Assembly (NCBI GenBank): GCA_003133545.1
Contig: PKYA01000075.1
Location: 14,647 to 61,864 of the forward strand
DNA length: 47,218 nt
Direction of reading: 5' to 3'
Origin: Acidimicrobiaceae bacterium
GTDB taxonomy: Bacteria; Actinomycetota; Acidimicrobiia; Acidimicrobiales; RAAP-2
Shown: positions 1-47,218 of the stretch, in pieces
Layout of the letters: the number at the start of each line of letters is the position of its first letter
Position numbering within the stretch: the first letter of the stretch is position 1
Translations under genes and position numbers: made by a program
The notes under the pieces: generated by a model
What the model was told of the DNA's origin: nothing
Seen by the model: the letters and a program-made list of their open reading frames with translations, nothing else
The model's database searches: none

Positions 1-824
1 GCCTGGATGAAATTGGCGTGCTTCTCGGAGACGTGTGCCGTGCCCACGCGGAATCCCTTGAGGCCCGCCTCCTCGATCAGCCGTCCGGCCGAGTCGCCCG
101 GCGGGTTGGTGAAGACCGACCCCGCATTGGACCCTCCAGGCTGGTGCGCCCGCCGCCAACGGACGATGGACGACACTTCGGCCTGCTCTGCGGCGGTCTC
201 GCCCCTGGTCACCCCCAGCTCGGCCGCCACCACCACCTGAGAAGCGGTGAGCGCTGACGACCGGTAGCCGTAGCGCAACGCTTCGGCATCATCAGTGCCC
301 TCCGCGCCGTGGAGGAGATCGACCCAGGTGTAGCGCAGCAGGCACCCGGCCATCTCCGACCCGTGCCCGCCGGCGTTCATGCGCACGGCACCGCCCACCG
401 TGCCGGGCACCCCGACGGCCCAGGACAGTCCGGACCAGCCGGCGTCCGCCGCCTGGCGGGCCACGACGGGGAGCGGTGCCGACCCTCCGGCGCTGACCAC
501 GAACGGCGGCGCACCCTCCGGGGCGGGAGCGGGCAGACGCACCGCGTTGAACCCGTTGCCCAGGCGGACCGCCACCCCGTCGAATCCGGCGTCTGCGACC
601 AGGAGGTTCGAGCCCCGGCCCACCACGCACACCGGCACCTCGCTGCCGAGGAGGGCGTGACGGAGCGCACGCAGGTCGTCGGGCCCGTCCACCTCCACGA
701 AGAGCGCGGCGGGTCCCCCCACCCCGTACGTCGTCAAGGGGCCCAGGGGCAGGTGGCGCGCCGCCCGCGGGCCCAGCTCGTCCGCCAACGCGTCGAAACG
801 GGCGCGCAGCGCGCTCGAGGTCAC
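1..824 (-). CDS. murB: UDP-N-acetylenolpyruvoylglucosamine reductase MurB (C-terminus cut by window edge)
   Basis: MurB is the cytoplasmic flavoenzyme that reduces UDP-GlcNAc-enolpyruvate to UDP-MurNAc with NADPH. I translated 274 codons from a GTG that overlaps the murC stop (GTGA, 4 bp); the frame stays open to the left edge, so the last residues are missing. The FAD-binding motif GRGSNLLV lies at residues 69-76, a second FAD-domain motif GVPGTVGGAVRMNAG at about 138-152, and the C-terminal signature NAGSVFTNP followed by AGRLIEEAGLKG and VSEKHANF at 233-272. These are standard type I/II MurB landmarks. It is the last visible gene of the dcw operon, and ftsQ/ftsA/ftsZ would normally follow beyond position 1. 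Identity is very secure; only the C-terminus is unseen. Confidence 0.96.
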   Translation of the reverse strand, partial: MTSSALRARFDALADELGPRAARHLPLGPLTTYGVGGPAALFVEVDGPDDLRALRHALLGSEVPVCVVGRGSNLLVADAGFDGVAVRLGNGFNAVRLPAPAPEGAPPFVVSAGGSAPLPVVARQAADAGWSGLSWAVGVPGTVGGAVRMNAGGHGSEMAGCLLRYTWVDLLHGAEGTDDAEALRYGYRSSALTASQVVVAAELGVTRGETAAEQAEVSSIVRWRRAHQPGGSNAGSVFTNPPGDSAGRLIEEAGLKGFRVGTAHVSEKHANFIQ

Positions 825-2218
825 CACCGGGGCGACTCCAGCAATTCGTCAGGCAGCGCGGTCAGGTCCCCTGCGCCCAGCGTCAGGCACAAATCGCCCG
901 GGCGCAGCATCGACCCGACGACCTGGCGCAGCTCTTCCCAGCTTGGTGCGTAGACCACGGGCAGCCGCTGGTCCAGGCTGCGCACGGCATCGGCCACCAG
1001 GAGCCCCGAGATGCCCGGCACCGGCGCCTCGCCCGCCCCGTACACATCGGTCACCACCAGGGCGTCGGCATCGGCGAACGCCTCGCCGAACTGCTGCGCC
1101 AGCTCAGCGGTGCGGGAATAGCGATGCGGCTGGAAGACGGCCACGATGCGGGACCAACCCCCCGACTTGGCCGTGGCCAGGGCGGCCCGGACGGCGAAGG
1201 GGAGGTGGGCGTAGTCGTCGACGAAGGTCACGCCGTTGGCCTCCCCTCGGAACTCGAAGCGCCGGGTCACGCCGGCGAACCGGGCCAGGGCAGCAGCCGC
1301 CACGGGGAACTCCACCCCCACCTGCAGCGCCAGCACCACGGCCAGGGCGGCGTTGCGGGCATTGTGCAGACCGGGCACCCCGAGCGTGAGCGTGCCCAGC
1401 GTGCCCTCGGGGCCGCGGAGCGAGAAGGACACCGAGCTCCGGCTCAAAGCGATGTCCGACATGGCGTACTCGGCACCCGCATCCGTGCCCACGCGCAGCG
1501 AACCATGCGCGCGCCCGATCGCGGCCGCCTCGACGTCGTCCGCCGACACCACCGACCCGGCGGACGCCTGGGCGACGAACTCGTCGAACGCGGCCCGGAG
1601 CCGCCCAAACGTCCCGTAGTGGTCGAGATGGTCAGACTCCACGTTGGTCAAAAGAGCCCAGTCGGGGCGCAGCTCCACGAATGTGCCGAAGCTCTCATCG
1701 GCCTCCACCACGAGCCACTCGCCGACGTCCCACACCGCGTTGGTGCCGACCTCGTTGACATCGGCACCGATGAGGAAGGAGGGGTGGAGACCGGCCTCGA
1801 TCAATATGAGGGACAGCATCGATGCCGTTGTCGTCTTGCCTTTTGTGCCCGCCACCGCCAGGCAGCGACGGGTGGCGCAGATGGCGGCCAGCATGCCGGA
1901 CCGGGGAATGACGAGGGCTCCGTCTCGTGCCGCGGCGGTGATCTCAGGGTTGGAGAGGGCCACGGCCGGGGAGAAGGTCACGGCATCGACCTGGCCCACG
2001 TTGTCCGCCCGGTGCCCGACCGCCACCGCGATGCCATGGGACCGCAGGCGGACCGCAACCGGCGAGTCCTTGAGATCCGAGCCCGACACGACGTGGCCCA
2101 TGGCGCGCAGGACCAGTGCGATGGCGCTCATGCCGGCACCGCCGATCCCGACGATATGGATCCGACGGGGCAAACGCAGGTCCAGCGCGACAGCGCGGTC
2201 GGCGGGCTCAGCGGGCAT
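821..2218 (-). CDS. murC: UDP-N-acetylmuramate--L-alanine ligase MurC
   Basis: MurC attaches L-Ala to UDP-MurNAc using ATP, the first amino-acid ligase step of peptidoglycan precursor synthesis. From ATG 2218 the protein has 465 residues, the usual length. It shows the N-terminal Rossmann motif HIVGIGGAGMSA (21-32), the Mur ligase P-loop GTKGKTT (124-130) and the C-terminal-domain stretch FQPHRYSRT. The ATG at 2218 was chosen over in-frame starts at 2224 and 2308 because a GGTGG sits six bases ahead of it and the overlap with murG is then only 11 bp. It lies between murG and murB in the same transcript. It is the only one of the four Mur amino-acid ligases besides MurE encoded in this cluster. 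Confidence 0.96.
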   Translation of the reverse strand: MPAEPADRAVALDLRLPRRIHIVGIGGAGMSAIALVLRAMGHVVSGSDLKDSPVAVRLRSHGIAVAVGHRADNVGQVDAVTFSPAVALSNPEITAAARDGALVIPRSGMLAAICATRRCLAVAGTKGKTTTASMLSLILIEAGLHPSFLIGADVNEVGTNAVWDVGEWLVVEADESFGTFVELRPDWALLTNVESDHLDHYGTFGRLRAAFDEFVAQASAGSVVSADDVEAAAIGRAHGSLRVGTDAGAEYAMSDIALSRSSVSFSLRGPEGTLGTLTLGVPGLHNARNAALAVVLALQVGVEFPVAAAALARFAGVTRRFEFRGEANGVTFVDDYAHLPFAVRAALATAKSGGWSRIVAVFQPHRYSRTAELAQQFGEAFADADALVVTDVYGAGEAPVPGISGLLVADAVRSLDQRLPVVYAPSWEELRQVVGSMLRPGDLCLTLGAGDLTALPDELLESPRW

Positions 2219-3350
2219 GGGCATCCACCAGTTCTGCGACACGCGCCGCCGCGTCGGGATGGCCGAGCTCCCGTGCTGCCGCGCCCATCGCGGCCAGGCG
2301 GCCGGCATCGGCCAAGAGCGCCGTCAGCTCGGAGTCCAGTCGCTCGGCGCTGCACTCGTCATCGGGGACCATGATCGCCGCCCCGGCGGCCACGAGCGCC
2401 TGGGCGTTGCGCGTCTGATGGTCACGGGGCGCCCCGGGGAGAGGGACCAGCACCGACGGAACCCCGGACACCAGCAGCTCGGCCACCGTCATGGCGCCAG
2501 CGCGGCACACGCACAGGTCGGCTGCCCGGTAGACCTCTGCCATCCGCTCCTCGAAGGGCACCACCTGATAATGCAGCCCCGCACCCGCCGGTGGGTGGTC
2601 GAGGTCGCCCGGTCCCGGCCGGGCGAACCGCGCGTAGTCGCGCCGACCGGCCACGTGGTAGAGCGAAAGCCCTGCTCTGTCGGCCCAACGATCGGCCAGT
2701 CCAGCCACCGCCGTGTTGATGCGAAGGGCCCCCAAGGAGCCCCCGACCGCTGCCACGGCGCGACCGTCCCGGGGCAGCCCGAGAAGCCCCTTGGCCTCCT
2801 GCCTGCCCTCGGGAGATCTGTCCAGCGTGCGCAGCGCAGGGAGGACCGGCGTGCCGGTGACGTGCGCCCGGGGCAGGTCGGTCCCGGGAAAAGCCACCGC
2901 GTTGACGGCGGCGAAACGGCCGAGGAGGGCGTTGACGGCTCCAGGCACGGCATCGGTGTTCACGAGGACCATCGGGACCCGCGTGAGCACGGCGGCCACC
3001 CCGGCGGGGAAGCTGGCGTAGCCGCCGACCACCACGACGACCCGGGGCCGGCGGCGCAGGAACGATCCCAGCGCCATGGCGGTGGCTCGCAACAGCCCGA
3101 TCCCCGCGCCGGCGTTGGCCCACAAGGCGCGCGGCTGCAGGCTCCGGCGGATGCCCCGACCGGGCAGCAGGGTGAACGGGAATTCGAGCGCGGGCCAGGC
3201 GATTGCCTCCTGGCCCCGGCGCGAGCCATAGAGCTCAATGGATCCGGCGGCGTGCCCGCGCGCCACGAGCGCCCGGGCGATCTGCAGTGACGGCACGACG
3301 TGACCTCCGGTCCCGCCGCCGGCAATCACGATGCCGCGCCCTTTCGTCAC
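2208..3350 (-). CDS. murG: Undecaprenyl-PP-MurNAc-pentapeptide GlcNAc transferase MurG
   Basis: MurG is the GT28 membrane-associated enzyme that adds GlcNAc to lipid I, forming lipid II. The GTG at 3350 overlaps the ftsW stop by 4 bp (GTGA) and gives 380 residues, slightly longer than the usual 355-365. Family motifs seen are GGGTGGH near residues 11-17, GGSLGALRIN in the middle, and the donor-binding GAMTVAELL near the C-terminal third followed by PLPGAPRDHQTRNA. An apparent much longer open frame upstream is only the ftsW reverse reading and has no start evidence. The order ftsW-murG-murC is the common one. Confidence 0.95.
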   Translation of the reverse strand: MTKGRGIVIAGGGTGGHVVPSLQIARALVARGHAAGSIELYGSRRGQEAIAWPALEFPFTLLPGRGIRRSLQPRALWANAGAGIGLLRATAMALGSFLRRRPRVVVVVGGYASFPAGVAAVLTRVPMVLVNTDAVPGAVNALLGRFAAVNAVAFPGTDLPRAHVTGTPVLPALRTLDRSPEGRQEAKGLLGLPRDGRAVAAVGGSLGALRINTAVAGLADRWADRAGLSLYHVAGRRDYARFARPGPGDLDHPPAGAGLHYQVVPFEERMAEVYRAADLCVCRAGAMTVAELLVSGVPSVLVPLPGAPRDHQTRNAQALVAAGAAIMVPDDECSAERLDSELTALLADAGRLAAMGAAARELGHPDAAARVAELVDAHAR

Positions 3351-4678
3351 CGACCTCGCCGGTGGGCGGACGGGGTGCGCGTCATGGGCCGCGCCCGGCC
3401 GCCACGTGGCACTTCGATCAAGCCGGGCGGTCCGGCGCCACGCTCTTGGCGGGCGATGTTGATCAAGATCCCGGCCGCGATCAGGGTGATGACGAGGGAA
3501 GACCCCCCATAGGAGATGAACGGCAGGGGTATCCCGGTCACGGGCAGGACGCCCACGACCGCACCGATGTTGATGACCGTCTCGCTGGCCAGCCAGGCGA
3601 CCAGACCCACCGCCAGGAGGCCCCCGAAGCGATCCGGCGACCGTGTGGCGGCGCGGATCCCGAACCAGACGAAGACGCCGAGGAGCACCAGCACCAGTGC
3701 GGCGCCGATGAAGCCGAGCTCCTCCCCTATGACGGAGAAGATGAAGTCGGTCTGGGCATTGGGGAGGAAGCCCCACTGTTGCTGCCCCCCACCGAGACCG
3801 GCGCCGACCAGATGGCCCGAGCCCAGCCCGATCAGGGACTGGACCACCTGGTAGCCCGATCCGGACCCGTGGGCGGCGGGATCGAAGAAGGAGAGGAGAC
3901 GTTCCCGCCGGTACGGCGACGCCACGGCCACGACCACGCCCACGCCGGCGAGGAAGGTGAGGATCTTGAACAACGGCCCCAGACGCACCCCGGAGACGAA
4001 GAGCAGCGACAAGGCGATGCACGCCATGACCATCGCCGTGCCGAGGTCGGGCTGGGCCACGATGAGCACGCCGGCGCCGGCCGTGACCAAGAGGAGCGGC
4101 CCGAGGATGCGGCGGTCCGTCGCCCCTTCGTCGAGCCGGCGGGCGATGAGATCGGCCGCGAACACCGCCAGTGCCAACTTCATCAGTTCGGAGGGCTGGA
4201 GCCGGAACTGGCCGAACCCCACCCACCGACTCGAACCCTGGGCGCGCACGCCGAGCCCTGGTACCAGGACCACGAGCAGCAGGGCAAAGGTCACGAGCAG
4301 GAGGAGCGGGCTAAAGCGGCGAAGCTTGCGGTAGTCCACCCGCACGGCGGCGCCGAACGCGATCACCCCCACCGCCATCCACATGCACTCGCGGAGCAGG
4401 ATCGCCCACGGGCTCCCATACAGCGAAATGGACACCACCGAAGAGGCGGAGCCGACCATCACCAAACCGATCACGCACAAGAGGGCCACCGCGACGGCCA
4501 GGACGGTGGCGGTCGGCAACTCGTGGATCGTTGCCACCAGTCCCGCAGTACGCGGCCCCCTCGCCCTCTTCGGCGGTGCCTTGGTGTGCGGCCTCGCCTC
4601 GCGCTCGGTTGGCGGAGCCACGAGGCCGCGCACTCGGCGCGGCGCTGTGGGGTTGGCAGTGGCGTTGGCCGGTGTCAT
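3347..4678 (-). CDS. ftsW: Lipid II polymerase FtsW (SEDS family)
   Basis: FtsW is the SEDS-family peptidoglycan glycosyltransferase of the divisome, a roughly ten-helix inner-membrane protein that works with its cognate class B PBP (ftsI here). The translation shows repeated hydrophobic helices, the loop with GSGYQVVQSLIGLGSGHLVG, and the C-terminal signature LPVTGIPLPFISYGGSS. The 443-residue form starts at ATG 4678, with a GAGG about eight bases upstream; a GTG at 4729 would add 17 residues and has an AGGGG ahead of it, so the start is open. The cluster position argues for FtsW rather than RodA. murD, often found directly upstream of ftsW, is missing: only about 97 bp separate the mraY stop from this start. 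Confidence 0.93.
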   Translation of the reverse strand: MTPANATANPTAPRRVRGLVAPPTEREARPHTKAPPKRARGPRTAGLVATIHELPTATVLAVAVALLCVIGLVMVGSASSVVSISLYGSPWAILLRECMWMAVGVIAFGAAVRVDYRKLRRFSPLLLLVTFALLLVVLVPGLGVRAQGSSRWVGFGQFRLQPSELMKLALAVFAADLIARRLDEGATDRRILGPLLLVTAGAGVLIVAQPDLGTAMVMACIALSLLFVSGVRLGPLFKILTFLAGVGVVVAVASPYRRERLLSFFDPAAHGSGSGYQVVQSLIGLGSGHLVGAGLGGGQQQWGFLPNAQTDFIFSVIGEELGFIGAALVLVLLGVFVWFGIRAATRSPDRFGGLLAVGLVAWLASETVINIGAVVGVLPVTGIPLPFISYGGSSLVITLIAAGILINIARQERGAGPPGLIEVPRGGRARPMTRTPSAHRRGR

Positions 4679-4775
4679 GCCAGCGACCTCGCGGACCCGC
4701 GCGCGCAACAGCAGTCCGACACCCGACACATGCCCCTAGTTTCGCCCATGGCGTGCCGGGAGTGGTGGAGCGTCC

Positions 4776-5816
4776 TCACGTGAATTTCGCCACGGAGAGG
4801 AAGTCGGCGTAGAAGATCCCGAGCCCGACGGCGACAAAGAGGCCGCCCAGGACCCAGAAGCGGACGATCACCGTCGTCTCGGGCCACCCGCCGAGCTCGA
4901 AGTGATGGTGGATAGGGGCCATGCGGAAAATGCGGCGATGGAAAACGCGGAAGCTCACGACCTGCGCGATTACCGAAAGGGTCTCCATGACGAAGAGGCC
5001 GCCGATGATCGGCAGCAAGAGGTCCAGATTCAACAACAGGCAGAGCGCTGCCAACCCGGCTCCTATCGCCAAGGAACCGGTGTCGCCCATGATGATCTTG
5101 GCCGGCGCGGCGTTCCACCAAAGGAACCCGATGCACGAGCCCGCCATGGCGACGGCAACCAACGACAGATCGATGGCCGAGGCGGGAAGGACGTGGTAGA
5201 TGCTCTGGTGCCGGAAGATCCAGTAGCCCATGATCGCCAGCACGGCGAAGCAGAAAGTCGATGAACCGGCCGCCAGGCCGTCGACCCCGTCGGTGATGTT
5301 CACGGCATTCGACGTCCCGACCATGACCAGCACGGCAAACACGACCCAGCCGACCTGTCCCAACCCGATGCCCGGAACGGTGACGCGGGTAAACGACAGC
5401 GCCGTGGAGGTGTGGGCCCAGTGCACGGCGAGCTCGGCGAACAACACGGCACAGGCAACCTGGGCGGAGAACTTCGCCCGCTTGTTCAAACCCAGGCTCC
5501 GCTGATGGCGCACCTTGATCCAGTCGTCCAGGAAGCCGATGAGGCCGAATGTCACGACGGCCAGGATCGCCAGGTACCCCGTGCGCGAGAACCGGACCTG
5601 CGTGCCGAAGTGACCGATGGCGTACCCGAGAACCACGCCGCAGACGATGGCCAGGCCGCCCATTGTGGGCGTTCCGGCCTTGACGCTGTGGCTCGCCGGG
5701 CCATCCGTGCGGATGGGCTGCCCGATGCCCTGGCTGCGGAGCCAGCGCAAAAGGACCGGGGTGGCGAGAATGCTCACCCACAGGGCAATCCCTCCTGAGT
5801 CACCCAGCCCGAGCAC
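4776..5816 (-). CDS. mraY: Phospho-N-acetylmuramoyl-pentapeptide transferase MraY
   Basis: MraY is the integral membrane enzyme that transfers phospho-MurNAc-pentapeptide to undecaprenyl phosphate, making lipid I. The 346-residue product has the expected ten-helix hydrophobic pattern, the substrate loop GQPIRTDGP and KAGTPTMGG (32-54), the catalytic Asp pair in GFLDDWIK (94-101), the NAVNITDGVDGLA motif and the HHH motif in APIHHHFE. It starts at GTG 5816, three bases after the murE stop; an AGGAGG inside the gene (about 5790-5797) precedes a second in-frame GTG that would remove 13 residues, so a shorter start is possible. murF is absent between murE and mraY. Confidence 0.95.
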   Translation of the reverse strand: MLGLGDSGGIALWVSILATPVLLRWLRSQGIGQPIRTDGPASHSVKAGTPTMGGLAIVCGVVLGYAIGHFGTQVRFSRTGYLAILAVVTFGLIGFLDDWIKVRHQRSLGLNKRAKFSAQVACAVLFAELAVHWAHTSTALSFTRVTVPGIGLGQVGWVVFAVLVMVGTSNAVNITDGVDGLAAGSSTFCFAVLAIMGYWIFRHQSIYHVLPASAIDLSLVAVAMAGSCIGFLWWNAAPAKIIMGDTGSLAIGAGLAALCLLLNLDLLLPIIGGLFVMETLSVIAQVVSFRVFHRRIFRMAPIHHHFELGGWPETTVIVRFWVLGGLFVAVGLGIFYADFLSVAKFT

Positions 5817-5819
5817 GGG

Positions 5820-7343
5820 CTAGGCGCCTTCGGGGGGGGCCTCGGCGGGCGGCGGCGCAATCCATTTGGCCGGGTCGGGATATCGGCCCGAGAGCAACCG
5901 GCGCGCCTCAACGACGTCGTCGAACGGCAGTCTCCGACCGCCCACCTCCTGGTAGGTCTCGTGGCCCTTGCCGGCGATGACGACCACGTCCCCGGGCCGG
6001 GCATCCGCCAGCGCACCGGCAATGGCGAGCCGCCGATCAGGCTCGACGACGTAGCTCGTAGGTTCCGGCGTTTCCGAGACGATCCCGGCCCGCACCTCTT
6101 CGATGATGGCGAGCGGATCTTCATCGCGGGGGTTGTCCGAGGTCAGGATGGCCACATCACTCAGGCGCGCCGCCACGCGCCCCATCTTCGGCCGCTTGGC
6201 CCGGTCCCGGTTTCCCCCGCATCCGAACACGGCCAGCACCCTGCCCTGTTCTGCCAGGGCCCGGGCCTCCCGCAGGAGCACCTCGAGCCCTGCCGGCGTA
6301 TGCGCATAGTCGACGATCACGGTGAACGGCGGAGAACCGTCTTCGGCCTGGTGCTGGCGGGGCGGTGCGGCAATGACCTGGAACCGGCCCGGCGGGGATG
6401 AGACCGAAGGGAAGGCGCGCGCCACGTCTGACGCCTCGAGCCCCAACGCCAGCGCCGTTTCGGCGGCCAACAAGGCGTTGTCCACGTTGATCGCGCCGGT
6501 CATCGGTGTGGTGACCCGTTGGCCGCGCCACGTGAATTGCGTACGCCCAGGCTGCAGCACTATGTCACTGGCATCGCCGTGCCGCACAGCGACCATTGGA
6601 ATGCGCGCCTCGCGCAGCAGTCGTTGGCCCCAGCGATCATCGGCGCTGACCACCCCGCGCAATGCATGCTCGGGGCTGAAGAGCGAGCTCTTGGCCTCGA
6701 AGTACGCCTCCATCGTGCCGTGGTAGTCGAGGTGATCGTGGCTGAGGTTGGTGAAGACGGCGACATCGAAATGGATGCCCTCCACCCGTGACTGCACCAG
6801 CGCGTGGCTCGAAACCTCCATGGCCACCGCATGGCGGAGGCCGTCGGCGCGCTGATGGTCCCGCACCCCGGCCAGCACACGCTGCACCTCGGGGGCCTCG
6901 GGCGTCGTGCGGGCCCCCGAGAGAGTGCCCATGACATTGGTGGGTCGCCCGGTGGCTTGCAGCAGATCACCCAGCAGATGGGTCACCGTCGTCTTTCCGT
7001 TCGTCCCGGTCACGCCGATCATCAGGAGGTCCCGGGACGGATGCCCGTAGAACGCTGCCGCCAGGCGGGCCATGGCGGGTCGCATGGTGCCCGGGGCAAC
7101 CAGGGCCTGGACCACGGGCCGGCCGAGCAGCTCGGGGACGAGGTGTTCGCACAACAGCCCCACCGCTCCCCGAGCCACGGCATCTGTCGCGAACGCGTGG
7201 CCGTCGCTCCATTGCCCGGGCACGCAGCAGAACAGGTCCCCGGGCACCACCCGCCGGCTGTCATGGGCGATGCCACTGATATCCACCGCGGCGGGATCCC
7301 CCGCAGTCTCGATGACCTCTATATCGTCGAAGAGAAGGTTCAT
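5820..7343 (-). CDS. murE: UDP-MurNAc-tripeptide synthetase MurE (meso-DAP type)
   Basis: MurE adds the third stem residue to UDP-MurNAc-L-Ala-D-Glu. From ATG 7343 it has 507 residues, with P-loop TGTNGKTT (112-119), the carbamylated-lysine region YFEAKSSLF around residue 218, and the specificity motif DNPR at 403-406, which in characterised MurE proteins marks meso-diaminopimelate rather than lysine use. The C-terminal binding motif GKGHETYQ is present. A GTG at 7370 would add nine residues; neither start has a strong ribosome site. A hairpin lies between it and the ftsI stop. The tail after RYPDPAKW is Pro/Ala-rich and short. MurF does not follow, contrary to the usual order. Confidence 0.95.
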   Translation of the reverse strand: MNLLFDDIEVIETAGDPAAVDISGIAHDSRRVVPGDLFCCVPGQWSDGHAFATDAVARGAVGLLCEHLVPELLGRPVVQALVAPGTMRPAMARLAAAFYGHPSRDLLMIGVTGTNGKTTVTHLLGDLLQATGRPTNVMGTLSGARTTPEAPEVQRVLAGVRDHQRADGLRHAVAMEVSSHALVQSRVEGIHFDVAVFTNLSHDHLDYHGTMEAYFEAKSSLFSPEHALRGVVSADDRWGQRLLREARIPMVAVRHGDASDIVLQPGRTQFTWRGQRVTTPMTGAINVDNALLAAETALALGLEASDVARAFPSVSSPPGRFQVIAAPPRQHQAEDGSPPFTVIVDYAHTPAGLEVLLREARALAEQGRVLAVFGCGGNRDRAKRPKMGRVAARLSDVAILTSDNPRDEDPLAIIEEVRAGIVSETPEPTSYVVEPDRRLAIAGALADARPGDVVVIAGKGHETYQEVGGRRLPFDDVVEARRLLSGRYPDPAKWIAPPPAEAPPEGA

Positions 7344-7376
7344 CTGCACGGTTCGCACGGTCGCCGCCACAGCGAA

Positions 7377-7401
7377 GGAGGCACGGGAGCTCCGTGCCTC
7401 C
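7377..7401 (-). other. Perfect 10-bp hairpin between ftsI and murE
   Basis: GGAGGCACGG at 7377-7386 is the exact reverse complement of 7392-7401, with a 5-nt loop. On the transcribed (minus) strand it sits 27 bases after the ftsI stop and 33 bases before murE. No T-run follows, so it is not a clear intrinsic terminator. Because GGAGG lies in the stem it could instead act as a processing site, or sequester a ribosome site in the alternative longer murE reading. Confidence 0.55.
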
Positions 7402-7428
7402 CGCCATCGGCCCGCAGATGGTAGCGGG

Positions 7429-9468
7429 TCATGTGATGTCTTGCGCTTGGCTGCTCGCGGGCGTCGTCGAGGCGGTCGCCCCTTGCGTCGCCGCCCCGGG
7501 CGTGGTGGGAATGTCGTAGCGGTGGAGCGCGTAGCTCATGATCTGCGAGAAGACCGGCGCGGCTACCGTTCCCCCGAAGATCGGCGTGGGACGGTCGAGG
7601 ACGACGATCGTGGAAAAGGTCGGGTTCACCGCCGGGGCGAACCCGACGAACGAGGCCATGTACGCGCCGACGGTGTAGGCGTCCTTGCCGGTCGTCGGTA
7701 TCTGGGCCGTACCGGTCTTTCCCGCCACGGTGTACCCGGGCACGATCGCGCTGGTCCCCGTTCCGCTCGACACCACTTGCTCGAGCATGGACGTGAGCTC
7801 GGAGTCGACCTCGGGTGAGAACACCCGATGGGTCGGAGAGGCCGGGGTCTTGTTCACCGTGCCAGAGGGGTTGACCGTGGCCTGGACCAGCTCAGGCTGG
7901 ACGAATGTGCCGCCGTTGGCCACCGCGTTGTAGGCATCGAGGACCTGGAGGGCATTCACGGCGTCGACCTGCCCGATCGGCAATGAGACCATGTCCGTCG
8001 GCTCCCATTGCGCGGCGGTGGCCACGAGGCCGGCCGACTCTCCCGGGAAGTCGAGTCCGGTCGGCGTGCCGAATCCGAGGTTGCCGACCTGTGCGAGCAG
8101 GCGCTGCTCCCCCAATCCCTGCGCGATTATCGATGTGCCGATGTTGGAGGATTGGGCCAGGATCTGCGTTGCCGTGAGGTGCTCCGTCGGGTGCGGATCG
8201 GCATCGTGGAAGAGGGAGCCATCCAGCGTCATCTGGTCGGGAACGGTGAAGATGGAGTTCGGGTTGATGAGGCCGTCCTGGAGCGCAGCCGAGAACGTCA
8301 CGAGCTTGAAGACCGATCCCGGCTCGTACAACTGGGTCACCGCATAGTTGTTGGGTGCTTCGTTGACTGCGTCCTTAGGTCCGATCGGGATCACGCCGCC
8401 GGAGGCATCCGACGAGGCGGGAGGCGTGGGGGTCACGGGCGCCTTGGGGTGGGTCGAGACCAGATTGGCCATGGAGAGGATCTGGCCTGTCTTCACGTCC
8501 ATGACGATGGCCGTTCCGCTCAGTGCCTGGGAGGATTCGACGGCTTGCGCCAGAGCTTGTTCCGTCTCGTACTGCAACTGCGTATCGAGAGTGAGCTCAA
8601 TTCCCTGACCCGCCCTGCTCGAGACGAGGGAGGTGACGTCGGACTGTGGGAGCGACACCCCCGAAGGAGACTGGACGAGCGTCTCTTTGCCGGGTGTCCC
8701 CGCCAGCAATCCGTTGTACGCGTACTCGAGCCCCGCAGCGCCGCCGGTGCTGTTGGTGAAGCCCAACACGGGCTCGGCGAGATTCGCATTCGTCACCACC
8801 CGCCGGGAGGTGTCCGCCAGGGTGATCCCGGGGAAAGCGTCGGCCAAGACCTTCCTGCCCGTACTCTCGGGGAGCTGTCTGGCCAACACCACATAGCCGG
8901 AGTGCCGGTGGAGCTCTGGGGCGAGTGTCGCCGCAGGCACGTTCAGCAACGGCGCCAGCGCCTCGGCGGTCTTCACGGGATGGGCCACTTGAAAATCGTC
9001 CGCAACCACATTGTCGGTGGGAATGGAGAGGGCCAGTGGCGAGCCGTCGCGCGCGTAGATGCCGCCGCGCAGCGAGTCCAGCCGGATCGACTCCGTCGAC
9101 TCCCCTCGGGCGGCAGCCTGGTAGGACGACGAATGGAGGATCTGAACATCGACGAGGCGCGCCATAAGGAGGAACAGGCAGGCCGCCAAGACAATGCGCA
9201 CCAGGCGAATGCGCTTGTGAAAAGTGACAGCCGCTGCGGAGGCGGGTCGGGTGGGCGACGTGCGCTTGCGGGCGCGCCGAGGATCAATGGTGGGCCGAGG
9301 AGACCGGCGCGGCACGGGTGCGACCGGGCGCGCCCGGTGCGTGGTTTCCAGCCGACGAGCTGGACGAGCTGGACGCGCTGGACGAGCTGTTACCCGGGGG
9401 GCGGCAACGGAGGATCTACCCGAGACGGAGCGCGCTCGTGGAGACGAGTGCCGCGTCGTGACGCTCAT
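7429..9468 (-). CDS. ftsI: Class B penicillin-binding protein (FtsI/PBP3 septal transpeptidase)
   Basis: FtsI is the septal DD-transpeptidase paired with FtsW. The 679-residue protein has an unusually long Arg/Pro/Ser-rich cytoplasmic tail (1-80), one membrane helix (about 87-107), a PBP dimer domain with the RGGIYARDG motif (134-142), and the transpeptidase domain with SVFK (385-388, nucleophile Ser385), SSN (440-442) and KTG (584-586). The C-terminus is Thr/Ser/Ala-rich. Start ATG 9468 overlaps the stop of the ftsL-like gene by 4 bp (ATGA). The cytoplasmic tail contains an ARP triplet repeat generated by a 9-bp DNA repeat. No PASTA domains are seen, so a FtsI/PbpB role is preferred over StkP-linked PBPs. 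Confidence 0.95.
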   Translation of the reverse strand: MSVTTRHSSPRARSVSGRSSVAAPRVTARPARPARPARRLETTHRARPVAPVPRRSPRPTIDPRRARKRTSPTRPASAAAVTFHKRIRLVRIVLAACLFLLMARLVDVQILHSSSYQAAARGESTESIRLDSLRGGIYARDGSPLALSIPTDNVVADDFQVAHPVKTAEALAPLLNVPAATLAPELHRHSGYVVLARQLPESTGRKVLADAFPGITLADTSRRVVTNANLAEPVLGFTNSTGGAAGLEYAYNGLLAGTPGKETLVQSPSGVSLPQSDVTSLVSSRAGQGIELTLDTQLQYETEQALAQAVESSQALSGTAIVMDVKTGQILSMANLVSTHPKAPVTPTPPASSDASGGVIPIGPKDAVNEAPNNYAVTQLYEPGSVFKLVTFSAALQDGLINPNSIFTVPDQMTLDGSLFHDADPHPTEHLTATQILAQSSNIGTSIIAQGLGEQRLLAQVGNLGFGTPTGLDFPGESAGLVATAAQWEPTDMVSLPIGQVDAVNALQVLDAYNAVANGGTFVQPELVQATVNPSGTVNKTPASPTHRVFSPEVDSELTSMLEQVVSSGTGTSAIVPGYTVAGKTGTAQIPTTGKDAYTVGAYMASFVGFAPAVNPTFSTIVVLDRPTPIFGGTVAAPVFSQIMSYALHRYDIPTTPGAATQGATASTTPASSQAQDIT
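9354..9389 (-). repeat. 9-bp tandem repeat (4 copies) inside ftsI
   Basis: GACGAGCTG occurs at 9354-9362, 9363-9371 and 9381-9389, with one variant (GACGCGCTG) at 9372-9380. In the ftsI frame it encodes the ARP-ARP-ARP stretch of the cytoplasmic tail (about residues 28-38). Copy-number change would keep frame, so the tail length may vary between strains. Confidence 0.85.
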
Positions 9469-9962
9469 TGGCCACCGGTCGGCGTGGTCGTCGTCGTGGT
9501 GGTGGGCGCGGTTGTCGTCGTGGTGGGCGACGGGGCCGGAGCGGGCGTGAGAATCGGTGCGGCCAGCGGGGTGTTCAACGAGACCGACGGGAGTTGCGTG
9601 ACGTGGCTGCGGACCATGTGTTGTTGCCCGGTGGCGGAACCCACGATCCGTGCCGGCGTCTCGAGGCGTGAGACGCGGAGTTCCAGTTCACGATGCTGCT
9701 CTTGCGCAATCTGCAGGCGTTGGTCCAGCGCGGACATGCGCACCTGGCCGCTGGCCAGCACCGCCTGCCCGACCACGACAACCAGAAGGGCCAGCACCAC
9801 CATGACGACGGGGAGGAACCGGATGACCCGGCTGCGCGCGCCATCACGGCGTCGTGAAGGAACGACTTCGAGAGGGGGCGGACTCGCCGAAGTTCGCCCT
9901 GGATCGTGTCCAGAGCGAGAGGATGCGACCCGACGGGCCGCGCCCGATGACGCTGGTGCCAT
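9465..9962 (-). CDS. ftsL: FtsL-like divisome protein (single-pass, coiled coil)
   Basis: The 165-residue product starts at ATG 9962, overlapping the rsmH stop by one base (TGATG), and ends overlapping ftsI. It has a basic Ser/Pro-rich cytoplasmic part (about 1-50), one very hydrophobic helix (FLPVVMVVLALLVVVVGQAV, about 52-72), then a short Leu/Arg/Glu coiled-coil segment with LDQRLQIAQEQHRELELRV, and a Thr/Pro-rich tail (about 140-163). Bacterial FtsL is poorly conserved in sequence; identification rests on topology, length and the invariant slot between rsmH and ftsI. FtsL scaffolds FtsQ/FtsB and activates FtsWI. The poly-Thr tail is unusual and recurs in the CapA-like protein of this window. 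Confidence 0.8.
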   Translation of the reverse strand: MAPASSGAARRVASSRSGHDPGRTSASPPPLEVVPSRRRDGARSRVIRFLPVVMVVLALLVVVVGQAVLASGQVRMSALDQRLQIAQEQHRELELRVSRLETPARIVGSATGQQHMVRSHVTQLPSVSLNTPLAAPILTPAPAPSPTTTTTAPTTTTTTTPTGGQ

Positions 9963-10885
9963 CAGTCGACCGCCGTGCGGACGATGGCGCGCAACCGCGC
10001 GCTCTGGGCTCGGCGGTTGCCGGCGATCTCCGCCGCGGCCGGGCGGCGGCTGCCGCGGAAGACCAGTTGATGCCGCGCCACCGCGCCGCAGACACAGGGC
10101 AGCTGGGGCGGACAGGTGCAACCGCCGGTGGTCGCCCGGGCGAATATCGCCTTGGTCAGGCGATCCTCGCCCGAGTGGTAGCTGATAACGGCACACCGGC
10201 CGCCGACGGCGAGCCGGTCGAGTGCGACAGGGAGAGCGGTCTCTAACTGCCCGAGCTCGTCGTTGACGGCGATGCGCAGAGCTTGGAACACCCGGGTGGC
10301 GGGATGGCCTCTGCGGCGGAGTGCAGCCGGAACCGCCGCAGCGACGGCATCTGCCAGCTGCACCGTCGACGTGAGGGGACGGGCGGCCACGACGGCCCGG
10401 GCGATCCGCGACGACAACCGCCCCTCACCGTTCTCCCGGAAGAGAGCCGTCAGCGCCGCCTCGGGAAGCTCGTTGGCCAGTTGTCCGGCCGTGGTACCCG
10501 TCGACGGGTCGAACCGCATGTCGATGGGCGCGTCGGAGCGGAAGGAGAAACCCCTCTCGCCCCAGTCGATCTGGGGCGAGCTCACCCCGAGATCGAAGAG
10601 CACCCCGGAAAGAGGCTCCATCGTGACGTCGGCCAGCCCGGAGAACGGTGCGTGCACCAGGTCCACGCGTTCGCCGAACGGGGCCAAACGCACCGCGGCA
10701 GCCTCGAGCGCGGCGGGATCCCGGTCGAGGCCGATGACTCGCAGCCCGGGATAAGCCGCCAGCAGTGCGGCAGCATGGCCCCCTCCGCCCACCGTGGCGT
10801 CGATCACCACGCCGTCCGGCACGGCGGCAAAGAGCGCCACAACCTCATCGCGCAGCACCGGAATGTGTTCGAATGAGTGGACCAT
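9962..10885 (-). CDS. rsmH: 16S rRNA (cytosine(1402)-N4)-methyltransferase RsmH
   Basis: RsmH (MraW) methylates C1402 of 16S rRNA in the P site and is the classical second gene of dcw clusters. From ATG 10885 it has 307 residues, begins VHSFEHIPVLRDEV, and shows the SAM motif DATVGGGGHA (29-38), then the GVLFDLGVSSPQID motif, GERGFSFR and MRFDP. The C-terminal region contains the Cys-rich CTCPPQLPCVCG seen in many family members and ends with RRAQSARLRAI. A GGGGGG run six bases upstream fits a ribosome site and excludes the much longer upstream open frame. It overlaps the ftsL-like gene by one base. Confidence 0.96.
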   Translation of the reverse strand: MVHSFEHIPVLRDEVVALFAAVPDGVVIDATVGGGGHAAALLAAYPGLRVIGLDRDPAALEAAAVRLAPFGERVDLVHAPFSGLADVTMEPLSGVLFDLGVSSPQIDWGERGFSFRSDAPIDMRFDPSTGTTAGQLANELPEAALTALFRENGEGRLSSRIARAVVAARPLTSTVQLADAVAAAVPAALRRRGHPATRVFQALRIAVNDELGQLETALPVALDRLAVGGRCAVISYHSGEDRLTKAIFARATTGGCTCPPQLPCVCGAVARHQLVFRGSRRPAAAEIAGNRRAQSARLRAIVRTAVD

Positions 10886-10912
10886 CTGCAGCCCCCCGAC
10901 TGGTTTGAGGAG

Positions 10913-10966
10913 CGATGGGTACGAAACCCATCGACCTGCGTGGAAGAGGGTGGAGTGATCTTCCAC
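10913..10966 (-). other. Two perfect hairpins in the mraZ-rsmH intergenic leader
   Basis: Hairpin 1: CGATGGGT (10913-10920) pairs with ACCCATCG (10926-10933) around a 5-nt loop, reading UUCGU in the transcript. Hairpin 2: GTGGAAGA (10940-10947) pairs with TCTTCCAC (10959-10966) around 11 nt. Both are inside the 155-bp gap between the mraZ stop and the rsmH ATG, the nearer one 27 bases from the start codon. No T-run follows, so translational control or RNA processing is more likely than termination. This is inference from structure only. Confidence 0.5.
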
Positions 10967-11040
10967 AGCGCCGGTCGAGGAGCTGCACATGGTCCAACGG
11001 TCGTGCACTTCTGTTCTGGGTTTGAGTTCGGTCTGAAGCG

Positions 11041-11487
11041 TCACCCCTCCCCGTCCTCGTCCACGTCGTCGTCGTCGCCGTTCAGCAACCAACTCTCTTC
11101 GGGGAGGACACGCTCCTCCCATCGTGAGGGGTTCCAAAGCTCTACGCGGTCGATGGCGCCGAGCACCAGCACTTCGCTTTCCAGTCCGGCGAACTCCCGG
11201 AGGCGCGCTGGTATCGCCATTCGGCCCTGTCGATCTATCTCCACTTCGTGCGAGTTCGACGCCCAGACTCGGGCCCGGTTGCGGTCGCGGACGCGACCCG
11301 ATTCCGCCTTCTTCTTCAGGACCTCCATCCGACGCTCGAACTCCCCCGGAGTCCACAGCGAGAGGCAGCCCTCGGAGTGCTGGCTCAAGTACCCGCCCTT
11401 CTCGAACGGGACGCGGAACTTGGCAGGCAGGATCACCCGACCCTTGATGTCGAGCGAATGCTCGTGCCTCCCTACGAATCCTGCCAC
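11041..11487 (-). CDS. mraZ: Transcriptional regulator / division protein MraZ
   Basis: MraZ is a DNA-binding ring-forming protein with two SpoVT/AbrB-like halves; it represses or modulates its own dcw promoter. From GTG 11487 (GGGAG about nine bases upstream) it has 148 residues, near the usual 140-152. The two signature halves are DIKGRVILPAKFR (about 13-25) and DRQGRMAIPARLR (about 84-96). The C-terminus is an acidic DDDD/DEDGEG tail. A GTG at 11535 would add 16 residues but lies inside the MraZ box array and the predicted 5' leader, so the shorter form is preferred. It is the first gene of the minus-strand dcw transcript. Confidence 0.93.
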   Translation of the reverse strand: MAGFVGRHEHSLDIKGRVILPAKFRVPFEKGGYLSQHSEGCLSLWTPGEFERRMEVLKKKAESGRVRDRNRARVWASNSHEVEIDRQGRMAIPARLREFAGLESEVLVLGAIDRVELWNPSRWEERVLPEESWLLNGDDDDVDEDGEG

Positions 11488-11529
11488 CGGCCAGATCTCC
11501 CACGACGCTCCCTGAGCTGCGTCCCTGAA

Positions 11530-11582
11530 CGCCACCCCACTCCATTTCGCGCCACTCTACGCCCTTTGCCTCCACCTGGCAA
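11530..11582 (-). promoter_or_regulatory. dcw promoter with MraZ operator boxes
   Basis: On the minus strand TTGCCA (11582-11577) and TAGAGT (11559-11554) are separated by 17 bases. Overlapping them are five pentamers at an exact 10-bp period: TGGAG 11574-11570, GGGCG 11564-11560, TGGCG 11554-11550, TGGAG 11544-11540 and TGGCG 11534-11530. MraZ is known to bind direct TGGGN-type repeats with 5-nt spacers, so this is very probably its autoregulatory operator; the match to TGGNG rather than TGGGN is a local variation. Confidence 0.75.
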
Positions 11583-11775
11583 CAACCGATATCCCCCCTC
11601 CTCCCTTTGACCCCAGCCCGAGGGCGCGACGCGCCCGAAAGGCACCAAACACGGGGAAGGAAAGGGCGGCTCTCAGCGCCCGGAGCGGCCGGCGCAGCTA
11701 CAACCGACAGGCGCCAATCCAGGCAATCAACCGACAGCCAACAGGCAGCCACTCGCGGCGGCGAGACGAGCGGAG

Positions 11776-12471
11776 TCAGGCCTGTTGGATCGGCCCGTCC
11801 CTTCCCCAGACGGGTAAGGATGACAGGAGCGTGTCGCGCAGTGCGGTGACTTCAAGTGGGCCGTCGTCCAGATCTTCGAGGCCAACCGCCGCGTGCCGGA
11901 GGTCTTCGACCAGAGCGGCGCTCGTGGTCGGGTCGACCGCGAGGAGGTCGATGAGCGGGGCGGGGTCCCATCGTGTGTACGCGCAGGTATGGAAGAGGGC
12001 GCCTTCTCGGCTGCGCCACTGGGAGATGCCCATGACCTTGCGCCCGCTCGAGAACACTTCTCCCGGGCCGCGCCCGGAGAAGCACACCAAGGCGCCGTGC
12101 GCGCCGGGCGCGGCGGGGCCGCGATGCACCGCGTACTCGCCGGTCCCCAGAGTGCGCAGGGCATCGCTCCACCACGCACCAACCCAACTCGCGGCGGAGG
12201 TGACATCGGCCTCCCACAACGGGTCGGCCTGAGGGATCCATACCTCAATCCACAGATGGTCGCCCGGACGGACAAGGACCGCTCCCCCACCCCCGCGCCG
12301 GTGCACGACGTCGACGCCGCTTTGGGCCGCGCGCGGTCCTACGACTGCGTCGGCGCGCTGTGCGCTCCCGAGGACGATCGTCGGCCGGTCTAGCGTCCGG
12401 ACCACGGCGTAGCGGTTCGGAAGGGACCTGAATTGCTCTACGTCAAAGGGCGAGGGAGTTGGAGCCGCCAC
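11776..12471 (-). CDS. Lipoate-protein ligase A-like protein (BPL/LplA/LipB domain)
   Basis: The product (231 residues from GTG 12471; a start at 12549 would overlap the upstream gene) contains the BPL/LplA/LipB fold motifs: VLGSAQ, then HRRGGGGAVLV matching the RRxxGGG lipoyl-AMP loop, and a GRKVMGISQWR stretch containing the catalytic-type Lys of the KxxG motif. Such proteins attach lipoate or octanoate to E2 and GcvH proteins, or act as amidotransferases. The substrate cannot be told from sequence, and no lipoylated-protein gene is nearby. It follows the HNH gene by 11 bp and is probably co-transcribed. The 304 bp between it and the mraZ start contain the dcw promoter and otherwise only a repeated CAACCGACAG (11701-11710 and 11728-11737). 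Confidence 0.85.
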   Translation of the reverse strand: MAAPTPSPFDVEQFRSLPNRYAVVRTLDRPTIVLGSAQRADAVVGPRAAQSGVDVVHRRGGGGAVLVRPGDHLWIEVWIPQADPLWEADVTSAASWVGAWWSDALRTLGTGEYAVHRGPAAPGAHGALVCFSGRGPGEVFSSGRKVMGISQWRSREGALFHTCAYTRWDPAPLIDLLAVDPTTSAALVEDLRHAAVGLEDLDDGPLEVTALRDTLLSSLPVWGRDGPIQQA

Positions 12472-12482
12472 CGAGCTTCGGC

Positions 12483-12995
12483 TCAGGATGCGGCAGCAAG
12501 ATACGGCTCCCACAAAGGATCCACATCGGAGAGGTGGCGCAACCGCCACAGGTAGCCGTCCGGCGGCGCAGGCTTGACGCGCAGGGTCCAGCCCAATTCG
12601 GAGAGAAGCTGGTCAGCTTTGGTCAGGTTGTCGCGCTTGCAGGCGGCCACCACGTTGGACCAATCGTGGGTCCCACCCCTGCTGCGCGGGATCACGTGAT
12701 CGATGGTGTCGGCCGGTTCCGAGCAGTACACGCAGAGGCCGCCGTCGCGGCGGAGCACCGAGCGCCGCGTCACCGGCGGCGTCCGCGCCCAGCGCGGAAT
12801 GCGGACCATGTGCGCCAAGCGGACGATCGACGGCACGTCCACATTGAGCGACGCCGAGTGGAAGACGGCACAGTCCTCCCGGAATGCCACCGGTTCGGCC
12901 CGGCCGGCCAGCACGAGCACGACCGCACGGCGATCGGAGACAAGAGCCAGCGGCTCGAACGTCGCATTGAGGAGGAGCACCCGCTCCATGTTCAC
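12483..12995 (-). CDS. HNH endonuclease
   Basis: A 170-residue protein with the zinc-coordinating HNH core typical of the actinobacterial group: CVYC (88-91), DHVIPRSRGG (99-108) with the catalytic His100, W112-S-N114, and C119 in ACKRDN. The N-terminal half, starting ERVLLLNATFEPL, matches small stand-alone HNH proteins found widely in actinobacterial chromosomes. These have no settled function; some are linked to DNA repair or phage packaging, but here there is no phage context. GTG 12995 or ATG 12989 can start it. The next gene downstream is the LplA-like protein. Confidence 0.9.
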   Translation of the reverse strand: MNMERVLLLNATFEPLALVSDRRAVVLVLAGRAEPVAFREDCAVFHSASLNVDVPSIVRLAHMVRIPRWARTPPVTRRSVLRRDGGLCVYCSEPADTIDHVIPRSRGGTHDWSNVVAACKRDNLTKADQLLSELGWTLRVKPAPPDGYLWRLRHLSDVDPLWEPYLAAAS

Positions 12996-13130
12996 GCCAC
13001 CCGGACGGGGCCTGGCAACGGCGCCATCCCGGACCGGCGGGCCGTGGAGACTGACGGGCGGTCCGGGGCTCGGTCAGGGGCCCGGCTGCAGTTGGCTCCC
13101 GCCATCAGAGAAGTCACAACGAGAGAGAGG

Positions 13131-13439
13131 TTACCCGCGGCGGGGGTGCGTCCTCCGACACCACTGGAGGTAGTGCACCACGTCGTCGCCACGCAGACGC
13201 GCCTCGCTGCCAGTGCCCCCGAAGGCCGTGATCAGGCGGAATCGCCAGTACGCGTCACCCGGAACGGGCAAGAACGGCGGGCGACGCCACCATCCCCGCC
13301 GCGACAGGCGAGCCAGAGCAGCTGGGCCCGCCCACCACAGAGATGGGTGTGTGATGACGGCCGACGCGACGACGGCGGCGTCACGGCCGAGGTGGCGGGA
13401 AGGTGCAGCCGCTCCCGGCTCAATCGGCGGCACGCTCAT
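13131..13439 (-). CDS. Small conserved actinobacterial protein of unknown function
   Basis: The 102-residue protein starts at ATG 13439, overlapping the ROK kinase stop by 4 bp (ATGA), which supports translation coupling. The middle is Trp/Arg/Pro-rich (SRRGWWRRPPFLPVPG, about 46-61), followed by YWRFRLITAFGG, and the C-terminus has DVVHYLQWCRR. This pattern is familiar from short uncharacterised actinobacterial proteins. There is no signal peptide or confident membrane helix. Basic and aromatic composition could suit a peripheral membrane or nucleic-acid contact, but no function is assigned. Confidence 0.75.
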   Translation of the reverse strand: MSVPPIEPGAAAPSRHLGRDAAVVASAVITHPSLWWAGPAALARLSRRGWWRRPPFLPVPGDAYWRFRLITAFGGTGSEARLRGDDVVHYLQWCRRTHPRRG

Positions 13440-14377
13440 TGGCCGGCGTCCAGCCCGCGCCACCCGAGGCTCGCCGCGCCGATCAGCGGTCCGCTCTCAG
13501 CCAGAGCGCCCGGGACGATACGTGCCCCCCGAGCGAACTCGAGCCGGCAACGCCGGTCCATCTCTCGCTGCGCGGCAGTGAAGAACGGCTCACCGAATCC
13601 CAGGGCCACCGAGCCGCTCACCACCGCCAACGGAAGGTCGAGCAGGTTGACCACCGACGCCACCGCCAGGCCGACCAGCGTTCCCGTGCGGCGCACGAGA
13701 TCGGGAGGAGCCATCCGCGCCGGGTGCCCGGTGATGGTGGCGAGCGCGGTCCCCGACGCTTCGGCCTCGAGACATCCTCGACCTCCGCACGGGCAGGGGC
13801 GCCCTTCGGGTTCGACCACCACGTGCCCGATGTGCCCCGCGTTCCCCAACCGGCCGCCAAGAAGCTTCCCGTCGAGAACGAGTCCGCCGCCCACACCGGT
13901 CGAGACCACCATACCGATGAAGTCGGGCCGGCCCGTGGCCGCGCCGACCCAGCCCTCGCCGAGCGCCAGCGCCTTCGCGTCATTGTCCACGTAGGTCGGC
14001 AGATCAGTGAGCTTGCGCAGGCGCGCCCGCAAGGGGAAGCCGCGCCAGGCGCCGATATTGAGAGGGCTCACGGTCTCACCTCCCGGGGTCATCGGCCCTC
14101 CGCAGCCGGCGCCGCACACCACTATCCGATCGCCCGAACCTGCCGCTCTGCGCACGCTGCCCACCAGATCGGCCAGGGTGTCCCACAACATCTCGGCCGC
14201 CGCCGAGGCATTGCCGTCAGACGTCATCTCCGCGGGAGCGGGGTGCGGCGTGGGCACCTGGAGATGGTGCACGAGCGCGCCGGAACGGTTCACCAGGCCG
14301 GCAGCCATCTTGGTGCCACCGATGTCGATGGCCAGCGCCAGATCGATCACCGATGTCGGGAGTGGGACCAGGACCAC
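13436..14377 (-). CDS. ROK family sugar kinase (glucokinase-like)
   Basis: The 313-residue protein has the ATP-binding phosphate-1 motif DIGGTKMAAGLV (18-29), the sugar-binding region with YVDNDAKALALGE and GTGVGGGLVLDGK, and the ROK zinc motif CPCGGRGCLEAEASG preceded by the metal-ligand His in GHIGHVV. ROK kinases phosphorylate glucose, N-acetylglucosamine or N-acetylmannosamine; no DNA-binding N-terminal domain is present, so it is an enzyme rather than a repressor. GTG 14377 is used; a GTG at 14350 is an alternative nine codons in. Glucokinase is the most likely annotation in an actinobacterium, but substrate is not proven. Confidence 0.9.
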   Translation of the reverse strand: MVLVPLPTSVIDLALAIDIGGTKMAAGLVNRSGALVHHLQVPTPHPAPAEMTSDGNASAAAEMLWDTLADLVGSVRRAAGSGDRIVVCGAGCGGPMTPGGETVSPLNIGAWRGFPLRARLRKLTDLPTYVDNDAKALALGEGWVGAATGRPDFIGMVVSTGVGGGLVLDGKLLGGRLGNAGHIGHVVVEPEGRPCPCGGRGCLEAEASGTALATITGHPARMAPPDLVRRTGTLVGLAVASVVNLLDLPLAVVSGSVALGFGEPFFTAAQREMDRRCRLEFARGARIVPGALAESGPLIGAASLGWRGLDAGQ

Positions 14378-14416
14378 CGCGACGCCGTCACGCGCCGCGC
14401 CGCCGCCCCGGGGGGT

Positions 14417-14821
14417 TCAGTTGTCGCGGCGATGGAATCGGGCGCGAAACCAGTCCCGGGCGTCGCTGACGGCTCCCTCGAGTCCATTCGACGCGGCCGA
14501 GGCCTTCGACTGTTCACCATCTCTCGATCGGGTCAGGTCATGCCATCCGGCCCGACCCATCCGGCGCAGATTGCGCTCGAACACCACGGCAGAGCCGAAC
14601 ATGATGATGACGCCGATGAACCCGAGGACGGGCGTCTTGGCAAAGAAGGCGACGAGGACGACCACCCCGATGACGAACGTCACAGCGGCCCACTTGCAGT
14701 AGCGGCCGGCATGGCGGTACACCGACTCCGAGCGGACCCTCTCCGCGAACTCCGGGTCCTGGCGAACGAGCGACTCCTCGAGTTCCGCCAGTATTCGCTG
14801 TTCGTGGTCAGAAAGAGGCAC
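14417..14821 (-). CDS. DUF3040 membrane protein
   Basis: The 134-residue protein begins PLSDHEQRILAELEESL, the diagnostic N-terminal motif of DUF3040 proteins of actinobacteria, followed by two adjacent hydrophobic helices (about 45-62 and 67-84) and a charged cytoplasmic C-terminus ending RDWFRARFHRRDN. Function is unknown; in many actinobacteria these small proteins lie close to dcw or mraZ loci, as here. It precedes the ROK kinase by 39 bp on the same strand. Confidence 0.9.
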   Translation of the reverse strand: MPLSDHEQRILAELEESLVRQDPEFAERVRSESVYRHAGRYCKWAAVTFVIGVVVLVAFFAKTPVLGFIGVIIMFGSAVVFERNLRRMGRAGWHDLTRSRDGEQSKASAASNGLEGAVSDARDWFRARFHRRDN

Positions 14822-14997
14822 GAGCCATACCCCCCAATCTCCAGCGCATCATCGTGCCCGACCCCGCGACAAACCTTCAGTGGCCATCATGCAATACCCA
14901 TATTTGCACGCCTTCGCAGAACAGACAACGTACCTGTGTTCCTTTTGGCGCCTGCCGGTGACCACGCCTGCCAGCTTACGACCACCCTCACGGGCAC

Positions 14998-15021
14998 GGC
15001 ACGCGGCGGCGTGCCTTTTTT
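14998..15021 (+). terminator. Rho-independent terminator, plus strand
   Basis: GGCACGC (14998-15004) pairs perfectly with GCGTGCC (15009-15015) around a GGCG loop and is followed directly by six T residues (15016-15021). This is the textbook intrinsic-terminator layout on the plus strand, yet no plus-strand gene is seen upstream within the window. Confidence 0.75.
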
Positions 15022-15026
15022 CGCCC

Positions 15027-15066
15027 GTCCGGAGCTCCGGACGGAGCTCCGGACGGAGCTCCGGGC
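15027..15066. repeat. Tandem palindromic 12-bp repeat
   Basis: The unit GGAGCTCCGGAC occurs at 15031-15042 and 15043-15054, with a third copy at 15055-15066 differing at one base. The sequence 15027-15042 is a perfect 16-bp palindrome, and every unit contains the self-complementary GGAGCTCC, so several alternative hairpins are possible. It lies about 170 bp before the synthetase start. Confidence 0.85.
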
Positions 15067-15238
15067 AGACCCCCCGGCGACCTCCCGGTGGGCACGGATC
15101 TGCTCGGAACCGCCCCCGCCTCGGGCCCGACAGCCCGGGCAACGCCCCCAGCTGGACCCGAGCCGGGCGGGTCGCCCCTGGACTCTCCTCCCCGCCCACC
15201 GCCCAGCTGCTATGAGAGGGGTCCCGAAAGGAGAGCCC

Positions 15239-16795
15239 ATGCCCGCCGACCACGTCCTGACCGGAGCACGCACCATGTGGGAGCTCGTGGAACGACGCGC
15301 CGATGCTTCGCCGGACCGGCCCATGCTGATCGCCGTCGAGGGCGATCCGCTCACCTTCGGCGCCTTCCGCGACCGGGCCGAGCGGGTGGCAGCGGGCCTT
15401 TCCGCCATGGGCGTGCGCACGGGCTCGGTCGTGTCGTGGCAGCTCCCCACCCGGATCGACACCATCGTGCTCTCCATGGCACTGTGCCGGCTGGGGGCGG
15501 TCCAGAACCCCATCATCCATCTCTACCGCGAGCGCGAGGTGGGCTTCGCCTTGCGCCAGACGGGAGCGTCGCTCTTCGTGATCCCCCGGGTGTGGCGGGA
15601 CATCGACTTCCCGGCCATCGCGGAGAGAGCACTTGCCGGCGCTGCCACCCGCCCCGAGATCCTGGTGATCGACGACGGGCTCCCCGAAGGGGAGGCAGCG
15701 GCCCTTCCCCCACCACCCGCACCCGCGCCCGGCGATCCGCCCGTCCGCTGGATCTACTACACCTCCGGATCGACAGCCGATCCCAAGGGTGTCCGGCACA
15801 CCGACCAGACCCTCATCGCCGGCGGCCTGGGTCTGGCCCGCGCCCTGGAGATCACTGCGGAGGACGTCGGCTCCATCGCCTTCCCCTTCGCGCACATCGC
15901 CGGACCCGACTACCTCGTGACCCAGCTCACCGTCGGCTTCCCGGCCGTCTTGGTCGAAGCGTTCTCGGCCGCTGACGTCCTCCCCTTCTTCCGGCGCCAC
16001 GGCACCACCATGGTGGGCGGCAGCACTGCTTTCTATGTCGCCTATCTCGCCGAGCAACGCAAGAACCCCGGCGTGCCAATCCTGCCCGCGCTGCGCCTCA
16101 TGTCGGGGGGAGGTGCGGCCAAGCCGCCCGAAGTCCACTTCGAGGTGCGCGACGAGATCGGCGGCCGGGGCGTCGTACACGGCTACGGGATGACCGAGGT
16201 CCCGATGATCGCCAACGGCTCCCCGAGCGACACCGACGAGCAGCTCGCCCACACCGACGGCAGGCCGATCGAGGGCGCGGAGGTGCGCATCGTCACCCTC
16301 GACGGAAAAATGGCCGCACCCGGGCAGGAGGGCGAGATCCGCGTCCGGGGGCCGATGGTCTTCCCCGGCTACACCGACCCCGCGCTGACGGCAGAGGCCT
16401 TCGACGATGACGGGTACTTCCGCACCGGGGATCTCGGCAGGCTCCGGCCCGATGGCCACTTGACGCTGACCGGCCGCCTCAAGGACGTCATCGTCCGCAA
16501 GGGGGAGAACATCAGCGCCAAGGAGATCGAGGACCTTCTCTACACCCACCCCAAGGTGATCGAGGTGGCCGTGATCGGCCTCCCGGATCCCACGCGGGGA
16601 GAGCTGGTCTGCGCGGTCGTGCAGTTGGCGGACGGCGTGGACAGGCTCGACCTGGTCGAGGTGGCCGCCTACTGCCGCGACGCCGGGCTCATGACGCAGA
16701 AGATTCCCGAACGTGTCGAGGTCCGCACCGAATGGCCCCGCGCCGGCACGGGGAAGATCGTCAAGAAGAGCCTCCGTGACGAGTACACGCCGTGA
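15239..16795 (+). CDS. AMP-dependent acyl-CoA synthetase/ligase
   Basis: An ANL-superfamily adenylate-forming enzyme of 518 residues, activating a carboxylic acid as acyl-AMP and then acyl-CoA. Motifs seen: P-loop TSGSTADPKG (175-184), A5 motif GYGMTE (315-320), YFRTGDLG (393-400), hinge GRLKDVIVRKGENIS (about 412-426) and the A10 Lys in GTGKIVKKSL near residue 507. ATG 15239 has AAAGGAG six to seven bases ahead; the frame is open far upstream but without support. Acyl specificity cannot be read; the layout resembles cyclohexanecarboxylate/fatty-acid type ligases. The phosphatase gene overlaps its stop by 4 bp. Confidence 0.93.
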   Translation: MPADHVLTGARTMWELVERRADASPDRPMLIAVEGDPLTFGAFRDRAERVAAGLSAMGVRTGSVVSWQLPTRIDTIVLSMALCRLGAVQNPIIHLYREREVGFALRQTGASLFVIPRVWRDIDFPAIAERALAGAATRPEILVIDDGLPEGEAAALPPPPAPAPGDPPVRWIYYTSGSTADPKGVRHTDQTLIAGGLGLARALEITAEDVGSIAFPFAHIAGPDYLVTQLTVGFPAVLVEAFSAADVLPFFRRHGTTMVGGSTAFYVAYLAEQRKNPGVPILPALRLMSGGGAAKPPEVHFEVRDEIGGRGVVHGYGMTEVPMIANGSPSDTDEQLAHTDGRPIEGAEVRIVTLDGKMAAPGQEGEIRVRGPMVFPGYTDPALTAEAFDDDGYFRTGDLGRLRPDGHLTLTGRLKDVIVRKGENISAKEIEDLLYTHPKVIEVAVIGLPDPTRGELVCAVVQLADGVDRLDLVEVAAYCRDAGLMTQKIPERVEVRTEWPRAGTGKIVKKSLRDEYTP

Positions 16796-17349
16796 TCCGC
16801 AGCCAGCGCGGCCCGCAGGCCCTCCCTCCTCCGGTGCCCGGGGGGCCGTATCGAGTGGTGTTCGTCTGCACGGGGAACATCTGCCGCTCGCCCATCGCCG
16901 AGGTGGCCACCCGGGCGCTGGCCGACACCGTCGCCCTGGCTGACGGCACCGAGCTGGGCGATCGCCTGATCGTCACCAGCGCGGGCACCGGACCCTGGCA
17001 CGAGGGCGAGCCGATGGACCCGCGCACGGCCGCCGCTCTGCGGCGGGCCGCGTTCGCGGAGCACACCCACATTGCCCATCAGATCTCGGCTTCGGGCTTG
17101 CGCCAGAGCGACCTGATCGTGGCGCTGGACCGGCGCCACCTGCAGACGTTGCGAAGTCTGGGCACCGACCCCTCCCGCCTCGTCCTCCTGCGCTCCTTCG
17201 ACCCCTCGGCCGGGGCGGCCGCCGACGTACCCGACCCGTTCTACGGCGACGAGTCGGAGTTCGACGCCTGCGTGGCCATGATCGTCGCCGGCTGCCGGGG
17301 CCTCGTGTCGGCGCTGGCCGCCCTCTGGGATCCCCTGCCCCTCACCTGA
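16792..17349 (+). CDS. Low-molecular-weight protein-tyrosine phosphatase
   Basis: The 185-residue protein carries the CX5R phosphatase loop in VCTGNICRSP (C26 to R32), and the general-acid loop motif DPFYGDESEF near residues 147-156, in line with the DPY/F motif of the family. GTG 16792 overlaps the synthetase stop (GTGA). Start-proximal residues 1-18 are Pro/Arg-rich and not part of the fold, so a later start cannot be excluded. LMW-PTPs dephosphorylate bacterial tyrosine kinases governing polysaccharide export or arsenate reductase-like substrates; the CapA-like gene next door makes a surface-polymer link possible, but this is inference. Confidence 0.92.
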   Translation: MIRSQRGPQALPPPVPGGPYRVVFVCTGNICRSPIAEVATRALADTVALADGTELGDRLIVTSAGTGPWHEGEPMDPRTAAALRRAAFAEHTHIAHQISASGLRQSDLIVALDRRHLQTLRSLGTDPSRLVLLRSFDPSAGAAADVPDPFYGDESEFDACVAMIVAGCRGLVSALAALWDPLPLT

Positions 17350-17382
17350 TCGATTTCGGGTCGTCTGTGCCATAGTGCCGGC

Positions 17383-18672
17383 GTGGTCTCACGCCGGGTC
17401 AGAAGGAGGCGCAGGCAGGTTGCCGTAGTCGGCGGGCTCATCATCGTCTTCCTCCTCTACGTCGCGTTCTTCTCCGGCGGGGGGCCCAAGGCGCCACCGT
17501 CCGCCATTCACCACCACAGCACTCGGCCGCTGGCCTTTCCGGCCCACTCGCCGCTGAACCCCGACTGGCGCGGCGACGGCAAGCCGGTCACCTTGGGTTT
17601 CGGCGGGGACGTGCACTTCGCGGGGTCGGTCGGGATCCGCCTGACCAACAACCCCCCCACCGCTCTCGGCGACACCGTCGGCCAGCTCTTCTCCGGGGCC
17701 CAGCTGCGCATGGTCAACCTCGAGAGTGCGCTTACTGGGGGGACCTGCCCGCAGCCGCAGACCAAGTCGTTCATCTTCTACGCGCCGCCGACGGCACTCA
17801 CCGCGCTCCGCGACGCTTCCATCACCGTGGTCTCGCAGGCCAACGACCACGGCGTCGACTGCGGCCCGACCGGGCTCGCCCAAGGGCTGACCGCGGAGAA
17901 AGAGGCCGGATTCCCAGTGGTGGGCATCGGCAGTGACGCCGCCCAGGCCTTCGCCCCCTACCGGGTGACGATCGACGGGCAGCGCATCGCCGTCCTCGCC
18001 GCCACCCAGGTCATCGCGTCCAACCTCGTCAGCACCTGGACGGCCACCTCGAGCCAGGGCGGGGTCGCCTCCGCGCTCAATCCCACACAGTTGATCCGCG
18101 CTGTTCAGGCGGTCCGCCGCACGGCCGACACGGTCGTCGTCTACCTGCACTGGGGTGCCGAGACGAACACGTGTCCCGTACCGCAACAGGCGCCGCTGGC
18201 CCAGGAGTTGGTGAAGGCCGGGGCCGATGTCGTGATCGGCTCCAACGCGCACGTCCTCCTCGGGGGCGGCTACCTCGGCGACGCCTACGTCGATTACGGG
18301 CTGGGCAACTTCGCCTTCTACGACAACACCGCCCCTGAGACCGACAGCGGCTCACTTCTCATCACGGCGATCGGCCGGCACATCGTCGCTGCGACATTCC
18401 GTCCGGCGACCGACGTCGCCGGCCTGCCCCAACCCCTCAGCGGAACTCCGGCCGCCGCCGCGCTGCAGAGCTGGAACGCGGCGCGCAGTTGCACGAACCT
18501 GTCGGCCACCCCGACCACCAGCCAAGCCTCCGAGAGGGGGGAAACGATCCCGTTCGTGGCTCCGACGCCGACCACGACCACCACCACTGCGCCCGGGCCG
18601 GGAGGGGCCACCACCACGACGACCTCTCGGGCACAGTCGACGACGACGCAGCCGACCGACAATGCGGGGTAG
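17383..18672 (+). CDS. CapA-family (PGA_cap) membrane-anchored metallophosphoesterase-like protein
   Basis: The 429-residue protein has an Arg-rich N-terminus (RRVRRRRRQ), one membrane helix (about 13-30), an extracytoplasmic PGA_cap domain, and a Thr-rich tail (about 388-425). Family landmarks: FGGDVHF (73-79), NLESAL, QANDHGVDCG (a variant of the usual NNHxxDxG), YLHWGAE, GSNAHVLLGG and DYGLGNFAFY. CapA-like proteins work in poly-gamma-glutamate or other polymer handling; no capB/capC is nearby, so a different substrate is likely. GTG 17383 is preceded exactly six bases earlier by CATAGT, so transcription may begin at the start codon. Its poly-Thr tail resembles that of the FtsL-like protein. 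Confidence 0.88.
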   Translation: MVSRRVRRRRRQVAVVGGLIIVFLLYVAFFSGGGPKAPPSAIHHHSTRPLAFPAHSPLNPDWRGDGKPVTLGFGGDVHFAGSVGIRLTNNPPTALGDTVGQLFSGAQLRMVNLESALTGGTCPQPQTKSFIFYAPPTALTALRDASITVVSQANDHGVDCGPTGLAQGLTAEKEAGFPVVGIGSDAAQAFAPYRVTIDGQRIAVLAATQVIASNLVSTWTATSSQGGVASALNPTQLIRAVQAVRRTADTVVVYLHWGAETNTCPVPQQAPLAQELVKAGADVVIGSNAHVLLGGGYLGDAYVDYGLGNFAFYDNTAPETDSGSLLITAIGRHIVAATFRPATDVAGLPQPLSGTPAAAALQSWNAARSCTNLSATPTTSQASERGETIPFVAPTPTTTTTTAPGPGGATTTTTSRAQSTTTQPTDNAG

Positions 18673-18681
18673 GGCAGGCCA

Positions 18682-19965
18682 TCACTCCCGGAAGAAACGG
18701 GGCAAGTGGTGGCGGTTGGCCGCCAGGAGCGCGTCGGCCAGCTCGGCGGCCAGCGGATACTGCCCGACGAGCGGATTGGTGAGGAGCGCGCGCACGACAT
18801 CGTCGCGGCTCCCCGAGCAGGCTGCCCTGACGGCCAGCCGCTCGTAGGCCTTGGCGTGTTGTACGAGCCCCAGCATCTCGGGCGGGAGCGGCCGCTGCGG
18901 CAGCGGATGGGCGCCGCTGGCATCGACCACGGCACGCGTCTCGATGACGGCGTCGTCGGGTAGGCCGGGGATGGCGCCGTCGTTTCGCATGTCGACGACC
19001 TGCACGTCGCCCGTGCCGGCGTGGAGCGAGGCCATCAGCCGCACCGCGGCCAGCGAATAGAAGGCACCGCCGCGATAGGAGAGGGCCTTCGGCTTGGTGA
19101 CGAGCTCGGGATTGCGATACTCCTCGAGCAGGGTTGCCTCGAGCTCGGCCACGACTTCGGCCCGCGAGCGGTGTCCGGGGACGGACTGTTGGGCCACTTC
19201 GGCGTCGTGCTGGTAGTAGTAGTGCACGTAGTAGGACGGAAGGGCGGCCAGCAACTTGAGCGCCTCGATCGGGACGCCGCTCTCGAGCTCGAGCTCGGGG
19301 CCGAAGCGCGCGAAGAGCTCGGGCAGCCGGTCATCGGGCTCTCCCGCCAGGCGGGCCGAGCGGATCCAGGTCAGATGGTTCAGTCCGACGTGCTCGATCT
19401 CGACGCCGTCGGGATCGACGCCGAGGTAGTGCCCCAGCCGGCGTTGGGCCCAGATGGCCACATTGCACAGGCCCACGGCACGGTGCCCTTCGTCGAGCAG
19501 GGCCTGGGTGACGATGCCGACGGGGTTGGTGAAGTCCACGAACCAAGCCCCCGGATTGCCTCGTTGCGCCGTCTCCTCGGCCAGCTCGAGCACCGTGGGC
19601 ACTGTGCGCAAGGCCTTGGCCAGACCTCCGGCTCCCGTCGTCTCCTGCCCGAGGCACCCGAAACCGACGGGAAGTGTCTCGTCGACGTGACGGGCCGCCT
19701 GCCCCCCGATGCGCAATTGGACGACGACGAAATCGGCACCTTCGAGGGCGGCATGCCGATCATCCGTGGTGGAGAAGGATCCGCTCCAGCCTCGTGTGCG
19801 CAAGATACGCTCGCAGAGGTCCCCAACTACCACCCGGCGCTCCTCGCTCGGATCGAGCAGGACGAGATCGTCGACGACCATCCGGTCTTCGTGGTCGCAC
19901 AGTCCCTCCACCAGCTCCGGTGTGTAGGTGCTCCCACCTCCCGCGACGGCAACTTTGATCCCCAC
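18682..19965 (-). CDS. Glycoside hydrolase family 4 (6-phospho-beta-glucosidase-like)
   Basis: GH4 enzymes use NAD+ and a divalent metal to cleave glycosides through a redox-elimination mechanism. The 427-residue protein has the NAD-binding motif VAVAGGGSTYTPELVEG (5-21), FVDFTNPVGIVTQAL, the metal/substrate motif GLCNV containing Cys-Asn, and VGLNHLTW with its conserved His. These fit the 6-phospho-beta-glucosidase branch rather than alpha-galactosidase MelA, but substrate is not certain. GTG 19965 diverges from the adjacent kinase; the two starts are 22 bp apart, suggesting joint control. It ends 9 bp from the convergent CapA gene. Confidence 0.92.
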   Translation of the reverse strand: MGIKVAVAGGGSTYTPELVEGLCDHEDRMVVDDLVLLDPSEERRVVVGDLCERILRTRGWSGSFSTTDDRHAALEGADFVVVQLRIGGQAARHVDETLPVGFGCLGQETTGAGGLAKALRTVPTVLELAEETAQRGNPGAWFVDFTNPVGIVTQALLDEGHRAVGLCNVAIWAQRRLGHYLGVDPDGVEIEHVGLNHLTWIRSARLAGEPDDRLPELFARFGPELELESGVPIEALKLLAALPSYYVHYYYQHDAEVAQQSVPGHRSRAEVVAELEATLLEEYRNPELVTKPKALSYRGGAFYSLAAVRLMASLHAGTGDVQVVDMRNDGAIPGLPDDAVIETRAVVDASGAHPLPQRPLPPEMLGLVQHAKAYERLAVRAACSGSRDDVVRALLTNPLVGQYPLAAELADALLAANRHHLPRFFRE

Positions 19966-19987
19966 ACGGGCAACGTACTATCCGGGA
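19955..19987. promoter_or_regulatory. Divergent promoter shared by GH4 gene and sugar kinase
   Basis: Plus strand: TTGATC (19955-19960), 15 bases, then TACTAT (19976-19981), exactly six bases before the kinase ATG at 19988. Read on the other strand the same bases give GATAGT, nine bases before the GH4 GTG. A near-symmetric -10 element serving both directions, with a leaderless kinase mRNA, is the simplest reading. The -35 for the GH4 direction is not evident. Confidence 0.45.
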
Positions 19988-20986
19988 ATGCCCAACCAGA
20001 TGGTGCCCGTCTTGCTGGCCCTCGATGGCGGGAGCTCGAAGACCGACGCCGTGCTCGTGGCCGCCGACGGCACGTTGCTGGGCCGCGCCCGCGCCGGCCC
20101 GAGCAACCACCAGCTCGTGGGCGTCGACGCCGCGGTTGACGCGGTGGGAGAAGCCATCGCGTCCGTGCTCACGGCCGCGGGCATCGTCGACCCACCGTTC
20201 CCCCTCTGTGACACGGGCGTCTACTGCCTGGCCGGCATCGATCTCCCCGTCGACGAGGAGCGACTGCGCCCGGCCATCGCGCTCCGGGGCTGGACGGGGA
20301 CCGACCTGCTGCGCAACGACACGTTCGCCGTCTCGAGGGCGGGCACGCAGTCGACCTGGGGCATCGGCGTCGTCTGCGGGACGGGGATGAACTGCGCCGG
20401 CGTGGGCCCTGACGGGCAGTCGGTCCGCTTTCCGGCCCTGGCCGAGCTCTCGGGAGACTTCGCCCCAGGCGGGTCATGGCTGGGCGTCCGAGCACTCGGG
20501 CTGGCGCTGCGCGCCGGCGACGGGCGGGGGGCACCCACCCTGCTCAGCGAGCGGGTGCCCGCCCATTTCGGGCAGCCCGACGCCGATGCGGTGCTGAGCG
20601 GGATCTACACCGGGACCATCCCCTACGGCCAGATCTTCGAGCTGGCGCGGGTGCTCCTCGACGCAGCCGCCGATGGTGACCAGCCGGCGCGCCAGGCGGC
20701 GGACATGTTGGCCGACGAGGTGAGCACCTTCGCCCGGGCCGCCATCAACCGGCTGGGGGTACGCGACTTGGAGGTCGAGGTGGTCCTGGGCGGCGGCGTA
20801 TTCGACACCGACGACGCCGCATTCCATGCCCGGGTCGCGGATGGGATCCAGGACGCGGCCCCCCGTGCGATCCTGCGCCGGCTCAGCGCGCCGCCGGTGC
20901 TGGGGGCGGCACTGCTCGGCCTCGATGCCATCGGCGCGGACGATGCCGCCAAGGACCGGCTCCGGGCCGCCCTCGTGCGCCAGTGA
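19988..20986 (+). CDS. BadF/BadG/BcrA-type ATPase, N-acetylglucosamine kinase-like
   Basis: The 332-residue protein opens with the actin-fold phosphate-1 loop LALDGGSSKTDAVL (8-21) and contains CGTGMNCAGVG (phosphate-2) and VVLGGGVF near the adenosine loop, as in eukaryote-type N-acetylglucosamine kinases and the BadF/BcrA ATPase family (Pfam PF01869). The ring-reductase activators of that family carry Cys ligands for an iron-sulfur cluster; these are not seen, so a sugar kinase is preferred. The divergent GH4 gene acts on phosphorylated sugars, consistent with a shared sugar or amino-sugar salvage role. It converges with the fused transporter, stops being 3 bp apart. Confidence 0.88.
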   Translation: MPNQMVPVLLALDGGSSKTDAVLVAADGTLLGRARAGPSNHQLVGVDAAVDAVGEAIASVLTAAGIVDPPFPLCDTGVYCLAGIDLPVDEERLRPAIALRGWTGTDLLRNDTFAVSRAGTQSTWGIGVVCGTGMNCAGVGPDGQSVRFPALAELSGDFAPGGSWLGVRALGLALRAGDGRGAPTLLSERVPAHFGQPDADAVLSGIYTGTIPYGQIFELARVLLDAAADGDQPARQAADMLADEVSTFARAAINRLGVRDLEVEVVLGGGVFDTDDAAFHARVADGIQDAAPRAILRRLSAPPVLGAALLGLDAIGADDAAKDRLRAALVRQ

Positions 20987-20989
20987 TTC

Positions 20990-23050
20990 CTACGAGGCGA
21001 GCCCGGCTGCGGCCACCGGTGGGCGCGGGAGCGCGTCGTCGACCATGCGGTCGTCGTCGGCCAACAGCGCGTTGGCCAACTTCCTGACCATCTCGATCAC
21101 CTCGGGGTGCTCCTTTGGGTTCCACCCTTCCAGCAATTCGGTCAACCCGCTGCGCCGCGCTTCGGTCAGGCGGTCGATGGCATCCGTGCCGGCCGGTGTC
21201 AACGCCAGGTCGGGGTCGTCGCCGCGCTGGACCTCGGCGACCATGCCGGCGGCGATCAGACCGTCCACCGCCGAGCGGATGATGGCGCTGTCGACCTTCA
21301 AGCGCGCCGCTACCTCCTTCACCGTGCACGCCGGCCGGTCGGCCAACCGGTAGAGGAGCCAGCACGACCGCGGTGGCAGGTCGATGCCGGCCCGCTGGGC
21401 CAGCGTCTCGTAGAGCTCGTTCCGGTTCTCCCGGCTGGAGAAACGCTCCAGTGCCAGCTGGATCTCCTCGAGCGACGAACGCGAGTCCGGCATCCCGAAG
21501 CCCTCACCGAGATCGACGGTCTCGATCGACTTGCGCAGGGCGAGCTCGGGCAGGAGCCAGCTGAGGAAGAAGGCCACCGCGGAGATGGGGACGGCCACCA
21601 AGAAGACCGTCTGCACGGCCGTGGTGATCCCAGCGATGACCTTGCCGTACACCACAGGATCCACCTTCGCCAGCGCGTGGAGGGCGGAAGGGTCCTGGGT
21701 GTCGAGGTTGAACCTCGACGCGATGCTCTTCGGAAGCGCGGCGATGAGCGGCCGCAATTTGGAGGACAGCACGTTGGCATAAATGGCGCCGAACACGGCC
21801 GTGCCGAAGGATCCACCGATCATGCGGAAGAAGACGGCGTTGGACGTTGCCACGCCGAGGTCCTGATACGAAACGGCGTTCTGCACGGCCACGACGAGCA
21901 CCTGCATGACAAGGCCCAGGCCGACGCCGAACACGAACATGTAGCCCGCAGTGACCCAGGTTCCCGTATGGATACCGATGAGGGACATGAGGTAGACCCC
22001 CGCCGTCATGAGCACGCCGCCGACGATCGGGAAGATCTTGTAGCGGCCCCATCGGGTCACGAGTCGGCCCGACACGATGGCCGAGCCGAGCAACCCCAGC
22101 ATGAGGGGGAACAGGCGCAGTCCCGACAACGTCGGGCTGACGTTCTTCACGTTCTGCAAGAACAGCGGGAGGAAGGTCAGCGCGCCGAACATGGCGAAGC
22201 CCACCACGAACCCGATGGCACTGGCGGCCGTGAACACGCGCACCCGGAAGAGCCTGAGCGGCACCACCGGCTCCCGGGCTCGTTGCTCCACGAGAAGGAA
22301 CAGAAGCGTCAGGACGACCCCACCCACCGCCAGGCCGATGCTCTGATCGGACCCCCAGCTCCACGAGATACCTCCGAGGCTGGCGAAGATGATCAGCACG
22401 GTGGCCGCCCCCGAGAGCATGAGGGTCCCCAGGTAGTCGATCGTGTGGTGCACCCGCGCCAGCGACCCGGGTAAGACGGCTCCGGTCACGAAGAGAGCCA
22501 GTACCCCGAGTGGCAGGTTGATGTAGAAGACCCAGCGCCAGGAGAGGTAGGTCACGCAGAGCCCACCGATGAGCGGCCCGATGACGGTGGCGACGCCGAA
22601 CATGGCACCGAACAGTCCCATGTAGCGACCCCGTTCCCGAGGAGAGACGACGTCGCCGATGATCGTCTGCGAGCCCACCAGAAGGCCCCCGCCCCCCAGT
22701 CCCTGAACGGCGCGGAAGGCGATCAACTCGGTCATGGTGTGGCTGAAACCCGATAGGGCAGATCCGACCACGAAGATGGCGATGGCGGCCTGGAAGAAGA
22801 ACTTCCGTCCGTACTGGTCCCCCAGCTTGCCCCACAGCGGTGTCGAGACGGTGGACGACAACAGATACGCCGTCACTACCCAGGCCAGGTGAGAACCCCC
22901 GTGAAGGTCTCCCACGATGGTGGGCAGCGCGGTCGAGACGATGGTGCCGTCCAGAGCGGCCAGCAACATCCCGAGCAAGAGCGCGCCGAGGATGAACCAG
23001 AGCCGACGTTTGGTGATCTGCTCGGACGCCGGAGGCACCGCGATGGTCAC
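20990..23050 (-). CDS. DHA2-type MFS drug transporter fused to a C-terminal MarR-like winged helix
   Basis: Residues about 15-510 form a 14-helix DHA2 (EmrB/QacA) proton-coupled drug exporter: motif A GKLGDQYGRK, motif C-like GLFGAMFGVATVIGPLIGG, and a DGTIVSTALPTI start. After a charged linker (about 515-560) comes a 120-residue wHTH resembling MarR proteins: ARLKVDSAIIRSAVDGLI as recognition helix region, DLALTPAG wing end, and LTEARRSGLTELLEGWN. The last stretch matches the stand-alone MarR at 45999-46499 in register. GTG 23050 has GAGGAG six bases upstream; ATG 23071 has it directly abutting, so the shorter form is used. A membrane-tethered drug-responsive regulator is possible. Confidence 0.92.
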   Translation of the reverse strand: MTIAVPPASEQITKRRLWFILGALLLGMLLAALDGTIVSTALPTIVGDLHGGSHLAWVVTAYLLSSTVSTPLWGKLGDQYGRKFFFQAAIAIFVVGSALSGFSHTMTELIAFRAVQGLGGGGLLVGSQTIIGDVVSPRERGRYMGLFGAMFGVATVIGPLIGGLCVTYLSWRWVFYINLPLGVLALFVTGAVLPGSLARVHHTIDYLGTLMLSGAATVLIIFASLGGISWSWGSDQSIGLAVGGVVLTLLFLLVEQRAREPVVPLRLFRVRVFTAASAIGFVVGFAMFGALTFLPLFLQNVKNVSPTLSGLRLFPLMLGLLGSAIVSGRLVTRWGRYKIFPIVGGVLMTAGVYLMSLIGIHTGTWVTAGYMFVFGVGLGLVMQVLVVAVQNAVSYQDLGVATSNAVFFRMIGGSFGTAVFGAIYANVLSSKLRPLIAALPKSIASRFNLDTQDPSALHALAKVDPVVYGKVIAGITTAVQTVFLVAVPISAVAFFLSWLLPELALRKSIETVDLGEGFGMPDSRSSLEEIQLALERFSSRENRNELYETLAQRAGIDLPPRSCWLLYRLADRPACTVKEVAARLKVDSAIIRSAVDGLIAAGMVAEVQRGDDPDLALTPAGTDAIDRLTEARRSGLTELLEGWNPKEHPEVIEMVRKLANALLADDDRMVDDALPRPPVAAAGLAS

Positions 23051-23260
23051 GCTGTTCTCCTCACGACTCATCTCCTCGGGGCACCGGTGTCTTCACCGTA
23101 ACGCCGGCGGCAGGTCGCTGTGAGCACACCGGCTACTCTTCGGGCGCAAGGTGAGCCGGGAAGACTGGTCGGCGAGCGAAGGACCGCGCCATGACCAACC
23201 CTGACCACCAGCCCGCCGCCACCATCGCCCCGGCGCGGCGCGCCGTGGTGGGCTCAGTCG

Positions 23261-24643
23261 ATGGATGACGACGCCGGCTTGAGCGGGCCGGCACGGCCGT
23301 GGCGCACGGATCGGGCGAGCTTGCCCAGCTGGCGTTGGGAGTCACTCCGCACCACGTTCTGGCTCGTCCCCACCGTGCTCATCGTCTTCGCCGCCCTCTT
23401 GTTCGTGGTGACGCTGGAGATCGACTGGGCGGCCTACCACGGCCACATCACCTTCCCGTTCTGGATCAGGTCGGAAAGCCCCGATGGCGGCCGCGAGGTG
23501 CTCATCGCCATCGCGGCGGCGGTGATCACCGTGGTGGGCGTCGTGTTCTCCATCACGATCCTGGCCCTCACGCTGGCCTCCCAGCAATTTGGTCCGCGCA
23601 TGATGCGCAACTTCGTGCGCGACGTCGGCAACCAGTTGACGCTGGGAATCTTCGTGGCCACGTTCGTCTACTCGGTCCTCGCGCTCGGCTCCATCACGTC
23701 CACTTCCCGTGGCGCGTTCGTTCCCCATCTGACGATCACCGTCGCCGAGGCACTCCTGCTCGTGGACCTGGGCGTCCTCATCTACTTCATCCACCACATC
23801 GCCAAGTCCATTCAGCTGCCCGAGGTGATCGCCGGCATCGCCCGCGACCTGACCCGTGCGATCGACGCCGAGTTCCCGCTCCGCCCCGGTGATTCGGCCC
23901 CCCGCGCCCAACTCGACACCGGGCGCTCGGTGCCCGAGCTCATCGCGCTGATCAACGAGAGGGGGGCCACCGTGCCCTCCCACGCGAGCGGCTATCTCCA
24001 ATTCGTTGGCTACGCCCAGCTGGTCGACATCGCCGCCCACCTCGACGCCGTGGTGCGCCTGGATCACAGGCCTGGTCACTTCATCGTCTCCGGGCAGCCG
24101 CTGGCCACCGTCTGGCCGGGTGGCGCGGCGGCGCAGGTCGAGGCCGCCCTGGCCAAGGCCCATGTCACCGGCCCGCACCGCACCCTCATGCAGGATCCCG
24201 TCTTTGCCATCGATCAGCTCGTCGAGATCGCCATCCGGGCGCTCTCGCCCGCGGTGAACGACACGTTCACGGCGCTCACCTGCATCGACTGGCTGGCGGC
24301 CGGATTGGGGCGGGTCTCGGGCCGCGAGCTCGCCGAGGGTGTGTACCGCGACGAAGAAGGGCGGGTGCGGCTCATCGAGTCGGATCCCTCCTACGAGCGG
24401 ATGGCCAACCGCGCCTTCGACAAGATCCGCCAGTCGTCGCGCGGCATGCCTGCGGTCATCATCCGGATGCTCGATGCCCTCTCCTCCGTCATGAACGACA
24501 CGACATCGGACGAGCAACGGCGGATCTTGACGCGCCAAGCCGACATGATTCTTCGCAGCGCCGAGGAGTCGGTGACCGAGCCAAACGACCTGGCTGACAT
24601 CCGGTTCCGCTACGCACGGCTGATCGACCGCTTCCCGGCGTAG
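23261..24643 (+). CDS. DUF2254 predicted membrane protein
   Basis: The 460-residue product has four hydrophobic helices in its first 200 residues (TTFWLVPTVLIVFAALLFVV near 31-50, then around 82-105, 125-147 and 155-178) and a large soluble C-terminal half. The internal motifs SITILALTLASQQFGPRMMRNF and DPVFAIDQLVEIAIRALSPAVNDTFTA are the hallmark of DUF2254. Function is unknown; the family is widespread in actinobacteria and proteobacteria. ATG 23261 is used; there is no clear ribosome site. It is divergent from the DHA2-MarR gene with about 210 bp between them, where nothing else convincing is seen. Confidence 0.9.
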   Translation: MDDDAGLSGPARPWRTDRASLPSWRWESLRTTFWLVPTVLIVFAALLFVVTLEIDWAAYHGHITFPFWIRSESPDGGREVLIAIAAAVITVVGVVFSITILALTLASQQFGPRMMRNFVRDVGNQLTLGIFVATFVYSVLALGSITSTSRGAFVPHLTITVAEALLLVDLGVLIYFIHHIAKSIQLPEVIAGIARDLTRAIDAEFPLRPGDSAPRAQLDTGRSVPELIALINERGATVPSHASGYLQFVGYAQLVDIAAHLDAVVRLDHRPGHFIVSGQPLATVWPGGAAAQVEAALAKAHVTGPHRTLMQDPVFAIDQLVEIAIRALSPAVNDTFTALTCIDWLAAGLGRVSGRELAEGVYRDEEGRVRLIESDPSYERMANRAFDKIRQSSRGMPAVIIRMLDALSSVMNDTTSDEQRRILTRQADMILRSAEESVTEPNDLADIRFRYARLIDRFPA

Positions 24644-24691
24644 CCCGGCTCGGCTACCCTGCCGGCCACCATCTGAAGGAGGTGGATCCCC

Positions 24692-25660
24692 ATGCGCACT
24701 CGATTGACCGAATTGCTGGGCATCGAGCACCCAGTGATGCTGGCCGGCATGGGGGGCGTGTCGTACGCCGCTCTGGCCGCCGCCGTCTCCGAAGCCGGTG
24801 GCTTCGGTTGCCTCGGCGCCTCGACCATGGGCGACCAACAGATGGTGGCGGAGATGGCCGCCGTGCGCTCGGTGACGGGCAAGCCGTTCGGGGTCGACCT
24901 GTTGACCGCCATGCCCGGCGGGCTGGCCGCGCAGGTCCAGCTCATCATTGAGGCCGGCGCCACGGCATTCGTGGCCGGGCTCGGTGTCCCTTCCGAGGTC
25001 GTCGCCCAATGCCACGCCAACGACGTGCTCGTGGTGAGCATGTGCGGCAAGGTCGAGCATGCCGTGCGCGCCGTCGACGCCGGGTGTGACCTCGTGGTGG
25101 CACAGGGCACCGAAGCCGGTGGCCACACAGGGCAAGTGGCGTCATTGCCGTTGATCCCCCAGATCGTCGACGCCGTCGGCGACCGGGTTCCCGTCGTGGC
25201 GGCCGGAGGGATCTTTGACGGGCGTGGCCTGGCCGCCGCGCTCGCGCTCGGCGCGGACGGGATCTGGGTGGGGACCCGCTTCATCGCCACTCCGGAGGCC
25301 CGGGGGGTGCTCGGCTACAAGGAGCGGCTCCTGGCCAGCCGGGAGGACGAGACCACCGTCAGCCGGGCCTATTCGGGCAAGACGATGCGGGTGGTCCGCA
25401 ACCGCTACACCGACCACTTCGACACCCATCCTGACGAGATCAAGAAATTCCCCGAACAGCTCGGCCTCGCCTACAGCTCCGGCGTCATGCACCTGGGGGG
25501 TGATTCCTTCACCGAGGGGGTCGACGTGGACCGGGAGTGCTACCCGGCCGGCCAGGGCGTGGGTGCGATCCACGAATTGATCCCGGCCGGGGAGCTCGTG
25601 CGGCGCTTCGTGACCGAGGCGGCCGCAGTCCTGGAGCGTCTGTCCGCCGTCAAGCTCTGA
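24692..25660 (+). CDS. Nitronate monooxygenase-family FMN enzyme
   Basis: A 322-residue TIM-barrel flavoprotein of the 2-nitropropane dioxygenase/NMO family. It shows LGIEHPVMLAGMGGVS at the N-terminus, the GTEAGGHTG motif with the catalytic-type His, VVAAGGIFDGRGLAAAL (phosphate-binding strand) and GADGIWVGTRF. AAGGAGG stands seven to eight bases ahead of ATG 24692. Members oxidise alkyl nitronates (for example propionate-3-nitronate) or act as enoyl reductases in other pathways, so substrate is open. It follows DUF2254 by 48 bp and is probably on the same transcript. Confidence 0.92.
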   Translation: MRTRLTELLGIEHPVMLAGMGGVSYAALAAAVSEAGGFGCLGASTMGDQQMVAEMAAVRSVTGKPFGVDLLTAMPGGLAAQVQLIIEAGATAFVAGLGVPSEVVAQCHANDVLVVSMCGKVEHAVRAVDAGCDLVVAQGTEAGGHTGQVASLPLIPQIVDAVGDRVPVVAAGGIFDGRGLAAALALGADGIWVGTRFIATPEARGVLGYKERLLASREDETTVSRAYSGKTMRVVRNRYTDHFDTHPDEIKKFPEQLGLAYSSGVMHLGGDSFTEGVDVDRECYPAGQGVGAIHELIPAGELVRRFVTEAAAVLERLSAVKL

Positions 25661-25700
25661 CCCGGGATCCGCTCGCCCATCGGGTCGGGCGGGGGTCCTG

Positions 25701-26039
25701 TCAACCCTTCACGTAGGAGAGCTTCTCCGCGACGAGCCCGTCACGGACCAAGAACACGTCGACACCCCGGATGTGACCGTCCACCCACGAATAGCGCCAG
25801 CGCTGTACCACCCGGTCTGCCGTAGCGAATATCTCCTCGACCTCGAAGGCAGCGTGTATGTCGTCGAATATCGGTTGCCAGGCCCGCCGTAGGGCATCCC
25901 GACCCTCGTAGCGGGCGCCGTCCGGTCCCGGTTCCGTCGATTCGAAGACGCAGTCGTCGGTGACGAGCGCCAGTGTTGCGTCCAGGTCATGCGCCCCCCA
26001 GGCCGCCCCGAATGTCTGCACGACCGCGAGGGAACTCAT
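25701..26039 (-). CDS. NTF2-like (SnoaL-type) small protein
   Basis: A 112-residue SnoaL/NTF2-like fold: it opens VVQTFGAAWGAHDLDATLALVTDDCVF-like, then YEGRDALRRAWQPIF and a beta-rich end RWRYSW, GVDVFLVRDGLVAEKLSY. Such proteins are ketosteroid-isomerase-like catalysts or ligand binders. GAGG lies just before ATG 26039. It is the third gene of a minus-strand unit cupin-DUF1059-this gene, with gaps of 11-16 bp, controlled from the operator next to the TetR gene. Confidence 0.88.
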   Translation of the reverse strand: MSSLAVVQTFGAAWGAHDLDATLALVTDDCVFESTEPGPDGARYEGRDALRRAWQPIFDDIHAAFEVEEIFATADRVVQRWRYSWVDGHIRGVDVFLVRDGLVAEKLSYVKG

Positions 26040-26050
26040 TCCTCGGACCG

Positions 26051-26245
26051 CTACGCCATGGCCGGTGAGACATCCTCCAAGCCGGATCGAATCATCTCCC
26101 GGAGTTCAGGCGTGTCCTGGTGTCCGTGCTTGGCAACAGCATGCGAGACCGCCGCTTCCAGAGTCTCCTCCTCTGTCCCTGCGATGGTAAGCGTGCAGCC
26201 GATGTCGTTTGGCACCTTACGGCAGTCAATCATTTTCCGGGCCAT
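26051..26245 (-). CDS. DUF1059 small protein
   Basis: The 64-residue protein starts ARKMIDCRKVPNDIGCT and ends with AVSHAVAKHGHQDTPELREMI, the conserved pattern of DUF1059: two Cys in the N-terminal half and a HGH-x-DTPEL segment. Function is unknown; family members accompany cupins and small oxidoreductase genes. AAGGGG precedes ATG 26245. Middle gene of the cupin-led unit. Confidence 0.92.
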   Translation of the reverse strand: MARKMIDCRKVPNDIGCTLTIAGTEEETLEAAVSHAVAKHGHQDTPELREMIRSGLEDVSPAMA

Positions 26246-26261
26246 TCGAGCCCCTTTCTAT

Positions 26262-26648
26262 TCAGGCCGGATCCGCTCCGGTTTGTGACTCCGATCGGGT
26301 CGCGTAGATGCCGGCACCGAACCAATCCACGGTGATGACCGGTGCATCGCCGACCACCCACGCATCGTGTCCGCTCGGCAAGGAGGTGATCTCGCCTGGA
26401 CCGGCGAGAATCTCTGTCCCGTCGTCCATGAGGATCGCCAAATGCCCGCTGACGTGGAATTGGAAGTGGGGAGCCTCGCAGCTGACCGTGCCGGCGATGG
26501 GCTTCACGTCGTTGGACCAGCGCCATCCGGGCTCGAAGGTGTAGCGCCCTACTTCGCCGTTCCCGACCTTGACGATCTCGGCCCTGCCGTGAGGGAACTC
26601 CCGGACCGCATCGGGCTGTGCGAACGTTCGATGCTCCGCGTGGTGCAT
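26262..26648 (-). CDS. Cupin-domain protein
   Basis: A 128-residue single-domain cupin. The barrel strands are visible as GRYTFEPGWRWSNDVKPI, CEAPHFQFHVSGHLAILMDDG (His residues of motif 1 are displaced relative to classic GX5HXH) and AGPGEITSLPSGHDAWVVGD (motif 2, PxGHDAW). This kind of cupin is often a small ligand sensor or an isomerase. ATG 26648 is used; GTG 26651 is one codon earlier. It is divergent from the tetR gene, so it is the likely first target of that regulator. Confidence 0.88.
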   Translation of the reverse strand: MHHAEHRTFAQPDAVREFPHGRAEIVKVGNGEVGRYTFEPGWRWSNDVKPIAGTVSCEAPHFQFHVSGHLAILMDDGTEILAGPGEITSLPSGHDAWVVGDAPVITVDWFGAGIYATRSESQTGADPA

Positions 26649-26663
26649 CACAACCGCCTCTCG

Positions 26664-26723
26664 TTGGTGCTCTGCCCTCCGACGACTAACCTTACCTACT
26701 AGAAGGTAGAAGCCAAGAGGTAA
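26664..26723. promoter_or_regulatory. TetR operator and divergent promoters
   Basis: TACCT (26693-26697) and AGGTA (26704-26708) form an inverted repeat around ACTAGA, and a further AGGTAA occurs at 26718-26723 (TTACCT at 26692-26697 is its complement). For tetR, TTGGTG (26664-26669), 17 bases and TAACCT (26687-26692) make a promoter. For the cupin direction, TTGGCT (26716-26711), 16 bases and TAAGGT read on the minus strand. The operator would block both. Confidence 0.6.
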
Positions 26724-26761
26724 CCTCGGACCTGCTCCAGTGATCTGTGAGGATGAGCTGA

Positions 26762-27346
26762 ATGAAACAGGCGCAGGATGGGCGGATTGACACGGCGAAC
26801 CACATCCTCGATGTGGCGGAGCGCTTGGTCCAGATGCGCGGATTCAATGCCTTCAGCTATGCCGATGTCGCCGGTGAGCTGGGTCTCACCAATGCCGCAC
26901 TCCACTATCACTACCCAAGTAAGTCAGAACTTGGAAAGGCGCTGATCGATCGCTATGCGATCCGATTCGCCGGGGCACTGGCCCAAATCGACGAATCCAT
27001 TGCCGATTCTCTTGGCAAGCTCAATGCGTACGCCGAACTTTATGCCGACGTACTGCGCCGGCAGAGGATGTGTCTGTGCGGCATGTTGGCTGCCGATTAC
27101 GAAACCCTCTCTGAAGAAATGCGGGACGCGGTGACCCTCTTTTTCGAGAAGAACGAAAAGTGGCTGGCCGGGGTGTTGAAGCAGGGTCGTGACGATGGAA
27201 CGCTGCGCTTTGCCGGATCTCCACTGGACGAGGCGCGCTCAATCGTGAGCGGTCTCGAGGGGGCCATGCTGATCGCCCGATCCTTTGGCGATATCAAGCG
27301 CTTCCGTTCCGCCGCGAGGCACCTGCTGGCGGGACTTCGCCCATAG
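26762..27346 (+). CDS. TetR/AcrR family transcriptional regulator
   Basis: The 194-residue protein has the TetR N-terminal HTH: ILDVAERLVQMRGFNAFSYADVAGELGLTNAALHYHYPSKSELGKALI (described, about residues 15-62), with the recognition helix NAALHYHYPSKSEL. The C-terminal ligand domain contains RQRMCLCGMLAADYETLSEEM, with two close Cys residues that could sense an electrophile. The gene uses visibly more A/T-ending codons than its neighbours (for example AGT, CTT, GAA, TTT), suggesting recent acquisition together with the divergent cupin operon. A GAGGATGAG stretch precedes ATG 26762. Confidence 0.93.
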   Translation: MKQAQDGRIDTANHILDVAERLVQMRGFNAFSYADVAGELGLTNAALHYHYPSKSELGKALIDRYAIRFAGALAQIDESIADSLGKLNAYAELYADVLRRQRMCLCGMLAADYETLSEEMRDAVTLFFEKNEKWLAGVLKQGRDDGTLRFAGSPLDEARSIVSGLEGAMLIARSFGDIKRFRSAARHLLAGLRP

Positions 27347-27435
27347 ATCAGGTCCGCCGACCTCGGGCGAGGCGGCAGCACCGTGACGGATATCGATCGG
27401 AAGCACACCGGACCCCTCCCGAGGGATGACCTGCC

Positions 27436-27490
27436 CGGTGTGGGGGCCGCACCCGTCGGCGGCCCGCGCCCTCGGCCCGCGCCCACACCG
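27436..27490. other. Nested inverted repeats in tetR-padR intergenic region
   Basis: CGGTGTGGG (27436-27444) is perfectly inverted as CCCACACCG (27482-27490), and inside it GGGCCGC (27444-27450) pairs with GCGGCCC (27459-27465). The two share one base, so they are near-nested or alternative stems. No T-run follows; a factor-dependent terminator of tetR or a leader structure is possible. The 310-bp gap 27347-27656 holds this and the padR promoter; no gene is seen in it. Confidence 0.45.
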
Positions 27491-27524
27491 ACGCGCCCGG
27501 GCGCCATCTCCTTCCCGTGACTCC

Positions 27525-27566
27525 TTGACATCGCTTCGTCACATCGCCATACTGTTGTGATATATC
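27525..27566 (+). promoter_or_regulatory. padR promoter with GATATATC palindrome
   Basis: TTGACA (27525-27530), 17 bases and CATACT (27548-27553) form a near-consensus sigma-70-type promoter. Just past the -10 lies the perfect palindrome GATATATC (27559-27566) within an unusually AT-rich stretch, where the start of transcription would fall, an ideal place for PadR autorepression. The leader to the padR ATG is about 97 nt. Confidence 0.65.
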
Positions 27567-27656
27567 GTTAGTGTTACTGAAAGACACGACGGGACAGGAC
27601 CGAACGTGCGACACCACGACACAGCCAGACACCACGAAACGACAAGGAGCCACCAC

Positions 27657-28235
27657 ATGGGACACGACCAGCACTATCCACATGATCAACTCAGGGGCCA
27701 GCGCGGCATGCGACGGGGCCCCGCTCCGGACGGCGACCCCTGGGGCGGCGGGGGTGGACGGGGCCGATGGGGCGGCGAAAGGGGCGGCTGGGGCGGCGGG
27801 CGCCGCATGCGCCGCGGCGACATCCGCCGCGCCATCCTGTCCGCCCTGCGCGACGGCCCCGCCCACGGCTACGCCGTCATGCGCCGGCTCGAGGAGATGA
27901 GCGGCGGGCTGTGGCGACCCAGCCCGGGCTCGGTCTACCCCCATCTGCAGATGCTCGAAGACGAGGGAATGGTCGGATCCTCCGAAAAGGACGGGACGAG
28001 AATCTTCCATTTGACCGACGCCGGCACCACCGAAGCATCCAACGATGCCCCGCTGCCGTGGCAGGCCGGCGGTGAGGGTGACGAGCAGATCCGGACGCTC
28101 CGCCTCGCCGTCACCCAGCTCATGAGCGCGGCCAAACAGCTCTCGGGCGCCGGGGAGAACGCGCAAGTCGAGCGCGGCATCGCGGTCGTGCAGAAGGCCC
28201 GCAAGGAGCTCTATCAGATTCTGGCCGAGGACTGA
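27657..28235 (+). CDS. PadR family transcriptional regulator with Gly/Arg/Trp-rich N-terminus
   Basis: From ATG 27657 (AAGGAG seven bases before) the protein has 192 residues. Residues 1-52 are low-complexity, rich in Gly, Arg, Trp and His. The PadR winged helix follows (about 53-130): RRGDIRRAILSALRDGPAHGYAVMRRLEE, then WRPSPGSVYPHLQMLEDEGMV and a wing ending IFHLTDAG. The C-terminal dimerisation helix spans about 145-190. PadR proteins repress adjacent drug-efflux genes; the ABC transporter 38 bp downstream is the evident target. Longer upstream starts exist in frame but lack ribosome sites. Confidence 0.92.
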   Translation: MGHDQHYPHDQLRGQRGMRRGPAPDGDPWGGGGGRGRWGGERGGWGGGRRMRRGDIRRAILSALRDGPAHGYAVMRRLEEMSGGLWRPSPGSVYPHLQMLEDEGMVGSSEKDGTRIFHLTDAGTTEASNDAPLPWQAGGEGDEQIRTLRLAVTQLMSAAKQLSGAGENAQVERGIAVVQKARKELYQILAED

Positions 28236-28273
28236 TCGGTGGCAAAGGGGCGGGAAAGTACGCTGAAGGAACG

Positions 28274-29272
28274 ATGACCGCGACGACCGACTTCCACGGC
28301 GTGCCCAGCTCGAGCGACCGCGTCGGCAAACCCATCATCGAGACCGTCGATCTGGTCAAGACCTATCCGGGTACCGACTTCCGGGCCGTGGACGGTCTCA
28401 ATCTGCACATCGACATGGGCGAGGTCTACGGGCTTCTCGGCCCGAATGGCGCCGGCAAGACGACGACCGTCGGCGTGCTGACAACCCGGGTGATCCCCTC
28501 CGGAGGCCGCGCCTACGTCGGTGGCATCGACGTCGTGGCACACCCCACTCTGGCCAAGCAGATGATCGGCGTGGTGTCCCAGCAGAACACGCTCGATCGT
28601 CAGCTGACGACCTGGGAGAACCTCTACTTCCATGGTCGCCTCTTCGGGATGGGCACCCGCGAGTCGAAGCAGATGGCCGACGAGTTACTCGAGCAATTCC
28701 AGCTCACGCGCTTCGCCAAAGCGTCGGTCTACGCCCTCTCGGGTGGGATGGCCCAACGGCTGATGGTGGCCCGCGCCATCTTCCACCGCCCCGCCGTCCT
28801 GTTCCTCGACGAGCCGACGGCCGGGCTTGACCCCCAGGGGCGCCTGGCGCTGTGGGACCTGCTGCGGGACCTCAACACCCAGGGACAGACGATCATGCTC
28901 ACCACGCACTACATGGAAGAGGCCGATCAGCTCTGCGATCGCGTGGCCATCATGGACCACGGCCGGATCCTGGCTCTCGACACGCCGGCCGAACTCAAAC
29001 GCGGCGTCGAGGCGGACACCATCGTGACGGTCAAGTCCGACGGGGACCCCGAGGCCCTCGCCGCCGCCTTCACGCGCCGCGTCGAGGGTGTCGCCCGCAC
29101 CCGCACGATCCCCGGCGGGGTCGAGTTGCACGTGAAGGGCGCCGACCGTCTGGTGCCGAGAGTGGTCGAGGCGGCCGACGCAGAGGGCTTCGCACTGGCC
29201 GACCTCTCGGTGGCCGAACCCACCCTCGAGACCGTCTTCATCGGCCTGACCGGAAAGGACCTGCGCGACTGA
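28274..29272 (+). CDS. ABC transporter ATP-binding protein (DrrA/ABC-2 type)
   Basis: A 332-residue nucleotide-binding subunit with Walker A GPNGAGKTT (56-64), Q-loop around VVSQQN (100-105), signature LSGGMAQ (155-161), Walker B VLFLDEP (175-181) and H-loop TTHYMEEA. The C-terminal 80 residues form the extra domain common to daunorubicin-resistance-type (DrrA) and other ABC-2 exporters. It sits between the PadR regulator and its permease; the permease ATG overlaps the stop by one base. Likely substrates are hydrophobic drugs or lipids, but this is inference from family. Confidence 0.94.
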   Translation: MTATTDFHGVPSSSDRVGKPIIETVDLVKTYPGTDFRAVDGLNLHIDMGEVYGLLGPNGAGKTTTVGVLTTRVIPSGGRAYVGGIDVVAHPTLAKQMIGVVSQQNTLDRQLTTWENLYFHGRLFGMGTRESKQMADELLEQFQLTRFAKASVYALSGGMAQRLMVARAIFHRPAVLFLDEPTAGLDPQGRLALWDLLRDLNTQGQTIMLTTHYMEEADQLCDRVAIMDHGRILALDTPAELKRGVEADTIVTVKSDGDPEALAAAFTRRVEGVARTRTIPGGVELHVKGADRLVPRVVEAADAEGFALADLSVAEPTLETVFIGLTGKDLRD

Positions 29273-30183
29273 TGGCTACTACCACCGCACCCGACCAACC
29301 TCTGGCGGCCGTGGTCGGCCCTACGTCGGTGCGCCGTGTGGCAACCGCACCGACGCGCTCTGCCACCGCAGCCAGCTGGATCTCGTTGCGCGCCCTGATC
29401 CTGCGCGATCTCGTCGTGCTCCGCAAGCACCTGGTCGAGTTCACCGTCCGCACCCTCGTCCAACCGTTCCTGCTGTGCTTCGTCTTCCTCTACGTCTTCC
29501 CGAAGATCGGCCAGGGCATCGGCGCCTCCAGCGTGCCCGGCGCAGAGTCGGCCTTCGCCACGGTGCTCGTGCCCGGGGTTGTGGGCCTCTCCATCATGTT
29601 CCAGGGCATACAGGCAGTAGCTATGCAGCTGGCGCAGGAGTTCGGTTTCACCCGAGAAATCGAGGATCGCGTGCAGGCACCCTGCCCGATCTGGTTGGTG
29701 GCCATCTCCAAGGTGCTCTCGGGAGGGGCGCAGGGTCTGCTGTCGGCAATCCTCGTCCTGCCGATCGCCTCTGTTGTCCATGCCTCCGGCGTCGAGGCAC
29801 ACATCAACCTGCACTGGCTCTTCATCCTCACGATCGTTCCTCTGTCCTGCCTGGCCATGACCTCCCTCGGCCTCCTCCTCGGGACGAGCTTCGAGCCGCG
29901 CAATCTCGGCTTGATGTTCGGGTTCATCGTGCTGCCCATCACGTTCCTCGGCGGCACCTACTACCAATGGACACGATTGGCGCCGGTCAAGCTCGGCGCA
30001 TGGCACTGGCTGCAGACTGTCGTGTTGATCAACCCGCTCATCTACGTCAACGACGGCATGCGGGCCGCGTTCACCAACTCGACACACATGCACCTCTACG
30101 TCATCTATCCGGCCCTGTTGGCCTTCAGCGCCGTCTTCTTGACACTCGGGCTGCGCAACTTCCGTCGCAAGGTGCTGGCGTGA
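29272..30183 (+). CDS. ABC-2 type transporter permease
   Basis: The 303-residue protein starts at ATG 29272 (TGATG overlap with the ATPase gene) and has six hydrophobic helices after a Thr/Ala-rich N-terminal tail of about 35 residues. The first is preceded by ILRDLVVLRKHLVEFTVRTL, the last helices read FIVLPITFLGGTYYQW and LLAFSAVFLTLGLRNFRRK. This is the ABC2_membrane pattern of the DrrB/NodJ kind. Together with the ATPase and PadR genes it forms a self-regulated exporter operon. Confidence 0.93.
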   Translation: MATTTAPDQPLAAVVGPTSVRRVATAPTRSATAASWISLRALILRDLVVLRKHLVEFTVRTLVQPFLLCFVFLYVFPKIGQGIGASSVPGAESAFATVLVPGVVGLSIMFQGIQAVAMQLAQEFGFTREIEDRVQAPCPIWLVAISKVLSGGAQGLLSAILVLPIASVVHASGVEAHINLHWLFILTIVPLSCLAMTSLGLLLGTSFEPRNLGLMFGFIVLPITFLGGTYYQWTRLAPVKLGAWHWLQTVVLINPLIYVNDGMRAAFTNSTHMHLYVIYPALLAFSAVFLTLGLRNFRRKVLA

Positions 30184-30201
30184 CGCCCCTGACGTGGCGC
30201 G

Positions 30202-30492
30202 CTACGTCACGCTGACTTCGACACCCTTCCAAAAAGCCTCCCGGTGGGTGATCTCCTGGGCCGCGCCCTTGGGCGTCGGGTCGTACCAGGCGGCGTCGGG
30301 ATTGCGCTGCTCCCCCACGACCACGTCGTAGTAGCTCGCCACGCCCTTCCACGGGCACGTCGAGTGTGTCTCCGATGCCTCGAGCACACCCTCTCGGACG
30401 TCCTCAGCGGGGAAGTAGTGGTTGCCCTCGACAACGACCGTTCGGTCGCTGCGTGCGATCCCGGTTCCCCCATAGGTCGCAGTGACGGTCAT
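30202..30492 (-). CDS. DUF427 protein
   Basis: A 96-residue single-domain DUF427 protein: NHYFPAEDVREGVLEAS, then HSTCPWKGVASYYDV (the conserved CPWKG motif) and AAWYDPTP. The fold is a small beta sandwich of unknown function, common in actinobacteria and fungi. ATG 30492 is preceded seven bases earlier by TAGCAT, so it may have a near-leaderless message. It converges with the permease gene (18 bp apart) and diverges from egtB. Confidence 0.92.
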   Translation of the reverse strand: MTVTATYGGTGIARSDRTVVVEGNHYFPAEDVREGVLEASETHSTCPWKGVASYYDVVVGEQRNPDAAWYDPTPKGAAQEITHREAFWKGVEVSVT

Positions 30493-30682
30493 CGACGAGA
30501 TGCTACGGGTAACCCGAGTGTCACGCGGCGCCGACGACCCCGGAGATCACCCCCGGACCCTGGCGCAGAGGCGGGTGGGGGTGCGCGCTTGCGCCGGGGA
30601 ACATCTGGGTAGGGTGACCAGGACGATTCGCCGAACCACGTCCCGGCTTTGGGCGGAACAGAGCGGCCAACGGAAGGATCTG

Positions 30683-31948
30683 ATGTCCGAGGACAGCGGG
30701 CTTGCCACGACATCCGATCTCCCGGTGGCCTACGCCGAGGTGCGCGCCACGACGGAGCGCCTGGCCGCGCCCCTGAGCGCCGAGGACCAGACCGTGCAGT
30801 CCATGCCCGACGTCAGCCCGACCAAGTGGCATCGGGCCCATGTGACCTGGTTCTTCGAGACGTTCATCCTCGCCCCCCATGTCGCCGGCTACCGCCCGTA
30901 CGACGATGCCTACGCCTACATCTTCAACTCGTACTACGAGGCACTCGGTGACCGGCACCCGCGGTCCGAGCGGGGGCTCATCTCACGTCCCGGGATCGCC
31001 GAAGTGGCCCGCTACCGGGAGTTCGTCGACGAAGCCATGGGCTCTCTCCTGCGCGGTGCGCTCGACCCCGGCGTACCCGATCTGGTCATCCTTGGCCTCA
31101 ACCATGAGCAACAGCACCAGGAACTGCTGCTGATGGACATCAAGAATGTCCTCTCGCGCAACCCACTCCTGCCGGCGTACCTTCCCTGTGCCGGGGAAGG
31201 GTCCGCCTCGGGGCAGGCGCCACCCAAGGCCGGGTGGATCGAGCACGAGGGCGGCGTGGTGGAGATCGGCCACGACGGGCAGCGCTTCGGCTTCGACAAC
31301 GAATTCCCCCGGCACCTGGTGCACCTGGGCCCGTTCGCCCTGGCCGATCGACCCGTCACCTGCGGCGAATGGATGTCGTTCATGGAGGACGGCGGCTACA
31401 GCCGGGCCGAGTTCTGGCTCTCCGACGGCTGGTCGGTCGTCATGGGCCAAGGCTGGCAGTCCCCTCTTTACTGGTTCCGCGACAACGAAGGCGCCCCGTG
31501 GCAGCAGTTCACGCTGTCGGGCGTGCGGCCGGTCGACCCCGATGAGCCGGTTTGTCACGTGAGTTACTACGAAGCGGATGCGTACGCCCACTGGACCGGG
31601 ATGCGGCTGCCCACCGAGGCCGAGTGGGAGACGGTGGCTGCCACCGCCGCGGCGGGGAACAACTTCCTCCACGGGGGGGCACCCCACCCGCAACCGGCCA
31701 TCGACAACAACGCGCTCTACGGCGACGTGTGGGAATGGACTTCGAGCGCGTACACGCCCTATCCCGGCTTCAGGGCCGCTCCCGGCGCCGTCGGCGAGTA
31801 CAACGGCAAGTTCATGGTGAGCCAGTACGTCCTGCGCGGTGGGTGCTGTGCCACCCCGCCCGGGCACTCCCGGGCCACCTACCGGAACTTCTTCCCGCCC
31901 GGAGCCCGCTGGGCTTTCAGCGGCGTCCGGCTGGCGCAGGATCCCTGA
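30683..31948 (+). CDS. egtB: Ergothioneine biosynthesis sulfoxide synthase EgtB
   Basis: EgtB is the non-haem iron enzyme that joins hercynine to a thiol (gamma-Glu-Cys or Cys) with O2. The 421-residue protein has an N-terminal DinB-like domain with the iron-binding histidines in KWHRAHVTWFFETF (H50, H53) and HEQQHQELLLMDIK (H141, H145), and a C-terminal FGE-like (sulfatase-modifying factor) domain with RLPTEAEWE, LYGDVWEWTSSAY and TYRNFFPPGARWAFSGVRLA. ATG 30683 has GGAAGGA five bases ahead. egtD follows after 5 bp. No egtA or egtC lies here, so its thiol donor is not settled. Confidence 0.94.
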   Translation: MSEDSGLATTSDLPVAYAEVRATTERLAAPLSAEDQTVQSMPDVSPTKWHRAHVTWFFETFILAPHVAGYRPYDDAYAYIFNSYYEALGDRHPRSERGLISRPGIAEVARYREFVDEAMGSLLRGALDPGVPDLVILGLNHEQQHQELLLMDIKNVLSRNPLLPAYLPCAGEGSASGQAPPKAGWIEHEGGVVEIGHDGQRFGFDNEFPRHLVHLGPFALADRPVTCGEWMSFMEDGGYSRAEFWLSDGWSVVMGQGWQSPLYWFRDNEGAPWQQFTLSGVRPVDPDEPVCHVSYYEADAYAHWTGMRLPTEAEWETVAATAAAGNNFLHGGAPHPQPAIDNNALYGDVWEWTSSAYTPYPGFRAAPGAVGEYNGKFMVSQYVLRGGCCATPPGHSRATYRNFFPPGARWAFSGVRLAQDP

Positions 31949-31953
31949 TCGCG

Positions 31954-32925
31954 ATGAGCTACACCATCGACGTCCATCTGACGCGGGACGACGTGCGCCA
32001 GCGCATGCGCGCCGACGCCATCGATGGGCTGCAGTCCGCCTCGAAGTCCATCCCGCCCGTGTGGTTCTACGACGAGCGGGGCAGCCAGCTCTTCGAGCAG
32101 ATCACCCGGCTCCCCGAGTACTACCCCACCCGCGCGGAGCGCCACCTCTTGGAGACGTACGCCCGGACCATCGCCGAACTCTCCAAAGCCGACACCCTTG
32201 TCGAGCTCGGCGCGGGGGCGTGTGAAAAGACCCGGGTGCTCCTCAGCGCCTTGCAGGATTTCGGCACCCTGGCCACGTACATCCCCTTCGACGTCAGCGA
32301 CGAGTTCCTGCGCGATGCCGCCTCCACGCTCTCCAGCGAGTACGAATCTCTGGCGGTGCACCTGGTCATCGGTGATTTCAGCGAGCATTTGGCCGAGATC
32401 CCCACTGAAGGCCGCCGCATGGTGGCCTTCTTGGGTGGAACGATCGGCAACCTCGACCCGGCCCGGCGCGCCCGATTCCTGTTCGATCTCAACTGCACCA
32501 TGTCGAGCGACGACTCGCTCCTTCTCGGCGCCGACCTGGTGAAGGATCGCCGGCGCCTGGTCGCCGCCTACGACGACGCCGCCGGCGTCACCGCCGACTT
32601 CAACAAGAACGTGCTCCACGTGCTCAACGAACAACTGGGCGGGGACTTCGACCCCGACCAGTTCACCCACGTGGCACGGTGGAACGAGAACGAACAGTGG
32701 ATCGAGATGCGACTGCGGGCCGAGCATGCCACCGACGTGAAGCTGCAGGAGGCCGGGATCTCCGTCCAGTTCGCCGCGCACGAAGAGATGTTGACCGAGA
32801 TCAGCGCCAAGTTCACTCCGGCGCGGATCGAGGCGGAGTTGCATGACGCCGGCTTCGTGGTCGACGGCATGTGGGGCGCCGACGAAGGGGAGTTCCTCCT
32901 CACGCTGGCCCATCCCTTCTGCTGA
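31954..32925 (+). CDS. egtD: L-histidine N(alpha)-methyltransferase EgtD
   Basis: EgtD trimethylates histidine to hercynine using three SAM. The 323-residue protein contains VWFYDERGSQLFEQITRLPEYY-type N-terminal sequence (36-57), the SAM motif LVELGAGACEKT (82-93), a DVSDEFL segment, AFLGGTIGNLDP, and the His-binding region DFNKNVLHVLNEQLGG. All are characteristic of the Methyltransf_33 family. ATG 31954 follows the egtB stop by 5 bp. The stop codon is immediately followed by a 19-bp tandem repeat shared with the convergent gene end. Confidence 0.95.
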   Translation: MSYTIDVHLTRDDVRQRMRADAIDGLQSASKSIPPVWFYDERGSQLFEQITRLPEYYPTRAERHLLETYARTIAELSKADTLVELGAGACEKTRVLLSALQDFGTLATYIPFDVSDEFLRDAASTLSSEYESLAVHLVIGDFSEHLAEIPTEGRRMVAFLGGTIGNLDPARRARFLFDLNCTMSSDDSLLLGADLVKDRRRLVAAYDDAAGVTADFNKNVLHVLNEQLGGDFDPDQFTHVARWNENEQWIEMRLRAEHATDVKLQEAGISVQFAAHEEMLTEISAKFTPARIEAELHDAGFVVDGMWGADEGEFLLTLAHPFC

Positions 32926-32977
32926 TCCGGGCCCTTCTGCTTCGTCCGGGCCTTTCTGGTTAATCCGGGCCCTTGTG
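32926..32977. repeat. 19-bp tandem direct repeat at convergent gene ends
   Basis: TCCGGGCCCTTCTG (32926-32939), TCCGGGCCTTTCTG (32945-32958) and TCCGGGCCCTTGTG (32964-32977) recur at an exact 19-bp period, with 5-nt variable spacers. The array starts right after the egtD stop and its last copy encodes the C-terminus of the opposite gene. Each core contains the palindrome GGGCCC in copies 1 and 3, so folded transcripts are possible. Confidence 0.85.
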
Positions 32978-35749
32978 CGCATCGAGGCCGAACGCAGCCG
33001 CCGGTTCGGGCTCGGCACCCTCGCTCCCCGCCCCGCGCACGCGACCACCCCGGCCGCGTCGGCCCGTGATCCCGCGGTTGCCCCGGCGCCGCAGCACGGT
33101 ATCGACCAAGAGGATGATCAACAGCAGCGCCGACCCCTCGGTGAGGGCACTGGCCACGAGCCAATGCGGCGGACTGTACTTGAACGTGACGACATCGGTA
33201 CCGGCGGGAAGTCGCACCTGCTGCACCAAGCCATGTTGCGTGACCGCCACCGCACTGGAGGGCCCTCCGTCCTCGGAGATGGACGCGTGCCAGCCGCGGT
33301 CCCAACCCACGTCGCGTACCAGCACCATGCGCGTGGACGTACGCACACGGATGGACTCTGCATTCGCCGTGCTCGAGAGCACCTCAATGCGCGGCGCCGG
33401 CCCGCCGGTACCTGCTGCCGCGTGCAGGGGCGTCGGAGGCTGGGTCCGTACGAAGAGGGTGTAGTCGTCTATCGACCCCTGCTGGCGCCAGGCGCCGGGG
33501 CGCACTGAACCCGAGAGCGGACCGTCCAACTCGTAGGCCCGCCCCCCAATGAGGACGACCACCTGATGCGGCGGCAGCCGGCCCGAGACGACCTGAACGG
33601 CCAGGCCGGTGGCGTTACCGGGTGGCAATGCCCCGTTGACCTCCTGGGCGCCGGGGGCGACCGCCACGGCAGGCCCCCACCGTGTCGCCCCGGTGTCGCC
33701 CACTTTGCCGAAGCGGATCTGCCCGCCCGCCGCAGGCGAGGCGAGAAGGACGCTCGCTCGTGCCGGGGCGAGCGTCCGGCCGAAGAACCATGCGCTGGTC
33801 TCTCCGGCAACCAGGGTCGCTCGCGGAGCCGGGTAGAAGTTGTAGCCGTTGCCCTGGACATTGGCCGCGATCCCCATCGGGAGGATGGGGTCCTGACCAT
33901 GCACCTCGGACTCCTGGCGCACTCCGGCGAGCGTCGTCGGCGTGGTCTGTAGGGCCAGGAGGAAGTATTCGGGGGCCGTCACGATGTCCTGGAGATCCAG
34001 CTCTGTGAATTGGCCATTTTGGAGCTGGGGAACATTGAAATCTCCGCTCTGATGCGTCAACGTGATCGAGTTGTAGCTCCCGCTCACGATGGAGGCGTAG
34101 CCGCCCACCGAAGGGAGGCGCGCGAGCACGTTGTCGTCCGGCAGGCCCGTCGTGAAGTTGTTCAACCCGTTGGCGTACCCCTCGGGGTCGTACACGTCGA
34201 ACCGGCCGCCGGCCGGCAGGTGCGCCGCGATGTAGCTCTCCACGGTGGTGTCGCCCGCCACCACATCGTTGGACGGGGCGTAGATCAGCTGGCTGGTTCC
34301 GGCCGCCAGACCGAGGTCGATCAGCGTGAAGACGGCGGCGGCGCTCATCCAGTAGCGGTAGGGCAGGACCGAGCGGAGCCACACGATGACGCCGGCACCC
34401 GCGCTGAAGCCGAGTGCGAAAATGGTGGCCTCCCGGACCGTGTGCACCTCGCTCGGCGTGGAGGAGACCATGGCCAGCGAGATGAGGGAGCCGGGATCGA
34501 AGATGGCCCAGCCTCCGACGGCGAGGACGACCCCGAACGGGATGAAACCCACCCAGCGGTCGAACCGCACGCACGCCCCGCCCGAGTCGGTCCGGCGGTC
34601 CAACCAACCGGCGAACAGCACGCAGACGGCGACGGAGACATCGATCATGTTGCGGCTCTGCAGGCGTTGGTGCCCATAGAGCGGAATGGCATTGAATACG
34701 TGCTCGAGCGGGGTGTCGGCCCCGAGGGCGAGCAGTAGCCCGATGAGGCCGACGGCGTACCAGGTCAGGCGCTCGCGGCGCGCCAGGCGTGAGGGCCAGC
34801 GCGGGTGCCACAGCGAGACCAGGGCCACGATGGGGAGAATGCCCAGGTAGATGCCGACCTCGGGCAGGTTGTACTGCCCGAAGAAGGAGCGCTCCCCCAT
34901 CGCGCCGTAGCCACCGAAGAGATAGGGCACCACCGACAAGAGGCCATAGGGGTTCGGGAAGCCGCCGGTCGCCGCGAAGGTGTCGCCCAGCCCCGAGCGT
35001 TGGGAATTGGAGATGGCGGCGATCCCGGGCAGCCACTGGACGGCAGCCAGCGCCAGCGCCAGCGCGGCGCCCACACCGCAGCGGGTCAGCACCCTCCACC
35101 AGCGAAGACGATCGAACCCGGCCGAGATGGCGGCATAGGCGAGAACCAGCAGCGCCTCGTCGAGCATGGCCTCGGGCGCCCCACCGAAGATCACCAAGGC
35201 GAACGCCAGGCCGAGCAGTATGGACCAACGCCATCGCCCGTCGCGCACAATGTGCAGCACGGCCAGCAACATGAAAGGGATGGACGCGAATCCTTCGGTC
35301 ATGTCCACGTGATTGACCTGGTTCAACACCACGCCGGAGAAGGCGAAGGTGACGGCAGCGAGCACGCATGCCACCGTGGAGAGGGTCAGCGCGCGCAGGA
35401 ACAGGTACATCCCCACAGCGACGAGCGAGAAGAGAATGACCTCGGTGGCGATCCAGGCGGCACGGTCCGGCAGGATGACGAAGAGGCCCACCAGCGGATA
35501 AAAGGCTCCGGCATTGAAGCCGGCCAGCAGTGGGGTGCCACTGAAGATGTACTGGTTCCAGAACGGCAGCTGTCCGTGGCGCAGCATGGTGCCCACCAGG
35601 ACGTGCAGGGGGTAGTTCTGTTGCAGGTTGTCGCCGGTCATGAGGAGATGACCGCCGAGGAGGTCCGGCAGGATGAATCCGGCGGCCGGAATCCCGATCA
35701 GCACGGCATAGGGCCATAGCGGCCCGATACGGATGCGCGCCCTGCTCAT
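32960..35749 (-). CDS. Large polytopic membrane protein, GT-C/YfhO-like
   Basis: This 929-residue protein has about 12-13 membrane helices in its first 480 residues, a long extracytoplasmic region (about 490-870) with beta-rich sequence, a helix near 885-905 (LTEGSALLLIILLVDTVL), and a basic RRRGNRGITGRRGRGG tail. The architecture and the loop MTGDNLQQNYPLHVLVGTML, with an acidic residue early after helix 1, match YfhO-like and other GT-C lipid-linked glycosyltransferases; the donor would be a polyprenyl-phosphate sugar. It lies directly downstream of sqdB (100 bp), pointing to surface glycan assembly. No enzyme assay-level motif permits a substrate call. Confidence 0.8.
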   Translation of the reverse strand: MSRARIRIGPLWPYAVLIGIPAAGFILPDLLGGHLLMTGDNLQQNYPLHVLVGTMLRHGQLPFWNQYIFSGTPLLAGFNAGAFYPLVGLFVILPDRAAWIATEVILFSLVAVGMYLFLRALTLSTVACVLAAVTFAFSGVVLNQVNHVDMTEGFASIPFMLLAVLHIVRDGRWRWSILLGLAFALVIFGGAPEAMLDEALLVLAYAAISAGFDRLRWWRVLTRCGVGAALALALAAVQWLPGIAAISNSQRSGLGDTFAATGGFPNPYGLLSVVPYLFGGYGAMGERSFFGQYNLPEVGIYLGILPIVALVSLWHPRWPSRLARRERLTWYAVGLIGLLLALGADTPLEHVFNAIPLYGHQRLQSRNMIDVSVAVCVLFAGWLDRRTDSGGACVRFDRWVGFIPFGVVLAVGGWAIFDPGSLISLAMVSSTPSEVHTVREATIFALGFSAGAGVIVWLRSVLPYRYWMSAAAVFTLIDLGLAAGTSQLIYAPSNDVVAGDTTVESYIAAHLPAGGRFDVYDPEGYANGLNNFTTGLPDDNVLARLPSVGGYASIVSGSYNSITLTHQSGDFNVPQLQNGQFTELDLQDIVTAPEYFLLALQTTPTTLAGVRQESEVHGQDPILPMGIAANVQGNGYNFYPAPRATLVAGETSAWFFGRTLAPARASVLLASPAAGGQIRFGKVGDTGATRWGPAVAVAPGAQEVNGALPPGNATGLAVQVVSGRLPPHQVVVLIGGRAYELDGPLSGSVRPGAWRQQGSIDDYTLFVRTQPPTPLHAAAGTGGPAPRIEVLSSTANAESIRVRTSTRMVLVRDVGWDRGWHASISEDGGPSSAVAVTQHGLVQQVRLPAGTDVVTFKYSPPHWLVASALTEGSALLLIILLVDTVLRRRGNRGITGRRGRGGRVRGAGSEGAEPEPAAAFGLDAHKGPD

Positions 35750-35849
35750 CTGTGCCCGCTCACCTACGAACGACGCACCGTCTATTCGTCGACCGGGTCA
35801 GGGCCCGCCGGCGCGCCGGAGCCCCCCAGAGCCGCCCCTCCGTATGACC

Positions 35850-38734
<2,885 letters not shown>

Positions 38735-38749
38735 TCCCGCCATCCACTC

Positions 38750-38795
38750 TGCGGCCGGCCGCATGCACCGGGCCATCCCTTCGCGCCCGGGATGG
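38750..38795. other. Palindrome and hairpin between convergent genes
   Basis: TGCGGCCGGCCGCA (38750-38763) is a perfect 14-bp palindrome. Just after it CCATCCC (38773-38779) pairs with GGGATGG (38789-38795) round a 9-nt loop. It lies between the mannosyltransferase stop and the convergent VOC gene. No T-run; a two-way weak terminator is likely. Confidence 0.4.
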
Positions 38796-38811
38796 TACGG
38801 CGTCCGCTAAC

Positions 38812-39207
38812 TCAGAGCGCCTCGTCGTCCCAGATGGTCGCCTCCGCGGCGAACTCCTCGGGCGACTGCACCTCGACGACGCAGAACAGGAGACCGGCCG
38901 GGTCGCGCATGATCCACCAGCTCTCCATCGCCCGGACCCGGCTCGCCCCCATGTGCTCGAGTCGCTCGACTTCAGCTTCGACGTCGTCGCTCTCGATATC
39001 GAAGTGCATGCGGGCCGGCGCGCCCGGTCCGAGCCTTTGGACCAGGATCTCGAGGCCGGAGAAGAGCCCTTCGAGGCGCACGTAGTCGGGGTCGTCGTCA
39101 TCGGGAATCGAGGGGATGCCCAATGCGCCGGACCAGAATGCGATCTCGGCTCCGTAATCCTCCGCCGGGACGTCGAAGAGGGCCCCGGTGAGCCGGCTGC
39201 GATGCAT
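38812..39207 (-). CDS. VOC superfamily (glyoxalase-like) protein
   Basis: A 131-residue vicinal-oxygen-chelate fold: LTGALFDVPAEDYGAEIAFW at the N-terminus, MHFDIESDDVEAEVERLEHMGA in the middle, MRDPAGLLFCVVE at the C-terminus. The first strand has Asp in place of the common His ligand, so metal dependence is unsure. GGGGAGGGG precedes ATG 39207. It is last in a minus-strand run EthD, NTF2-like, VOC, after a 4-bp gap. Possibly a dioxygenase/isomerase accessory or a binding protein. Confidence 0.88.
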   Translation of the reverse strand: MHRSRLTGALFDVPAEDYGAEIAFWSGALGIPSIPDDDDPDYVRLEGLFSGLEILVQRLGPGAPARMHFDIESDDVEAEVERLEHMGASRVRAMESWWIMRDPAGLLFCVVEVQSPEEFAAEATIWDDEAL

Positions 39208-39211
39208 CCGC

Positions 39212-39712
39212 CTACCCCTCCCCCGTTGGCTGCGCCGCCGGCGCCGGCGCCGGGGCCGGGGCGCCCTGCGCCCGAGAGGCCGCCAGCCAACCCGTCACCA
39301 CCGGCGCGAAATTGGCGGGGTTGTAGGCGTCCTCCTCGTAGGAGAACTGCATGGATCCGGCGTAGTGCAGCACAGTGATGTTGTGCGCCTGGTGCACCGA
39401 GCCGTCGCCCGGATCACGGAACCGATTCTCTATGCGGCAGATCCACCAGCCGCGCTCCTCATCGCATACGCACCACGTGTGGGGAAACGAGGTCATCGCA
39501 CTGTTCGGCCACTGGGCCATGGTGGCCGAGATCCACGCAAGGATCTCATCGCGCCCATGGAACTGGCCGAACATGTGCTCCACGTAGAGGGCGTCCTCGG
39601 TGAACAGATCGGCCCAGGCACGCCACTCCCCGGAAGCGGCGCACCGGTTGGCCGTGTCGATGAAATGCTGATGGGCGCGCTCGAGCTCATCTCTGCTCCA
39701 TCGACCGGTCAT
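39212..39712 (-). CDS. NTF2-like (SnoaL-type) protein
   Basis: The 166-residue product starts at ATG 39712, overlapping the EthD stop by 4 bp (ATGA); an ATG at 39727 would add five residues and overlap more. The fold is visible as AHQHFIDTANRCAASGEWRAWADLFTEDALYVEH, FHGRDEILAWISATM and CRIENRFRDPGDGS. The C-terminus is an Ala/Pro repeat tail. SnoaL-like proteins of this size act on polyketide or aromatic intermediates. Context with EthD and SDR genes suggests a degradative or tailoring pathway. Confidence 0.85.
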   Translation of the reverse strand: MTGRWSRDELERAHQHFIDTANRCAASGEWRAWADLFTEDALYVEHMFGQFHGRDEILAWISATMAQWPNSAMTSFPHTWCVCDEERGWWICRIENRFRDPGDGSVHQAHNITVLHYAGSMQFSYEEDAYNPANFAPVVTGWLAASRAQGAPAPAPAPAAQPTGEG

Positions 39713-40431
39713 GACTTGAGTATCCATTCGCTCATCGTCACGCTGCGCATCGTGTCCAAGTCGATGAACGCGGCGATCTCTTCGATCATCTGTGTGACAT
39801 GCGCGGTCATCTGATCGGGGTCGCCGTCGGCGCAGTAAAAGAGCATCGGGTCAGTCACGTGCTCGAGGGACGGCCAGGCCTCTTCGACGATGCCCCGGTA
39901 GGGAGGCGCACCCTCGGTGATTCCCCGGAACACCGCATTACGGACATAGCGGGTACGCGGCTGAATCGACTCGGTGATGGGCGAGATACGGGTGTGCCAG
40001 CGCGCCATCCACTCCTCGAAGGAGAGGTCGGGGTGCTGCTCGAGCAGGGCCACCGTGAGCACCCCGGGGGAGCGCTCCCCGTCGGGCCAGTCCCGAGGCG
40101 CCGACCATTCGTTGCCCCCGTAGTCGCGATAGAGCGATTCCACCACCTGATACCCGGCCAGGCGCGTCGCAGCGTCGCGCAGGACGCCTTCGAAGGCGTG
40201 ACGGTGATCGACCGCGTCCAGCCAGACCGACACCAACGCGTGCAGGGGGGTCTCGCCGGCCGGCGTCGGAACCGGTGCCGGAATGTCGCTGTGGGTGTCG
40301 CGCACGTCCATGCTGAGCGCGCGTGGCCCGAGCGCCAGCAGCTGCCCCGCCACCGGACCGAGCATGATCTCGGCTGTCGCTTCACGCGTGGTGTCGGGAT
40401 CGAGCCACACCAAGTACATCAATTTCTCCAT
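39709..40431 (-). CDS. EthD domain protein
   Basis: A 240-residue protein with two ferredoxin-like halves: the N-terminal MEKLMYLVWLDPD with HALVSVWLDAVDHRHAFEGVL, and the C-terminal half EQHPDLSFEEWMARWHTRISPI typical of EthD dimeric alpha-beta barrel proteins. These are small cofactor-free decarboxylases/oxygenases or carriers first noted in ether degradation (EthD). It starts the NTF2-like/VOC run, 32 bp after the SDR gene on the same strand. Confidence 0.86.
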   Translation of the reverse strand: MEKLMYLVWLDPDTTREATAEIMLGPVAGQLLALGPRALSMDVRDTHSDIPAPVPTPAGETPLHALVSVWLDAVDHRHAFEGVLRDAATRLAGYQVVESLYRDYGGNEWSAPRDWPDGERSPGVLTVALLEQHPDLSFEEWMARWHTRISPITESIQPRTRYVRNAVFRGITEGAPPYRGIVEEAWPSLEHVTDPMLFYCADGDPDQMTAHVTQMIEEIAAFIDLDTMRSVTMSEWILKS

Positions 40432-40463
40432 GGGCCCCGGCTCCTCCGCATCACATCAGGCCT

Positions 40464-41252
40464 TCACCAGGTAAGGCCGAGCGCTTTGCGCATCGTGGCC
40501 TCGAACTCGGCATCGCTCTGGCTCCGCCGGAGGGCGAGGACCATGGCGGCGTCCTCCCCCACCTCCACCCGCAACGGTGTGGCCGGATCCTCCAACGCGT
40601 CGGCCACCGCATGGCCGACCAGCTCTGGGCCCGGCCGCCCGGCCGGCCCGGTCAGCTTGGCATCGGTGCCGCTCCATTGCTCCCGCAGCTCTGCATAGGC
40701 CCCGGGTCCCAGGTGATCGGCGCGGCGGCGCATGCCCGGCGCGATGTAGCCGGGCTCGACAATGACGACACGGATGCCGAAGTGCCCGAGCTCATAGTGG
40801 AGCGTCTCGGAGAGCGCCTCGAGGGCGTGCTTCGACGCCGCGTACACCCCCTCGAGGGGCGTGCCGATGCGGCCCTGCACCGAACTGATGTTGACCAGCA
40901 CACCGCACCCGCGTGCGCGCCACGATGGCACGACGGCCTGTGCCAGGCGAAGGGGACCGATCGTGTTGACATCGAGAACCCGGGTGAAATCAGCGAGAGG
41001 GTAGTCCTCGAGCGGTCCCGTCCCGGTGAGGCCCGCATTGTTCACCACGGCGTCGAGCTCCCCGGCGGACGCCACGGCGTCGGCAACGGACGTCGCGCTG
41101 CGCACGTCGAGACTCAGTACCTTGGCGACCTTGAGGTCCCGCAACGCTGCGACATCGCGGGCGGTGGCCACCACCTCGTGGCCTCGCTCAGCGAGCACCT
41201 CCGCGGTGGCCCGACCGATCGATCGTCCCGCACCGGTGACCAACACGCGCAT
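40464..41252 (-). CDS. Short-chain dehydrogenase/reductase
   Basis: A classical SDR of 262 residues: cofactor motif TGAGRSIG (6-13), NNAG (71-74), and catalytic Ser124-Tyr137-Lys141 in ISSVQG and YAASKHALEAL. An Arg in ARD after strand 2 (about 31-33) suggests NADP(H). Substrate unknown. It lies 42 bp after the sulfatase gene and before EthD in a single minus-strand run, so a shared pathway is plausible. Confidence 0.93.
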   Translation of the reverse strand: MRVLVTGAGRSIGRATAEVLAERGHEVVATARDVAALRDLKVAKVLSLDVRSATSVADAVASAGELDAVVNNAGLTGTGPLEDYPLADFTRVLDVNTIGPLRLAQAVVPSWRARGCGVLVNISSVQGRIGTPLEGVYAASKHALEALSETLHYELGHFGIRVVIVEPGYIAPGMRRRADHLGPGAYAELREQWSGTDAKLTGPAGRPGPELVGHAVADALEDPATPLRVEVGEDAAMVLALRRSQSDAEFEATMRKALGLTW

Positions 41253-41294
41253 GGTCCCAGCATGCCAGCGATGCCGGCGTCGTGCTCGCGCCCG

Positions 41295-42851
41295 TCAGCG
41301 CCACGTATCGCGCGCGACGACCAACCCTCTGTCCGGAGAGAGAAAGTGTCCGCTCAAGGTGCGCTCCGACGTGCGCATGCGCCAGTGCAGGAGCTCCTGC
41401 GTGCATTCCCAGGCGGCGTCCTTCCACCCGTCGTCGGGTTGCGCGCACAGATTGTGGACCTGCTGGGAGTCCCGGTGCAGGTCGAACAAGAGCGGCGGGT
41501 ACAACTTCGAGGAGGCGGCGAACTGCACGTACTTGAAGTCCGGCCCGCGCGAGACCGCCAACGAGCAGTGGCTCATAGGAATGCCGAGCGCCCGCTCGGC
41601 CATCTGGTCGGCCGGGTTGGAGAAATCCCACTCGAAGTGCGCGGTGTCGCGCCAATGCTCGGGAGCGCCCTGGCCACGGAGGAACGGGGACAACGACCAC
41701 CCGTCCGCTTGGGCCGGAACGTCAGCACCGATGAAGTCACAGATGGTCGGAAGCAGGTCCACCGATTCGGTGACTGCGTCGACGATGGCCCCGCGACCGG
41801 CGTCGGCCGTCTGTCGCGGGTCGACCACTATCAGGGGAACGTGGTAGCTCTCGTCCCAGTAGCCCAGCTTCTCGAGCAGCCAATGGTCGCCGCCCATCTC
41901 GCCGTGGTCGCTGGTGACCACCACGAGCGTCGATTCGGTCAGGCCGCTCTGCACGAGAAAATCGAAAAGGTGGGCGAGCCCGTCGTCCACCTCTCGCTGT
42001 GCTCCGTGATAGGTGGCCCTGAGCTGGCGGCGGTCGCGATCGTCGAGAGGGGCCCGGATCTGCGGGACGGACAGGACCATCCCGGCCAGCGGGTGTACGG
42101 CCGCCTCGTCCTCGATCCGCGCGCAGCCGGTGAAGGCGCCGATCTGCTCGGCGTCGTAGAGATCGTGATAGCCGATCGGATTGCGCCGGGGCGGATGCGG
42201 CCGGATGAACGAGGCATGGACGAAAAACGGCCGGTCTCCGTTCACCTCAAGCCAGTCCGTCACCGTCTGTCGCAAGAAATTCGTCTGCGAGAGCTCGGGG
42301 GGAAACTGGGCCGGCGCCCACGTTGCCCCGTGCTCCTCCGCGCCGGGAAAGCCCGCGATCGGTTCGTAAAGGGCGTGGGGATCCGCCGGGACATCGATGC
42401 CCTGCGCCGCCAGCCAGCGACCCCACGCCGGGCTGCCCTGTTCCCAAGGGTCGCTGACCACGGCGCGGAATCCAGGCAGGACCCCCTCGTAGGTGAAGAG
42501 CCGGGGATCCCCCGGCGGCACCGTCCGGGGATCTACGGCCGTGTCGGTGTAGCCGAAAAGGACCGGGTCATAGCCCAGCTCACGGGCCAAGAGCGCGATG
42601 TTGGTAAAGCGGGCGTCGAGTGGGGTGCCGTTGAGCACGGCGCGATTGCGGTGTTGATACGTGCCCGTGTACAGGCACGCCCGCGAGGGACCGCAGGGGG
42701 CGGCGTTGGCCCAGTGGTTGGAAAAGAGCACACCGCGCGCCGCCAGCTGGTCCAACGCGGGCGTCGTGAGCACCGGATGGCCGAGAGCCGACAGGGAGTC
42801 GCCGCGCCACTGGTCGACCGTGATGAAGAGCACATTGCGATGGGGCGCCAT
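41295..42851 (-). CDS. Sulfatase / phosphonate monoester hydrolase-like protein
   Basis: A 518-residue alkaline-phosphatase-superfamily hydrolase: metal Asp in LFITVDQWRGD (9-18), formylglycine motif CGPSR (C53-R57) inside ANAAPCGPSRACLYTG, then NRAVLNGTPLDARF, and C-terminal metal ligands in VVTSDHGEMGGDHWLLEK. The NGTPLD segment recalls phosphonate monoester hydrolases and phosphodiesterases rather than simple arylsulfatases. No signal peptide is seen, so it should be cytoplasmic. Cys53 needs maturation by a formylglycine-generating enzyme, which is not encoded here (EgtB has a related domain but not that function). ATG 42851 has GTGAGG just upstream. Confidence 0.92.
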   Translation of the reverse strand: MAPHRNVLFITVDQWRGDSLSALGHPVLTTPALDQLAARGVLFSNHWANAAPCGPSRACLYTGTYQHRNRAVLNGTPLDARFTNIALLARELGYDPVLFGYTDTAVDPRTVPPGDPRLFTYEGVLPGFRAVVSDPWEQGSPAWGRWLAAQGIDVPADPHALYEPIAGFPGAEEHGATWAPAQFPPELSQTNFLRQTVTDWLEVNGDRPFFVHASFIRPHPPRRNPIGYHDLYDAEQIGAFTGCARIEDEAAVHPLAGMVLSVPQIRAPLDDRDRRQLRATYHGAQREVDDGLAHLFDFLVQSGLTESTLVVVTSDHGEMGGDHWLLEKLGYWDESYHVPLIVVDPRQTADAGRGAIVDAVTESVDLLPTICDFIGADVPAQADGWSLSPFLRGQGAPEHWRDTAHFEWDFSNPADQMAERALGIPMSHCSLAVSRGPDFKYVQFAASSKLYPPLLFDLHRDSQQVHNLCAQPDDGWKDAAWECTQELLHWRMRTSERTLSGHFLSPDRGLVVARDTWR

Positions 42852-42917
42852 GCCCTCACTCTTGTCGATGGAGCGCTCCTCCGGCGGACGCCCACCGAGT
42901 CCGGGGAATGGCGGCGA

Positions 42918-43184
42918 TCAGGAAGTGCGCATGGACGCGCCACCGAGACGCGTCCCGGCGCGGATCAACAAAGCGCCGACCTGGTGCCCGATCCGTCGCC
43001 GCGCCGTGCGACTACCCGGGGCGATCCGGGGTGGGACCACGCGCAGGTTTGCTACGCCCGTCACCCGCGAGTACACGGCTGCCGGTTGCCCACCGGCCCC
43101 GTCAGTCTTCCGGGGCTGTGGGCTGACCAAGAGGTCGCGGCGGTGCTCCTCACCCATCCGCTCGCCCAGCCACACCTGCAACAT
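42918..43184 (-). CDS. Hypothetical small basic protein
   Basis: An 88-residue reading starting at ATG 43184, chosen because AGGAGG stands seven bases ahead; an upstream TTG at 43256 and GTG at 43223 are in frame but unsupported. Sequence opens LQVWLGERMGEEHRRDLL and ends with a basic amphipathic helix (RRRIGHQVGALLIRAGTRLGG). Function unknown; no recognised domain. It lies 66 bp upstream of the sulfatase gene and would be first in that minus-strand run, in the intergenic space facing arsR. Low compositional contrast leaves some doubt that it is real. Confidence 0.55.
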   Translation of the reverse strand: MLQVWLGERMGEEHRRDLLVSPQPRKTDGAGGQPAAVYSRVTGVANLRVVPPRIAPGSRTARRRIGHQVGALLIRAGTRLGGASMRTS

Positions 43185-43238
43185 TCGGATTCCTCCTGCG
43201 ATCTCGACTGGATCGAAATTCACCCGGCAGCTGCCAGT

Positions 43239-43316
43239 ATAGGCCTCATTTGACAATAAATCAATGATATTCTAATATAGGCTTATGCCTATGTTCTATG
43301 AAGAGCAGGAGCCTAT
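43239..43316 (+). promoter_or_regulatory. arsR promoter and ATAGGC/GCCTAT operator array
   Basis: TTGACA (43250-43255), exactly 17 bases and TAATAT (43273-43278) make an almost perfect sigma-70 promoter; six bases later is the arsR ATG, so the message is probably leaderless. ATAGGC-TTAT-GCCTAT (43277-43292) is a perfect inverted repeat over the start site. Further half sites are ATAGGC at 43239-43244 and GCCTAT at 43311-43316. The arrangement fits autorepression. Confidence 0.7.
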
Positions 43317-44349
43317 ACCGCTCCCGCCCATCTTCCTCTCCTCCCCCTCGCTGGCCTGCGATCTGACCTGGGTCCTGTGGGTGGCGCTGCGCCCGGCGTG
43401 GCGCGCGGACTTCCCCCTCGCCACCGAGCTTCTCGAGCAGCGTGAGGACCTGATCGACCGGATCTGCGCCTTCTGGGGCGACACCGGACCCGGCGTCTGC
43501 TTCACCGAGCTGCAGATCCTGGCCCACCACGCTGGAGCGCTCGGCGAGCCGTCCCCCGCCGCGCTGTGGGCCGCCGTCGAGAATGCCGTCGCCACCGTGC
43601 CGACAGACCTCGGATTGGAGTCCGAGAGCGCCGAGGACCGGGCCATCTTCTTGCGCCGGCTCGAGTTGCTGAAGGCCTCCCCCGCCATGGTCGGCGCCTA
43701 CATCGACCTCCTGCGCGACGTGTGGGACCTCGTCGACGAGATCTGGCAGGCCGCCCTTCCGGCCTTGGAAGAGTCCGGGCGCCGCGTTGTGGCCCAGCTC
43801 GAGAGCGGGCGTGGGCTGGGTGAGCTCGTGGGTGACCCGTGTGAGACATTCGACTCGTGGCTGCCCGCCATCAATGCGCATATCGGGTCCGGCCAGCCCT
43901 TGCTGGTGGTGCCGTGCATGTTCTTCGGCAAGTGCCTCTACCTGGAGTTCCCCGGCCTCACCCTCGTCGGCTCCGGGTTCCGGCGCGACGACGTCGCGGC
44001 GCGTGCCCGCACCGAGCTCCTGGCCCGCCGACTCAAGACGGTGGCGGACCCCACCCGCCTGGCGCTGCTGCACTACTTGGCCCGGACCCCGAGCACGGTG
44101 GGCACCCTGGCGAGCACCTTCGGCCTGGCGCAGCCGACCGTGAGCATGCACATGAAGTCGCTCCGCGAATCGGGACTGGTACACGCGGAGAGGTCCGGTG
44201 GACGGCTTGAGCTGCGCGCCGACCCCGAGGCGGTGGATGCCCTGCTCGCCGAGCTGCGCGGCGTGATCGTGCGCGACGCCGGCACGACGCCAAGCGGGCT
44301 GACCGGCGCGAACGCTTCCGACGCGCCGTACGCCGTGGCGCAGTCGTAG
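43285..44349 (+). CDS. Large ArsR-type transcriptional regulator
   Basis: The 354-residue product has an N-terminal region of about 240 residues with no enzyme motif, and a C-terminal ArsR winged helix (about 245-325): RLKTVADPTRLALLHYLARTP, then TLASTFGLAQPTVSMHMKSLRESGLV (recognition helix) and the wing SGGRLELRADPEAVDALL. Actinobacterial ArsR relatives with this large N-terminal domain (DUF5937-like) are known but uncharacterised. Cys residues in the N-terminal part (such as VPCMFFGKCLYLEF) could bind a ligand or metal. ATG 43285 lies at the predicted start of transcription; ATG 43291 is an alternative. It converges with the DHA2 gene, stops 5 bp apart. Confidence 0.88.
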   Translation: MPMFYEEQEPIPLPPIFLSSPSLACDLTWVLWVALRPAWRADFPLATELLEQREDLIDRICAFWGDTGPGVCFTELQILAHHAGALGEPSPAALWAAVENAVATVPTDLGLESESAEDRAIFLRRLELLKASPAMVGAYIDLLRDVWDLVDEIWQAALPALEESGRRVVAQLESGRGLGELVGDPCETFDSWLPAINAHIGSGQPLLVVPCMFFGKCLYLEFPGLTLVGSGFRRDDVAARARTELLARRLKTVADPTRLALLHYLARTPSTVGTLASTFGLAQPTVSMHMKSLRESGLVHAERSGGRLELRADPEAVDALLAELRGVIVRDAGTTPSGLTGANASDAPYAVAQS

Positions 44350-44353
44350 CCGG

Positions 44354-46006
44354 CTACAGCTCGACGAAGCCGGCGACGGCTCGGTCCGGCTCGGACCCTT
44401 CGCTCCCCTCGCCGGGCGCCGCGGTAACCAGGGCCGTGGTGCGCAACGGGATCTCCTTCATGATGAGGCTGAGCACGACCGCCAGCGCGGCGAACGGCAC
44501 AGCCACGAGGAACACGTCCTGCAGGGCGTGGCTGAACGCGTCGACCACGACGGCCCGCTGGGCGGGCGGCAGGTGGTCGATCTGTGCCGGGTTGGCGGTG
44601 ATGCTGCCGCCGTGGAGCAAGCGGAGCTGCGCCTTGGTGGCGTGCGCCGAGAGTTGGCTGAGCAGGCGGCTGTCGAACACGGCGCCGAGAGCGGACACGC
44701 CGAACGCGCCCCCGATGGTGCGGAAGAACGTCGCCGTCGAAGTGGCCACGCCCAGCTGGGAGTAGGGCACCGCGTTCTGCACGGCCACGACGAGCACCTG
44801 CAGGACCAGCCCGACGCCCAGGCCGACCACGAACATGTACGACGCCGCCACCGGCAGCGTCGTGTGCGGGCCGAGCCGGGAGAGGAGCACCAACCCGACC
44901 GTGAGCACGGCCGAGCCGGCCACGGGGAAGATCTTGTACCGGCCGGTGCGGGTGACGAGGCGCCCGCTCACGATGAAGGTGATCAGCATGCCCGTGACGA
45001 CCGGCAGTACTTCCAACCCCGACGCCGTCGGCGTCGCCCCGTGGACCGCCTGGAGGTAGAGGGGCAGGTAGATGATGGCGCCGAACATGGCGACGCCGAT
45101 GATGAAGCCCACTCCCGAGGCCGAGCTGAACGTGCGGTTGCGGAAGAGTGCGAGCGGGATGACCGGCTCGGTGGACCTGGTTTCCACCACGCAGAAGGCG
45201 ACGAGCAGCACGACGCTGACGAGGGCCAACCCGAGGATCGGAGCTGAACCCCATCGGTACTGCGTCCCGCCCCACGTAGTCATGAGGATGATGGCCGTGA
45301 CGCCGGCGGACAGGAGGGAGATCCCGGCCCAGTCGATCTTGTGGTGCACACGGTTGGTGGGGAGGTGGAGCACCGCGGCGATGACGAACAGGGCCACGAT
45401 GCCGATGGGTACGTTGATGTAGAAGATCCACCGCCACGAGAGGTGCTGGGTGAACAGCCCGCCGGCCAGGGGCCCCGCCACGCTGGTCACGCCGAACACG
45501 ACGCCGAAGTACCCCATGTACTTGCCGCGCTGGCGGGCCGGCACGACGTCGCCGATGATCGCTTGCGCGCCCACCATGAGGCCGCCCGCCCCGACGCCCT
45601 GGACGGCTCGGAAGGCGATCAACTCCACCATGCTCTGCGAGAGCCCCGAGAGCATGGAGCCGACCAAGAAGATCACGATCGCCAGCTGGAAGAGGTTCTT
45701 CCGCCCGTAGAGATCGCCCAGCTTGCCCCACAGCGGTGTCGAGATGGTCGTGGTCAAGAGGTAGGCGGTCACCACCCAGTACAGATGGTTGAGGCCGTGC
45801 AGATCGCCGGCGATGGTGGGTAGCGCCGTGGCCACAATCGTCTGATCGAGCGCGGCCAGGAACATGCCCAGCATCAGCGCGCCCAAGACCACCAGTATCC
45901 GGCGATGCTCCTCGCCCGTGGGCGCCCCGAACCCGAGCGCCTGCGCCGAGGGCCCATCGCCTACCGGGGGCACGGGCGACGCAGGCACGGCGGTGACGTC
46001 AGTCGA
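44354..46006 (-). CDS. DHA2 family MFS drug transporter (14 TM)
   Basis: A 550-residue proton-coupled exporter: DQTIVATALPTI, motif A GKLGDLYGRK, then AIIGDVVPARQRGKYMG, and a motif C-like VVFGVTSVAGPLAGGLF. Helices continue to about residue 510, followed by a short charged tail. It is a paralogue of the transporter part at 20990-23050, with closely similar helices, but lacks the fused winged helix. GTG 46006 overlaps the marR stop by 8 bp. The order marR-DHA2 implies that the upstream regulator controls it. Confidence 0.93.
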   Translation of the reverse strand, partial: STDVTAVPASPVPPVGDGPSAQALGFGAPTGEEHRRILVVLGALMLGMFLAALDQTIVATALPTIAGDLHGLNHLYWVVTAYLLTTTISTPLWGKLGDLYGRKNLFQLAIVIFLVGSMLSGLSQSMVELIAFRAVQGVGAGGLMVGAQAIIGDVVPARQRGKYMGYFGVVFGVTSVAGPLAGGLFTQHLSWRWIFYINVPIGIVALFVIAAVLHLPTNRVHHKIDWAGISLLSAGVTAIILMTTWGGTQYRWGSAPILGLALVSVVLLVAFCVVETRSTEPVIPLALFRNRTFSSASGVGFIIGVAMFGAIIYLPLYLQAVHGATPTASGLEVLPVVTGMLITFIVSGRLVTRTGRYKIFPVAGSAVLTVGLVLLSRLGPHTTLPVAASYMFVVGLGVGLVLQVLVVAVQNAVPYSQLGVATSTATFFRTIGGAFGVSALGAVFDSRLLSQLSAHATKAQLRLLHGGSITANPAQIDHLPPAQRAVVVDAFSHALQDVFLVAVPFAALAVVLSLIMKEIPLRTTALVTAAPGEGSEGSEPDRAVAGFVEL

Positions 46007-46499
46007 CACGGGCGTCCTCGAGGTCGCGCTGCAGTGCGGAGGAGAAGCGCCCGAGGAGGGTGGCGAAGCTGTGCAGGTCAGCATTGTTCCAGCCCGAGAG
46101 CAGACCCTCGTACCACTCGCGCCGGGCCTCGAGGACCCGCGCCAACGTCTGACTCCCGGCCGGGGTGAGCATGATGCGGGTGGCGCGCCGGTCGTCGGGA
46201 TCGGGCCGGCGGGAGATCAGGCGCTCGCGTTCGAGCTGCTGGATCTTCCGGGTGACCGTCGGCGCGTCGACCCCAAGCAGCTCGGCCAGGTCGGTCACGC
46301 GCAACCCGTCGCCGTGGATGTGCAGTTTGTAGAGCAGGGCCGATCCCGCCCGGTCGAGCCGGACCCCCGCCGCGGTGAGCAGCCGCTCGTGCAGGCGCAC
46401 TTGGGTGATCGAACCGGCGACAACCTGGAATGCAGCCTGAATCTGGTCCACCGAACCATTCGCCGGGACGGCGGGTCGCGTTTTAGTTGCTTTCGGCAC
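45999..46499 (-). CDS. MarR family transcriptional regulator
   Basis: A 166-residue MarR protein: DLAELLGVDAPTVTRKIQQLERERLI (wHTH helix 3 and recognition helix), RPDPDDRRATRIMLTPAG (wing), and EARREWYEGLLSGWN. GTG 46499 lies exactly six bases after TATGAT, so it is probably leaderless. The N-terminus is Lys/Thr-rich. Codons 3-6 are part of an inverted repeat that should be its own operator. It precedes the DHA2 exporter with which it overlaps. Confidence 0.94.
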   Translation of the reverse strand: MPKATKTRPAVPANGSVDQIQAAFQVVAGSITQVRLHERLLTAAGVRLDRAGSALLYKLHIHGDGLRVTDLAELLGVDAPTVTRKIQQLERERLISRRPDPDDRRATRIMLTPAGSQTLARVLEARREWYEGLLSGWNNADLHSFATLLGRFSSALQRDLEDARVD

Positions 46500-46511
46500 G
46501 CAACTATCATA
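46484..46511 (-). promoter_or_regulatory. marR promoter -10 and TAGTTGC/GCAACTA operator
   Basis: TAGTTGC (46484-46490) is perfectly inverted as GCAACTA (46500-46506) with a 9-nt spacer. Read on the minus strand, TATGAT (46511-46506) is a -10 element overlapping one arm, and the predicted start of transcription coincides with the GTG at 46499. No good -35 is seen. Binding would cover the promoter and start codon. Confidence 0.65.
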
Positions 46512-46550
46512 CGCCAGGCAGGCGTGGCGTGGCGGCGCGGTGCTCCGGGC

Positions 46551-47090
46551 TTACGGCAGGTAGACCACCGCCTGCCACTGACCGGTCATCTCCTCGCGGC
46601 ACAGCGCCGCACCTGAGCGCAGGGCCCAGCCGACGACCTCGGCCTCGGGGGCGCCGTGGGAGGCGAGCACCACGAGTCCCCGGCGGGGATGGTCCTGGCG
46701 TACCAGCCATCCCGGCGGGACGGGCACCCCGGCCTCTGCCAGTCGCGCCGCTGCCTTGGCTCCTGTCGGGTGCAGCAGACCGATCGTCACGCCCTCGGTC
46801 GAGCGTCTGGTGGGGCGAGCCGGCACCAACGTGCACATGGTGACCGGCGGCTGTCGGGTGCCGAACAGGCTGAAGAGGCCCGGGGGCGTCGTCTGCTGTT
46901 CCTCCTCGTCCAGTTCGACGCCGGGGAGCAGGTTGATCCACCCCTGGCCCGCCTCGGTCAGGTGGCGCAGGTACCCGGTGATCCGGCCGGTGTCCGCGGA
47001 CGTGAACTCGAACCGGTCGATGTCACGACTGGTCCTCACTGGGGCGGGAGGGGCCCGGACCTCGTCCACGGCGCGTGCATGCCCGACCAC
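46551..47090 (-). CDS. Conserved hypothetical protein
   Basis: A 179-residue product that I do not recognise. It is soluble, with no membrane helix or signal. Visible features are ITGYLRHLTEAGQGWINLLPG, a PPGLFSLFGTRQPPVTMCTLVP segment, and HPTGAKAAARLAEAGVP. The C-terminus WQAVVYLP is hydrophobic. GTG 47090 is the outermost start; GTG at 47069 or 47039 are alternatives, and a CATAGT just upstream of 47090 would favour a later one. It is divergent from a nitroreductase gene and upstream of marR on the same strand. Confidence 0.75.
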   Translation of the reverse strand: MVGHARAVDEVRAPPAPVRTSRDIDRFEFTSADTGRITGYLRHLTEAGQGWINLLPGVELDEEEQQTTPPGLFSLFGTRQPPVTMCTLVPARPTRRSTEGVTIGLLHPTGAKAAARLAEAGVPVPPGWLVRQDHPRRGLVVLASHGAPEAEVVGWALRSGAALCREEMTGQWQAVVYLP

Positions 47091-47158
47091 ACTATGGCGG
47101 GGACGCCGCGGCAGCGTGCAGCGCCGTGCGGTGCGGCGGCGCCCGCTACGGTGCCGTG

Positions 47159-47218
47159 ATGGACCTGATCGAGACCTTGCGGAGCACGGGCGCCGTACGC
47201 GAGTTCCTCCCCGAGCCC
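47159..47218 (+). CDS. Nitroreductase family protein (first 20 codons)
   Basis: The last 60 bases encode an open N-terminus reading DLIETLRSTGAVREFLPEP after ATG 47159, which matches the opening of nitroreductase-family FMN proteins (D-x-x-E-x-x-x-TxAVRxFxxxP). TACGGT ends six bases before the ATG, again suggesting a leaderless message. The rest lies outside the window, so subfamily and cofactor are unknown. Confidence 0.75.
   Translation, partial: MDLIETLRSTGAVREFLPEP

Follow-up and report, generated by a model that had tools for sequence, protein, structure and literature searches.

A DHA2-family exporter of Actinomycetota with a covalently attached MarR-like domain that has most likely lost its ability to read DNA

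Results

The gene at 20990..23050 on the minus strand of our window, by which we mean the whole 47,218-nucleotide stretch of DNA analysed, encodes a 686-aa protein in which a DHA2 exporter is followed by a C-terminal MarR-like domain. Judged by its sequence, this domain most likely no longer reads DNA. The best explanation, which we hold to be probable, is that the MarR domain has been disarmed as a DNA reader and acts in cis on the DHA2 pump that carries it. We infer action in cis from the covalent linkage of the two parts and from the conservation of the domain, and a role on the pump itself would be the most economical reading of both.

A DHA2 exporter and a MarR-like domain in one open frame

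A single uninterrupted open frame spans positions 20990-23071 of the minus strand. It has an in-frame ATG at 23071, but the GTG at 23050 is the likelier start, having a better-spaced GAGGAG, and close relatives can begin there too. The first-pass annotation, made from the letters alone, had described this gene as an exporter fused to its own MarR-like regulator. The continuous frame, Pfam matches to both MFS_1 (E 7.5e-54) and MarR_2 (E 5.9e-7, above the curated cut-off), and the recurrence of the architecture in relatives bear out the fusion. An assembly artefact or a chance resemblance was ruled out by the recurrence of the fusion in 48 of 48 independent loci, together with the fold of the domain.

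The transporter domain (residues 14-497; 21560..23011, minus strand) has 14 predicted membrane helices and the DHA2-type motifs LDGTIVSTALP (33-43), GKLGDQYGRK (74-83) and GPLIGG (158-163). It scored 238 bits against TIGR00711, for which the cut-off is 230.2, placing it in the DHA2 family. Its AlphaFold model (mean pLDDT 82) contained 14 long helices within residues 14-497, in agreement with DHA2 topology. Because the number of helices is even, both termini lie on the same side of the membrane, so the C-terminus is cytosolic. The closest folds to the transporter half, in a fold search with the whole protein, were EmrB, EfpA and QacA. That search returned transporters throughout, and the MarR-like domain was therefore modelled separately. 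The product is presumably a proton-coupled exporter of the DHA2 family.

The fused gene stands by itself in the window: the DUF2254 gene on one side is divergent from it, and the BadF-type kinase gene on the other is convergent. That BadF/BcrA-type kinase gene and a gene for a family 4 glycoside hydrolase occupy the adjoining positions 18682-20986. Genes resembling a glycoside hydrolase and a kinase also flank the fused gene in two other loci (L029 and L032), and a hydrolase-like gene does so in a third (L030).

The C-terminal domain has a MarR fold

Between pump and domain lies a linker (residues 507-523; 21482..21532, minus strand) that was modelled with low confidence (pLDDT <50 at 507-522), so the AlphaFold model fixes no contact between the two. 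The MarR-like winged-helix domain itself comprises residues 524-673 (21032..21481, minus strand). A MarR-like C-terminus had been proposed at the outset with a length of 120 residues; its presence held, and its actual length is about 150. In the full-length AlphaFold model, built with 34 sequences, the 14 membrane helices were followed by elements in MarR order, and the domain modelled alone reached a pLDDT of 87. Nearly all PDB matches listed for it were annotated as MarR family, DNA-bound entries among them, with Foldseek E-values of about 1e-4 to 1e-3 and VIA Z scores of 9.6-11.2 across roughly 100-130 residues. The rmsd to these MarR matches was high, mostly 4-6 Å, which settles the fold and not the detail. 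Structure prediction thus confirmed a winged helix, with the a1/a5/a6 helical body of MarR proteins, and no other fold was predicted that would speak against the earlier assignment.

The fusion is widespread and old

A search within the same family detected the domain at high score in 15 of 37 genomes, and the frames measured about 560-770 aa if the contig was long enough to hold them; one match (genome G003) was truncated by a contig end and the transporter of another (L023) was divided over two frames. Scanning named genomes with a profile of the domain gave 48 loci. The frame holding the domain ran on upstream at every one of them, and the domain stood behind a DHA2 transporter wherever the contig extended far enough, two or three of the loci ending before much of the transporter was visible. 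These loci came from Acidimicrobiia metagenome-assembled genomes, Actinomadura, Rhizohabitans, Acrocarpospora, Actinocorallia and Actinopolymorpha, with Streptosporangiaceae represented. In a census of the phylum, 17 of the 296 genomes drawn held a full-length fused match in which transporter and domain were then checked; eight belonged to one Streptomyces-like genus and five to one mycobacteria-like family. The search of actinobacterial genomes suggested by the first-pass annotation therefore recovered the same fusion in Acidimicrobiia, Actinomadura, Streptosporangiaceae, Actinopolymorpha, and Streptomyces-like and mycobacteria-like genomes. Fusion at 48 of 48 named-genome loci over so wide a range of taxa indicates that it is old.

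Several frames needed individual attention. In L073:3226-5507, one of the 48 named-genome loci, the domain and most of its transporter lie in different overlapping frames, as do the two transporter parts in L023:1-1989, through a frameshift or a sequencing error in each case. A frame of about 690 aa (L129, genome G255) was rejected as a further fusion since its transporter occupies a separate overlapping downstream frame, making it a MarR-DHA2 pair, and a long frame around a MarR domain (L006) was rejected because it contains no transporter.

Pfam reported no MarR domain in four fused pumps (L053, L119, L124 and L130), all of which the fused-domain profile matched. The window protein does receive a Pfam MarR annotation, but none of the Actinomadura, mycobacteria-like and Streptomyces-like pumps that we checked did, so the feature may have been missed. 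A literature search, which covered subscription journals little, returned no description of a DHA2-MarR fusion architecture.

An unfused pair in the same window

The window also holds the two parts as separate genes, as had been noticed at the outset. The unfused DHA2 exporter (44354..46009, minus strand) lies directly downstream of a stand-alone MarR regulator (45999..46499, minus strand; Pfam MarR E 9.1e-14), and its probable GTG start at 46009 overlaps the end of the MarR gene. The regulator has an intact recognition-helix Arg and a basic wing. The two transporters were 54% identical over 519 residues, and the fused MarR part was 29% identical to the stand-alone MarR over 154 residues (E 4e-13; hhalign 98.4%). 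The short motifs first used to align the two, LTPAGTDAIDRLTEARR and LLEGWN in the fusion with LTPAGSQTLARVLEARR and LLSGWN in the stand-alone protein, are present and fall inside one continuous alignment. Next to the pair, at 43285-44349, lies a gene for a protein of 354 aa whose C-terminal part is an ArsR-type helix-turn-helix.

A recent local duplication was rejected as the source of the window copies, as trees placed the fused parts with fused relatives and the paired parts with paired relatives. The fused domains formed a single clade against stand-alone MarRs (support 100/98). A tree of the transporters was compatible with the fused ones lying to one side of a branch. In a reduced set, a tree that keeps them together explained the data no worse than the unconstrained one (p-AU 0.52), so a single origin is possible, whether or not losses followed. 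Within the comparison set, the unfused transporters nearest to the fused ones lie immediately downstream of a MarR gene and so belong to MarR-DHA2 pairs themselves. Simple operon read-through cannot have produced the fusion, because the MarR part comes first in the pair and last in the fusion. Instead, a MarR-DHA2 pair may have been duplicated in tandem, with the pump of the first copy then fused to the regulator of the second.

The DNA-reading elements have degenerated under overall purifying selection

We compared 68 fused domains with 33 stand-alone MarR domains, the latter retrieved with the fused-domain profile. In the window protein the degenerate recognition helix a4 covers residues 588-600 (21251..21289, minus strand) and the degenerate wing residues 604-617 (21200..21241, minus strand). 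At column 593 of the recognition helix, Arg occurred in 32 of the 33 stand-alone MarRs and in none of the 68 fused domains, where Pro was commonest (37/68) and the window protein has Ser. Stand-alone domains had a mean a4 net charge of +0.48, fused domains one of -1.37. The fused wing was shorter (mean length 11.7 against 17.0) and carried fewer basic residues (mean 1.37 against 3.73). The fused domains thus lack two marks of MarR proteins, a basic recognition helix bearing the typical Arg and a basic wing. Column entropy was higher in fused than in stand-alone domains in a3, a4 and the wing, and lower in every other element.

The degeneration has exceptions. The first-pass annotation had named loss of all basic recognition-helix residues as evidence against its reading; this loss holds in substance, as the typical Arg is gone throughout, and not to the letter, as a shifted R592 is present in 25 of the 68. 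Actinomadura-type fused domains retain this residue and an RR ahead of the wing, and may make weak or unspecific contact with DNA. The Arg itself is typical of MarR proteins and not essential to them, since the separate MarRs encoded at three loci (L032, L041 and L044) also have no Arg in a4 and keep DRRR in the wing.

Other positions, in the helical body of the fused domains, were nearly invariant: W564 (codon 21359..21361, minus strand; 68/68), R568 (64/68), Y547 (63/68), E529 (62/68) and also S526. Stand-alone MarRs mostly had different residues at the W564, R568, Y547 and E529 positions. Pairwise dN/dS over the whole fused domain, calculated by a simple method from few sites, was 0.18-0.53, and the domain is under purifying selection. 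By the same method and with the same paucity of sites, dN/dS in the a4-wing region exceeded that of the whole domain in eight of nine computable pairs; in the ninth, L062/L066, it was slightly lower (0.28 against 0.31).

These results bear on the suggestion that the protein is a membrane-anchored one-component regulator, its domain binding both drug and DNA and controlling the pump gene from the membrane. MarR proteins commonly regulate efflux genes, the domain is a genuine winged helix of the MarR fold, and some Actinomadura-type members keep an Arg near the recognition helix. A search for an operator in the intergenic region 23040-23275 found just short, imperfect, GC-rich inverted repeats, which were not compared with chance. 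Against it stand the absence of Arg at column 593, the acidic a4, the short and basic-poor wing, the fact that the DNA-reading elements are the least conserved of the domain, the higher dN/dS of the a4-wing region in most pairs, and the separate MarR genes that adjoin some fused genes. We therefore set aside the membrane-anchored DNA-binding sensor proposed initially, and consider it very unlikely.

Some fused genes lie behind separate MarR genes

At least four fused genes are preceded by a separate MarR gene, either directly or ahead of their operon, and in all four (L032, L041, L044 and L147) the upstream gene was identified as MarR by Pfam. The order was MarR, MMPL transporter, fused pump in L032 and L041, and MarR, fused pump in L044 and L147, with 4-bp overlaps throughout. 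A separate MarR beside some fused genes means that the tail need not act as the operon's regulator. The regions L032:497-5495 and L041:518-5507 place two exporters of different families downstream of one apparent regulator. In L147:3822-6421, where the end of a separate MarR gene and the start of the fused pump share 4 bp, a regulator and an apparently disarmed copy share one operon.

The MarR-MMPL-fused strings also raise the idea of a docking platform, in which the domain recruits a partner: the MMPL transporter, where its gene lies upstream, or some other protein of the cytosol. However, a directly upstream MMPL gene was confirmed in these two loci only, and most fused genes, that of the window included, are without one. 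We consider docking very unlikely.

A probable role in cis on the pump

Our preferred reading, a MarR domain disarmed for DNA and acting on its own pump, leaves the manner of that action to be considered. Most likely the domain would pair with the cytosolic face of the pump or with a second copy of itself through the helical body formed by a1, a2, a5 and a6. It may sense a cytosolic substrate through the ancestral MarR ligand pocket and so adjust transport. The first-pass annotation had alternatively proposed a degenerate domain that now gates the transporter; the data agree with a degenerate domain in the service of the pump, and we offer gating by a ligand in the retained pocket as a hypothesis.

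The domain might instead help the pump to fold, insert into the membrane, dimerise or remain stable, with no ligand sensing at all. Purifying selection and the conserved helical body are compatible with such a structural module, and a1, a5 and a6 build the dimer interface in MarR proteins. The near-invariant W/Y/R cluster in a1-a2, by argument only, is not obviously required for a dimer surface. We regard a purely structural role as rather unlikely, though a more serious contender than docking or DNA binding.

If the cis-acting reading is true, the fusion shows clearly how a domain of a transcription factor can become a module of a transporter. The pump subfamily concerned occurs throughout Actinomycetota and probably includes a mycobacterial pump linked to drug and spermine tolerance. 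The C-terminal domain would then be a cytosolic handle on pump activity. A bolder version, which we advance tentatively and would not expect to hold in full, is that this actinobacterial subfamily, probably including Rv1877, has a built-in ligand-sensing valve derived from a former MarR protein, its sensor acting on transport and not on transcription.

Comparison with known systems

EmrB, QacA and EfpA, all of the TIGR00711 family, resemble the transporter half of the fused pump, but no matched solved structure aligned over its C-terminal winged-helix domain. The MarR regulators Rv1404, YusO, MepR and SlyA share the fold and topology of that domain; unlike them, it is covalently joined to a 14-helix pump, has lost the typical recognition-helix Arg and has a reduced wing. 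Two-gene MarR-DHA2 operons, such as that at 44354-46499 in the window, have parts homologous to those of the fusion, but as separate proteins and with MarR first.

Rv1877 of mycobacteria is probably a described member of the fused family. Mycobacteria-like census genomes encoded a fused homologue in frames of 695-753 aa, plus one longer frame, and the fused-domain profile matched the C-terminus of these pumps. In one of them (L119) the fused pump stands between a ferritin-family gene and a small gene, beyond which come those for a glutamine synthetase and an amidohydrolase, an order resembling the rv1876-rv1879 region, described as bfrA-rv1877-glnA3-rv1879 (PMC10956863). Judging by gene order, the mycobacteria-like fused pumps are probably Rv1877 orthologues. 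Published accounts of Rv1877 present it as an efflux pump for multiple drugs and spermine; in them we found no mention of its C-terminal domain. The window gene shares with Rv1877-type pumps the DHA2 transporter and a C-terminal domain matching the fused-domain profile, but the bfrA-pump-glnA3 order is absent there, its flanks being the BadF-type kinase and DUF2254 genes. It is a member of the wider fused family and not a syntenic orthologue of Rv1877.
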